The translations under genes were made by a program, and so were the position numbers. A stretch of 64,000 nucleotides of DNA. Source: Utricularia gibba. Lineage: Eukaryota; Streptophyta; Magnoliopsida; Lamiales; Lentibulariaceae. Below are positions 1-64,000 of the stretch, in pieces (within the stretch, counting starts at the first letter, position 1; each line of letters opens with the position of its first letter). The notes under the pieces were generated by a model, which had not been told where the DNA came from, ran no database searches, and saw only the letters and a list, made by a program, of their open reading frames with translations. The stretch is from assembly GCA_002189035.1 (NCBI GenBank), contig NEEC01000024.1:558001-622000 (forward strand), given 5' to 3'.

Positions 1-409
1 GCGGCGAGGTATTCGCTGTGGGCTTCAGTCATGCTTGGTGTTGGCTGCAAGCCCATTTCCATAATTTCCAAGAAGAGGGGAGAGCAACTCACCCATAATC
101 CCCATGTATATGGCAAGTAATATTTGCTTAGATTTTCTTTCTGCCCTGTAATGCAAGGCGAGGAACTGGGGACTGCACGAAGACCGAACCACCTCATGTT
201 TATAACTTTCATATCTTGCCCTGTTATCTTGTGAAGTAGCAAAATTTGCATGAATCTGGAATCATGGAGGGGAAAGCTTATCTCATGAGGTCCAGCAAGA
301 CTGGAAGAAGTCAGTCAAGTTCGCTAACACCGATATCTCAAGTAGATGCTTTCGAAGCCAAAGTGAATACCTATGGGCGATACTGCTAGTGCTGGCTGAT
401 GCATGAGTG
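1..409 (-). other. 3' flank of the SDN5-like gene
   Basis: This stretch lies downstream (minus sense) of the exonuclease stop codon and probably includes its 3' untranslated region. I see no second reading frame with recognisable homology and no repeat boundary here. Confidence 0.5.
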
Positions 410-3402
410 CTAGTGCTTGATGCCTACAAAACACAAACCTACTTCGGCTTGAGCTTGCAGCTCTTCAAGCGCTTTAACCATCTTTTCCCGAGAAAATGCA
501 CTTTCCGTTTGCTTAGACAGCATACCCCTTAATCTTCAAGAAAAGGGATTGGTTAGTCAGTCACAGCATCACATGGAAGAAAATGCAAATAACAAGATCC
601 ACATGTAAACATTACTTTTGTACAAGTGCAGTGTCCCCATGGCCGGTTGCGATAATGAGCATGGCATTGGGCGGTAGACATGAATACAGTGCTTTGACTC
701 GGCTATTGATTCTGCGCAGAATGGCCTCCAACTCTGAAGGGACGACGGATGCAATTTTTTTCTTTCGGCAATCACTGTTGCATGTTAGCGCAGAAATCAT
801 CTCTGCGATCTTTGTGCTGAGTTTTCCATCATCATTGGCTCGTTTGCAATAATAAGAATACAATTCAGAGAATTGTGTCCAGACAAATTCCACCCTTCCA
901 TTTTTTACCTATGAATTACCACATCAAGGATTAATCATTTTTTCTATATACCTTCTAAGTTAGTTGAAAAGAAAGAAATCCAACCTCTTTGCCAGCTTTT
1001 AGAAGAGCTTCATCATCAGAAGATACAGGGATTGCATGAGATGCCTCAGAGGCATAGCGTCTTACCACAAAGACATCGTCAACCAGGGATGATGTTTTAC
1101 CAGAATCACTAAACACCTGCAGAAGTTTCCTTCTCGTGGAAGAGGATGCGGGAAAGCCAAAACCCGGTCCTAAATCATGGATAAGATGAGAAAGAGGAAA
1201 ATCAAGAATTTGAGGGATTAGTTAGCGATTAGTTAGCGATTAGTTTCCATGAAAAACGAAAATAAAAAATAATTACCATGCTTAAACTTTAGTAGTGCAA
1301 GATCCATTGCAGCTCTGGCATCATCAACACTATCATGCCCATTCTCAGAGTTCTGTATTTCTCTGGAAAGAAGCCTCTTGGTTAGCACACGAAGTGCTGG
1401 TTTGTAAGAACGACCATTTGGGGGGCTATATAAAATGGCAGTATCAATCACCAAATTGTGGCGAATCTTTAAAGCAATCAAATCATTTTCTAATGAATGT
1501 CCAACAAGGAAGGTCTCTTTGTGAACCAGCCCAAGAAAATCTTCCTAAAACAAGGGCCAGAGTCAACTCTAGAAAATGCAGCTTAAGGTTGATTATAACT
1601 GAAAGTAAGAAGATCAGAACCTGCGCATCTTGAAGAGTGGTTGTCACACCTTCCATCATCTCACGAGTAATTCCACTATATCTGAACAATCACGGCTATA
1701 AAAGTTAAAAAATTATTCCACATTCAGCGTGCTTCTCACAGCTGAACCCCCAGTTAAGGCAGGAGAACATTAAAATAATATTCAAAGGTAAGGCATGAAT
1801 TAGTACCTCGTGTTATAGTCAGTTATATCATTGGATGGCTTAACAAGTTTATCTAATAATACCTGCAAATTTAGAAAGACTACCAAGTTAGACCATGCAT
1901 ATAATTTAGTTGAAAAACATTCAAACATGATAAAAAACGCTGGTAATGATCGGAGGAGCATGAGTTACCTGTCCTGTGGTGTTGACAACGGTAATTCTTG
2001 TAAGTTCAAAACCCTCTTTTGTAACGCACTAATGAAACCAACAAAAAAACACTATCGCTCACTTTGGCACACTAGAACATCTGAACTCAGAAAAATGTAG
2101 AAGCATGAAAACTATAAAGTTTGGATTTTAGGCACACATAATTCACATTATGATTCGAAGACTCACCATTTCACAGTCAAGAGCCAAAATATCATGTGAT
2201 GGAGTCCCTGATGTAGCAGGACGCGTAGAAATAAAATCTGCAAGAGAACATTTAAGAACAATATATAACGAAAAGCCAAGGAAGCGAACAATGCAATACC
2301 TGGATTGCTGAGGTAACCATTATCTTCCAACTGTTTAGGAGTAAGAGCATAATACATAATTGGAAATGGCATCTCCTCCGTCAAGAGAAGACCAGGTGAA
2401 TCCCTTGGACCCTTGTCAGGAGATACTGCTTTAAGTACAACAATTTCAGTGGGCATTAAAAAAAATGACCTCCTTATTGATGCCAACAGCTTAGAGATTC
2501 AAACACCTTGAGAAAACATCTGGAAAGACATCTTTCGCCCATTTTCTACTTCATTTCTCTTTCTCTTCACTCTGCAGGTAAGAAGTGCATCTACAGTTTG
2601 CATTCCATCTGATGCACAGCTAGGATATTTACAACGGAAAGACACAGGCTTCATTAGCACAAGAATCCATTAACTGGAAGATATCCAGGGAAGCATCCGC
2701 AGTGCATGAAAGGAACTGAAAGCTAACCTGAGAGCTAAAACTGCACGCGGAATTCCACAGCATTCTCTAAAGCCCTTTAGAACCTTGGACTGTGATAAGT
2801 ACAAGGCTGCATCAAGACCAGGCACATATAGCATAACGACTTTGGGAATCAATGGCTTATTCTGAGGAAAAAGCATCAATCACCATGAGCGACTTTACAA
2901 AGTAATGATGATAATAAAACCAAAAAAACAAACGGAAATGGTGCTAAAAATACATGCTTACTTTAACAAAAATCCATGAAGGCATGAAGCCGTTGGCAAG
3001 CACCCAGGTGGCGAGTTCTTGGACGTCCTGGCAGCAAGTGCATAAACAAGAAGAGTCAAGCTAACGTGAAATGGCGAAAGAATAAGGAAATTTGGCACAG
3101 AAAATAAAAGGTCGCACCTGAATATTCAACGTCGTACTCGCTGTTGCTTCCTTCATAACAACATCGGCCCTTGCCTGCAGAAGATGATTAAGGCCACAAA
3201 CTCCAAGTAAAATAAGTAATGAGAAGCCACAGTTGCGGATTTCTAACACCACTTGCGGTATTTTTTCCACCAGCCAATCCAGAACCCATTGCCACACCCC
3301 AATGTGAAGAAGAAAGAAGTTCACCTCTGGTCCGTAAACATCATAGAAGGGCTTGTCAATGATGTCATCGTTATGGCCGATTTCTTGGGCCTCGGAAGTC
3401 AT
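410..3402 (-). CDS. SDN5: SDN5-like DEDDh 3'-5' exoribonuclease, 14 exons
   Basis: Exons read from GT/AG junctions that keep one frame: 3402-3325, 3174-3118, 3027-2962, 2861-2728, 2619-2507, 2428-2300, 2237-2167, 2028-1969, 1862-1807, 1681-1621, 1544-1277, 1169-985, 908-616, 533-410. They total 1695 bp, or 564 residues plus stop. The exonuclease fold carries all five DEDDh positions: LALDCEM (Asp213, Glu215), HSLENDL (Asp296) and GHDSVDDAR (His345, Asp350). A C-terminal extension of about 200 residues follows, ending CFVGIKH. From memory the length and both ends match Arabidopsis SDN5 (At5g25800, about 567 aa). Family members trim 3' ends of RNAs, and SDN1-3 degrade miRNAs; the substrate of this copy is inferred. 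The start is the first ATG after an in-frame stop. No disabling change is seen. Exon edges 2428 and 908 are the least certain. Confidence 0.9.
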
Positions 3403-3890
3403 CCCCCGCGAATTGGACTGGCAGCCAATCGGAGAGGGAATGAGCTCTATCCTTCAGCTACTTGTGTGTTCCTAACTTGGGAAAAGCACGGAGACGGAAT
3501 CGGCAGAACCCCCTCTTCCCTGTCTTCCTTTGGGCGTTTTCACGGGGGTGAGATGGGCTTTGAGTTCGGAATCCGGATGACTAATTTTTGGGTTTTTGCA
3601 CACCACAGTTTTGAAACCGATTAATCACTTACATCAAGTTATATTTGATTATTTGTAAAGTAGCTTAATTTTAAGGATAATGTACAAAACAAATTCAACA
3701 TATTAAACAAATTATAGTTAATATTCGTAATAAACATATTAACTATTATAGAGTTGAAGGTGGGGCTCAAATTATAGTTAAACAATAGTTTATAGTTAAA
3801 CAAATTTGGCATGATAGTTAAACATTTTTACAATATTAACCATAGTGGGGCTCACTAAGCGGATTCAAAGTGGGATAATAGAGATAAAAT
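3403..3890. other. AT-rich spacer upstream of the SDN5-like gene
   Basis: It probably holds the promoter and 5' UTR of the exonuclease gene next to 3402. From about 3660 it turns AT-rich with several near-copies of a TTATAGTTAAACAA motif (about 3707-3840) and two GTGGGGCTCA boxes. No coding signal is seen. Confidence 0.45.
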
Positions 3891-4257
3891 AGGGAAAATC
3901 CTAATGTCTCAATCCCTTTGCACAAGACTTGAAGAATAACTCAGCAGTATGCACAAGAGAAGTCTATGACCATTATGCATTCAAGTCATTCATAATGAAA
4001 AAAAAATGGTTTACTCACCAAGAAACAAGGGCTATGTAGCTTGCGCAAGGGACAAAAAGTAAACAGCATGCCAAGAAACAACATAGAAACAAGCATACCA
4101 AAATTCTAATTTACAATAACTATCTCGAAAAAATAATACCAAAAACAGATGCCTAGGTTCCAGCAAAACATAAAATGCAAGGAGTTGATTAATGAAATAT
4201 ATGCCAAATTTCGATTTTTTTTTAAAGGTATGAAAAACAATCTAAAAAGTAAACTAT

Positions 4258-4279
4258 TCCCCCCCTCCCCCCACACTTA
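4258..4279 (-). other. Polypurine tract of gypsy copy 1
   Basis: The minus strand reads AAGTGTGGGGGG followed by AGGGGGGG, just downstream of the integrase ORF. This is the expected position and composition for the plus-strand DNA primer of a gypsy element. The 3' LTR expected to follow is not recognisable. Confidence 0.7.
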
Positions 4280-4362
4280 AATGACATCTTGTCTTCAAGA
4301 TGGGTAGAAACACTTACCTTTCGTCAGGTGCTCTGATGTATCTAATAGTGTGGAATTTTTCC

Positions 4363-5733
4363 TCAAAAGAATCCGTTGCACCTATGCTTATTGAAGAGAA
4401 AGAAGAAAAGAAAAACAATGCAAGAGAAAATCGAAAATAAAATAACTAAAAGGGAAATCACTTGTTTTTGTAATGGCAACAAGTAAACTATAGATGCTTT
4501 CTCATCAAGGTGGGGGTGGTTAGAGATGTCCACTGGAACATGCAATGTGCCCATGGAAGATTTTACCCCTTCATGAAACCGTTTCAATCTCTTAATATTT
4601 ACCGTAAATTCTCCATGGTCAGGATGTGTGATGAGGACTACTCCACTGGGATAGATTTTCTTGATGGTGTATGGTCCACGCCATCTAGACTTGAGCTTTC
4701 CTGGAAATAAACGAAAACGAGAATTAAATAACAAAATTGGGCCACCTTCCACCAGGTCCTTGCGCAAGTGACTATCATGCCAAGCCTTTGTTTGTTCCTT
4801 GTACAGTTTTGCATTTTCGTAGGCACTCATCCTTAGCTCGTCCAGCTCTTGGAGTTGCAAGATCCTTTGCTCTCCAGCAGCCTTGGCATCCAAATTTAAT
4901 TCTTTGATAGCCCAATATGCCTTGTCCTCTAATTCCATAGGCAAGTGACAAGCTTTCCCATAAACCAAACGATAAGGGGAGGTCCCTAAGGGAGTCTTAT
5001 ACGCTGTGCGATAAGCCCATAAAGCATCAGTTATTTTGGTTGCCCAATCCTTGCGGGTTTTGGCCACCGTACGCTCCAGAATCCCCTTCAATTCCCTGTT
5101 AGTTACCTCCACTTGTCCGCAGGTTTGTGGGTGATATGGGGTTGATGCCCTGTGTCCTACTCCATATTTGCGCAAGAGCTTCCGGAATTCTCTTTCAATG
5201 AACTGTTTTCCTCCATCACTTATGACGTATCTTGGGGCTCCAAACCTGGGTAGAATGATCTGTTTGAATAGCTTAATTACGGCTCTTCCATCAGCTACTG
5301 GAACCGCAATAGCTTCTGCCCATTTTGAGACATAATCCACCGCCACAAGAATTTGAGTGTTGCCATAAGAAGATGGAAAGGGTCCCATAAAATCCAGCCT
5401 CCAAACATCGAAAATTTCCACCTCTAGGATATATGTCATGGGTCCGTCATCTCTCCTGGAAATAGAACCCGAATGCTGACACAGTTCACATGCTTGAACA
5501 AATGCCCTCACATCATGATTCATGGTGGGCCAATAAAATCTAGATTGAAGAATTTTGAAGAGTGTTTTTGATGTTGCTGCATGCCCTCCATATGGTGATG
5601 AATGACAATGCCAAATAACGTCCATTACCTCCTCTGGTAGTAGGCATCTTCTGATAATTCCATCCACACAACGTTTGAAAAGCAGAGGTTCTTCCAGAAA
5701 TAATGCTTCGCTTGCACAAGGAAGCGCTTCCAC
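4363..5733 (-). pseudogene. Gypsy integrase (copy 1), C-terminal part of pol
   Basis: A 456-codon open stretch holds most of the integrase. A His-His/Cys-Cys zinc region begins [13 protein letters not shown] and ends CELCQH. The catalytic triad is visible in WRLDFMGPF (Asp), VISDGGKQF (Asp) and [12 protein letters not shown] (Glu). A conserved [12 protein letters not shown] block follows. The ORF overlaps the RNase H frame by about 110 bases in another frame, which shows a frameshift between the two. The triad is intact but translation as part of pol would fail, so I treat it as decayed. Its role in the source element is insertion of cDNA into the host chromosome. Confidence 0.85.
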
Positions 5734-6926
5734 TGGTTGAAGTTCAGATTCTGGGGAAAGACTCCTCCAACGAGATAATTGACAAAATCAGCATACCATG
5801 GCAGATTGCCATCTTGGACAGCAAGGATACGTTCTTGGGGGAAAGAATCATCAATGGGTAACTCCCCCACACTTGTTTCAAGCTGTAGGCGTGACAAATG
5901 GTCAGCCACTCCATTTTCCTTGCCCTTCTTGTCACGAATTTCCAGATCAAATTCTTGGAGGAGCAGTATCCATCTTATCAATCTGGGTTTCGATTCCTGC
6001 TTGCTCAAAAGATATTTCAAGGCAGCATGATCGGTATGAACAATTGCCGGCAACTCCTTTTCTATGGTTGTGTAGTTCCTTTGGGCTGCAGTGAGAGTTT
6101 TGCTAGCATAATAAATCACATAATTTACCTTGTCTTTTTTCTGTCCAAGAACAGCCCCAACAGCACAATCACTTGCATCACACATCAGTTCAAATGGCAG
6201 GGTCCAATCTAGTGGTTGAAGAATGGGTATAGTAATAAGAGCTTGCTTCAGCGTGTTGAAGGCGTGCACACATTGTGCATCAAAACAAAAATACGCGTCT
6301 TGCGCAAGCAGCGCTGTTAGTGGGTGAGAAATGTGCGAAAAATTAGCAATAAACCTCCTATAAAATCCTGCATGCCCCAAGAAGCTTTTGATCCCTTTTA
6401 CCGTAGTTGGTGCTGGTAATTTTTCAATCACCTCGATTTTTGTTGGATCCACTTGAATGCCTTTGGAAGAAATGTGATGTCCAAGCGCAATGCCTTCTTC
6501 AACCATAAAATGACATTTCTCCCAATTGAGTACCAAGTTGCACTCAATACACCTCTCCAAAATGATGCCTAAGTTCTGCAAACATGAATCGAAATCAGTT
6601 CCATAAACAAATATATCATCCATAAATACCTCCATGATCTTCTCCACGTGTTCTGAAAAAATAGCTGTCATGCAACGCTAAAAAGTTCCAGGAGCATTGC
6701 ACAAACCGAATGGCATTCTCTTGTATGCAAAGGTGCCAAAAGGACAAGTAAATGTGGTCTTGTGTTGATCTTCCGTATGAATTGGAATCTGAAAATATCC
6801 GGAATAACCATCAAGGTAACAATAGAAAGCTTGGTTACTTAACCTTTCCAGAATTTGATCAATAAATGGCAATGGGTAATGATCCTTTCTGGTGGTATCA
6901 TTGAGTTTCCAAAAATCTATACACAT
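5625..6926 (-). pseudogene. Gypsy reverse transcriptase and RNase H (copy 1)
   Basis: RT begins around 6926 (CIDFWKLNDTTRKDHYPLP) and continues after an in-frame stop near 6677 into a 348-codon stretch. The catalytic box is [10 protein letters not shown]. RNase H follows with [28 protein letters not shown], and [12 protein letters not shown]. The end runs into the integrase in a shifted frame. The stop falls where the second copy in this window (45.4 kb) has an uninterrupted codon, so it is a local mutation. The product in the source element copies RNA to DNA and removes the RNA strand. Confidence 0.88.
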
Positions 6927-6929
6927 CCT

Positions 6930-8084
6930 CTAGCCAGTGACCTTGCGCAAGGAGATGAGGTCTCCCTTCTCGTTTCGTGTCACTGTCATGCCTCCTTTCT
7001 TTGGTACGTAGTGCATGGGGCTAACCCATTGGCTGTCTGAAATAGAGTAGATGATATCAGCATCTAAAAATTTCAAAATTTCATTTTTAATCACCTCCTT
7101 TAGTATAGGATTCGCTCGCCTTTGTGGTTGCACAATTGGTCTTGCTTCAGCTTCCAAATAAATTCGATGGGTGCAAAATTGAGGATTAAGTCCTTTTAAG
7201 TCGTCCAAGGTGTACCCAATGGCTTGTCTGTGTTTGCGCAAGACATCCAACAGCATTTGGGTGTGGTATTCATTCAATCCTGCGTTAACAATCACGGGGT
7301 AAGTGTGATCATCCTCAAGAAATTCGTACCTCAATGATGGTGGCAGCTTCTTCAACTCAATTTTTCCTCCAGCATCAAGTTCCTTTTTTGTTAGCCGAGC
7401 CATCATTGGTGTGTCATTTGGAGTGTCTTCTTTTTCATCCTGCAGAAGATTTACTTCCTGAATCTCGTGCAGAAAAACTGCTTGCGCATGCTCCTGCGTA
7501 ACAGCATCTTCCGCTTCCCCTTGCGCAAGCTCGTCGCAGTCAAATTGCTTCATTGCTTTATCAACATTGAACTCCAATTCCTCTTCTCCGAATCTGAGTG
7601 TCAATTTCCCTGCTCTAACATCAATTAAAGCTCCTATGGTTGCCATAAATGGTCTCCCGAAAATGATTGGCACCTCCACATCAAGTGCCATATCCAAAAC
7701 AACAAAATCATAAGGAACAAAATATTTTCCAATTTTTTCCAGTACGTTTTCTACCACTCCTTCAGGATTCTTCATGGATTTATCAACAAATACCAATTGA
7801 ATTTTTGTTGTTCTCAGCTCTTCAAGATTCAGTGCTTTGAATAAAGAATAAGGCATCAAGCTGATACTTGACCCAAGATCATATAAGCACTTCTCAAAAT
7901 TGCTTCTTCCAATGATACAAGGGATTGAAAAAATTCCAGGATCTGCATGCTTTTGAATTAGGCCTTGTGTAAGAACCGTGCTGCATTGCTTGGATAATTC
8001 AATAACAGCATCATTCTCAATCTTCCTTCGATTGGCCAGAATATCCTTCAAGAATTTCGCATAAGTGGGCATTTGCAACATCAC
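6930..8084 (-). pseudogene. Gypsy aspartic protease and linker (copy 1)
   Basis: A 384-codon stretch carries a retropepsin-like core: YDLGSSISLMP (catalytic Asp in a D-L-G setting), VLDMALDVEVPIIFGRPF and IDVRAGKLTLRFG. The C-terminal third leads into RT with a PKKGGMTVTRNEKGDLI motif and ends at a stop at the first RT residues. The D-L-G in place of D-T/S-G is usual for this plant lineage. In the source element the protease cuts the Gag-Pol polyprotein. Confidence 0.82.
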
Positions 8085-10261
8085 ATCAATGAATGGGGAT
8101 GTTCACATGAAGAGTTTTCAGCATCTCCAGAAACTTGGAATATTGTTGATCCACTGATCATTTGGCCTATCTCTATGGATAAGGGATTGGAGGATTATAA
8201 GAAGGTGGAGATACGTACACTGGAACATCCAACAATTTGACTGCTTGCACAGGGGCTGCTGCTGTTGCACTCTGCATCCCACTTCTCGTTGTTATAGCCT
8301 TACATTCAACAGGATTCTTCTCTGGTTGACTTGGGAGCCTCGAAGCCTTGTGGGTTTGAGCAGCATTGTTCATCCAACTGTCCAGGATGTGTGTAGTCAT
8401 ACTGAGTTGCTCCACACGCTCACTCACCTTTTTTAGTTGCTCTATTACTTCTTTATTCACTCCTTCTTGCTTTTCCATGAATTGCCCTAGCATATCTCGT
8501 AAGAATGGGCGTTGGGGCTGCTACTGGTTCTGATTCTGGGTTTGCCAAGTGTTGCCCCGATTTCCCCAGTTGTTCCCTTGCGTAGGCACAGAGGCTCCTT
8601 GTGCAAGTTTTCCCTAAAAGTTCACAAAATTAACATTCATACCTTCGTCTTCTGCCTCACTCTCTGTCTTCTCTGAGGCTGCTTGGACTTGAGCAATGAC
8701 AGGCTGGAGTTTGTTGATTTTATCGTCTAATTTTTGCAATGTTTCGGTAATCTTTGAGACAGTAGTGTCACGTGGGTTGTCCCGAACTCCAGTTTTCGAA
8801 TTCCTTGCTGGTTGAGACCATCGTGCCTATCGTTTTGCAAACTCATTAATTAGTTCCCAAGCCCTTCTAGGACTTACATGGTCCGGGGGTCCAACACCCG
8901 CATTAAGCAGTCCCTTTGCTTGCGCAGTCAATCCATCATGGAAGCACATGATCATAGCAGTGGGGCTGAGTCCATGCTTATCCGTGACTCATGTAATTTC
9001 CTTAAATCTCTCCCAAGCTGCTGCTATTCCTTCTCCTTCATCCTGTGAAAAATTGGTGATCTCAAACCTAGTGTTAGAATACTTTGTGGGTTCAAAATAT
9101 TTGTCCAAAAATGCATCCTCCAATTCTTCCCAAGTGTAAATAGAGTTGGGTGTCAATGAGTCTAACCATCTCCTTGCTGATCCTCATAACAAAAATGGAA
9201 ATAAACGTAACCTGATTGCGTCGTCAGAGACTCCTCGTTCCACCACCATGTCACAATACCTGAGAAAAATTGCAATGTGTTCTTCGGGACCCTCACCGGG
9301 TTCTCCACGAAATGGGCTTTGTTGCACCATGGTGATCAATGAAGGCTGGAGTTGGAACCTTTGCACGTTGATGGCTGGTGCTGAAATTGGACCAGGCTTC
9401 CCTGTGTGTCAAAAATTATCATCTAAAGGGATTTCAGCCCAGGGATCAACAGCAAATCTGTTAGCATTCTGCTCCATACGCACATACCTGTCTCTTCTTG
9501 CGCGATGGTTCTTCGCTTGCGCAGGTAGTTCCCTGCATACCGCTTCTGGTCCTTCCTCTTCGCTAGATGTTTCTTCAGCACGCACATTCCTCCTGGGCAT
9601 TTGCCTTTGTCTTCCATGATTTTCCCATTCAGGATTTCCTACAAATTCATACCTCTGCTCGTGATGGGGATTTTGGTTGTCACGTCGGTTTACTCCATTG
9701 TAACCCCAACGGTCTTCTCCTTCCCACCTTGGAGGAGAGTTCACTCCTCGCCTTGGAGTTCGTGGGTTGCTGTTCTGTTTGTCATGATGTTGAGGTTCAA
9801 AAGCCCTGTTTTCTTGCCATCCTTGTGCAAATGGTTTTCATTTGCACCTGCATGCCTGGGTCTGATAATGCACCCGTGGGCCCGTCTTGGAGAGGTTCCT
9901 TGCCTCGATTTGGTCTCAATCTTGCTGCTGTTCGTTCTTGTGCAGGCTCTTGATCGGATCCATCGCTACGCCTTCAATATACCCCTGCATGATTAGCAGC
10001 AGATCTGCCTATACCTGTTCCTTCATTTAACAGCAAGGCTGATCTAGTTGCCCTGTTTGGCTGGTGTCTTGGCGTCCGTGCTCATTCACTATCTGGTTTG
10101 GACATCACCACATAGTCCTCCTCATGTCCAAAATGCCTTCTAGACATGGTTTCTCTGCGTTGCGCTTGCGCTTGACGACTTTCCAACTTAATTCTCTGAC
10201 AGGTCCGGTCAATTTCCAGGTCTAGCGTGTACAGTTCGGTTGAAGCCTTATGCCTGCGCAT
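8085..10261 (-). pseudogene. Gypsy gag (copy 1)
   Basis: The most likely start is ATG at 10261 (MRRHKASTELYTLDLEI), 121 bases inside the primer site. Fragments at 9744-9409, 9366-9184, about 9150-8640 and 8493-8173 keep gag signatures (VQQSPFRGEPGEGPEEHIA, SARRWLDSLTP, CFHDGLTAQAKGLLN) but are separated by stops and shifts. The plus-strand ORFs here are antisense shadows of gag. In the source element Gag packages the RNA into particles. Copy 2 (48-50 kb) has matching pieces. Confidence 0.8.
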
Positions 10262-10381
10262 GCAACACTAATTAAAAGCAACTGCTTGCGCAAGTGCGCT
10301 AAACAGAATGTCTCGAAAATAATAGAAAAATCAGGAATGATTAGAAAAGAAATCAGAAAAGAAATTCCAAAGGAATACAAT

Positions 10382-10399
10382 TCCCCAACAACGGCGCCA
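10382..10399 (-). other. Primer-binding site of gypsy copy 1, tRNA-Asp type
   Basis: The plus strand reads TCCCCAACAACGGCGCCA, seven bases inside the LTR edge. It matches 16 of 18 bases of the 3' end of plant tRNA-Asp as I recall it (TCCCCGGCAACGGCGCCA). This fixes the element orientation. Confidence 0.8.
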
Positions 10400-10405
10400 A
10401 AAACT

Positions 10406-11594
10406 TGATAGTGATTCTGCAAGTGCACAGAAACCGTCGAAGTAATAAAATAAGATCGTATCCATAGGGAATTGTTATTGGAATATACTTTTCAAACAAA
10501 GATTTAAAAAGACCGAAAATAAAAGAAATATTTGGTTTTGAAGACAATAAGAAAAGTGGACTTGGATCTAAGATCTACCTTATTTGAAACTCGCCCTTGC
10601 GTGTGTGCAAACCTTGAGAACTAACCTACTTGCACAAGCTTTGGGGGTGTTATGCTAAAATAGTGCTATTCGGTGACCGTTATAGCACCGTCCCTTGTTT
10701 TGTGGGATTATAGAATCAACCACGCCACCAGAGTCATTTCACCTCTTGTGATAACCCATATTTTCCTTACTCCCAAATCTAACTCCTACACCTCTCACCT
10801 CGCAGACAGATTAGACAGAATGCGCCTTACCAACAATGTTCGATTGAGCCCTTCTCCTTAGGTGCTTGAGGCCAACTTTTGATTCTCCTACACTCTCTTA
10901 GGGCTATATGGTACTAAAGATCACGTTGGCAAAGAAAACATTGCGAAAAACAGAATCAGACCTCAAATTAAATGTTGAAAAATATGGTAAGACAGTCAGA
11001 CGCGCAGAACTTGCGCAAGCAAGACTTCACACCAGATCCTCAGCCGCAAGCGCTCACACGTGCATAATTGACTCTAAACAACAAAAGTTGATGAAAAACA
11101 AAGAGAAAGGAATCCAAAACATACTAGACTCGACTCTAAACCCTAGATTGACTCTCTGGTCAGCCACCCTTGACTCTCTCCTAAGTCTTTGCGTTTGAAT
11201 CTTTATATAATGATGGGGACTTGTTGGGCTTTCTTGATGGGCTCACATCAAATCTTCTATCCGAATCTTCTAAGATTTGATACAAATCTTCTAGGATGAG
11301 ACCAAATCTTCTAAGATTTGATAAGATGTGAATCTTATCTTATTCAAGAATCTTTGACCGAGTCTTCATTCGGATAGACCTTAGCCTCCATCAAAGTAGC
11401 TCGAAAATCCTCCAAGTTATTCTAAATTCGTCCTGAAAAATCACAAAACACACTTTATCTCCAAAAAGATCAAAGTGGTATGAAAGATATATAATTCTTT
11501 TAGAAACATAAGGAAAGTGAGATAAAAAGAATGCATAACCCATCTAAGGGAGTCCTAAAAAATACAAATATAAGTGACACAAAATCACTTATTA
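10406..11594 (-). repeat. 5' LTR of gypsy copy 1
   Basis: In minus orientation it starts at 11594 with TAATAAGTGATTTTGTG (the canonical TG is mutated to TA; relatives have TGATAAGTG) and ends at 10406 with ACTATCA. Edges are set by comparison with 32493-33634 and 50082-50814. It contains a CTTGCGCAAG palindrome. A partial copy also occurs at 43614-44070. Confidence 0.8.
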
Positions 11595-13686
11595 CTGCAC
11601 ATAACACCTTAATCCGGATACAACCCACCTAGTCATATCGGTAACCCAATTGTGTATAATTATATAAATGCAAATGGAATTTATGTTCAACCACAAATAA
11701 TAATAAAAAAAAAACAATTGCATATATAACTTTTTTTTAACGGTAGTGAAGTATATGGGTAGTTTGGGAAATTACCGTAGTTTGTTATTCGTAAAATACT
11801 TTGATTTCAAATTTGATTTGTAAATTATTTTTGCTATATTGTTTTATTTATAAATCTAAATTTTCAATTTTTTAAATATTTTATAAGACACATGATTTCA
11901 AAATTATTTTTTTACTCAATAAGATATTATGTTTCAACCAATTTTCATCAACAAATAAAATCGATTTTATTTTGTTAATAATATTATAATCAATATATTT
12001 ATTATATATGAAACAATTTATATTTTTTAAAAAATACAAAATAAAAAATTAAAATTTTTACTCACGTCAGTACTTGAGTATTTTTACAAAATAAATAAAC
12101 AAAATTTAAAACATTATATATAAAAAAAAATTTAAAAATTCTTTTATTTAATTCATAATTTTTATTCACTCTAAAACTAAAATGATTATTACCATAGGTA
12201 ATTAAAAATAAATTAAATATGCACAATCCTTATTAATTCTTTATTTATAATGTCTTAAAAATAAATTACATTTTATTGAAGATAAGCATGAGTGCTTATA
12301 AAGAAAAAAATGAATTATTAAAAAATTAAAATATTTTGAGTTAATATAAAAACACAAAATATTATCAATTTCAATGTAACATGTTATTTCAATTATTTTT
12401 CAAAATCATTTTTAAATATGATTTTTTTTTTTGCTTCAATTTTAAATAAAAAATAGTTAATTTGATTTAAAAATAATTTTATAATTATAAATAAATTATA
12501 ATAATTAAAAGAAAAATATTGTGAATATAAAACATGATTAAAATATAAAGTATAATTGATATAATACGAAAAAAATATTCAAAGATCAAAATCAATATTT
12601 AATATATTTTTAAAAATAATAATAATCAATACATGCAATGTTGAATAATCAATTTATATATTTGTCAATGTGAGTCAACCTCATAAATTAGCTTTTGATT
12701 GAACTGAAATTTTCTGATGTGACTTTTCACATTATTCGCATATAGAACGTACAAATTGTTTGTACTTTGAGGTGAATTCAATGATATAAGAAAAACTGCA
12801 TTATTAATTTATAAAAATTACATTAGATAGTTTTATAAAAAAATTTTAAAAATACAGAAATTTAATAAATAATTTAAAGTTACGAATTGAGTTTAAAATC
12901 AATTTATATAAAAAGTCGCTCACTAATAATATATTGATGGAATTGTATTTCACTTGAAATAATTCATTCTCCAATCTATATTATAATGATTTCAACTTTA
13001 TAGTATCATATGCATTGTAGATCCATTAATTGGAAGTGATTATTCAATTGTTTGATCCTATAAAGAAACTTATAACACAAATTTTTCAATCTTTATGCTA
13101 TAAAAATTATAACTCTTAATCATGTTTGAGGTTTTTACTTTATAGTTTTAATCATTCCATGTTCTAACCCAATTGTGAGTCCAGTAGTGGCTTCCAAAAA
13201 TCACGAAAACATAAGAAGTTTGTAGCTCTCAACCTTGGAGCCTAAGCTTTGGAGAGTTTTGAAGCAACGAACTTGTGTGTTTTTCTGAAGAAAATTGATG
13301 AATTTTACAATGATGTTTTCTTACATTTTATAGACTATGGATTGTAGCCGTTGAAGATTAATTTTCGTCGTCCCTTGCAGGTTACCGGTGCAACCGACCT
13401 GGTCCTTTTGGTGTGGGCTTACCAATGAGCCTCTCTCAAGCTTGTGCATTTATTGATTGTCGAGATCCATCCATTATCTTATCTAGATGAGTAGCAGTGG
13501 CCCAGACCATCATCTTCACTTTCCTCTCTCTCCCTAAACCCTAAACCTCCGTCGGTACTTTAGCATGCGATGCTGGTCTGATAAGATTTACTAGAATTGA
13601 CTCATCAAGTACTAACATCCCCCCCGGATGGGTCAATTTTGGCTCTGGGAGGCACTCTTGGCAGTGAGGATTTCCTATTAAACCCA
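11595..13686. other. AT-rich intergenic sequence
   Basis: About 2.1 kb of strongly AT-rich sequence with no supported ORF. From about 13.2 kb the composition becomes more balanced, but I find no gene there. Confidence 0.5.
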
Positions 13687-13864
13687 TTAGGCCTCGTTTG
13701 TTAGGTGGGTTTAGCCCTCTAAACCCTTGGGTAAAAAGTATTGTATGTGTTTGTTGGGGTGGTTTAGTAAAACACAAGGGTTTGTATTATCCCGAATTAA
13801 ACCTGCAGCTACTGGTTTCACAAAACCCACGTGTGAGGTGGGTTTCTCAAAACCCACCTCACAC
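13687..13864. mobile_element. Left end of a PIF/Harbinger-like element with hairpin
   Basis: TTA (13687-13689) is followed by GGCCTCGTTTGTTAGGTGGG, the look of a PIF/Harbinger terminal repeat next to its 3-bp TWA target site. A perfect 15-bp stem GTGTGAGGTGGGTTT / AAACCCACCTCACAC with a 4-base loop sits at 13831-13864. The transposase relic begins about 370 bp downstream. No matching right end was found, so the element is probably truncated. Confidence 0.5.
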
Positions 13865-14234
13865 AAATACAACTTGGTCGATAATACCCTTCTACTCCAT
13901 AAGCAAATTCGCAACAGTAAATCTGTGTATTTGTTCATCCTCTTCAACAAAAATCTGTTGGGTTTTTGCAGGTACATGGTGAGTGAATTCGAATTCTGAT
14001 ATTTCGACGAAAACCCATACTTCAATTTAAGCCAAGAGTACTTATTTTTTGTTTCGCATATGATGGAGTCGGTTTTTTTTTTTCCGAAAATTGCAGTAGG
14101 TTGTGCATTGCTTATTGAGGCTGTTGCAATGGTTTCAAAGAAGATTATTTTGGCTGCCCTTACTGCGGCACATTGCGTTGGTCAGTATCTATGTATTATG
14201 CGAGTTATGATTGTTATAATGTTGCATTTCTGTT

Positions 14235-15414
14235 GTACACCAACCGATAGGAGAATTCGGTTCTCATACCGAGAAAAGATACCGTGACAAAAAGAACATT
14301 TGACTGCCTTGTTATCTGATTCAAGGAGTGCTTGTCTTGAAAACTTACGATTAAGTGCAGATGTCTTCAACAAGTTATGTTATGTTCTTCGAAGTAATGG
14401 TAGACAAACCACTTCAAGGTATGTCGATGTTCCAGGGCAAGTTGCATTGTTTTTGGATATTTTGGGTCATCACAGGAAAACAAGGCAACAGAAATTTGAA
14501 TTCATGCGAAGCAGCTGGACATTGTCCAAATATTTCAATGTGGTATTGTCGGGGATGATGTCATTGCACTAAAATTTACTTCAGATTTTTCGAGGTATGC
14601 CAGAAGATTTTTCTTCGTAGTTGTGGATGTGCAACGTGTATTCTGCATGCTGTAACTTTCTGCTCTATTTTTCAGAATTGCTTGGGTGCATTGGATGGTT
14701 CATATTTTCAGGTGAAAGTCAAGAATCAGGATAAACCAAAGTGGAGGAATCGTAAAGGAATCGTGTCCACTAATGTGCTAGGAGTGTGTGATGATAAGCT
14801 CATGTTCATCTATTTGTTGTCCAGTTGGGAGGGATCCGCTACTGATAGTAGGGTGCTGCGAGATGCAATTGGTCGACAAAGAGCATTCACTGTACGCAAA
14901 GGTAGGTGCTTACAATGTGTAGAAGTCCATAGTTATGATTACCTTTAATGTATTCCATTTTTTTGTAGAGCATTATTACTTGTGTGATAATGGCTACATA
15001 AACGTAGAGGGATTTCTAGCACCCTACAGGGGTGTCGGGTCCATGGCTCCACAGAATGCGAAGAAATATTTCAACATGCGGCATGCTTCTGCAAGGAATG
15101 TTATTGAGAGGGCATGGGGTCTAATGAAAATGAGGTGGGGTATTTTATGAAGTTATAGTTTTTATCCTATTAAAACACAAATTCGTATCATACTCGCATG
15201 TGCCCTGCTTCACAATTTTATTCGGCGAGAAATGCCAATTGATCCATGGGAAGAGGTCATTCCGGAAGAATACCGCAATCCGGATTCATAGGAATATGAA
15301 GATGATGAACATATTTCCTCCATAGGAAACTCAGAGGAGTGGACACAGTGGCAGGATTCAATGGCTGAGATAATGTTTGCGCAATGGAGAGAGACCACAC
15401 GAAGAAGGGTATGA
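14235..15414 (+). pseudogene. PIF/Harbinger transposase (DDE_Tnp_4 type) relic
   Basis: Recognisable blocks run in order: RRIRFSYREK, FNKLCYVLRSNG, VALFLDILGHHRKTRQQ, NCLGALDGSYFQVKV, KWRNRKGIVSTNVLGVCDD, WEGSATDSRVLRDAI, YYLCDNGYINVEGFLAPYRG, RNVIERAWGLMKMRWGIL and ACALLHNFIRRE. The acidic triad appears in LDGSYF, CDNGY and NVIERAW. Two introns fit: one ending just before NCLGALDG (TTTTTCAG at about 14676) and one after TVRKG (GTAGGT at about 14903). Stops break it: after REKIP, a TGA after RWGIL (15148-15150) and a TAG near 15290. Related host-domesticated genes exist, but the stops argue against function. The final TGA is at 15414. Confidence 0.8.
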
Positions 15415-15774
15415 GATGTACTAATGAATCTTGATATTTTATTAGTTTGGCTTAAAGACATTTTATTTCATTTTCCAATAGTTAATAAGCATTGTGTTGT
15501 GTTGTATTCATATTGTGCAAACAAATCAGTTATTCTAGACATGATTTGCTTCTTACATTGGGTTATTTCCCACGGTGAACTGCCTTATTTATGCTGGACT
15601 GTTGTCACAGCAAATGTGATACAGTCACTGGAAACAAGAATTTGGAGTGCCTGGAAAGATATGATAGGGTTGAAGGATGCTTCATGTTTCCACACACTGT
15701 TGACTTATACATCTGGGTGCAACTATTGCATGCTCTACACTATCTACATGTACATTGGAAGAATTGTATTCTAG
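15415..15774. other. Spacer between transposase relic and tandem repeats
   Basis: No supported coding signal. One segment near 15640 (GGAGTGCCTGGAAAGATATG) resembles the repeat unit that follows and may be a decayed extra copy. Confidence 0.35.
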
Positions 15775-16600
15775 GCACTGTGAATATCTGCTCTCGGTGC
15801 CTGGATGAAATGTGTTCCTAGCACCGCAATACACCGGTATCAGTGCCTGGAAGTCCAGTGTACCAGGCACCGCAAAAATTTTGTGTCGGTGTCTACAAGA
15901 CACCCCTTTTAGGCACTGAAAAACGCCGCTCTCAATGTCTGAGAGACGTGCGTCCCAGGCACTGCAGAATGCTGCTCTCGGTGTCTGAAAGACACGTTAT
16001 TTTAATATTTTCATTAGCATTCGATTCTTAGGTATACTTTGGATCGAGAGTTAATATAAATTTAAAATAAACAAATATCCACTCGATTCGAATGATACCT
16101 AGGGATCGAATTCTAATAAAAATATTAAAATATTGTGTCTTCCACACACCGAGAGCGGCATTCTGCAGTACCTGGGACACATGTCTCTCAGACACTAAGA
16201 GCAACGTTTTGCAGTGCCTACAAGGGGTGTCTTGTAGACACCGAGACAAAACTTTTGCAATGCCTGGTACACTGAGACCAAAATTTAAGATTATAAATTA
16301 CAGAATGTTTCCTTTATGGGTTTAAATTAGTTCGAGATTACATAAGATTTTTTTAATCTTATACATATGAATTTATTTAAAATCGTCTACTTTTTTACGT
16401 TAATTAAGTTTGATTTTAATTTTATTAACTATTTTAATACCTAATTAATTGATATATATCATATTTATTTAAATTAAAGTAAAAGGCTGCTCTCAGGGCC
16501 TGGGAGACATGCGTTCCAGGCACTGCCGAATGCCGCTCTCGGTGCCTGGAAGACACGCTGTAGACACTGCAACCTTTGAAATAGGTGCCTGGAGCAATCA
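15775..16600. repeat. About 46-bp tandem units arranged as a foldback
   Basis: Five direct units of roughly 46 bp run from about 15775 to 16000, each with a GGCACTGC...CTCTCGGTGTCTG...AGACACG...CCCA pattern. The last units reappear in inverted order at about 16133-16274, and two more direct units lie at about 16488-16600. Units carry their own dyads, such as GGTGTCTACAAGACACC (perfect 7-bp stem). The function is unknown. It lies just downstream of the PIF/Harbinger relic but has no shared terminal sequence with it. Confidence 0.8.
15856..16274. repeat. Large imperfect inverted repeat, arms about 195 bp
   Basis: Left arm 15856-16052 and right arm 16082-16274, with a spacer of about 29 bp. By eye about 27 differences in 190 aligned bases, roughly 86% identity. 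A transcript in either direction would fold into a long hairpin. Arms extend beyond the tandem units into an AT-rich stretch containing ATTCGAT and CTAGGTAT, so the inversion involved more than the units. Confidence 0.8.
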
Positions 16601-16804
16601 CGGGCCGGAATGAATATTAGGTCTCGCGTATTTGAGCCTTATAACAAACCCTCTGGCCCAGTCCTCACCCTCCTTCACCACGCACCTAATCGCCGCACAC
16701 TGCAAAGCACGGCACACCGTCCCCACCTTAACCGCATGGTCCCTCCCCCATTTGCTTTCCTTTGTCCTGTCTATCTCAAGAAATGCTTACTTCCAAGAAA
16801 CTCC
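16601..16804. other. Short unassigned stretch
   Basis: About 200 bp of mixed sequence between the repeat units and an LTR fragment. Nothing recognisable. Confidence 0.3.
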
Positions 16805-17545
16805 TGTTAGTGTATGTGTTCTAGAGACAATCAACTCATTGGAAAATCTTATCTTTTGATATTTACTTTGAATTGTGATCAAATTTATATCATTGATAAA
16901 ATCCTCTACTTGATCTATGTGCTATAGAAATTATGATGAGATCATAATGTGAGATTCTTCAAGCACTCATGATCAAGTTAAATCTCCCTGGCTAGAGTAT
17001 TTGTGAAATGAGGATATCACAAATACGGATAAGCTGGCACACATTGAGTTCCCTAAATTGTTTAGGCAATGGTTCTCACAATTGATGTAATGAGATTACT
17101 AGAACCTATGTGTAGGTGTCGATTAGAGAATCGATTCACTGGATGACTCATCTTCGAGATGCTACTATGGGAAGCTAACCAAGTGTCAGTAGCAAGATCT
17201 CGAATACGATAGCCGTGCAAATAAGCTTAGACTTGAGGTCAACAAAGTTATCTTGATCTTAAGCTCACATTTTCGCTCATTGTCAATGGGAGCCTAACCA
17301 TGGCTTGCCTAGTATGGATGAGTAGGGATGTGACTCCTTAAGGTTGGAGATAGTTGATTGATCAATAAAGGATTCATCACTCATGTTAGCAATGAGATCA
17401 TATCTCAAGTAATTGCATCAAAACCTAACAGTAAGTCCTGGGCCCAGGGTAATGACACTCGAATTGTTTGAGTAGGTCATTGAGTGTGAGTGTTTGAATG
17501 CAATTATAAGTTTAATACATCAGAAAGACACACACCCATGTTCGG
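16805..17545. repeat. Partial copy of the TGTTAGTGTATGTG LTR family
   Basis: It begins TGTTAGTGTATGTGTTCTAG and follows the solo LTR at 30381-31881 closely for about 740 bp, up to a shared ACACACACCCATGTTC. At 17545 similarity stops sharply and different sequence continues. It is either truncated or a variant with another second half. The same family occurs inverted at 55410-56859. Confidence 0.75.
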
Positions 17546-18676
17546 ATTGCCGTCCCGACCGAATTCTGTAGGTTTCGACTACTTTTTGTGTCTGATAGCC
17601 ATACTGTGATCCGACTATAATAGTCGGCTACTCTAACATTCCTATAAAATGGGCTACCTTTGAGACTATCAAAACAGCGTCCGCTACCCAGTTCTGATAC
17701 TTATCAGTGTACTGATTTGTAGCGGGTTGTAGACTTTTGAGACCTTTTCCAACGATTTAGCTAGGGAGGAGCCGATTTGGTTATCCGTCAATCACATGTT
17801 CATATCTCCCGAGCTTGCTCCATATGACGCATGTCCATTCAAGGCCCATATTTAAATATATAAATATACATTTATATCATATCTTTGATGGGACTTGGAT
17901 GGACATATTTAAATATTTATTCAAATTGAAAAAAACATATTTCATTATAAAATGTTTATTATTAATTACAAATTATTATGGACGTTCATACAAATTAAAT
18001 TATATTGTAGATCAAATAACATTCTTTATATGATTTTAAAAAACTTATATAATATGCTATTTATATGAATTTAAATAATTATGAAACTTCAAAATGTTAA
18101 CAAAATGTATCATATATTTAAGGATATAAAAATATAATATACAGATATATATATAGATACTATATTTAATTATTGAAAATTAATATATATTACCAACACT
18201 ATAATTAATTGAATTATTGATTTTTTATATTCAATTTCACCTTTACATTACATTTTTTTAAATAGACAAAATGTTTATATTTTTTAAATGATTTTAGTTT
18301 TAATTGAATAATTGATTTCTGAATTATTCTGACAGCCGAACGGACGTCAAAACAATTTATGATAATATGATTAAAATTTTAAAATAAACAGTAAAAGTAG
18401 GATGAATTACTAACGTAAACATTCAGGTATTGAATAAAATTAATTCATAAATGAGGTATTCTACCAATTTAACATAGAATGTGAGATATTTTACGAATTA
18501 ATTCACATCAAAATTTTGGCGTCCATAAACAAAAGCATTATAAATTTTTTTTAATAAACGAATATGAATAAATTTTAATATATTTTAAAAAATTATAACA
18601 ACTCTAATTACCATGTTTTGGTACGAGGATCAGCAGGCACTGCATACACAGTGCAACTCGGCGGGAGAAAAAGAAG
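17546..18676. other. Intergenic sequence, mostly AT-rich
   Basis: 17546-17830 is GC-balanced and could be the other half of a variant LTR. The rest is AT-rich. The last 80 bases are probably the 3' UTR of the GT47 gene. No coding signal. Confidence 0.4.
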
Positions 18677-20801
18677 CTAAGGCAATGGCAATGGCGAGCT
18701 CCACTGGCTGAATACAGCCAGATCTCTGTTGACGATAGATCCATTGTGCAACCAAAATGTTTCAGCGGATTGATGGAATTGCCGCACTTTCTTCTCAAGT
18801 TCCCGCAATACACCGTTGAATGCAGAGCATGATTTGGATTCCGGAGCATATACAAACAAGCATCTCACCTGTCTGCCCCTGGCGATCATCTCCTCTATGG
18901 CTTTATCTGGGGGAATGGGACACCAACCAGTTAGGCCGCATCAATGGAATAATATCAAGGAAAGTTGTTGTATTCCAAACTGAGACCTGGGATTGACTCC
19001 AGGTAGTCCAGGAGCTGTGTTCCTATTCGAGAGGATGGCCATTTAATGGATATCTGTGTGTAGTCAACCACATCTTGAAATGGCAATTCCACTTGATCTG
19101 ATAATAAAACTGGAACGCATTCCTGTTAAGAAGGAACACAAAACACAGCTACCATAAGCTTCTCAGCAAGCATCATCATGCTGCCACTACAGATAGCGCA
19201 TGTTGCCAACCACAAAGAAAGACTCGTAAAAACGAAGCGTCCATGATGACTCTCCACGTGGTGCTAGACAGAATTTCGCGTTACGAAGATGCTGGAAATA
19301 CTCCATTCTCCCAAGTTTGTTAGGACCAGAGAACTTCAACTCTGGACATTCCAGCTGTTAATGGAATAAAAATTCACATGTTTAGAAAGGAAAATGAAAG
19401 TTGAAATCAGGAAACCTTTGTTTGCTAGCAGTTAAGAAAAACCACTCTGCCCTGTTATGTGCTAACATCACAGGCAAACTTGCTTGCTTCGGCTTTACCT
19501 TATCTGGAAAACGCTTTGCAAGATCGATCAGTTGCAGGCGTCCAACTTTACCTTGTGCTCGGCCTAAATAATTTGCCAAATACTTCCTCCTTGATAAGGG
19601 CAAAGGTTCTACGAGTTTTGGCTTCTTCAGTGTCATTCCATCCTCCACATTACCAGGTATGATGATATCTTTCCATGTATTGAAAGCACTTGACTCTCTC
19701 TTATCCGTGCGGTCTCCCTTCAAGAACAGAAAAAAATAATACGAAAAATAATGAGCATTAACAGAAAAATAATACAAAAGCAGCTCTTATCAAAAGACAA
19801 AGTAAAGTTGTCATACCTCTGGAGTAAGAATTATAGAACGATTTATATAGGTAGCCCACGACTTGAACAAGTGAGCTCCAGCACCACTGCGACGGGAGAA
19901 GGAGTTAATCAACTGGGGTTTGTGACAGGAACGCGAAGCAAATTCAGAATTCATACACAGGTTGCTCATAGTCCCTCTCTTAAGCTTGACAGGACTGTGA
20001 ACAAGGACATAAGGACATGAATGTTTTAAGCAAGGAAATGGTAAATCAAACCTTGGAAAAACAAAGATATGGTTGCGGCCACCGGATAACCTGAAATACG
20101 GCATTTGACTTAAAACCTGAAACTCATTAGTGCTAACATAAATGATAATTTCATCAGCAAGTGACACAACTGAAACCCGAATCTCATTGACAAAACTGAC
20201 TAAGTGTCAATGAAGAAAACTAAAAGATAATCACCTTTACGTAAGTTTCGTTGATCTCCTTATCATTCAAACCACCCATCATCCGAACACACTTCACATA
20301 AGATGGCACAAAGAAGAAATCCGCTTCCTCTTTCCTTCTAGTCCGGACTGCTGACTGCAAAAACATTCTATGCAGCTTCACCTGGAGAAGAGACTAAAGC
20401 TTAATCTCCACCCACCTTAAACAACAATCCAACACATTTCAGAAAATGGGCATCCAAAAGATCTAAGTACAACCAATTACCTGTGTGCCCCACTGCCCTT
20501 TGACGCAATTATCAGCAGAAATTTTGCCGTCTCGTCCGTACATCAGCAGCTTAAGTTCCTCAATCTCGTGTTCATCGTAGACGTAAACCCTAAAATTCAA
20601 CCGCAACACTTCATACGGGTGACTATGAAGGCCAGCATTTGATATTGAGTTGAGGGAGAATGAAGAACAGGAGCCCATGTAATGGCCAAACAGTCCGATG
20701 ATAAGAACCGTGGAGACGACCATTGCAACGGCAGCCACATAATGGGTCCGCGTGCAAGTGTGGGATCTGCTGCTTCTGGTGTTGGTATACAAGCTCGCCA
20801 T
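18677..20801 (-). CDS. GT47/exostosin-family glycosyltransferase, 8 exons
   Basis: Exons 20801-20481, 20381-20235, 20116-20052, 19886-19817, 19717-19499, 19354-19211, 19122-18987 and 18906-18677 give 1332 bp in one frame, 443 residues plus stop. Residues about 22-42 (YVAAVAMVVSTVLIIGLFGH) form one membrane segment after a short basic N-terminus, so a Golgi type II protein is expected. The exostosin domain follows, with FFFVPSYVKCVRMMGGLN, GGRNHIFVFPS, NTWKDIIIPGN, LAPRGESSWTLRFYE, ELPFQDVVDYTQISIKW and a C-terminal tail. From memory it resembles Arabidopsis At5g16890. Plant GT47 enzymes build xylan, pectin or xyloglucan side chains; donor and acceptor here are unknown. All junctions are GT/AG, one with a weaker GTTGGC donor (exon 6). 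No damage is seen. Confidence 0.9.
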
Positions 20802-22042
20802 GAAAATTGAAGGTTATTGCGATGAATGAACTCGCAAAATCACTTGGCAGAAAGAACACTAGAGATGTTCTCGAGAGATCTGCGCTTTTCTGATTTGTAA
20901 TCCCACAGAAATGCGGCGGTATTCTCTCACTTTCCGCCTAAGTGATACTTGGATGTTTTAAATGGAAAAATAATTTGAAATATTGTAGATTTGCATTTGT
21001 GTATAAATAGATAACAATTTTTTTTTTTTACGTAAATAGGGGTTGCTATGGACAAGGAAAATACTCTTCTAATTATTTTCAAAACACACATTGTAAAAAT
21101 ACTTGATGTTAAAACCATCCACAATGTACATCTCACCTTCTCTTTATGTTAAAACCATCAATTATACTATTTTTTTTATCATTTTTGAATTTATTTTTGT
21201 TAAAATGTAAAAATCATTTAATAATTATATTATTTATCGAAAATAAAAAATATATTATATTCATTTTACAAATATTATAACAAATATTAGTAAAATATTT
21301 TTCATTGTAATTCAATAATTATATTGAATTATAAGATAAAATTAATTCTATTAATTTTTCAAATAAAATATTAAAAATCGTTCAAATATTTTATATTTTA
21401 TTTTTTTGGATATCATTTATTCAAAAAAATTTATAATTGAATAATAAATAACATTAAAATTCAATAATTAAAATAACATAAAATTCAACAAAAAATAAAT
21501 ATTCTTTTTAAAATAATAAAAAAATAAAAAACATCATTTTTATTTAAACTTTTCAGTTTGATATTTTTTTTATTTAAAAACCTATACAATAAAAATTATT
21601 TAAAAAATGGATAATTGAAAATATAAAATAAATTATATTTTTACAAATATTATACTAAAATTCATCAAAAAATATTGTTTTATGTTTTTATATAACACAC
21701 ATATAAAAATAAAAAATTAAAATGATTTAAAGATATAAGATATATTTATTATAAATAAGAAACTAGTTATTATCGTTATAAAAAATATATGTACCTCTAA
21801 AGTTTACGAGCAATGTAATAATCTATTATAATTGTCAAAAGTGAAAGTAATATTATAAAAATAATAACTCAATTTAAAATTAATTAGCTAGCTCTAGTGA
21901 GCAGTATAATCAATGGCCAATGATCGATGAAATTGAGAATCACGAGATGGAACGAGCTACATGAAATGAAGCAAGTAGAAAAAAGGTAGACTAAAAACCA
22001 TCAGCCTCCGCTGAACTTACGGCAAAACCCCAAACATAACTT
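20802..22042. other. GT47 promoter side and AT-rich spacer
   Basis: The first 140 bases upstream of 20801 are GC-balanced and probably hold the 5' UTR and promoter of the GT47 gene. 20.95-21.9 kb is very AT-rich with no coding signal. Confidence 0.45.
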
Positions 22043-22231
22043 TCACACTCCCGCATTCTTTCCTAGCGCAAACGAACTCCAGCCTTTGGCCTTCAATTGG
22101 TCCCTCCGACGGTCCCTAACGGTACCAATATACCCTACCGCTTCATTCATCAATGCTTGACCACTGCGAAAATCATGTACAAATGATGGTAAATCAGGTG
22201 CTGCTACAAGTGCTTCAAGAAAAATCTTCAT
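22043..22231 (-). pseudogene. Unrecognised gene fragment (62 codons)
   Basis: A minus-strand reading (MKIFLEALVAAPDLP, then DFRSGQALMNEAVGYIGT, RDRRRDQLKAKGW, ending NAGV and TGA) looks gene-like: it is charged, balanced in codon use and less AT-rich than its surroundings. An acceptor-like TTTTCGCAG lies inside it, so it could be the last exon of a lost gene. I do not recognise the family. Its first 15 codons recur at about 23360 as MKIVLEALVEAPDVP followed by a stop. Confidence 0.3.
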
Positions 22232-22271
22232 CTCTCAACTTAATAAAAGTTGAATCTCTTTTATGGTCCAT
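22187..22271. repeat. Direct repeat, left copy
   Basis: Starts TGGTAAATCAGGTGCTGCTAC and ends TTTTATGGTCCAT. About 10 differences in 86 bases from the copy at 23315-23400. The retroelement fragment begins directly after it with TGTTATGG. Confidence 0.7.
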
Positions 22272-23284
22272 TGTTATGGTTGTAAATCGGATTGGTGATA
22301 TGATCCGATATTCGAGTTATGAAATCAGTATTTTCATAAATGATTTTGTTGCGCCTTTTTCTCCTTACTAGGTTCTCCTCTATTTCCGACTCCATCTTGA
22401 TTCCTTCACATTACCTCAATTCTGCGGGTTCCTTGCCAACCCTCTATTCTGTCCCCAGAGTTTCCTTTTGTGTGTTCAAATTCAGCCCAAAGGATGACTT
22501 GATGTTCAAAAATATTTCCTTCATCAAAGCTTTCAGCTGTTTCTGATTTATGAACATCAATTCTGGGTCTTGAGTGCCAGCATTCCCTCCGCTGTCCACG
22601 TTGGTAGAAGCATTTGGGTTTGCCATATCAAGAGGGGTGATGAATAGCTTCTTGTGGATTCTCAAATGGGACCATTGTTCATGGCCCACATGGGGGCCAA
22701 AATGCTATGTTTGTAAATCTAATCAGTGATATGATCCGATATTCGAGTAATCAAATCGGTATTTTCTCTTTTATATTTTCAGGTTGGTGGAATCGAATTG
22801 TGATTGAGATGATACGGTAAAAGGAAACACAGATTTTTGTGTGGAAATCATTGGAATATAAAACCACGAAGCTGAAGAAGCTCACAAGAAAAATGGGTTT
22901 CACTAAGAAGAGGAACAAAGAGATTTACAAGGATTGTGAGTAATCAATCTAGAAAGCATTTATATCCAAACATTCTCCTATTTATAGGAGATGTTGGGCC
23001 GACTGATTTTTGAGGATGTCATGTACTGTGTACACCTAACAGTTATGTTGGTCATTTGTGGTCCTACTAATATGTGACTATGACTTGCTCTGGGGCTGTT
23101 ACAAAAGCTGTCACTATTTTGAAATGGCTGTCACTATCATTTTCCGGTCCCTATCGACCTGCACGTTTGTTATAGGTCATGAAAAGCTGTTTCCTGATCC
23201 CAGACTGATTTCGTCTGGTGAGAACCAATTTGATATCCTATTTTTCGACCGATTTATATAGCCTTCATGTGAGTGTTCCACATG
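22272..23284 (-). mobile_element. Truncated LTR retroelement with short gag
   Basis: Read on the minus strand: an LTR runs from about 23284 (TGTGGAACACTCACATG) to about 22706 (TTACAAACATAGCA) with a TATA-like CTCCTATAAATAGGAG near 22980. A short gag-like ORF follows from 22629 (MANPNASTNVDSGGN) to 22444. The last 65 bp of a second LTR end at 22272 (TTACAACCATAACA). Both LTR ends share GAATATCGGATCATATCA. Most of the internal region and the second LTR are missing. The gag does not reach any recognised domain. Left edge is firm; right edge is approximate. Confidence 0.55.
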
Positions 23285-23314
23285 GCACCTACCAATTTCT
23301 TGCTCCATAATTTA

Positions 23315-23400
23315 TGGTACATCAGGTGCTTCCACAAGTGCTTCAAGAACAATCTTCATCTCACCCTTTCAATAAAATTTGAATCTCTTTTATGGTCCAT
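23315..23400. repeat. Direct repeat, right copy
   Basis: Starts TGGTACATCAGGTGCTTCCAC and ends TTTTATGGTCCAT, matching 22187-22271 at roughly 88% by eye. The following sequence (23401 on) belongs to another LTR. Confidence 0.7.
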
Positions 23401-24545
23401 GTATTCATTTGTAGGTGTATAGAAATATTGCATTGTCAATCTATTTGTGAACACAATGAGTGAAAATTTATAATCCTAATTTATAACTAGCCATATGAAG
23501 AATATGAGTAAAGTGGATTAAGGTCGAACACAATGAGTTAAGTACTTGTCATATAAGTGTTGATGCATGTTGTTTCTATCACAGTTGGAAATTTAATCTA
23601 AATTAGTACTAACAGTTTTGAAATAATACGCAGATAGGCAGCAAACACGTAAAAGCATTTTTGTTATCTAAAATTAATCAAGGTGATGCCTTGGGACTTC
23701 CAAAGATTGCATGTTTATCACTAAAATAACTTCACATAAACTACAATTTATGCATCTAACAAGCAAAAGTTTAGGTTTATCCAAACTCTTATTTTTCCTT
23801 AATCTTTGGTCTACCTTTAATTAAGACTACTAGAATGAGTCTCACTATATCCTCCTTTTGGATCTATCTTGATTTGTTAAGCAAGTAGTGTGATTTATGT
23901 CTCACAAAATCCAATGAATGATTTGCACACTACAACCCCCTTTTACCCCTAAGGCACTCCTAGGTGTTTAGCTATTCATGCTAAAGGTAAATAAAACTAG
24001 AATATAAAACATCATCCACTTTATGTCTATATCACAGTTGATAACCAGGAAACAAACAAGAACAAATGTAAGAAGTTCAAGCAAAAATTTAAAATGTTGC
24101 AGGCTACTACTTGTTGAGAGTAATATCCTTAAGAAACAGAAGGAGATCTTCAGATATAAGCTTCATTCCCAATTGTCTTCTTTGCTCTTCCTTGTTCTTG
24201 CGAGTTTTCTCTAGATCTCTCCCCCCATAATTGTCTGTGGCGTGTTCCCCAATGAGAAGATATTTTTTTTCTCCCTCTCATCATTCTAAAAAATCTCCTT
24301 TTTTCTTCACCTTGAGACTTGGATATACTTCATTCAACTTTTCTCCATATCTCTTACAACTTTACTATTCTCTTTCCTTTCCTTAGGATTTGGGTTGCTA
24401 ACATATGTTGTATTGTTAAAAAAATGATTAGAACTAAAGTTGGGACTTATCACAAAAACGCAGAAATATATAATAAAATATAAGTTTTTGTAGCATAATA
24501 CTAATCATTTCCTTATCCTAAAGTGCTCAAAACTATGTGTTATCA
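23401..24545. repeat. Diverged LTR, same family as 46701-47852, inverted
   Basis: It ends at 24545 with CTATGTGTTATCA, matching the inverted start of the solo LTR at 46701. Shared blocks include GGTGATGCCTTGGGA, CTAATCTTTGGTCTACCT and GGTTTGTTAAG-like text. The left edge is uncertain (between 23401 and 23440) and no clear 5-bp target duplication was found. Confidence 0.65.
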
Positions 24546-25550
24546 GATCCCATATTTTTTTGCAACTCTTTCAACGAAAGCATATTTGCTGACTTGTTGA
24601 GGACTTGAAGATTTGTGATGGTGCATTTTATTACATCTCATATGGATGCCACATTTAATATCTTCTCATTGAACATCTAATCAATGATTAGGGTTAATTG
24701 TGCACATTATAAAAAGAGTAACATGTAAAAATATGTATATAAAAAATATTACATAGAATTTGGTCTTAAAAACATTGAAAATATGACATTTACAATAAAT
24801 ATAAGTCAAGTAATTAACAATTAACTAGATGTTGCAAATGTGTTAAATACTAAATAACTATCATACCCACTCAGCGAAAAATCCAATTGTTGGGTCTTCT
24901 TTTGATAGATGCCGATGAATTGTAAATAATATCCGTAAAAATACCATTGATGTGGAATACCACTAATTTTCCCACCATTGGAATATGACTTCTTAATTCG
25001 TAGAAAGAAGACCATCTACATTAATACCATTTTAGTTGTTGCTTCAATGTTTCATTTCAAATTAGTTGTTTCGTTTTGAACTGCCATATCTTCAAGTAGA
25101 TCATCAGTATCACTTCCACTTTTGTCATCCATATTATCAGCTTTTGTGGTAATCCTTTTTGTTCCACACCAAAATTTGGCTGTGCTTCGTACTCTAAGGA
25201 CAGGTGGTTGGATTGCAATTCATGTCTTAGTCTTTGTTGTGGGTAGAATCGGTTGTGTGATGAATGACTGATTTCTGATAGGAGCACTAGTATTTGATTG
25301 ATTTATCCAATTTGTGCCTTAGCATCAATTTCATTTCAATAGTCGATTCTTCTAGGACTTGGGATCCTATGTTGTCTTTTTGCTTTTTCAATAAAGCGTA
25401 CTGATTTTCGACACCATCATTCAGCCCTTTTTCAAGATCTCAACACCTAACAATAAATGAAATGGAAATTTGGAAGTACCAACCAGGCATTCTAGTAGTT
25501 GGGAGTACCAACAATTCTGGATTTGTTTGTTTTCTATTTTGTGTGAAGAC
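24546..25550. other. Unassigned AT-rich stretch, probably transposon debris
   Basis: Minus-strand readings near 25.1-25.3 kb contain an acidic run (DDKSGSDTDDLLEDM) of the kind seen in hAT transposase tails, but this is too little to name. No other signal. Confidence 0.3.
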
Positions 25551-26902
25551 TGATGCGTATCGTTTCCACAACAAATTTTAATACTTTTAAAACTCGTAAA
25601 ACACAAAAGCATAGTACGGGTGTCGAACATAGGGAGTTGTTTTTGAGTGAAAGGTGAGGCACCCCGAATACAACTGTCACAATTTGTAAATGGTTTTGAA
25701 GATAAAAGGTGCGAGAAACGTTGATGATGAAGCTTGAGTAAGGGAATGAGAGGGGTTTTGAGCAAACAACTAAAATGAACGTAAGCGATGAACCTTAAAT
25801 AAAGTAAATGTTCCTGGGTTTGGAATCCTGTCCAGCTATGTTCGTTGCGTCTTCACTCTTCTCTAGTCCTCTCGAGTACTCGATTATAGGAGTAAGGAAT
25901 TGCCTACTCTCCCTTACACTCTCTTGCAAGAAGGCACGGGAATAGCCCGATGTTGCTCCTCCTTGGACGAACGTGAGAATAAGAGGTCCTGCCAGCGTAC
26001 CCTCACGGCCGAATTACGCGCGTGTGCCCGAGTGTTGCCAATGACCCAATGAGTCCAGATACGAGGTCACTACCTGTCTATTGATCCTGAAGTACGGCCA
26101 CAGACAAAAAGTTGTCTTCCTCCTGCCAAAAGGGCTCGAGTTGGTGCTTTCCACCTTACTCCTCTCCAAAATCCGAGGGTAGTGATCAGCTAACCATGAA
26201 CCTTGAATAAGGGGACTGTTACAGAAAGACTGCAGCATAGTCATGCGAAAACATACGAAACCCGTTTGGATTCAGAGAAAATGTGAAAATAAGCTAACGA
26301 TACATAGATCTAGGGGTGTTCCAACCCAGAAACAAAAGTTTCTAGCCACGAACGACCATACAAACTAAAGAAAACGAAACAAGGTTCTAGAGAGAAGCTA
26401 GAGGAAAAATACTCTAGAGAGAGAAACAAAAGGGAAAACTAAACTGAAGGTAAACTGAACTTGTCTGAACAGAACTGAACTTCATTGAGAGTCTGAGCTT
26501 TCGTATCCCTATGATTCTGCTGAACTTGGGATGACTTGTAAGCAACGTCTGACACTGGTACGCTAATGATGCCGCCTGTCAGAAACTCCCGTGTTCCGCA
26601 CGTCAAGTCTCATGATTAGGCGTTTGCAGTCTTCCGGAAATCAAGGGAATGTCAGCTCGGGAAGATCCAATTTGTCGCCATCTGATGCCCTCTTTCTCTC
26701 ACTTCCTGCCACGTGTGCGCCTCTAGAAAAACTCAATTAAAACTAGTAAAATTAATAGATAAAATACAAGATTTAGGATAATTACCCTAAACTAGATAAA
26801 AACCCAAATCTCACATTATAGACTGCTAATTAGACACTTCTAATCACATTTAAACATAAAAACAACCTAAGAAATAATAAGAAAATGACACTTAACAAAG
26901 AC
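25546..26902. mobile_element. Solo LTR with perfect target duplication AAGAC
   Basis: The LTR itself is 25551-26897 (1347 bp), from TGATGCGTATCG to CACTTAACA. AAGAC occurs on both sides (25546-25550, 26898-26902). No internal retroelement sequence is present, so LTR-LTR recombination left a solo copy. A GTGTCGAACATAGGGAG box near 25620 is of the kind common in plant LTRs. Confidence 0.8.
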
Positions 26903-27017
26903 CCTTATGACTTTGTTCTTATGGGTTTAATCTTGTCGTGTATTCTATTTCACACTTATTGAAATCTTGGTTTATGTGTTGTATTCCATATACAACTCTA
27001 TGGATTTTATGTTCAGT

Positions 27018-27107
27018 TGTGAGTGGAATTGTTCTCTTTAGTCTATTAAGTGGAGAGTTGGAGATTTAACTTGTGGTAGTTTACTTTCTTTCTAATCCAC
27101 TACATCA
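27018..27107 (+). repeat. 90-bp LTR-like segment, left copy
   Basis: TGTGAGTGGAATTGTT ... ATCCACTACATCA recurs at 34359-34448 with moderate divergence. It sits 25 bp before the gypsy gag ATG at 27132. The right copy sits just before a copia-type primer site. Confidence 0.6.
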
Positions 27108-27131
27108 TTTTTTCCCTAGAGGAAGTGCACC

Positions 27132-27619
27132 ATGATGGCTGGCGAAAAGAGGAGAGGTGATGGAGGTAATGGAGATATTCATATGAGGCTAGATCTAATT
27201 GAACAAGGGCTAGAGCAATTAATGACTTTCATGGAATTGTTATTGGCTAAACACACTCCTCCTCACCCTCAGAGAAATCTAGATGGCAACAATGCTGATT
27301 TAGAAAATGTTGGTTCTATTCGCTTTGAATCAGAGGATTGTTGATGGGACACAAGCATTCGAACTGATATTCTGAAGTTGCAGGGAGGGTTACAGATTGA
27401 AGAATTCTTGGACTTACAACTATGGAAGAGGTCATGGAATACAAGGGCATACTTGAAGATAAAGGGTTAGGGTTAGTTGTAACCCGATTGAAGGGTAGAG
27501 TAGTAGCTTGGTGGCAACAAGTGAAAGACAACCCGAAGCCATATGGGAAAACCACCAGCACAAACTTGAGAGAAAATGAAGAAACTTCTTCAAGCTAAGT
27601 TCCTCCCCTAAAACTATCA
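27132..27619 (+). pseudogene. Ty3/gypsy gag fragment
   Basis: It starts MMAGEKRRGDGGNGDIHMRL and, after a stop at 27342-27344 and frame changes, keeps the signature KGILEDKGLGLVVTRLKG then VVAWWQQVKDN and QAKFLP. It ends where the hAT terminal repeat begins at 27620, in the middle of gag. The missing middle of this gypsy may be represented by the integrase fragment at 33721-34345. Confidence 0.75.
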
Positions 27620-28122
27620 TAAGGTTCGAAATCTGTGTTTCAAATTGAGTTTACAAACCGAACCGGTAAGGGACCACTTCGGTTCAAAATCCAGTTTTGA
27701 CTGGTCAAATATGAACTTGACCGGTCAAATCAGAAATTGATCAATAAAACACGAAATTAGTAATAATACATAATTTTCTAAATAATATATTAAATACAAC
27801 TAAATTATCAAATATTAATATCAAATATCAATTAAATAATACCAAATAAAATTTAAAATACATGTCTTATGTATTTCTACTAATAAAAGTATGAATATCA
27901 AAGTCTTCCACATCCTCAATATCAGCATCTTCATTTGTACTCAATTGAAAGGAAATTTCATTATCCATCTCTAGATTAATGTTGTTGAGAATTCCATAAT
28001 CTAAAGTATCATCAGATTGAATTACTTCTGAAATCTACATAATCAATAATATAATCAATTAACCATAAAAAAATAATAATATGAAAAAATATATCATATC
28101 AAATTAACAAGGTAAAATTGAA

Positions 28123-30360
28123 CTAACCATCATTGACTTTTGCTAGATTTATTTCTTCAAAAATAGTATTTTCTATATCTTCCACATCAATAAATGGATC
28201 ACCATCATCTTCCATAATCCAAGTATCAATGTCATCAATATGATTAACATCAATAGGATCATAGTGCTCACTTTCAAACTGCCATATATAAATTAAATAC
28301 ATATAAAATTTGTTAAACACACAATCAAAGTTTAATTAATAAATCAAACATTTAAAAATGTATCTTTGTGGAAGTTTGCCATTGTATTGTATAAATACTA
28401 GATCACTAACTTCTTTATGCTCTAATTGATTGTGTTTCTTTATATGTATACTATCAAAAACTTTCTAATTTCTTTCACAACATGAAGATGTGCATGTTTG
28501 TCCAAGAATCTTCACTGCAAGATTCATTATTAAAGGGGTACTTGATTCAAATGACCTCCACATTGAGCTACAAACATAGATATATTGAATTGTAATATAT
28601 ATGATTTAAAAAAAATATAAAACATGATAGATAACACTTGGTTGTTGAACAAGAATTTTTGCAAACATATTCTTCTTATCTCAAAAAGAATTCATCTGTA
28701 TCACATACTCATCAACATTGTCTCCTCCATACCGCTCAAACACATCAATAACATCATCAACAACCTTTCCCAATTCACTTACATGTTTTGGATCGTACTG
28801 AAAGTATGGATTTAAGAAATAAGCTGTTGAATAACATTGTTTCCTAAACTTACTTCCCCAACGCTTCTCAATAATCTTCGTAAATGGATCATATAATCTT
28901 TCATTACTTCCATAAATTGTCTTCATTGTTTCCATTACCTTTATCATGCCTCCATAAACAAATCCCATTTGATGGGGTATAAATCGGGTGAGGATAATCG
29001 GCCTCTGAAAGGCTGCCAAAAGGAGCTCTGATGGGATAAGGCCAGCCTAAAAACTGATGTGTGTTAGAAATCTGACAGTGGCGGCCGTATGACACCGTCT
29101 GAAAAGTGGACGAATTACAACAGAGCAGGCGGCCGATATCTGAAGAGCGAGATTACAATGCAGGCGCAGAAATCAACCGACATATGTAGGATTCAGAACT
29201 CAGTCAAATTGACTTCTTCTATAAGTAGAGGAAATCACGAAGGGAAAGGGGTTCGATCCTTAACTTCCCAACTTGTATTCTCTCCCCTCAACTCCATCTA
29301 GTGAAGATTATCTCCGGCGAGCTCCGGCAGCTCAGTGGTTTTTCCGTCTTTCGACGGTTTCCACCTAAAAATCTCGCTTTAACTGAACACCAAATACCAC
29401 GCAAATAAAAATCGGGAAGGCTGCTTCTGGCCACATCCATAACTCGAAATTCAGCCCAACCCAGATACCGATTTTTTCCCTTAACACCATTGTTGGCTTC
29501 TTTTCAACATCTACAATCCTTAAAAACGTCATAAGAGGTTTAAGGATCATAATGACAATTTTACAATCATTCCAAAAACTCACATCTCTAACAATATCTT
29601 TAAGATCATCCCGATGTGTAGTTTGAAAACTCCCTATTCAATCTAAATACTTGAAGATCATCCCGATAAGCAACAAGACTAGAGAGTGCAAGAAAATTTG
29701 ATCCAAATCTAGTTCCTGAAGGTGTGTTGATTTCTCTCCAACTTTCCCTTTGTCTCAACCATGCAAGCCAATGACCATGATTATATACAATCTAGAAATA
29801 ACATCAGCTCTTTCAACAAGAATTTTAATACCAGGCAACATTCCAATATCCTTAATTATAAGATTAACACAATGGGCAGCACAAGGTGACCAAAAAAGTG
29901 TGCCATTATATTCCTCAAGTAATCGTCCTACTTTACGATAATTACTTGCATTATCTGTAATAACTTAAACAACATTTTTAGGTCCAATCCACTCAATTAT
30001 TTCCACAAATAATAACAACAATGTCTTGGCATTTTTAACTTTGGAAGATAAATCTATAGATTTATAAAACATAGTGCCATTTGGACTACATATCAAAAAA
30101 ATGACTAAGGATCTTAATGACATATCAGTCCAACCATCTGCCATTATAGTACAACCTATCTTAGCCCAACTACTTCTCATTGTATCTATCCAAAGCAACA
30201 GCTCTTGCTTAAAAGTTTTCAATAAAGGCACACATAACTCATGATATGAAGGAACATCTAAAGCATCACCTAATTTAAGTATCACCACTAACATTTTTAT
30301 AAAATATTTAGACAATTAATAGCTTGGCTTTGGTTACCATATCTTTCGAAGTTGTGAATT
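28123..30360 (-). pseudogene. hAT transposase relic (DUF659 plus hAT dimerisation domain)
   Basis: Order on the minus strand: VPSYHELCVPLL and IMADGWTDMSLRSLVIFL (DUF659, 30260-30060), IGPKNVV then ITDNASNYRKVGRLLEE, WSPCAAHCVNLIIKDIG (about 29880), FWNDCKIVIMILKPL and VDVEKKPTM (29490), then after a 517-bp insertion GFVYGGMIKVMETMK, STAYFLNPYFQYDP (28830), and the C-terminal SSCCERN and HKEVSDLVFIQYNGK (28380-28500). An acidic tail ends near 28123. Stops break it, including a TAG where Trp is expected after CCERN. The 5' part is cut off by the solo LTR at 30381. Confidence 0.85.
28965..29491 (+). mobile_element. Solo LTR inside hAT transposase, target duplication CCATT
   Basis: The LTR is 28970-29486 (517 bp), TGATGGGGTATAAATC to TTTCCCTTAACA. 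CCATT flanks both sides perfectly (28965-28969, 29487-29491). A TATA-like TTCTATAAGTAGAGG lies near 29217 and supports plus orientation. Flanking transposase codons KPTM and GFVYGG become adjacent without the insert, which confirms the edges. Confidence 0.88.
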
Positions 30361-30375
30361 TTTTCATTGTTGTCT

Positions 30376-31886
30376 GTTGTTGTTAGTGTATGTGTTCTAG
30401 AGACAATCAACTCATTGGCAAATCTTATCTTTTCATATTTACTTTGAATTGTGATCAAATTCATATCATTGATAAAATCCTCTACTTGATCTATGTGCCA
30501 TAGAAATTATGATGAGATCATAATGCGAGATTCTACAAGCATTTGTGTTCAAGTTAAAAACTCCCTGGCTAGACTATTTGTGAAATGAGGATATCACAGA
30601 TACGGATAAGCTAGCACACATTGAGTTCCCTAAACTGTCTAAGCAATGGTTCTCACAATTGATGTAATGAGATTACTAGAACCTATGTATGGGTGTTGAT
30701 TAGAGAATCGATTCACTGGATGACTCATCTTCGAGAAGATACTATGGGAAGCTAACCAAGTGTTAGTAGCAAGATCTCGAATTGACAACCGTGCAAGCAA
30801 GCTTAGACTTGAGATGAACAAAGTTATCTTGATCTTAAGCTCACATTTTCGCTCATTACTAATGGGAGCCAAACCATGGCTTGCCTAGTATGGATGAGTA
30901 GGGATGTGACTCCTTAAGGTTGGAGATAGTTGATTGATCAATAAAAGATTCATCACTCATGTTAGTGATGAGATCATATCTCAAGTAATTTCATCAAAGC
31001 CTAACAGTAAGTCCTGGGCCCAGAGTAATGACACTCGAATTGTTTGTGTAGGTCATTGAGTGTTAGTGCTTGAATGCAATTATAATTTCGATAAATCAGA
31101 AAGACACACACCCATGTTCTGGTACCGAATGAGATATAAGTATGATGAAAGCTGTTCATTGCATGGTGGCTGGTCATGGAAAGGCTCAATCAGTTCACCG
31201 GATTATTCTTACATCTTGGGGATCATGATATGTTGCTAGACATCACTCATGGTCAATAATGATGGATTTGATTGATTAAGAGTTAATTAATAAATCCATT
31301 ATTATGGCCTTGATTGAAGAAGCCTATAGGGTCACACATAATAGTGGAGCCACTCATCGATATAAAATAGAATGACACAATTAAATGAGATGTAATTGGT
31401 AAAGTGGATAAATTAAATAGAGAGTTATTTTGAGATTAATATTGATTAAACTCAAAATAAAAGATTTTATATAGATAAGATTCGGAACATATACATATCT
31501 CCACAAAATAAGATATTTACGGAGATGTGATCTGATATGTTACCATATATCTATCAAAAGATTTAGATCTACATATCGGTTTTCAGCACTTTCGTGCTCT
31601 CTGAGATTGATCCACAAGGGGGCGATTTTCTCTACTAGCATCTGAGGAATTCAACCAGCATCCATCAACCTTGAGAAGGTTATCGATGGAGCGCTCCACG
31701 TGTGGATACCATATAGGTCGTCTGCTATTGGCGGTAGGTGAATAACGGAGTCCTCTAAAAGGTATTTTCAGTATCCCTATATCTGACATATACTGTATTC
31801 CAAGATCTGCGATTGGGGTTTCTAAAAAATTTATAAATTTTGCTGCTTTTATGACATACGATGTCTACGAGAAACCCAACAGTTGT
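30376..31886. mobile_element. Solo LTR, target duplication GTTGT
   Basis: The LTR is 30381-31881 (1501 bp), TGTTAGTGTATGTG to GAGAAACCCAACA. GTTGT flanks both sides perfectly. Related copies: 55410-56859 (inverted, complete) and 16805-17545 (partial). It cuts the 5' part of the hAT transposase. Confidence 0.88.
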
Positions 31887-32487
31887 ATCATCCATGTGAT
31901 TGCTTTCATAGCTAAAAAATGAACCTAAATAATATCAAATAGTTAGAATTAAAAAAAATTCAAACAAATCATAGCTCCAGCATTTATATAACTTAAATAA
32001 CTAAACAACATTATAGTAATAAACATGAAAATACAGAAATTGCAATAAACAAAAAATCATAATAATGATATAAGTATTAGGGTTCAAACAACGCACATAG
32101 AAGCATTTTAATAAATAGAAAAATATAAAATTAACTACCAAGATAAAATTGAAAGAGTTATGGACTCCACAAAATGCTATAATGATCAGATTGAAGTAGT
32201 TTTTGAAGCAAACTTTGTGATATAAGTAAAGGAACTAAGAAGACAATCATCTGCACCTATGAATTTGAAACCCTGAATTTTCTCAAAAAAAAACGAATTT
32301 TGGGCTTTATAAAAATTTGAACCCAAAAGTGAATGAATATGATACAAAAGGGTGCATAAAATCCAGTAAAAAAATTAAAGCTGATTATCTTTATAGAAGT
32401 GGGTCATGATCTCTTTTGAAAAACCGGAAATCCATTACTGGTTAACTGGTTATTTAATAAAAACTAACTAATCAGTTTCACCCATAG

Positions 32488-33639
32488 GTTAATGATAAGT
32501 GATTTTATGTCGTTCCAAAATATGTTTTTCCATTACTTTTGAGTGTTGTTTTTACTTATTTTAAACTTCACTTTCTCATTATTTTCAATTAATTTTACAT
32601 CTTTCAAATTAATTTGATCTTTTTGGAAAGAAACGTATTTTATGGATTTTTAGGGCATTTGTAGATCAATTTGAGGAGAAATCAAGACCCACCAAATTAT
32701 GGACTCGATGGACCACGAATCTCAGCCCAAGACTCAGTCAAACGATGAAGATTTGGTCCAAGATTTATCGATAAGATAAAAATATGAAGATAATTTTGGA
32801 ATATTTAGATAAAAGATTTGGATAGAAGATACAAGCCCATCAAGCAAGCTCAATACGAAGACTTGGATCTATTATCCAATAAATATCTCACTATCTCAAC
32901 CATTACAGAGGTCTTTGACCACTTTTCCTTGTATTTTTCCTATTTTAGTGTCTATTTTTATGTCAGAGACGAGTCTGCGCGTGTAGGAGCTTGCGGTTAA
33001 GGATCTGCGGTGAAACTTTGCTTGCGCAAGTCCTGCACGTGTGACTGTCTTACTATGCTTTTCAACATTTATTTTGAGGTTTGATTCTTTTTTTCGTAAC
33101 GTTTTCTTTACCAACGTGATCTTTAGTACCATATAACCCTAAGGGAGTATGGAAAAATCAAAGGTTGGCCTCAAGCACCTAAGGAGAAGGGTTCAATCGG
33201 ACATCGTTGGTAACGCACATTCTGTCTAATCTGTCTACAAGGTGAGAGGTGTAGGGGTTAGATTTGGGTGTGGGGAAAACATGAGTTATTACAAGAGGTG
33301 AAATGACTCTGGTGGCGTGGTTGATTCCATAATCCCACTAAACAAGGGACGATGCTATAACAATCAACGAGTAGCACTACTTTAGAATAATACCCCCAGA
33401 GCTTGCGCACGCAGGTCAGTCTTCAAAGTTTGCATACACGCAAGGATGAGTTTTAAGCAAGGTGGATCTTAGATCCAATGCCATTTTTCTTATTGTTTTT
33501 AAACTCAAACCTTCTTTTGTTTTCAGTCTTTTTAAGTCTTTGTTTTGAAAAGAAAATTCCAATAACAATTCCCTATGGATACGAACTTATTTTATTACTT
33601 CGACGGTTTCTGTGCACTTGCAGAATTACCATCGATTAA
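32488..33639 (+). mobile_element. Solo LTR of the Athila/Tat-like family
   Basis: The LTR is 32493-33634 (1142 bp), TGATAAGTGATTTTATG to ATTACCATCG (last base A changed to G). It matches the LTR of gypsy copies 1 and 2. The flanks GTTAA (32488-32492) and ATTAA (33635-33639) differ at one base. It sits close to the right end of the hAT element. No internal sequence remains. Confidence 0.8.
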
Positions 33640-33720
33640 CCGGTGAGTTTTAAAACACAGTTTGAAACGTTATTGAAACAATATTTGACTAATAATTATT
33701 TTCAAGAAATCTATTCTCAA

Positions 33721-34345
33721 ACTCAGGTCGGCACCTTTCATGATCATAGTATTATTGATGGATTTCTATTCAAGTGTAATCGGCTTTGCATTCCCACAAT
33801 CAACCTTCGCCTATAGATTGTCATGGAGCTTCATAATGAAGGACATGTGAGGGAGATCAAACAATGTTTCTAGTGCGAAGCACATATTTCTGACCAAAAC
33901 AATAGAAACTGGTAGCACAATTTTTTTAGTACTGTCAAGTTTGCCAAAAGAATAAAGATCATGTGTCAAATGTGGGCCTTTATATCCAACTACCGGTCCC
34001 CGACCAACTGTGGGTGGATTTGAGCATGGATTTTGTTCTTGACCTTCCGAGAACCCAAAAAGGGATGGAGTCTATTTTTGTTTAGTGGATCCTTTCTAAA
34101 AAATGGTGCATTTTATTCCATACAAGAAAACTAGTGATGCAAGTCATGTGGTGCAGCTATTTTTTTTAGATGTCTACCACTACATGGGCTTAATAGTTTC
34201 AGATCAAGATAATCAATTTTGTGGGCATTTTTTACGGAGCTTGTGGAAACTAGTGGGGACGCATCTCAACAACGCTTGTTATCCTGAGACTGATGGATAG
34301 ACTGAAGTGGTGAACCGATCTCTAGGCAACCTACCTCAATGTTTA
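33721..34345 (+). pseudogene. Ty3/gypsy integrase fragment
   Basis: Blocks in order: IIDGFLFKCNRLCIP, MELHNEGHV, LPVPDQLWVD-like text, FVLDLPRTQKGM, HFIPYKKTSDASHV, GLIVSDQDNQFCGHFLRSLW and TQVVNRSLGN-like text. The upstream His-Cys region is degraded; frame changes and stops are frequent. It is probably the 3' part of the same gypsy as the gag at 27132, with protease, RT and RNase H missing. It ends where the LTR-like segment at 34359 begins. Confidence 0.72.
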
Positions 34346-34358
34346 ATGGATGCGCATT

Positions 34359-34448
34359 TGTGAGTGGAATTGTTATGTTTAATCTGTTAAGTATAGGGTT
34401 GGAGAGCTAACTTGCGTTAGTTTACCTTCTTTGTTGATCCACTACATC
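34359..34448 (+). repeat. 90-bp LTR-like segment, right copy
   Basis: This matches 27018-27107 and lies directly before the copia primer site at 34470. It may be the end (U5) of the LTR of the following copia element. Confidence 0.6.
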
Positions 34449-34580
34449 ACATCAGTTACCATTACTTCATGATATCAGAGCTCACTTACAAGAGTAAATT
34501 CTTTTGATCCTCACAACTATCTTGCACATTTCTACACTCAGAGATCTCATGGCTACCCTCTCCCTCAATGTTGCAATTTT

Positions 34581-35213
34581 TTGATTATCAAACTCAGTTC
34601 CACTAACTATCTTCTTTGGCGAGAACAGGTCCTAGCTTTAGCTGAAAGGCGGAACCTTGTCTGCTATCTTATGGGTGAAATACAACCACCCTCTAATCCT
34701 GCGAACTCTTTTACAGAACCCATTGGCGAAGTCCCACCTTTACAAACCAATGCGTACCTCTCCCAGAGACATCTTCTACTTCAAGGTTGGATTATTGGTA
34801 CCCTTACTGAAAATTCACTTGGCCTTGTTATAAGTCTAGAAACATCTGCAGCCGTTTGAGCACCACTAAAAGATGCTTATGCTGAAGATTATGAGGAGCA
34901 TGCCTTTGTTCTTTGGCACCAATTAATCTACCTACAAAAAATAGATTCAACATCCATGGAAAACCACCTCCGTCTCTTTAAAAAATTGTGTGACTCCCTC
35001 GCCACCATTGAAAAGCCCATTGCTGATGCTAAAAAGGTATCACTTCTTCTTCATGCCTTAGACCACTCCTATAATGTCTTCACTATTATCATGCTAAAAC
35101 ACCAAAGACCCACATACTCCGAGTTAATTCCTCAACTTCATAGCTATGAGCTTCAACACAAATTTTCTCATCATTCTCCCTCATCCCATGCTGCCTATCA
35201 AGCCAGTCGATAG
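34581..35213 (+). pseudogene. Copia gag (UBN2 type) relic
   Basis: Two open stretches, 34581-34859 and 34956-35213, carry LSSTNYLLWREQVLALA, QRHLLLQGWIIGTLTE, AYAEDYEEH, MENHLRLFKKLCDSLATI and KKVSLLLHALDHSYNVF. A stop after SLETSAAV and a gap separate them. A zinc knuckle is not visible. It is the particle-forming protein of the source element. Confidence 0.8.
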
Positions 35214-35348
35214 AAACCTCACACTCAAAACACCTTCTTTTCATCTGTTGATCATGGCTTCAAGCTCACCAACAATCCACGAATTCATCACTCGCTTGCC
35301 AAGCTCACCCTCCACCTTCGGGTAGACATCATATGACAACCGAAGAAC

Positions 35349-35789
35349 GTGAGTTGTATAAAAATGAAACTTGTGAGATTTGTGATACACTCAGACATGT
35401 CGCCCAAATTTGTTGGTACCTTCTTGATGGCTTGTTGGTTGTCTTCTACACATGTCTTTCAAGCACTTCATTGGGATGGCTCTATAGGCTCTATTGAATG
35501 GGTGTCTGACACTAGAGATTTTGCACACATGACAAGTAACTCCTCTCCTCTCTACTCCATTACACCACCCGATGCGCATGATGCGGTCCTCACATGTGAT
35601 GGCTCTCCTCTACCAATCCTTGGTATGGGGAATACCATTATCACCCAAAATACTACCTCTCTATTTTTAAAGAAGGTATTGCATGTTCCTCAACTCACCT
35701 CTAATCTTTTATCGGTTAGTCAGCTTACAAGTCAATATCTTGTTAATTGTGAATTGACTAATCATTTGCTTCTTGTTAAGGATTGCTAG
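35349..35789 (+). pseudogene. Copia protease and GAG-pre-integrase relic
   Basis: The block WVSDTRDFAHMTSNSSPLY corresponds to the copia protease active site, but D-T-R replaces the usual D-T/S-G. GSPLPILGMGNTI and FLKKVLHVPQLTSNLLSVS follow as expected. The damaged active site shows it is inactive whatever the frame. Confidence 0.75.
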
Positions 35790-35849
35790 ATTGGAAAGAT
35801 TCCTTCCTTAATGGTTATCTTTCCACTCGTTCAAATAAAGCATCTGCTA

Positions 35850-36900
35850 AGTTAAGGCATCGATGCTTAGGGCATTCTCATATTGCTGCTATTCATCATT
35901 AACAAAAAAAAATTTAATTTACATTTCTGGCTATTGAACTCATAAATTTTGCAACAGTTGTCAACTTGGCAAACTTAGCAAACTTCCATTTTTACCTTTT
36001 GAACCCCTACTCATCGCCCCTTTCAAAAAATTCATTGTAATTTATGAGATCCTACACCAGTAATATCTCTTCATAAATCTAAATATTATGCTTGCTTTTT
36101 TTTATGATTTTAACAAATTTGTTTGATTTTTTCTTCTACGCCATAAGCGTGATTTTTCTAATATTTATTTTAACTTAGAAAATTATGTTAATCATCAAAT
36201 TCAATAACACATTCAAGTTTTTCAATCGGATGGCTGTGGTGAATTTCTTAATATTTGCTTAAGTGACCATTTTGAAAAACATCACATTATTCATCAAATT
36301 TCATGTCCTCATACCCTTGAACAAAACGATGTGGCTGAATGTCATCATCGCACCATTCCTGAGATTAGAATGACCATGTGTAAGGCTAGGGGCCTTGTGA
36401 CAGTTACGTATTCCATATTGGTTATGGACGGGGGTGGGGATATGTTTAAATAGAAGAACCTTGCTAATCTTATATGAGGTCTTTTTCCAGAAATGGGAGA
36501 ACATAAAACCGTGAAGTTTGGGTGTTCAAAGTGGAAAATATCCTGTAATGCGAGTGTGGGTCATGACATCATGCTTTTTCATAGTGCCACTCCTCTTTCT
36601 CTTTGGGTTGATGCCTTCCATAGTGCTCTTTATATCCTAAATTTTGTTCCCACTCGTGTGTTACGAAATTCCACTCCCTATGAAATGCTTTAATATAAAC
36701 CTCCCACTTTTGATCATCATCACGTCTTTGGTAGTTAATGTTTTCCATATCTTTGGACAGATTCTACAAAAAAAATTTCTCTCAAATCCTTACCCTATGT
36801 CTTTATTGATTGCAATGAATATTACAAAGGCTACTAGTGCTATCATCCATTGACGTATCAGATCTTCATCTCGCGCCATAGAGGAGACAACCTTTCCGTA
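35850..36900 (+). pseudogene. Copia integrase relic with small insertion
   Basis: HCQLGKLSKLPF-type zinc text near 35960, then QSDGCGEFLN, HHIIHQISCPHT and EQNDVAE (expected EQNGVAE) near 36320, and after an insert of about 190 bp, LWVDAFHSALYILNFVPT near 36610. Multiple stops and shifts. Several catalytic-region residues are altered. Confidence 0.7.
36377..36568. repeat. About 190-bp insertion inside copia integrase
   Basis: Integrase text breaks at ATGACCATG (about 36376) and resumes at ATGCTTTTTCATAGTGCC (about 36569). The insert holds TATTCCATATTGGTTATGGACG and GTTTAAATAGAAG, the look of a short promoter or LTR piece. A clear target duplication is not seen. Confidence 0.4.
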
Positions 36901-37329
36901 TCGTAATTGGCATCTTGATGTCTATCATGTCTCATTTCTCAATGATGATTGGGTCCACTTACCAAGCTCCCTCCTACCTCTATCTAGTACTCATCCCCTG
37001 TTTCAATAAATATCCCCCCTACCCCACCCATCCACTCCTCCGATTGAGACTACACCCCTTTCATTGCCTTTTTCTTCCCATCCTTTACCCCCTCAATCAC
37101 ACACCCCTTCAACCTTCACCAGCCACCCCCCTCCCCCCCACACGTGCCTTCTCATCCAATGATGACTCAATATCATGCCTATGTTGCCCTTATACTTTTT
37201 ATCCCACCTGAGCCCAAAACTCTCCAACAAGCCCTGTCTCATCCCAACTGGTGCAATGCCATACAAGCTGAACTTTCCTTGCATCACAATCACACACATT
37301 CTGCTTATTCCTCACACACGTACCATGCA

Positions 37330-38400
37330 TGTCATTGGTTTTAAGTAGGTTTAGAAAGCGAAGCTCAAGATCAATGGTTCTCATGATTGTCTTAAAGCTC
37401 ACCTAGTTGCTAAGGAATACAACCAAGTTGATGATGTTGACTACATAGAAACCTTCTACTCGATGATTCGTCCTACCACCATTCGCCTCGTTCTCACCAT
37501 TGCACTTCAGGGTAGATGGCCTATTCGTCAAGTTGATGTGACAAATGCCTTTCTCCATGGTGATCTTTGAAAAACCATTTACATTGCTCAACCCCTAGAT
37601 ATGTTTGATCCTCACCTCTCCACCTTTTACAAGTTTAGCTCCTTTCTTCTTTACCTTCGCATTCAGTGCAGTTTTGCTGACTCTTCCCTTTTTTTCATCA
37701 TTCTCTTATTAGTATTGTTTATCTTCTTTTCTATGTTAATGACATGCTCTTAACAGCCAGCTCAGAGTCTCTTCTTCAATCGCTTATCTCTAATCTTGCC
37801 ACCCAAATTGCCTTAAAAGACTTGGGGTCTCCCCACCACTTCCTTGGTATTGAAATTCAATCCTCTATGATGAGTCTTCATCTTTCTAAGACTCACTATG
37901 CCATTTCTATTCTTGAGAGGTTCAACATGCAAGATTGTCATCCTATCAATTTCTATTGGCTCTTATTGGCTCTCTTCAATACCTGACCTTTATCCATCTT
38001 GAGCTTCAATTTTTTATCAACTTCCTCTATCAGTTTCTGCAACACCCAACCCATCATCATCTTGCCCTTGCCTATCATATTCTTCGCTATGTTAAAGGTA
38101 CTCCCACCCATGGCATCCTCTTATCCTTGCATCCACATCCACATCTCCACGGTTATGGTGATGCTCTCTTGTGACAACCTTAGTGCTGTTCAACCGTGAA
38201 CTCAGTTCTTCATCACCATAGTAAGCATATTGAGCTAGATTATCACTTTGTTTGTGAGAAAGGTTGCTGGAGGTCTCTTAATCACCAAGTAAATCCATGT
38301 GTTGTCTCAAGTGGCTGATTTGTTTACCAAAATTCTCACCAAATCGATGTTGGTCAAGTTTCATAGCAAACTCACCATCCACCCACGACCTCATTTATAG
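37330..38400 (+). pseudogene. Copia reverse transcriptase and RNase H relic
   Basis: Blocks: YIETFYSMIRPTTIRLVL, RQVDVTNAFLHGDL, FYVNDMLLTAS (catalytic YVDDM with Asp to Asn), IALKDLGSPHHFLGIEIQ, LALAYHILRYVKGTPTHG and SQVADLFTKILT-like text near 38320. The D to N change at the catalytic box, plus frameshifts, would abolish activity. Confidence 0.78.
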
Positions 38401-38732
38401 GGGGTTGATGAACCAAAACAGTAGACACAAGTGCTAGGATAATTCAACAAAGCCTAACTCCATCAATCCTTCTCACTACAAAGAGATTGCCTAGCCCATA
38501 TGCTACTTCCTAGAGATGATCCTACTAAAGACTACACTTAATTTCCTTTATTCATTAGAGTTTCTCTTTAAATAGTTCATTCACAAACAAATAATATGGA
38601 TCTTCTAATTTTTATTGACTAAGTTCAATGCATCTCTTTGTCTTTTTTTTTTTTTGTTAACCAAACTTTTGATCAACACGAAATCCATCATGGCCACTCA
38701 AATTGTGCCATGAGGCAAATGCTCTGATATTA
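38401..38732. other. Retroelement debris between two LTR-like ends
   Basis: It includes the possible start of a copia 3' LTR. Near 38721-38732 the minus strand reads TAATATCAGAGC, a copia-type primer site (10 of 12 bases) for an element pointing left. No ORF. Confidence 0.45.
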
Positions 38733-39066
38733 TGTTGAAATTAAGGATCAATTAGTTGGTCAAGTACACGTGAAGCTCACAAAAAACATATATCACATTA
38801 GAAAAGATTAGACTCAATCGATTACTAATTATCTAAAATTTGTTATATACTTGATTATTTTACTTTCAAATCCCGATACAATAGCTTGTTCCAATTGTTG
38901 AAAGAGAATACGATGAGTCAAGTGAGCACATATGAAGTCCAAGTATACAAGAATTATAAATCATATTTGAAAAAATTAATTTCAATCGATTATTGATGAT
39001 CTATAATTTGTTATATGCTTGATTATTTTATTTTTAAATCCCGATATATAATTGCTTGTTCATCCA
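38733..39066 (-). repeat. Copia-type LTR fragment containing a 158-bp tandem duplication
   Basis: The left edge TGTTGAAATTAAGG abuts the minus-strand primer site. Unit 1 (38761-38897) and unit 2 (38919-39066) share CAATCGATTA, AATTTGTTATAT, CTTGATTATTTTA and AAATCCCGATA with a period of 158 bp. The right edge of the LTR is not defined. Confidence 0.55.
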
Positions 39067-39815
39067 TGCACTCTCATTCCAGATTGTTTTGTTCCAGACT
39101 TTGAGAATGAGTGATGGATCATTGAGTAAGAAAAAGAAAGAACATTCACCAAATCTCGCTGAGAATTGTAATGAAGAGGCTGCTTCTTCCTTGGAGCTAC
39201 GCTGCTTCCAAGGAGTTGCAAAATTCAAGGAAAAAAAAAACTAAAGACCATTAGATGGTCTTTTAATAATTACCATAAGTGCCTAAATCCTATGTCTGGT
39301 AGGTCTCCTAAGTGCCTATACACGATGTCCTTGATTGTAATCTAAGCTTCGTAAGGCTCCGGATTGCTCATGTTTCCGTCACTCATTTCACGCGCCGCTG
39401 CTTCAGTTTTGTCCTCGTCATTTGCTTGCGCTCCATGACACATACGAGCTTCATCCTGTTGCGTGTGAGGAAGAATGTGTGCATAACTTGCTTCCGGATT
39501 CCTCATTGAATAGAAAGGGATTGCTCAAAGGCTGACAACGGAATGTTTAACCATTATCTTGAAGAGGGTGAGGTCTGGATATACGAGTTCTTCAGCTCTT
39601 CTTTCAAATGGAAGTAGCGGATATAAACCTGTCACTGTTAGTGTACAAAGTAATATTAACTCCTCTCCGTTTGTCTTTAATGCAGAATCATTTTGAGAAA
39701 CATACCTGTACTTTCTCCTCTTTCGCTACTGTAGGAAAGTAGAATAGCTGATTGATTCCATCTCTGTCTGTCTGTCTGATTGGAAGGTAAAGCAAGCGTT
39801 GAAGGCAGATCGAAT
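39067..39815. other. Spacer and likely 3' UTR of the PPR gene
   Basis: No supported gene. A short CTGTCTGTCTGTCTG microsatellite lies near 39764. The part next to 39815 is probably the 3' untranslated region of the PPR gene. Confidence 0.45.
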
Positions 39816-42800
39816 TCAGCTCAACCGCAGTGTTTGTAACGCTTCAAAGCTGCAAAGAGATGAAAAACTATGAGCATAAATGAAGATTCGAAGATAGGGA
39901 TATGCTATCTTTACCATCATTCTCCTTGTTTTAAGTTCCAATTTCCTCTTCAGAACAAGCTGGGATAGATGTGGTTTGCCCTCTCTATTTAGCCCCCATA
40001 TGACGCTCCGGAAGTTAATTGTACTGGGACATATCCCATCTTCCAGCATCTCAGAGATGAGCTCGAGTGCCTCTTCTGACCTTCCTGTGTTACACAGGCA
40101 CTCTAGAAACATGGAATAAGTCTTAAAATCCGGTGAGGGGCCATCCTTTTTTAAACGATGGAAAATATTCCAAGCATCTTGCGCCTTCCCCAGCCTTACA
40201 TACCCGCAGATCAGAGCAGAGTAAGTGACTATTGTAGGCTGGCAACCCTGTTTTTTCATTTCAGCAAGGATTTGCAACGCTCTCTGGAGTTCATTCTGCT
40301 TTAGAAAGTGAACTATCAAAGACGTGTACACATGAACTGTCGGGACAATACCGTTCTGTTTCATGGATTCCATCTTCGACAAGGCCTCTTCTAACTGCCC
40401 TCTACGAAGTAAAGCATGTATCAAACTACCATACGTGTATTGCTCCAGGATATCTCTTTCAGGACCAATTTCCTTAGATAAGGCTACAGCATCCTCCAAC
40501 TTCCCAGCACGACAAAGAGCTCTAAAATACAACGAGTAGGAAAGAGGAACAGAGAAACCAAACCTGGGCAACGACTTGATACAACTTCTGGCATCAGAGA
40601 GTTTGTTCATTTCACATAAGCAGGTGACATAAATTTCAAGCACTTTTTTATCAATGTAGCCTTCTTTGACCATTTCCTTGTAGATCTTGATCGCATCATC
40701 TACTTTCCTCCCCTTCTTCCCACAGAGGAGTGTTATAAAATAGTAATATGTGGCTTTGGATGGTTTGCAGCCATCAAGTTTCATCTCATCGAAGGTTCTC
40801 AAAGCAATATCTGTCAACCCCGTTCGAGCATACTGCATTATCATGATTGTCCATGTATCGGATGTTATCGAGCAACCCCGTCTCTTCATCTCATAAAAGA
40901 GGCATCTCATCTTCTTGAAGTCTTTGCCCTTTCCTGCAATCTTAATGGCCAAGTGATATGCTTTTTCGTTATGAGAATAACCAGGCTTATTATCAATCCA
41001 GGAGAAGAACTTCAAGCAATTACCGAGGTTGACTCCACAGTTTTTCATAGCCTCCACCACATCATCTGGTTTGAGCTTGAATGAAAGTTTATCCAGTTTC
41101 CCTTGTATAGAGAACCAATCTGTCGAGGATCTTAAAATTTGAGAAACTTCTTCTACATCATGATAGCTGACGAGTCTTTCCCCAACACACGTACGTTCTG
41201 TTCCATTGCAATCTGAAATTCCTACTTGTTCTAGCTGGTCACAATGTTCTGTTTTTCGTTCATCCGAACATGGAAGGTGAAGGGTGGAGTTTTGTTGTGG
41301 CTTCCTTTCTGCAGCTAACTCACTTCTTCCTCCTTTCTTTGCCAAGTAAGATTCAAAAACCTCGTAGAGCTCATCTCCCATTCTTCCAGTAGTCTGCATT
41401 CCCCTCAAAACTCTGAGAATCTCATCCGGTGATGAATCTTTACTGAGTTCCTCCACAAACATCATATACATTTCTGAAGTTGGTTTTATTCCTTTCTCAT
41501 GTATACTTCTGAAAATTTCCCATGCTTCATCAATTCGATTGTGGTGAACAAAACCTTCAGCAGCATAAGCCGTTGAAACACCATCCAACTGAATACTCAT
41601 TCTTAACATTTCATTGTAGAGAATCATGCCCCTCTGAAAGTCATTCTTCCTGAACAGATTGAGCATCAAGTCCTTAGATATTCCTGCTGATATTATGACA
41701 CCTGAGTCCCTTGCCAACTGAAAAAACCTGAATGCTTCACCCGCCTCATTTCCTTGCAGGTATGCACTTACCAGGACTTCATACGCATCTCGATCAGGTA
41801 CAATGTTCTTTTTTTTCATTATCTCAAGAATCTCCTCTGCGTCTTTCATCATTCCCCGGCTACAGAGTCCTTTCACCAATGTTCCCAGCATTTCACCATC
41901 AAGAACGATTCCCTTATTTTTATAGTCTCGAATCAACTCGAACGATTCCTTGATTCTCCCAGCGTTGCACAAAGTCTTCAACATCAAATCTAGTGCTTGA
42001 GCTTGGGGAATTCCAGAAAGTCTCACCATTTCCCAACCAAGCAACCGAACAGCGGGAACATTGCCAGAATATGCAAGGCATTTCAGTAAGTTTTGATATA
42101 AAGCAACATCAATATCCATCTCATTCTGCGCCATTTCTTTGTAGAACTCCAAAGCCAGTTCAGATTTTCCAGAAGAGCAGAGGGCAAACATCAGTGTTCT
42201 GTACGTAGTTACGTCAGGCTGAATACCGGCTTTCTTCATTCCCTCAAACAATAGTAGGCATTTTCCGGTCATCTTGGCTTTTCCATACTGTGAAACAAGA
42301 TTGTTCCACGTAGTGGCGTCTATTTCAGAATGATTTTCCCTCATTTCATCAGCAACTTTATCAAGTAAACCAAAATCCTTGGCTTCTATGGCTATGGCTA
42401 TCATTTCTTTCGAAGTGTTGGTTGAATGCTGAAAGCTTTTTCTGAGTTTTACCCAGTTGAAAAACCTGTGAGCCTGATGTGGAACCTTGGAGCAATTTTT
42501 CAACACTTTGTGAACAATCTCCTCGTTAAAATGGAGATCGATGCTTTCCAGCATTTCTTCCATCCTTATCAGCCCTTTTTGTGTTGTGATGATGATCTGT
42601 GTCACCTTGTTAATCACGGCATCGACAGATTCAAAGTCACCCTCACTTCCCTTTCCCTCCCTTTTCATATGGACTCCTATTTTTGTATGCCCTGGGTTTT
42701 CATGTTTGATCACAATTGTCTCGCTTTCTGCAGCCTTGCTTTTCGTCGTCTGCCTGTCTCTGTCTGCAGCATTTGCACAAACAGTTGGCGGGTGAACGTT

Positions 42801-43094
42801 CGGAAATGACTCCTCTTTGAAGTTGGGTCCTTGAGATACTGCAAGCCGGCCGGAAGTACTTCTAAAATGCTCATAGCCTACGATATCGAGGATTTCATTA
42901 AAAAGTAGGCCAAGATCTTGCGAGTTGGGTTTCTTCTGGCCGGCGTTCCCACCGCCTTTGTCGGGGTTACCAAGTGATTCCGCTGAGAAGGCTGAAAGGT
43001 AAACCACGTGAACAACTCTGGGCTCGGGAAAACTCAATCTCAGACGACTTTCCTGAAAACATGACTTCACAAATCCACCTTTGAGGTGCCTCAT
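39816..43094 (-). CDS. P-class pentatricopeptide repeat protein, 1092 aa, single exon
   Basis: One uninterrupted ORF. The first 45 residues are basic and lack acidic clusters at the very start (MRHLKGGFVKSCFQESRLRL), fitting a mitochondrial presequence. Two blocks of about 35-residue helical repeats follow, roughly residues 230-590 and 680-1060. Examples are DVTTYRTLMFALCSSGKSEL, VPDRDAYEVLVSAYLQGNEA, VYTSLIVHFLKQNELQRALQ and TIVTYSALICGYVRLGKAQD. A charged linker separates the blocks. No E or DYW tail is present, so it is P-class; such proteins bind organellar RNA one base per repeat. From memory it resembles Arabidopsis At5g06400 (about 1030 aa). The last 30 residues look atypical, so an intron near the 3' end or a local drift in the tail is possible. 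The target RNA is unknown. Confidence 0.93.
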   Translation of the reverse strand: MRHLKGGFVKSCFQESRLRLSFPEPRVVHVVYLSAFSAESLGNPDKGGGNAGQKKPNSQDLGLLFNEILDIVGYEHFRSTSGRLAVSQGPNFKEESFPNVHPPTVCANAADRDRQTTKSKAAESETIVIKHENPGHTKIGVHMKREGKGSEGDFESVDAVINKVTQIIITTQKGLIRMEEMLESIDLHFNEEIVHKVLKNCSKVPHQAHRFFNWVKLRKSFQHSTNTSKEMIAIAIEAKDFGLLDKVADEMRENHSEIDATTWNNLVSQYGKAKMTGKCLLLFEGMKKAGIQPDVTTYRTLMFALCSSGKSELALEFYKEMAQNEMDIDVALYQNLLKCLAYSGNVPAVRLLGWEMVRLSGIPQAQALDLMLKTLCNAGRIKESFELIRDYKNKGIVLDGEMLGTLVKGLCSRGMMKDAEEILEIMKKKNIVPDRDAYEVLVSAYLQGNEAGEAFRFFQLARDSGVIISAGISKDLMLNLFRKNDFQRGMILYNEMLRMSIQLDGVSTAYAAEGFVHHNRIDEAWEIFRSIHEKGIKPTSEMYMMFVEELSKDSSPDEILRVLRGMQTTGRMGDELYEVFESYLAKKGGRSELAAERKPQQNSTLHLPCSDERKTEHCDQLEQVGISDCNGTERTCVGERLVSYHDVEEVSQILRSSTDWFSIQGKLDKLSFKLKPDDVVEAMKNCGVNLGNCLKFFSWIDNKPGYSHNEKAYHLAIKIAGKGKDFKKMRCLFYEMKRRGCSITSDTWTIMIMQYARTGLTDIALRTFDEMKLDGCKPSKATYYYFITLLCGKKGRKVDDAIKIYKEMVKEGYIDKKVLEIYVTCLCEMNKLSDARSCIKSLPRFGFSVPLSYSLYFRALCRAGKLEDAVALSKEIGPERDILEQYTYGSLIHALLRRGQLEEALSKMESMKQNGIVPTVHVYTSLIVHFLKQNELQRALQILAEMKKQGCQPTIVTYSALICGYVRLGKAQDAWNIFHRLKKDGPSPDFKTYSMFLECLCNTGRSEEALELISEMLEDGICPSTINFRSVIWGLNREGKPHLSQLVLKRKLELKTRRMMVKIAYPYLRIFIYAHSFSSLCSFEALQTLRLS

Positions 43095-43613
43095 CCCTCA
43101 ATTCACAGGAGTCCCGGGCGGTGAATTCACTGAGCCACATTCAGTCAACGATATGTGAGAACTTGGACGCGCGAGGGAGATGGAATCTTCAAAGAAGAAG
43201 TTTCAGAAGAAATTCAAGGTCGTGAAGCTTGAATCTCGGCTGGGTTTCGCAATTCCCTGTCAGTCAGCGCCTTGAGGTTTTTATCGCTTCCTACTCTCCG
43301 CTATGTATACAAGAAAAGTTCTTGAATGCTGCGCTTTTTGAGGTTGTTAATATTGTTATCTTATTTATATATTTTTTATAATTTATTTTTATTAAAATCT
43401 TTTGTTGACAATTCATCTTTTTTTACAATACTTCAGTTTTACATTATCATTGATAATTTACTTTACGTACTTACTTTTTAATAATTTAACTTTATATTTT
43501 ATTAATATTTTAATTTAAGTATTCATTTTAATATCTTAAATATCTAGTTTCATTCATAATTTAACTTACTCAAAAATAGTTTTCTTTAAATTTAATGAAT
43601 TATATCAATATAT
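43095..43613. other. PPR 5' flank and AT-rich spacer
   Basis: 43095-43320 is GC-balanced and should contain the 5' UTR and promoter of the PPR gene. The remainder is AT-rich without coding signal. Confidence 0.5.
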
Positions 43614-44070
43614 TGAGGGTGAATCTGCAAGTGCACAAACACCGTCGACATAATAAAATAAGATTATATCTACAAAGAATTGTTATTGAAATTTTCTTTT
43701 TAAACAAATACTCAAAAAGATAAACAAAAGAAAGATTTGGGTTTAAAAACAATAATAAAAATGGCCTTGGATCTAAGATCCACCTTGCTCAAAACTCGTC
43801 CATACGTGTATGCAAACCTTGAAAGCTGATTTGCTTGCGCAAACTTTGAGGATATTATTCTAAAATAGTGCTTCTCAATGATCATTATAATACTGTCCAT
43901 TGTTTTGTGGAATTATGGAATCAACCACACCACCAAAGCCACTTCACCTCTTGCGATAACCTATGTTTTACCCACACTCAAATCTTACCCTTACATCTCT
44001 CACCTCGCAGACAGATTAGACAAAATGTGTCTTACCAACGATGTCCGATTGCACCCTTCTCCTTAGATGC
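43614..44070 (-). repeat. Partial LTR of the Athila/Tat-like family
   Basis: TGAGGGTGAATCTGCAAGTGCAC matches the end of the LTR at 10406 and 50082, and similarity continues for about 455 bp to GCTTGATG. Orientation and position make it the remaining part of the 3' LTR of gypsy copy 2. It contains TTGCGCAA at 43835. Confidence 0.72.
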
Positions 44071-44835
44071 TTGATGAGATCATGGATGTTACAGATAATC
44101 ACAATGAATATAAAGGATAGAAGATCAATAATCCTCCATTGATTCCAGTTGGGCCAATCACTAGATCAAGAGCAAGAAAGAATCAAAAAGTACTTAAGGG
44201 GCTATAGAATTCAACAAATCCACGAGGTGTTTGGCATAGAATTCAACCTTCTCGAAGTAGAACAACTTGAGTAGAGGAGGCCCATTACTCCTAAATACAT
44301 TATTAATACTTTTCTTTCGAATAAGCCCAATCTTTCATCTATATAAGAAGAGCTTTACTCTTGTTTAGAAGAGCTTTACTCTTCTTTTAGTTCTTGTAGA
44401 ACTTTACACTTATCAAACCATGCTTGTGGTGTCTAGTGTGTGGTTTATTACTCCAAATTCTTTTCTTGATTCTGTGAGTGTGATATCATTTCATAGTTTG
44501 GGTTGCATGGATTTTAAATCATTGAAGGCCAACTTCTTTTTCTTGAAGGATTGCTTCTTTTGAACCAAAATCTAGTCTGCCAATCACTTGTTGATTGTAG
44601 GGTCATATTAGGTGGCATTTATCTATCTTGATTTGTTTATCTTATCTTTTAGTTATCTCTTCTTCTGAAAAGAAAAACCAAGGGGGGTTCCTTATATTTG
44701 TTTGTCCCATCCTATTCTTCTGGATTGCTGCAAAATGAAAAAAAAAATGTGTTGAAGGGAGAAAGAAGGTTAGCAACTTGAATCCATTGAATTTTCTACT
44801 TCCCAAACAAAAGAAGAGTAAAAAAAAAGGCTAGC
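44071..44835 (+). mobile_element. Foreign 3' fragment of another gypsy element
   Basis: A plus-strand reading VGPITRSRARKNQKVLKGL at about 44140 resembles the C-terminal tail of other plant gypsy polyproteins. It is followed by 3' UTR/LTR-like sequence with a direct repeat AGAAGAGCTTTACTCTT. It replaces the RNase H, integrase and 3' UTR expected in gypsy copy 2. Both junctions are abrupt. Confidence 0.55.
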
Positions 44836-44877
44836 AATGCTGGCATAATAAATCACATGAATTACCTTGTCTTTTTT

Positions 44878-45843
44878 CTATCCAAGAACAGCTCCTACAG
44901 TACAATCACTAGCATTACACATCAGCTCAAATGGCAAGATCCAATCTGGTGGTTGAAGGATGGGTGCAGTAACAAGAGCTTGCTTCAGCATGTTGAAGGC
45001 GTGCACACATTCTACATCAAAACAAAATTCTGCGACTTGCACAAGCAATGTTGTTTGTGGGCGAGAAATGTGAGAAAAATTGGCAATAAATCTCCTATAA
45101 AATTCCGCATTCCCCAATAAGCTTCTGATCCCTTTTACCATAGTTGGTGTTGGTAATTTTTCAATCACCTCAATTTTTTCTGGATCCACTTGAATCCCTT
45201 TGGATGAAATGTGGTTTCCAAGTACAATGCCTTCTTCAACCATAAAATGACACTTCTCCCAATTGAGTACCAAGTTGCACTCAATACACCTCTCCAAAAT
45301 GATGCCCAAGTTCTGCAAACATGAATCGAAATCAGTCCCATAAACAGATATATCATCCATAAATACCTCCATGATCTTTTCCACATGTTCTGAAAAAATG
45401 GCTGTCATGCAACGCAGAAAAGTTCCAGGAGCATTGCACAAACCGAAGGGCATTTTCTTGTATGCAAAGGTGCCAAAAGGACAAGTAAATCTGGTCTTGT
45501 GTTGATCTTCCGGATGTATTGGAATCTGCAAAAATCCGGAATAACAATCAAGATAACAATAGAAAGCTTGGTTACTTAACCTTTCCAGAATTTGTTCAAT
45601 AAATGGTAATGGGTAATGATCCTTTCTGGTGGCATCATTGAGTTTCCGAAAATCAATACGCATCCTCCATCCAGTGACCTTGCACAAGAGGATGAGGTCT
45701 CCCTTCTCGTTTTGTGTCACTATCATGCCTCCTTTCTTTGGTATGCAATACACTGGGCTAACCCATTGGCTATCTGAAATAGAATAGATGATATCAGCAT
45801 CTAACAATTTCAAAATTTCATTTTTAATCACCTCCTTTAGCAT
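44878..45843 (-). pseudogene. Gypsy reverse transcriptase (copy 2)
   Basis: A 321-codon open stretch with DSQWVSPVYCIPKKGGM, RIDFRKLNDATRKDHYPLPF, YSGFLQIPIHPEDQHKT, FGLCNAPGTFLRCM, the catalytic VFMDDISVYG, and NASDCTVGAVLG at the start of RNase H. It ends at a TAG where copy 1 has Gln (GAVLGQ). Past the stop, RNase H text continues only about 40 bases before the foreign fragment. RT itself is better preserved than in copy 1. Confidence 0.85.
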
Positions 45844-46700
45844 AGGATTCGCCCGCCTTTGTGGTTGCGAATTGGTCTTGCCTCAGCCTCCAAATAAATC
45901 CGATGGGTGCAGAATTGAGGGTCAAGCCCTTTCAAGTCATCTAAGGGGTACCAATGGCTTGTCGGTGCTTGTGCAAGACATCCAGCAGGAATTGGGTGTG
46001 GTAGTCATTCAATTCTGCATTAACAACCACTGTCAATTTCCTTGCTCTAACATTAATTAAGGGTGGTTGCCATAAAGGGTCTCCCAAAAATGATTGGCAC
46101 CTCCACATCAAGTGCCATATCCAAAACAACAAAATCACAAGGAACAAAATATTTTCTAATTTTTACCGGTACGCTTTCTAACACTCCTTCGGGATTCTTC
46201 ATGGATTTATCAGCAAATACCAGCTGAATTTTCGTGGTTCTCACCTCCTCAAGATTAAGTGCTTTGAATTAAGAATAAGGCATCAAGCTGATACTTGACC
46301 CATGATCATATAAGCACTTCTCAAAATTGCTTCTTCCAATGACACAAGGGATTGAAAAAATTCCAAGATCTAAATGCTTTTGAATCAGTCCATGTGTTAG
46401 AACCGTACTACATTGCTTGGATAATTCAATAACAGCACCATTCTCAATCTTCCTTCAATTGGCCAAAATATCCTTTAAGAATTTTGCATAAGTGGACATT
46501 TGCAACATCACATCAGTGAATGGGATGTTGACATGAAGCGTTTTCAGCATCTTCAGAAACTTGGAATATTGTTCATCCACTAATGATTTGGCTTGTCTCT
46601 ATGGATAAGGAACTGGAAGATTATAGGAAGGTGGAGATACGTACACTGGAACATCCAACAACTCGTCTGCTTGCGCAGGGGGGTGCTATTGTTGTACTTT
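45844..46700 (-). pseudogene. Gypsy protease relic (copy 2)
   Basis: Pieces matching copy 1: RTTKIQLVFADKSMKNPEGV, VLDMALDVEVPIIFGRPFMA, and an upstream segment about 46270-46520. About 300 bp that link protease to RT in copy 1 are deleted near 46030. Stops and shifts throughout. The solo LTR begins at 46701. Confidence 0.72.
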
Positions 46701-47857
46701 TGATAACACGTATTTTTGAGTGATTAAGTACATGGAAATTATTCATATTGTGCTACAAAATAATCAAGTTTTACTGTCTAGCTCTATATTTTTGCAAATA
46801 CTACCATAGTTATGTTATTTTAGTCTTAATTTAGTCCCAACCTTCTAATAGTTTGCTTTGAGCAATGCAGCACAGGTCGTAACACAAATCCCAAGGAGCC
46901 GGATATGAACAGTGTAGTGGCAGAGGATGAGGCAGAAGTTTGAAAAGTAGTACACACAAAATCCAAGGAAGGAAAAAGTAGGATTTTGGACAAAAAAGGG
47001 GGACAAGATGGAGAGAGAAAATATCTCCCCCATTGGAGACACACGACACATTCTTTCTAGAGAAGGTTTATGGGGGGGAAGAAGGAGGAAGACGAACTAG
47101 GAACGAAGCTGATGTTTGAAGACCATTTTCTGTTTCCAAAGAATATTACTCTTAGCTAAGAGTAGCTAGCGACATTTTCTAGTTTTCTGTTGACGTTTTA
47201 AATTCCTTGCTTGTTTACTTTCAGCTATTCGACTGTGAGATTACAATGTGGATGATGTTTTCTTTTCTATTTTCATTTACCTTAAGCATGAGAGGCTAAG
47301 CATTTAGGGGTGCGTTGGGGTGAAAAGGGAGATTTGTGCTAGTCAATCTTTAGACCCAATCAGCAATAAGTCACACCACTTCCTTAACAAACCAGGATGG
47401 ATCCAGGAGGGGGAAGTAGTGAAACCCATATTAACAATCCTAATTAGAGGTAGACCAAAGATTAGGGGGAAAACAAGAGTCCAGGTAGACCTAGACCTTG
47501 TGTGTTAAGTGTTTAATTTATGATTTATGTGAGCGTGTTTAGTGATAAGCATACATCCCCTAGGAATCCCAAGGCATCACCCATTTCATCTTAGAAATAA
47601 CCAAGTTCCAAAGCTTGTTACTTTTCTTCACTATATTCCATTGTAGTTCTACCTTAGTCTTAGTTAAGACCAAATCTACCAACGTAACATTGATTGCATG
47701 CATTGACAATCACATGGCAAGCACCTACTCTTCGTGTTCAACCCTAATCATTATGCTCATAATTTTATTATGTTTGAATGTGTGTTAGGTTATAAATTTA
47801 TTTGATAGGGGAAAATTGCAATTTAATGACGTTGCAAATTTTTCATTTATCAACTTT
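46696..47857. mobile_element. Solo LTR in gypsy copy 2, target duplication ACTTT
   Basis: The LTR is 46701-47852 (1152 bp), starting TGATAACACG and ending TTTATCA, with TGATAA/TTATCA terminal symmetry. ACTTT flanks both sides perfectly. The uninterrupted order in copy 1 (8245-8290) confirms the insertion site. A diverged inverted relative is at 23401-24545. Confidence 0.9.
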
Positions 47858-49950
47858 GCATCCCACTCCTCATTGCCACAGCTTTGCATTCAGCAGGATT
47901 TTTTTATGGTTGACTTGGGAGTCTCGAAGTCTTGTGGGTTTAGCAACATTATACATTCGACTGTCCAAGATGCGGGTCGTTAGAACAAAATTTCTTGCTC
48001 CAGACGCTCATTCATTTCATTCACCTTTGTCTTTTGGTCTGAAATTTCTCCTTTCATTTGTTTGAGTTGCTCCATCACTTCCTTATTCATTCGTTCTTAC
48101 TTTTCAATGAATTGCCCTAGCATATCTCGTAAGAATGGGCGTTGGGGCTGCTGCTGGTTCTGATTCTGGTTCTGCCAAGTGTTGCCCCGATTTCCTCAGT
48201 TGTTCCCTTGGGCATGCATAGAAGCTCCTTGTGCAAGTTTTCCCTGAAAATTCACAAAGTTGACATTCGTAGCTTCCTCTTCTACCTCACTCTCTGTCTT
48301 CTCTAAGGTTGCTTGAACTTGAGCAATGACAAGCTGGAGTTTGCTGATTTTATCGTCTAATTTTTGCAATGTGTCAGAAATCTCTGAGACGGTTGTGTCA
48401 CGTGTGTTGTCCCGAACTCCAGTTTTCGAATGCCTTGCTAGTTGAGACCATCGTGCCTTTCGTTTTGCAAACTTATCAATTAGTTTCCAGGCTCTCCTAG
48501 GACATACCTAATCCAGGGGTCCAACACCCGCATTAAGTAGTCCCTTTGCTTGCGCAGTCAGCCCATCATGAAAGCACATGATCATAGCAGTGGGGCTGAG
48601 TCCATGCTTATCTGTGACACGTGTAATTTCCTTAAATCTCTCCCAAGCTACTGCTATTCCTTCTCCTTCATCCTGTGAAAAATTGGTGATCTCAAACTTG
48701 GTGTTAGAGTACTTTGTGGGTTCAAACTATTTCTCCAAAATTGCATCCTCCAACTCTTCCCAAGTGTAAATAGAGTTGGGTGTCAAAGAGTCTAACCATC
48801 TCCTTGCTGATCCTCATAATAAAAATTTAAATAAACGTAACCTAATCGCGTCGTCGGAGACTCCTCGTTCCACCACCATGTCACAATACCTGAGAAAAAT
48901 TGCAATGTGTTCTTCGAGAATCTCACCGGGTTCTCCACGAAATGGGCTTTGTTGCACCATGGTGATCAACGAAGGTTGGAGTTGGAATCTCCACACGTTG
49001 ATAGCTAGTGCAGCAATTGGACCAGGCTTCCTTGTGTGTTGAAAATTATCACCTAAAGGGACTTCATCCCAAGGATCAGCAGCAAATCTGTTAGCATTCT
49101 GCTCCCTGCGCACGTACCTGTCTCTTCCTGTGCGATGTTTTCTCGCTTGTGCAGGTGGTTCCCTGCATACTGGTTCTGTTCCTTCCTCTTCGCTAGATGC
49201 TTCTTCCGCATGCACATTCCTCCTGGGCATTTGCCTCTATCTTCCATGATTCTCTCTTTCAGGATTTCCTATGAATTCATACCTCTCCTCGTGATGAGGA
49301 TTTCGGTTGTCATGTCAGTTTGCTCCATTGTATCCCCAACGATCTTCTCCTTCCCACCTTGGAGGAGAGTTCACCCCTCGCCTTTGCGTTCATGGGTTGT
49401 TGTTCCGCTCATCATGATGTTGAGGTTCAAAAGCCCTGTTTTCTTGCCATCTTTGCGCAAACGTTGATTGCAATTTGTTCTCATTTGCTCCTACATGCCT
49501 GGGCCTTCCTGGACCATGTTCCAGCGCCCTATTGGTTCGTCCTAGGTCTCATAATGCATCTGTGGGCCCTTCTTGGTGAGGTTCCACACCTCGATTCGAT
49601 CCCAATCTTGCTGCTGTTCGTTCTCGTGTAAACTCTTGATCAGATCCGTTGCTACGCCTTCGATATGACCCTTTACGATTAGTAGAAGATTTTCCTATTC
49701 CTATTCTATCATTTGTTAGGAAGGCTTATCCAGTTGCCTTGTTTGGCTGGTGTCTTGGTGTCCGTTCCCGTTCGCTATTTGGTTCGGACATCACCAAATA
49801 GTCCTCCTCACGTCTAGAGTGCCTTCTAGACATGGTTTCCCTGTGTTGCGCTTGCGCTTGAAAATTTTCCAACCAAATTCTCTGACAGGTCCGATCTATT
49901 TCCAGGTCCAACGGATACAGCTCAGTTGAAGCCATGTGCCTGCGCATGCA
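47858..49950 (-). pseudogene. Gypsy gag (copy 2)
   Basis: N-terminal piece 49947-49726 (MRRHMASTELYPLDLEIDRT), then 49230-48814 with MVQQSPFRGEPGEILEEHIA and GVSDDAIRLRLFKFLL, then a further degraded C-terminal part down to 47858, where the solo LTR separates it from the protease. Stops and shifts are in different places from copy 1, so the two copies decayed independently. Confidence 0.78.
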
Positions 49951-50057
49951 ACACTAATTAAAAGCAACAGCTTACGCAAGTGCGCTAAGCAGAATGTCTC
50001 AAAAATAAGAGAAAGATAAGAAATGAAATCAGATAAGAAATTCCGAAGGAATACAAT

Positions 50058-50075
50058 TCCCTGACAATGGTGCCA
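50058..50075 (-). other. Degraded tRNA-Asp-type primer site (copy 2)
   Basis: TCCCTGACAATGGTGCCA matches 14 of 18 bases of the tRNA-Asp-type site. All four differences are C to T or G to A. Confidence 0.65.
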
Positions 50076-50081
50076 AAAACT

Positions 50082-50814
50082 TGATGGTGAATCTGAGTGT
50101 GCATAGAAACCGTCGAAGAAATAAAATAAGATCGTATCATTAGGGAATTGTCATTGGAATTTTCTTTTCAAACAAAGACTCAAAAAGACTAAAAACAATA
50201 AGAAAAGAGACCTTGGATCTAAGATCTACCTTGCGCAAGCTTTGGGGGTGCTATTCTAAAATAGTGCTACTCGGTGACCGTTATAGCACCATCCCTTGTT
50301 TTGTGGGATTATGGAGTCAACCACGCCACCAAAGTCATTTCACCTCTTGTGATAACCCATGTTTTCCCCACACCCAAATCTAACCCCTACACCTCTCACC
50401 TCGCAGACAGATTAGACAGAATATGCCTTACAAATAATGTCCGATTGGGCCCTTCTCCTTCGGTGCATGAGGCCAATCTTTAATTCTCCCACACTCCCTA
50501 AGGGTTATATGGTACTAAGAATCATGTTGGTAAAGAAAACGTTGCGAAAAATAGAATCAAATCTCAAATGAAATCTCAAAAAACATAGTAAGACCAAGTC
50601 TTTTCCTTCATTAAGGTCAACTCGAAAATCCTCCAAATTATTCCAAAATTGTCCTTTAAAATCACAAAAACATCTTCCCTCCAAAAAGATCAAAGTAGTA
50701 TGAAAGATATAAAATTCTTCTAAAAACATAGGGAAAATGAGATAAAAAGAATGCAAAACCTATCTGAGTGAGTCCTAAAAGGCACAAATATAAGTGACAC
50801 AAAATCACTTATCA
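50082..50814 (-). repeat. 5' LTR of gypsy copy 2, internally deleted
   Basis: In minus orientation TGATAAGTGATTTTGTGTC (from 50814) to the end at 50082. It is 733 bp against 1189 bp in copy 1; the missing part falls near 50590. The left neighbour is the primer site and the right neighbour is the F3H-like fragment. Confidence 0.78.
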
Positions 50815-50830
50815 ACTTACCAGAATCAGT

Positions 50831-51048
50831 AGAGATGGGCAGAGATGGGAAAGAGGTTTCCCAGAAGGTGGTGGACGTGTGCAAGAAGTAGGGGTTGTTC
50901 TAGGTCGAAGATGATGGGGTTCATTTGAAGTTGATGTGCTGTTACACTTCCCATGAGTGGGAAGAAGGGTGGATTCATCGTCTCTAGTCACCTCAAGGTA
51001 CTCGAACTGTTCAATAGGAATGAACATTCAAGATTATTTTTTAACAAT
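50831..51048 (+). pseudogene. F3H: Flavanone 3-hydroxylase-like fragment, upstream part
   Basis: Readings GKEVSQKVVDVCKK, GLF, DDGVHLKL and then MSGKKGGFIVSSHL follow the order of plant F3H, a 2-oxoglutarate/Fe(II) dioxygenase of flavonoid synthesis in the cytosol. GKKGGFIVSSHL is highly typical of F3H. Stops (for example where Trp is expected after CKK), a deletion of about 18 codons and frame changes are present. It is cut at 51048 by a copia element; the downstream part continues at 54180. The gypsy LTR directly upstream removed or displaced the N-terminus. Confidence 0.72.
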
Positions 51049-51383
51049 TGTTAGGGTTTCTAGCAATTCCATTGGAATACTAATCATGTATAACCATTTG
51101 AATGTTATAAATGAGACTTTTGGGTGACCTTAACATTCATTGAGAGGTTTAAATCCTTTAGGTACTCAAAGAGTTGTGACTCTTTGAATGCAGGAGATGG
51201 TTTCTTCTCTTCCTATAAATGTTTCATTTCTCCTGATTTCAACGTGTGAGTTGAAGAGCGTGTTGAACCCTGGGAGATTACTTGATTGTTCTAGAAATAA
51301 TCTCTTAAGGGCAGTGTGATCTACACACACCTCAAGTTTTCTTTCGTCTTCATCTTACTTGCAGCAGGAACTCCGACCCAACA
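51049..51383 (+). repeat. 5' LTR of the young copia derivative
   Basis: TGTTAGGGTTTCTAGC to CCGACCCAACA. A TATA-like TTCCTATAAATG lies near 51215. Confidence 0.88.
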
Positions 51384-51396
51384 ATCTTAAGAGATT

Positions 51397-52404
51397 ATGG
51401 CCAACATTGCAAGGAATGAAAACCAAAGCAACAATGTGGAGAGCAATGCTGAAGATGATCTCAATGAGTTCTTGAGTGAACATATATCCACCTATCCATC
51501 ATACTTTGTTCCTCATATGATTGAACCACCAGTAGCGATGATAAGATATCCTAATACTTCTAGAATTGAAGAGTTCAATGGAACCAACTACAAAAGGTGG
51601 AAGGAACGGGTCTACACCCTACTCGACATGCATGGAGTGAGTTGGGTTTTGACAACCCCACTCATAGAGGACACGAATTATGTTTTGTGGGATCAAGAAA
51701 ACAAAATATGTCGAAACACCATTCTTTCCACTCTTACTAACTCTCTCTTTGACATCTATGTAAGCTCCACAAATTCAAAGAAGATATGGGACTCAATGAT
51801 GGAAAAGTACACTGCAGAAGATGTGGTAAAACAAAAGTTTGTTTGTTCCAAATTCTATCAATGGGAAATGGTGGAGGACAAGGACGTTCATGAACAAGTG
51901 AATGAGTATCTTCAGCTGCTGGAGGGCTTGAATGGGGAAAACATCAAACTACCTAATGAGTTTCTAGCCGAAATACTCATTGAAAAACTACCTCCATCAT
52001 GGAATGACTACAAGCTGCAACTCAAACACAAGAATAAGAAGATGGATCTCTCTGAAGTAATGAAGCACATGATCATTGAGAATAAGCATAGAAATCAGAT
52101 ACGCATCTTGGGGAAGGAGCTTGAAACTAAAGCAAACTTTGTGGAGGATAAAGGTAAAAATTATAAATTTATCAAGAAAAATGCCTCTCCTTTCAAAGGT
52201 GAGAAATCCCTTGATGTGAAATCTTTCAATATCAAGAAGAAGAAGGGCCACTGCTTTGTCTGTGGACAACCGAGGCATTATGCTGCTCAATGCCGAATGA
52301 GGGCAACTCTTGAGCATAATAAAAAACCTTCTACTAATAACAAGGAAAAATCAAAAAGCTTTAATTATGTTAATTTTTGGTACTTGTCTAGATGTTATAT
52401 GTAA
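51397..52404 (+). CDS. Copia Gag, 335 aa, intact
   Basis: It starts 13 bases after the LTR (MANIARNENQSNNVESNAED). Residues about 60-230 form the UBN2/Retrotran_gag_2 domain: EEFNGTNYKRWKERVYTLL, DTNYVLWDQENKICRN, EILIEKLPPSWNDYK. A zinc knuckle CFVCGQPRHYAAQC has Cys286, Cys289, His294 and Cys299. The last 15 residues (ending YLSRCYM) are read from RT sequence in a shifted frame, a by-product of the internal deletion. The frame is open throughout, so translation is possible if transcribed. The role is RNA packaging in virus-like particles. Confidence 0.85.
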   Translation: MANIARNENQSNNVESNAEDDLNEFLSEHISTYPSYFVPHMIEPPVAMIRYPNTSRIEEFNGTNYKRWKERVYTLLDMHGVSWVLTTPLIEDTNYVLWDQENKICRNTILSTLTNSLFDIYVSSTNSKKIWDSMMEKYTAEDVVKQKFVCSKFYQWEMVEDKDVHEQVNEYLQLLEGLNGENIKLPNEFLAEILIEKLPPSWNDYKLQLKHKNKKMDLSEVMKHMIIENKHRNQIRILGKELETKANFVEDKGKNYKFIKKNASPFKGEKSLDVKSFNIKKKKGHCFVCGQPRHYAAQCRMRATLEHNKKPSTNNKEKSKSFNYVNFWYLSRCYM

Positions 52405-53342
52405 AATCAAAAGTTTTCTGTCAAATACATTTGATATGAAAGATTTGGGAGAAGCTCAAGTGATTCTTGGCATGAAGATTGTGAAATATAATAATGGCAT
52501 CATGCTGGCACAAAAGCATTACGCAGAGAGAATCTTACAAAGATTTGGTTATTCTAATTTAAAACTGGCAAATACCCCATATGATTCCAGTGTGAATCTT
52601 GTAAAGAATCGAGAAGAGCCTATGTCTCAAACCACTTATGCACAAATAGTTGGGAGTTTGTTGCATTTAGGAAACTATACCAGGCCAGACTTGGCATATG
52701 CGGTTTCTAGACTTGGAAGATATACTAAAAATCCAAGTGAGGTTCATTGGAGAGCTTTGGTGAGACTTTTAAGTTACATCAAAGGAACAATGGATTATGG
52801 AAAATTCTATACAGGTTTTCCAGCAATTTTAGAGGGCTTCACTGATGCAAACCGGAACTCTAGTTCAAATGGCACAAAATGCATCAGTGGATATGTGTTT
52901 ACAATGGGAGGGGGTGCTGTGGCTTGGAGGTCAACCAAGCAAAACCCTAGTGGCTCGTTTGACAATGGAGTCAGAATTTATTGCTATGAAGCTTGCATGT
53001 GTAGAAGCCGAATGGCTCAGGACTCTTTTAATATAGGTAAATATTGAACAGAGATTGATCACCTCTATGTCAGTACATTGCGGCAACCAAGTGGCAATAG
53101 CAAATGCAAAGAATAAAACCTATAATGGTAAAAGCAAGCATATTCGCTTGAGACATAATGTTATCAAGCAATTGCTCAAAAATAGAGTGGTTTCCATTGA
53201 TTTTGTGAGGTTAGAGGTGAACTTGACTGACCCTTTGACAAAGTCGTTAGGGAGGCAAAAGATTGAGAAAACAATAAGGGATATGGGTTCATTACCATTA
53301 GATCATCAGTGTATACAAATACCCCATCTATGTGATTGGTAA
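52390..53342 (+). pseudogene. Copia RT C-terminus and RNase H
   Basis: It runs from the deletion junction: FDMKDLGEAQVILGMKI, HYAERILQRFGYSN, MSQTTYAQIVGSLLHLGNY, TRPDLAYAVSRLGRYT, then RNase H GFTDANRNS and SGYVFTMGGGAVAWRSTKQ. A frameshift follows, and the other frame continues TMESEFIAMKLACVEAEWL and KSKHIRLRHNVIKQLL to TDPLTKSL. The catalytic RT box is absent because of the deletion. Confidence 0.85.
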
Positions 53343-53844
53343 CACCATGAAGTAGATTCATATGGGTAACAACGAAGTATACATTAATACTAGAGCATTT
53401 CCCTAATTAGCTCAAATCCATGTTGCAAGAGATGCTCATCAATATTGGAAGGGTGAGTCTTACTCTTAATGGACGAAAAATCATGCTGAAGTTGATTATC
53501 TGTCCACCTATGTGAAAGTGAAGTTGGGCCGCTTCTATGGAATCATGGTAAAAATTCCTAAAGCTTTTATTAATTAAGACAGGGCTGCGCATGGCTACAG
53601 AGGCGCACAACAGCGTTGAGAAATGAAGTTGCGGACTAGATTGTGATGTGTTGAATATTGTAATATAACGTGAGTCCCAGTTCATAGAAATTCTTATTTC
53701 ACCTTGTCTCTAGTGTTACATGTTCCACGTGTCTAAAGTCTTGGTTCATAGTTTGAAAAAAAAAAAAAACACCATGACTCATGCAATCTGGTCTACGTTG
53801 AATGAAGAAAGAAAACCCTGATGAGTATTCCGATGTGTGGGGAT

Positions 53845-54179
53845 TGTTAGGGTTTCAAGCAATTCCATTGGAATACCAATCATGTATAACCATTTGAATG
53901 TTATAAATGAGACTTTTGGGTGACCTTAACATTCATTGAGAGGTTTAAAACCTTTAGGTACTCAAAGAGTTGTGACTCTTTGAGTGTAGGAGATGGTTTC
54001 TTCTCTTCCTATAAATGTTTCATTTCTCCTGATTCCAACGTGTGAGTTGAACAACGTGTTGAACCCTTGGAGATTACTTGATTATTCTTGAAATAATCTC
54101 TTAAGGGCAGTGTGATCTACACACGCCTCAAGTTTTCTTTCGTCTTCATCTTACTTGCAGAAGGAACTCCAACCCAACA
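53845..54179 (+). repeat. 3' LTR of the young copia derivative
   Basis: TGTTAGGGTTTCAAGC to CCAACCCAACA. A purine-rich GTGTGGGGA precedes it. Confidence 0.88.
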
Positions 54180-54540
54180 ACGGTGTCCATATATGAAGAG
54201 TTGCTAGATATTTCAAAGGAGTAGTGGGTGGCGATGTAGAAGTAAAACGAATAGATCATGGGGCATGCCATGAAAGTGTTTAAGGTTTCATCCAAGGCTA
54301 TGGGTTTGCCCCGAGATTTCATAACCGAAGCCTGCATTGAAATAAATTACAAGGTGGTGGTCAACTTACACCCTAAATGCCCTAAATCTATTGTTGACCT
54401 CAAATGCCACATGGATCCCAAAACAATCACCCTTCTTCTCCAAGACATCGACATTGTCCACTATCAAGACGTATCAAGGAGAATGATATGTCTAAAAAGA
54501 TCGGATGAACTCTCAAACTTATCCATGTAATAGCATAATG
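54180..54540 (+). pseudogene. F3H: Flavanone 3-hydroxylase-like fragment, downstream part
   Basis: After the copia insertion the fragment resumes with degraded text and then one frame: MGHAMKVFKVSSKAMGLPRD, FITEACIEINYKVVVN, LHPKCPKS and CHMDPKTITLLLQD. The H-x-D iron-binding pair of the family is in HMDP; the second His, the Arg of the R-x-S motif and the C-terminus are absent. LHPKCP and TITLLLQD are strong F3H-type signatures. The gene is dead: both halves together lack the N- and C-termini. Confidence 0.8.
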
Positions 54541-55010
54541 GAAAACAAGGAGCTTCAATGAAGAATTTTTTGATCAAAGGAAAATTTATTTTACAAAGAG
54601 TGCTAAAACTAACCGCTAACAAAAGGCTCTTTATAGACAAAGCAAGTAACAAAATGAACACAAAAACAGGAAACTAGTGCACTATGTGGGAGTTTTCATC
54701 CACTTAACAAAACTCCAAAAAATTAAACCACATCATTGCTCCTCCTTCTAAAGTAAATTGAAATGCCCTCAAACAAATTGCTTCTTCCATTACTCCAGCA
54801 CTTTAAAATGATGTGCAAACTTTTGTAATATTGTCCAAGTACTCGTGTAGTTTTTCTCCAATCTTGCCATAAAAGTTTAGCAAAAAATTGATCATGGCCG
54901 GTTTAAGTTCACTTTCTGCATCATTTGGAAAACTGATACATTATCCCTTGTAAGAATGATCAGCATCATCTAATTCGTTCAATGTCTTCTCCTGTTCAGC
55001 CATTTTAAGA
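54541..55010 (-). pseudogene. Ty3/gypsy gag remnant
   Basis: Minus-strand text such as SELKPAMINFLLNFYGKIGE, HEYLDNITKVCTSF and EEAICLRAFQFTLEGAM resembles plant gypsy gag. Stops interrupt it. It directly abuts the F3H-like fragment, so it probably marks the event that removed the F3H 3' end. Confidence 0.55.
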
Positions 55011-55404
55011 TTTGGGTGGTTACGATAAGGATTTTCCTCAACTTGAGCGCTTCCGTTGATTTTTTGTGGTTCCCTCATATAGCCCTCTTGACGTCAAAAT
55101 TGAAATCGAAATTTCCTGCACTAAAGGAACAAAAATGTATCAACTAATAATACAAAACAGTTGACGATGCCAATTTGACCTTCTTATCCTTAAGATGGGT
55201 TTCAAGCCTCTATACTCATTCAACTTTGATAGTAAGAAAATACTTGACCTTCTTAACAATGTCTTTCATCATCCAACCTCATCAAATGGTTAGTTATACA
55301 TCAAATGTGTTCTTTCTCCCTCTCCTAGGGTCTGGTCGCATTCCTCCTCCTTGTCTTCTCAATAAAAGAATATCTTCACTTCTTTTTTTCCATTTTTCAA
55401 AGTT
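55011..55404. other. Unassigned stretch
   Basis: No recognised coding or repeat signal. It is probably more of the gag-side element on the minus strand. Confidence 0.3.
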
Positions 55405-56864
55405 AATACTGTTGGGTTTCTCGTAGACATCATATGTCTCAAAAGCAGCGGAATTTTAAAATTTTTGAGAAACCCCCAACACAGATCTTGGAATATGGTA
55501 TAAATTAGACAAAGGGATTCTGAAATATCTTTCAGATGACTCCGTTGTTCACCAACCGCCATTAGCAGACGGCCTCCATGGTATCCACATGTGGAGCACT
55601 CCGTCGATAACCTTCTCAAGGCTCTTGAATGCTGATCGAATTTCTCAGGTGCTAGTTGAGAAAAACGCCTCCTTGTAGATTAGTCTCAGAGAGCACGAAG
55701 ACCTTGGAGCACATCTCAAGATCTGAATCTTTTTTATAGATATTTTTTGACATATCAAATCATATCTATATGAGATCTTTTATTTTGAGTTTAATCAATA
55801 TTAATCTCAAAATAATTCTCTATTTAATATATCCACTTTACCAATTACATCTCATGTAATTGTGTCATTCTATTTTATATCGATGAGTGACTCCACTATT
55901 GTGCGTGACCCTATAGGCTTCATCAATCAAGGCCGTAATAATGGATTTATTAATTAACTCTTAATTAATCAAATCCATCATTATCGATCATGAGTGATGT
56001 CTAGCAACATATCATGATCCCCAAGATTAAAGAATAATCAGGTGAATTGATTGAACCTTTCCATAACCAGCCACCTTCCAATGAACAACTTTCATCATAC
56101 TTATATCTCATTCGGTACTAGAACATGGGTGTGTGTCTTTCTGATGTATCGAACTTATAATTGCATTCAAGCACTAACATTCAATGACCTACTCAAACAA
56201 TTCGAGTGTCATTACCCTGGGCCTAGGACTTACTGTTAGGTTTTGATGCAATTACTTGAGATATGATCTCATTGCTAACATGAGTGATGAATCCTTTATT
56301 GATCAATCAACTATCTCCAACCTTAAGGAGTCACATCCCTACTCATCCATACTAGGCAAGCCATGGTTAGGCTCCCATTGACAATGAGCGAAAATGTGAG
56401 CTTAAGATCAAGATAACTTTGTTGACCTCAAGTCTAAGCTTATTTGCACGGCTATCGTATTCGAGATCTTGCTACTGACACTTGGTTAGCATCCCATAGT
56501 AGCATTTCAAAGATGAGTCATCCAGTGAATCGATTCTCTAATCAACACCCACACATAGGTTCTAGTAATCTCATTACATCAATTGTGAGAACCATTGCCT
56601 AAACTGTTTAGGGAACTCAATGTGTGCCAGCTTATCCGTATTTGTGATATCCTCATTTCACAAATACTCTAGCCAGGGAGATTTAACTTGATCATGAGTG
56701 CTTGAAGAATCTCACATTATGATCTCATCATAATTTCTATAGCACATGGATCAAATAGAGGATTTTATCAATGATATAAATTTGATTCAAATTCAAAGTA
56801 AATATCAAAAGATAAGATTTTCCAATGAGTTGATTGTCTCTAGAACACATATACTAACAAGTAC
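55405..56864. mobile_element. Solo LTR, inverted relative of 30381-31881
   Basis: The LTR is 55410-56859 (1450 bp), TGTTGGGTTTCTCGTAGAC to CACATATACTAACA. Flanks AATAC and AGTAC match at 4 of 5 bases. It is colinear with the inverse of 30381-31881 along its whole length. Confidence 0.85.
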
Positions 56865-57239
56865 AATATTCCTAACATCCATATTGTTCTTGGGCTGAAA
56901 CTACGGACGGTAGAATAGTGCATTATGTCTCATCTTTTAATGCTGCCCATTCTTCTAAATCTCTATATGTACGAAATTCATGTCTCCTCCCTGATTTTAG
57001 AACTTTGCTGCTGGACTAGAAAAAAGATTAATAAAATGGAATAGGTTAAATCAAAAAATTTAACCTATTAACACACAAAATCACATTATGTCCTAAATTT
57101 TGGTAAAATACTAAAAACTATAAGATAAATACTTAAAACATGATTCAAAAGCATAATTTTCTTATTCTAAAAATAGGAAAATTTGTGTGTTATCATTATT
57201 GTAGTAGATTTGGTTCTAAACACTACTGCTAGATAGTTT
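56865..57239. other. Unassigned stretch
   Basis: Mixed sequence without a supported gene. A minus-strand reading ending YRDLEEWAALKDET near 56930 is gene-like but too short to name. Confidence 0.3.
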
Positions 57240-57479
57240 ACTTTAGTTTGTTTGTTTTCCCTAGAGTGTACTTAAGTCATTACATTGCATTGTTTTATGT
57301 ACTATCTTTTTCTTATCAATAAAAACAACAAACTTTCCATGTTTCTTTCATCACTACACAAAAGCGAAGAGCCTCAGAGTTATTCTCCTACCTACATTTT
57401 CAATCTCCTTTGTCTCAATTTGAATCATATCTCCAAGCCATGAGGCTTTGCATGATTGTGAGCATGTAGATGCAACTTG

Positions 57480-58760
57480 AGGTTCTTAATGCCAATGCTT
57501 CATTGGAGAGAATCCAGAGGTTAGAGAATACCATAAAAAACCAAAGAAATTTTAGATAAGTCAAAAGTAGAGTTTGAAGGCAAGGCACACTCCAAGGAGA
57601 TGGGGATTTCTAATCTTGAAATCGAGTATGAAAGCATGTGCATCCTACCCTCTCAATTACAAATGTTGTGATATACAAAATCTTAGTTCACCCTTGCTAA
57701 AAGTCATGCATACTATTCTTAGTAGTTTTGAGCTAAAAATTTCTTCGTTAGCGTGTAGTGTTGACTATCAAAATTTAATTGTTGCCAAACTCTCGGGTGT
57801 TCTTCAAGCCTTGAAGTATAGGGAAGTTACAAGAGATCAAGTGGTTGATGATGTGACACTCTAATCTAAAGAGATTAGCAACCCACGAACAAGAGGTGAT
57901 TTTGATGCTTAAAAAGGAACCCACCCAAGTCTACCCTCAAGAGAATAAATCTCTTGCAACCAGAATATGAAAGAAAGGGAATTAGGAGCCACACTTCAGA
58001 AAAAGGAGGGATTGGAAGTGATAATCCTTAGACACTACAATCTCTAAAACTTGATAAGTCAAGAGTGTTCAAGTACCCAAAGAAGAGGCAATTTCTCACA
58101 AGATTCATTAAATGAACTAAAGCCCCTGAAAGAGTACACGTCTTGAGTATTTATACTCTAGAATTGTGCTCTAACATTATTAGTCTCAAACTAAATAAAA
58201 GAGAAAAACCTAACAAGTCCAATAACACACAAGCCTAAGGTAGATCCAGCTTCAAGTAGTTGAACTCTTTTGATGGTAAGTCTTCAAACCCAAGTTTGAT
58301 TCCAATGGTGTTGAGTAAAGCCTTGAGTGTATCTTCAACCATATTGCTCTTGCTCCATATCATTGGTTCTGGTGAAATAATCTTATTCTCCAAAGTGTTC
58401 ACTTGTGCAACATTTTCATCATTCTTTAAATACTCTTCATCATCTTGTTGGGGCTCATCAGTTGAGCGAATCTGTATCATCTAAGAAAGACTTTGAGAAG
58501 TAACCACTTGTCACTCTCCACATCAATAATACAGAAGAAAACACCTTGAGTCTAAAGAGCAGATGTTTGGGACAAGCAAACGCAAAGAGACTAAGAAGAA
58601 GGATAAATGGAAATTTCTACCTTGCAAATAAGGCAAGTGATGTTCTCACTCTGAAAGTTATTACTTCTAAAGACTTGATGCAAATTGCTTATGTCATTAA
58701 CATCCCCATGTTAATAAGGTATGTAAATAGAAACACTTGCCTCAAGCTAATGCTTTGATG
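57480..58760 (+). pseudogene. Outer copia gag relic with insertion
   Basis: Pieces EVLNANASLERIQRLENTI, EFEGKAHSKEMGISNLEI and QALKYREVTRDQVVDDV match the inner gag in order. Between about 57870 and 58540 about 670 bp of unrelated sequence intervenes, containing a minus-strand 81-codon ORF (58480-58235) with no recognised domain. Gag text then resumes near 58570. Frames are broken. Confidence 0.6.
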
Positions 58761-59049
58761 GTTAAGATTGTGTCATCTACACAAATATCCTATGTGGTTG
58801 CAAGGGAAAATGAAATAGATCCCTTATGTAATGATCCACCCTTTCTTTCCAAGATATTTTTTGTTTTAGGCATTCACTCCTCATGGTTTTACGTTCTCTT
58901 CTTCTAAGGAAAAGAACTCATGCAAGATTAGGAAGGTTTCTCTATTTAAGTACATCCTCATTCCCATCTATAACCAATGTAGGATACTGTACCATCACAA
59001 AGTCCTTGACCCTACATTCTATCTCTTAGACACTCAACGTCATTGTTGA

Positions 59050-59590
59050 GTGCCACCTCATCCTACCATAAGTTACGAGCTCAGGTTTGGCTCTGATACT
59101 TTATCCTCATCAAGCAATTTTAGAGCTAAAGCACACATTGAGCTCGTACATGCTTATGTTTGTAGTCGAATGAGTGTTGAATCTCTTAGTGGAAATAGGA
59201 ACTTTATTTGCTTTACCAATGAAATTTCTAGATATTTCTAGGTTTCCTTCATAAAATATAAACACATGTTTTTGAGTGCTACATTTCCTTCAAACCAATT
59301 TATGAGAGAATTTTTGGAAGTTGGCTGAAATGCATGTAAACAAACAATAGTGATGAATTCACCTCCAATCAATTCAAGCTTGAAATAAAGCAAGAAGGTA
59401 TGAAACATCATACTATGGTTCCATATTCCCCTTCAAAAAATAATGTTGTAGAAAGGCAAAATGGAGTCATTGTGCCCATGGCTCGATATCTATTGATAGA
59501 GAAGAAATTACCAATGCAATTTTGAAGAGAAGCTTTTGCAATCTATATTCAAAATATACAATTAGCAAGTAGTCTAAAAGAAAAGAGAAG
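59050..59590 (+). pseudogene. Outer copia integrase relic
   Basis: AHIELVHAYVCSRMSVESLS then GNRNFICFTNEISRYF correspond to the start of the integrase core (normally ELVHTDVCGPM and DDFSRY). NNSDEFTSNQF and PYSPSKNNVVERQNGVIVPM give the later core. The first catalytic Asp in HTD is changed to Ala in HAY. A segment between is shortened. Confidence 0.75.
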
Positions 59591-60002
59591 CTTTTCTAGA
59601 CAACCATTCTTTAAGTAGAATCATTATTAGATACTCAAAGGGAAGCATTGGATATAGAGTTTACAATTCACAAAATAAAATATTCAACATGGCAAGAAGT
59701 CTATATATTGATGTGTATGATTGAAATTTTGACATACTGCCATCTCATGTAACTAGTTATTCTGCCACAACTAACATTTATCTCCTTGATGAGTTTTACC
59801 TTGATGACTTAAATGAAGATGCATATTCCGAAAAGTGTCTACTGAATGAGGAAGATGTAACATTGAATTATCACTTAGAAAATGAGATTAATGATAAACC
59901 TCAAAGAATATCATAAGACTCTAGTGACATAGATCACTCTAAATCACCCTACAATATCACTACATAGAACAAGGACAATGTGTCTTATATTCATGAATAT
60001 GC

Positions 60003-60327
60003 TATCAACATGTGATCGTTATTTCAAGCCAACTGATCTATAAATCAATATCCAGTCTTCTTACACTCACGAACATTGACTAAGGATCTGTTATTTCAAT
60101 TCCATAAAAAATGGGTTTCCTACATGGAAATCATTTGCACTTATTTTTGGAAGATTAGTTTAGCCCTTGTCTATTTAAACATTATTGTTATATTCATTCT
60201 GACATTAGTTTTGTCTGCTTAATAATCCTACTGTCTTGCTGCACGTTTGCCTATATTTAATTATTCCAAAACATCAAATCCTAAGACTTTCTTCCTATCC
60301 TTTCTTTTATTCTTTCCATTCCTAACA
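60003..60327 (+). repeat. 5' LTR of inner copia
   Basis: TATCAACATGTGATCG (TG mutated to TA) to CATTCCTAACA. Confidence 0.85.
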
Positions 60328-60329
60328 AG

Positions 60330-60341
60330 TGGTATCAGAGC
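60330..60341 (+). other. Primer-binding site, tRNA-iMet type
   Basis: TGGTATCAGAGC, a perfect copia-type site, two bases after the LTR. Confidence 0.9.
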
Positions 60342-60350
60342 AATGGTATC

Positions 60351-61179
60351 ATGGATGCTACTCAATCAGGAGTAGTTTGGAAATTCAATGGAGAAGATTA
60401 TGTTGTTTGGGCTGTTTAGATGGCTGCATACTTACAAGCAATGAAGCTTTGGGAGATCGTCAACTCCCTAATGCAATTGGAAGTCCTTCCTGCGAATACT
60501 TCATTGGAACGTATTAAAAGGTTAGAGGATTTACAATCAAGAGATGGGCAAGCTAAGGTAGTTCTTTATTCTAACTTGCACAACAGCCAAAAAAATCTAG
60601 GGCAAGCTGAAAATTGAATTTGAGGGTGATGCTCATTCCAAGGAGATGAGGATTGCAAAGCTCGAAATGAAGTACACTCAAAGACCATCAAAACTTATAT
60701 TGACAGGTTCATGAAGGTTGTCACACAACTGCAAGTGCTAGGAGACATAAAAAGCGAGTTTTCCTTTACCAAGAAAGTGATGCATACAGTGCTGCCTTGC
60801 TATGAACCAAAGATCTCTTCCTTAAAAGTGTAGTGTTGATTATCCAAATCTCATAGTTGTGGAGTTGTCTTGTGCCCTTCAAGCCTTAAAGTGTAGAGTA
60901 AATGCTAGGGATCAAGTGCTTGAAAGAGCTTTAGTAGCTCTCAATATCAGGACTCTAGAGAATAAAAACACTCTGAAGCCAATGGGAAAAGACTTGGAGC
61001 AAATAAAGGCAGAGAGAGTAACAAGAAAGAAAAAAGCAAGTTTCATCCATGCAAGCAATGCAAACGAAATTCTCATTCTAAGAATTACTGCTATTGGAGG
61101 CTCGATGCACACTGCACAACCTACAACCAACAAGCACATGTTGATAAAGTGTATAAACAAAAATCCCTATCTCAAGTGA
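60351..61179 (+). pseudogene. Inner copia gag relic
   Basis: MDATQSGVVWKFNGEDYVVW, then a stop, then MAAYLQAMKLWEIVNSLMQL, LEVLPANTSLERIKRLEDL and, after shifts, QALKCRVNARDQVLERALVA and a basic segment KAERVTRKKKASFIH that leads into the degraded zinc-knuckle region. Stops at several points. Confidence 0.75.
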
Positions 61180-61299
61180 ATGTTGCAATAGCTGATGTGG
61201 TCTAAAAAGATAGCATAGAGACTCTGTTTGCTACTATTGTCTCTTCCTTAGAGTTTGAAAAAATGATAAAAACTGAGTTTTCCACTATTGCAAACATTT

Positions 61300-61758
61300 T
61301 CAAGGACACTTCTGTTCTTTTTGGATGGTTGGTTGGTTGACTGTAGATGCTCAACTCACATGATTGGTAAGAAAGACTACTTTTTGAACTTGAACTTTTC
61401 ATGTGTGGCAAGTGTTAAACTAGGAAATGACGAGATGCTAAAGGCCATCGGTAGAAGATCTGTCTTAGTACAAACACCTCAAGGTATAAAGTTCCTCAAG
61501 AATGTCTACCTTGTTCTAGGACTAAGTATTAATCTGCTGAGTGTCAAGAAATTAGATGACAAGGGTTTTTCAGTAACTTTTGGAGGAAGAACCTGTGTGA
61601 TATCTGATCCAAAAGGCATTGAGATAATGAGAGCTCCTACAACTAGAGACAACTATATTCTACCATGGCTGCCACTACCTATTGAAACTACTGCTACTAC
61701 AAAAGTAACTAATAGTATGAGATGGCATAAAACTCTTTGCCATGCTGGTTTTTCATAG
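61300..61758 (+). pseudogene. Inner copia protease and GAG-pre-integrase
   Basis: WLVDCRCSTHMIGKKDYF is the protease site with D-C-R instead of D-S-G. KFLKNVYLVLGLSINLLSVK and SMRWHKTLCHAGFS (GAG-pre-integrase zinc His) follow. After HAGFS a stop appears and sequence jumps directly to the pre-RT linker, which shows where integrase was lost. Confidence 0.8.
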
Positions 61759-62680
61759 CTAGAATCAAAAAGTGCATCATCTGATTCAAGTGAGGGTGGT
61801 TCCATCAATGATCCTCACACTGAAGACTCAAGTGAAGAAAGCCAATCAAGGTACAAAATACTATTTGATATATATCAATCGACAACACAGATGCAGCCAC
61901 GAGCTTCATTTCAAGTAACCAGATCACTCTCTGACATCCATGAGTATGCTAATGTGGCTATTGCTGCCTTTGATCCACAAATAGTTGGAGAAGCTCTTCA
62001 GCTAGCCCACTGAAAACAAGCTATAGAAGAAGAACTCATGATGATCAAGAAACACAACACATGGACCTTGGTTGATCGTCTAGTTGAAGCAAATATCATC
62101 AGTCTAAAATGAGTGTTCGAAATTAAGACTCATGCTGATGGAAGTCTTGAGAAATACAAAGCAAGGTTGGTAGTCAAGGGCTATTCTCAAGAATATGGAA
62201 TTGATTATTATGACACCTTTGCACCAGTAGCCAGATTCAACACCATACGACTCTAAGCAGCAGTTGCAACTCAAGAACATTGGCAAGTCCACTAAATGGA
62301 TGTCAAATCTGCTTTCTTGAATGGTGACTTGCAAGAGAAGATCTATTGCAAGCAGCCCTCGGGTTTTGAGGTGACAGGACGTAAAGTGTGCTTATAACTC
62401 AAGGCTCTGTATGGCTTGAAACAAGCACTACAAGCTTGGTATGAGAAGCTTGAGAATGCACTATTGGAATTTGGCTTTAAGAAGAGCAAGAATGAAGCTT
62501 CATTATTTGTATTCCAAAAAAGTGATCAAGAAATGCTTATCAATGTCATCTACATCGATGATATCATGATTACAGCAAGTAGTCTATCTCAAATAAATTT
62601 GCTCAAGAACTTCTTGAAAATGAAGTTTGAGATGACTGATCTTGAACTTCAAGAGCATGGAACTTCTAGAGATGACTGAA
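61759..62680 (+). pseudogene. Inner copia reverse transcriptase
   Basis: [107 protein letters not shown] and the catalytic VIYIDDIMITA. Stops interrupt at several sites, including near 62012, 62109 and 62396. The active-site Asp pair is kept. Confidence 0.85.
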
Positions 62681-62989
62681 GCTTGAGATTACAGCATTAC
62701 CTTCTAGGAATGGAGATTCCCAACTTCAAGAATATATTCTCCTCCCTTGAGTAAAATTTGGATATCAAAATTGCTCTCCAGTAAATGTTCCCATTCTTCA
62801 AAATTTTAAGACTGTGCTTGTAGAAGTTGGAAAAGATGCTGATCATGCTTTACAGATCAATGGTGGGGTCGTTTATGTTCTTAACTACTACCTAGCCTAC
62901 TATGATGTTTGATGTGAGCAGGTTGCCCAGATTTATGCATTGTCCTATGGAGCACCACCTGTAGTGTGCAAAAAGAGTAATTACGTATG

Positions 62990-63275
62990 TTGTTGGAACC
63001 ATGAACCATGGCCTATACTATAATAGAAACAATAGAGCACTTCATTGTTTTGTCAACTCAGATTTTGTTGGAGCTAGAGACTTCATGAGTACTTCAAGAT
63101 ACATTTTCAACTATTTTTCTACTGGAATGAGCTGGAATTCCAAGAAGCAAGGTAGAGATAGCTCAATCCACAACTCAAGTTGTGGATATATTTGCGAAGG
63201 CATTGCCTCTTGGTCAAGTTGAAAAGTTGAGGAATGAACTTGGTTTGATAGATGGAAATATGCTCAAGGGGGAGT
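62990..63275 (+). pseudogene. Inner copia RNase H and polypurine tract
   Basis: NHGLYYNRNNRALHCFVNSD, FVGARDFMSTSRYIF, GMSWNSKKQ, then after a shift VVDIFAKALPLGQVEKLRNEL. The purine-rich AAGGGGGAGTA at about 63267-63276 directly precedes the 3' LTR and is the polypurine tract. Confidence 0.8.
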
Positions 63276-63276
63276 A

Positions 63277-63607
63277 TGTCAACACGTGATCGTTAATTCA
63301 AGCAAACTGATCTATGAATCAGTCTCCAATCTTCCTTACTCATGGACATTGACTGAGGATTTGTTATTTCAGTTCCATAATAAATGGGTTTACTACATGT
63401 AAATCAATTGCAATTTTTGGAAGATTAGTTTAGTCATTGTCTATTTAAATGATGTTGTTGTCTTCATTTTGACTTTTGGAAGATTAGTTTTGTCTGCTCA
63501 ATAAACCTACTATCTTGCTGCACATTTGCCTACATTAATTTTTTTCCAAATCATCAAGTCCTGAGAGTTTTGTTTGGTCCTTTCTTTTATTGTTTTCATT
63601 CCTAACG
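63277..63607 (+). repeat. 3' LTR of inner copia
   Basis: TGTCAACACGTGATCG to CATTCCTAACG (terminal CA changed to CG). Confidence 0.85.
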
Positions 63608-63612
63608 TATTC

Positions 63613-64000
63613 AAACTTGGCCCTTTCAAGCCACAAACAGTTGAGAGGCACTTGATCATGCATGTTTGATTGAGGCAATCAAAGAAGAGCTCAAAATGAT
63701 TCGAAAACATCATACCTAGACCATGATTCATCCATCATTAGGAGCTAACATTATTTGTGTAAAGTGGGTATTCGAAACCAAGACTAAACATGATGGAACT
63801 CTTCGATGTTACAAGCCATGGCTGGTGGTGAAAGGTTATTCCCAAGAGTATAAAATAGACTATTATGATACCATTGTACTAGTAACTTGATTTGGCACCA
63901 TCAGACTCTTAATTGTCATCGTTGCAGAAGAGAATTATCAAATATATCAAATGGATGCCAAGCGAGCCTTCTTGAATGGAGAATCGCTAGAAAAAATTTA
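63613..64000 (+). pseudogene. Outer copia reverse transcriptase, partial
   Basis: KLGPFKPQTVE at the junction, then EAIKEELKMIRKHH-like text, [37 protein letters not shown], and QMDAKRAFLNGESLEKI at the window end. Stops are present, and the catalytic box lies beyond the window. Confidence 0.78.

Follow-up and report, generated by a model that had tools for sequence, protein, structure and literature searches.

How a long foldback comes to lie within a stretch of tandem repeats, and whether it represents a mobile element, a source of small RNA or something more mundane, is the question raised by one locus in the window (the whole 64,000-nucleotide stretch of Utricularia gibba DNA analyzed here). 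The answer depends on what the foldback is built from, what encloses it, and what the same site looks like elsewhere in the genome.

Composition and folding of the foldback

A repeat search bore out both the location of the foldback and the arms given in a preliminary description of this DNA: each inverted arm measures 193 nt (15856-16048 and 16082-16274), and the two are 87% complementary, contain 46-bp units and stand 33 nt apart. That description also read the locus as five direct units, the same series inverted, and two direct units. The direct starts (15756, 15802, 15848, 15894 and 15940) and the resumption at 16481/16501 agree with this reading; the inverted part, however, does not repeat that series over its whole length. 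Positions 15996-16134 form an AT-rich palindrome that bears no relation to the 46-bp unit, 16282-16483 is AT-rich, is not built of the unit and constitutes a separate dispersed repeat, and the inverted share of the array amounts to only ~140 bp (three units, at 16135-16180, 16181-16226 and 16227-16272). The features of the locus and its surroundings are listed below, where FB62 is the name given here to a dispersed repeat of 62-bp units.

13690-16804, plus strand: PIF/Harbinger-type element, 5' fragment of ~3.1 kb; similarity to other copies starts at 13687-13690 and stops at 16804, with the terminal inverted repeat GGCCTCGTTTGTTAGGTGGGTTTAG, preceded by TTA, at 13690
13690-13714, plus strand: 5' terminal inverted repeat, an inverted copy of which closes the 3' ends of complete elements, flanked by TTA/TAA
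14288-15410, plus strand: degenerate transposase frames with stops and frameshifts; DDE_Tnp_4 match at 14559-14948 (E = 1.3e-5)
15756-15995, plus strand: ancestral direct array of five 46-bp units, each an imperfect AGGCAC...GTGCCT palindrome; uninterrupted in relatives without the foldback
15996-16134, no strand assigned: AT-rich palindromic core, a shortened fragment of FB62 (62-bp units in both orientations); at least 131 genome matches, with longer versions at the same site in copies L015, L016 and L043
16135-16285, minus strand: the element's own 46-bp array copied in inverted orientation, with three units and part of a neighboring one; 88.6% identical to 15856-15995 over 140 bp, the arms grouping apart from the relatives' arrays
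16282-16483, plus strand: ~200-bp fragment of another dispersed AT-rich repeat, from 40 genome matches and flank alignment
16481-16557, plus strand: direct 46-bp array resumed, duplicating 15920-15996 (77 bp, 84%); one stretch of relative L025 aligns to both
16805-17543, plus strand: 739-bp repeat at the cut-off of the window copy, also at 30381-31119 (plus strand) and 56121-56859 (minus strand)

The suggestion that a read-through transcript would form a long hairpin was upheld by RNA folding, in which 15856-16274 reached a predicted -281.1 kcal/mol versus -95.9 +/- 5.5 for 100 dinucleotide shuffles (z = -33). Given this value and the recurrence of the block elsewhere in the genome at 92-94% identity, a chance origin is excluded.

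The enclosing transposon

PIF/Harbinger DNA transposons encode an ORF1 with a Myb-like domain and a DDE transposase, and duplicate a TTA target (PMC2836001). By its sequence, the element enclosing the foldback is a truncated transposon of this type, with a TTA-flanked terminal inverted repeat and broken DDE transposase frames. The preliminary description held that no known terminal repeat explains the foldback; this was mistaken, and the transposon context was missed. Complete copies elsewhere in the genome measure 5.4-7.9 kb and carry the terminal inverted repeat GGCCTCGTTTGTTAGGTGGGTTTA at both ends with 0-2 mismatches, between target-site duplications of TTA/TAA (L014), TAA/TAA (L013 and L015) or TTA/TTA (L010), of which the window copy retains only the 5' TTA. 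The L014 transposase matches PF13359 at 8.4e-14 and PF04827 (Plant_tran) at 6e-5, and the PF13359 match in the window is that listed above; a downstream frame in the window resembles the L014 frame that gives the 8.4e-14 match to DDE_Tnp_4 (PF13359), and carries the C-terminal part. A Myb/SANT ORF1 is encoded on the opposite strand of the complete copy L013 (PF12776, 8.5e-11); the truncated copy in the window lacks this region. The 3' end of the element was not found within the window, as similarity halts at 16804 where the 739-bp repeat starts. The family resembles described PIF/Harbinger elements (PMC2836001) in a terminal repeat beginning GGCCTCGTTTGTT, 3-bp TTA/TAA duplications, DDE_Tnp_4 and an opposite-strand Myb/SANT ORF1. 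It departs from them in the additional contents of complete copies (a 46-bp array inside the element, a 147-bp array, foldback blocks and further coding fragments), and in the truncation and broken frames of the window copy.

The extra coding fragments lie between the two transposon genes in complete copies (3096-4686 of the L013 element, C1:5814822-5816412). The fragment in L014 has a gypsy-type Transposase_28 domain (PF04195, 6.5e-10), and other pieces resemble what we take to be an FCP1/NLI-type phosphatase, for which no Pfam match was obtained in the middle-region frames of complete copies. One extra piece has 128 genome matches, and may have been captured or be part of a larger repeat family. 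Within the window, the three copies of the 739-bp repeat are 93-97% identical, start with TGTTAGTG, and are possibly long terminal repeats or solo copies; separately, frames on the minus strand at 4363-8520 resemble, on inspection by eye, the polyprotein of a gypsy-type retrotransposon, with stretches like integrase, reverse transcriptase and protease.

Origin of the foldback

The same hairpin block is present in six copies, the window's included, and a longer version in three more. In the assembly of ~100 Mb, a 901-bp query block was recovered at 92-94% identity from contigs C328, C505, C2 (twice) and C1, and the longer variants from C1, C413 and C328. The five derived copies compared are 93-96% identical to one another, and identity to them is 92-93% for L015 and 89-91% for relative R25; the low figures for R30 include an unalignable stretch. 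Relatives L025-L030 align on both sides of the site without the ~485 bp, their direct 46-bp array being continuous (with a different number of units in L028 and L029, and unrelated sequence left of the array in L030). Because these related elements have an uninterrupted direct array, the foldback is a derived composite of ~485 bp. A single stretch of L025 aligns to 2276-2353 of the L013 element and also to 2845-2922, so that a 77-bp piece of the array flanks the block on either side.

Within and among copies, left arms match right arms at 87-96% identity, as compared to 59-88% for the relatives' arrays, and the two intermingle in a tree that sets the relatives on a separate branch with 93% support; by these comparisons the inverted arm is a copy of the element's own array. 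In most copies the arms have drifted to 88-91% identity. Those of L011 (C505:250670-251572, minus strand) are 96% identical, the highest among the copies compared, which suggests conversion between arms and that such later conversion also shaped them.

The core matches the dispersed AT-rich family of 62-bp units, in opposite orientations and with a GC-richer center, and the 139-bp core of the window is probably an internally shortened form, since L015, L016 and L043 are longer at the same site. A second fragment of this repeat occupies ~5117-5499 of the L013 element. It is adjoined at 5500-6015 by a 147-bp tandem array sharing the AGGCACC...GGTGCCT motif, and in R26 and R30, both relatives, that place is taken by ~600 bp of unrelated AT-rich DNA. 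Elsewhere, the 43-kb contig C349 (L020, positions 1-7000) carries tandem satellite-like repeats of ~2.4 kb, each with 62-bp AT-rich palindromic units, with self-alignment offsets of 2,449 and 4,836 and matches ~2.4 kb apart along the contig; a ribosomal spacer was considered for this array and set aside, since the 7 kb examined gave no match in Rfam at gathering thresholds. The foldback element Tetris of Drosophila virilis has tandem units in its arms and has given rise to satellites (PMC4079207). The core family is like Tetris in its tandem 62-bp units in opposite orientations, and its occurrence in the C349 array recalls the Tetris-derived satellites; the comparison of this putative foldback family with Tetris does not extend to the inverted 46-bp arms, which are not arms of the core family. 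The piece at 16282-16483 is cut short at its right end relative to other copies, and apparently also at its left; it was rejected as an intact mobile element as other copies of its family run past the right end.

We consider it probable that the foldback arose inside elements of a PIF/Harbinger subfamily as a non-coding rearrangement, by fold-back copying with template switching, and was then spread by transposition. The order of events is readable owing to the relatives with an empty site and to the mirrored junction described below, and both this order and the replication mechanism we infer as follows. The relatives show the ancestral state to be a direct 46-bp array downstream of the transposase gene. 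To this, in one progenitor, a fragment of a dispersed AT-rich palindromic repeat would have been joined. Folding back through the palindrome, a nascent strand would then have made a reverse copy of the junction and of ~140-150 bp of neighboring array; a switch to part of another dispersed repeat and a return to the array would have followed, with the 77-bp duplication as the result. Such a pattern is that of template switching in the course of break repair or of stalled replication. Multiplication of the scrambled element by transposition, now evident from several copies, came after the rearrangement, and the window copy is cut off on its 3' side at 16804.

A mirrored junction, GAAGACACG followed by TT or AT and then ATTTTAATATT, is found at both arms in eight of the nine copies (in L010 a motif scan recovered the left junction and missed the right), and two independent breakpoints would hardly coincide in this manner. 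Identity between the arms is 81% in the core and 88.6% in the array, and this greater divergence of the core is expected if the palindrome came first. Where the 200-bp piece exits into the array, the 3-nt AAA is common to both, although microhomology of this length is weak evidence when taken alone. The 77-bp duplication could instead be unit-number variation, the array being tandem, and neither a core without the inverted arm nor an inverted arm without the 200-bp fragment was found as an intermediate among the copies. Rearrangements of DNA transposons by template switching and gap filling have been documented (PMC8277862), as has microhomology-mediated break-induced replication (PMC2621351). 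The patchwork of fragments, the inverted copy, the short shared junction bases and the amplification by transposition afterwards are features in common with these; here, unlike in those cases, the parts joined are repeats and not exons of host genes, and the inversion is centered on a palindrome that was probably already present.

That the 485-bp block, or the hairpin, is instead a mobile foldback transposon inserted into the PIF/Harbinger element is in our estimation quite improbable. Membership of the core in a dispersed family with 62-bp units in opposite orientations speaks for such an insertion, as does the second fragment of that family in L013, and to this extent the earlier proposal that the locus is the end of an uncharacterized foldback transposon was correct about the derivation of the center. 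The foldback is nonetheless internal to an element with its own terminal repeats and target duplications, and does not itself place long inverted repeats as termini beside a target duplication. Outside this transposon family, genome matches cover either the core or the 200-bp piece and not the whole block, no solo unit of the foldback with its own duplications was found among them, and no short target duplication was seen at the block; furthermore, the inverted arm belongs to the host element's own array and the right end of the block is a fragment of another repeat rather than a terminus. An assembly artefact, which the preliminary description named as a way its reading could fail, is a negligible prospect: nothing was found in its favor, and it is excluded by independent copies with the same junctions on several different contigs at 92-94% identity.

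Possible function and significance

Most likely, the foldback itself serves no function. Silencing of a transposon family by hairpin-type small RNA has a parallel in Mu killer of maize, and a model in which the present hairpin works as a source of small RNAs by which its family is regulated or silenced would draw on the very stable predicted fold and on its retention in several copies, with 96.6% of cells paired. We regard this as quite unlikely. In an alignment of six copies and 182 pairs, both partners have changed in only four (three in L011, with its apparently converted arms, and one in the window copy, as read from the alignment), and a conserved RNA was rejected on this count. Only 6 of 500 shuffles reached the covariation score and 16 the paired percentage; relatedness without constraint, or arm conversion, can however give the same signal, and the six-copy alignment gives no convincing indication of selection for pairing. 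Moreover, the arms have drifted in most copies as given above, Rfam yielded only sub-threshold microRNA or small-RNA matches (best microRNA matches 24-41 bits, against gathering thresholds of 74-140), and sister lineages persist without the hairpin. A more specific form, in which hairpin copies would act as an internal silencing trigger, with transposase read-through producing ~195-bp double-stranded RNA and thence small RNAs directed at 46-bp arrays family-wide, hairpin-free sister lineages included, we hold to be very unlikely.

It is also unlikely that the 46-bp array serves as a binding region for ORF1 or the transposase, with the inverted copy raising or altering binding. The array is ancestral to the family, and AGGCACTGCA-type motifs are enriched in complete elements (15-25 sites versus 3-5 in shuffles), mostly in the two arrays. 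These sites are internal, however, ~2 kb or more from the ends with no enrichment near the terminal repeats, and internal tandem repeats need no function; the predicted transposase-binding role of the motif finds little support.

In sum, the long hairpin is real but mostly ordinary, being part of a known kind of transposon whose array was probably scrambled by an accident of DNA copying. It illustrates clearly how an inverted duplication can be seeded within a DNA transposon by a palindromic repeat and the element later multiplied, and the hairpin, were it transcribed, could act as a natural trigger for the silencing of a PIF/Harbinger family.
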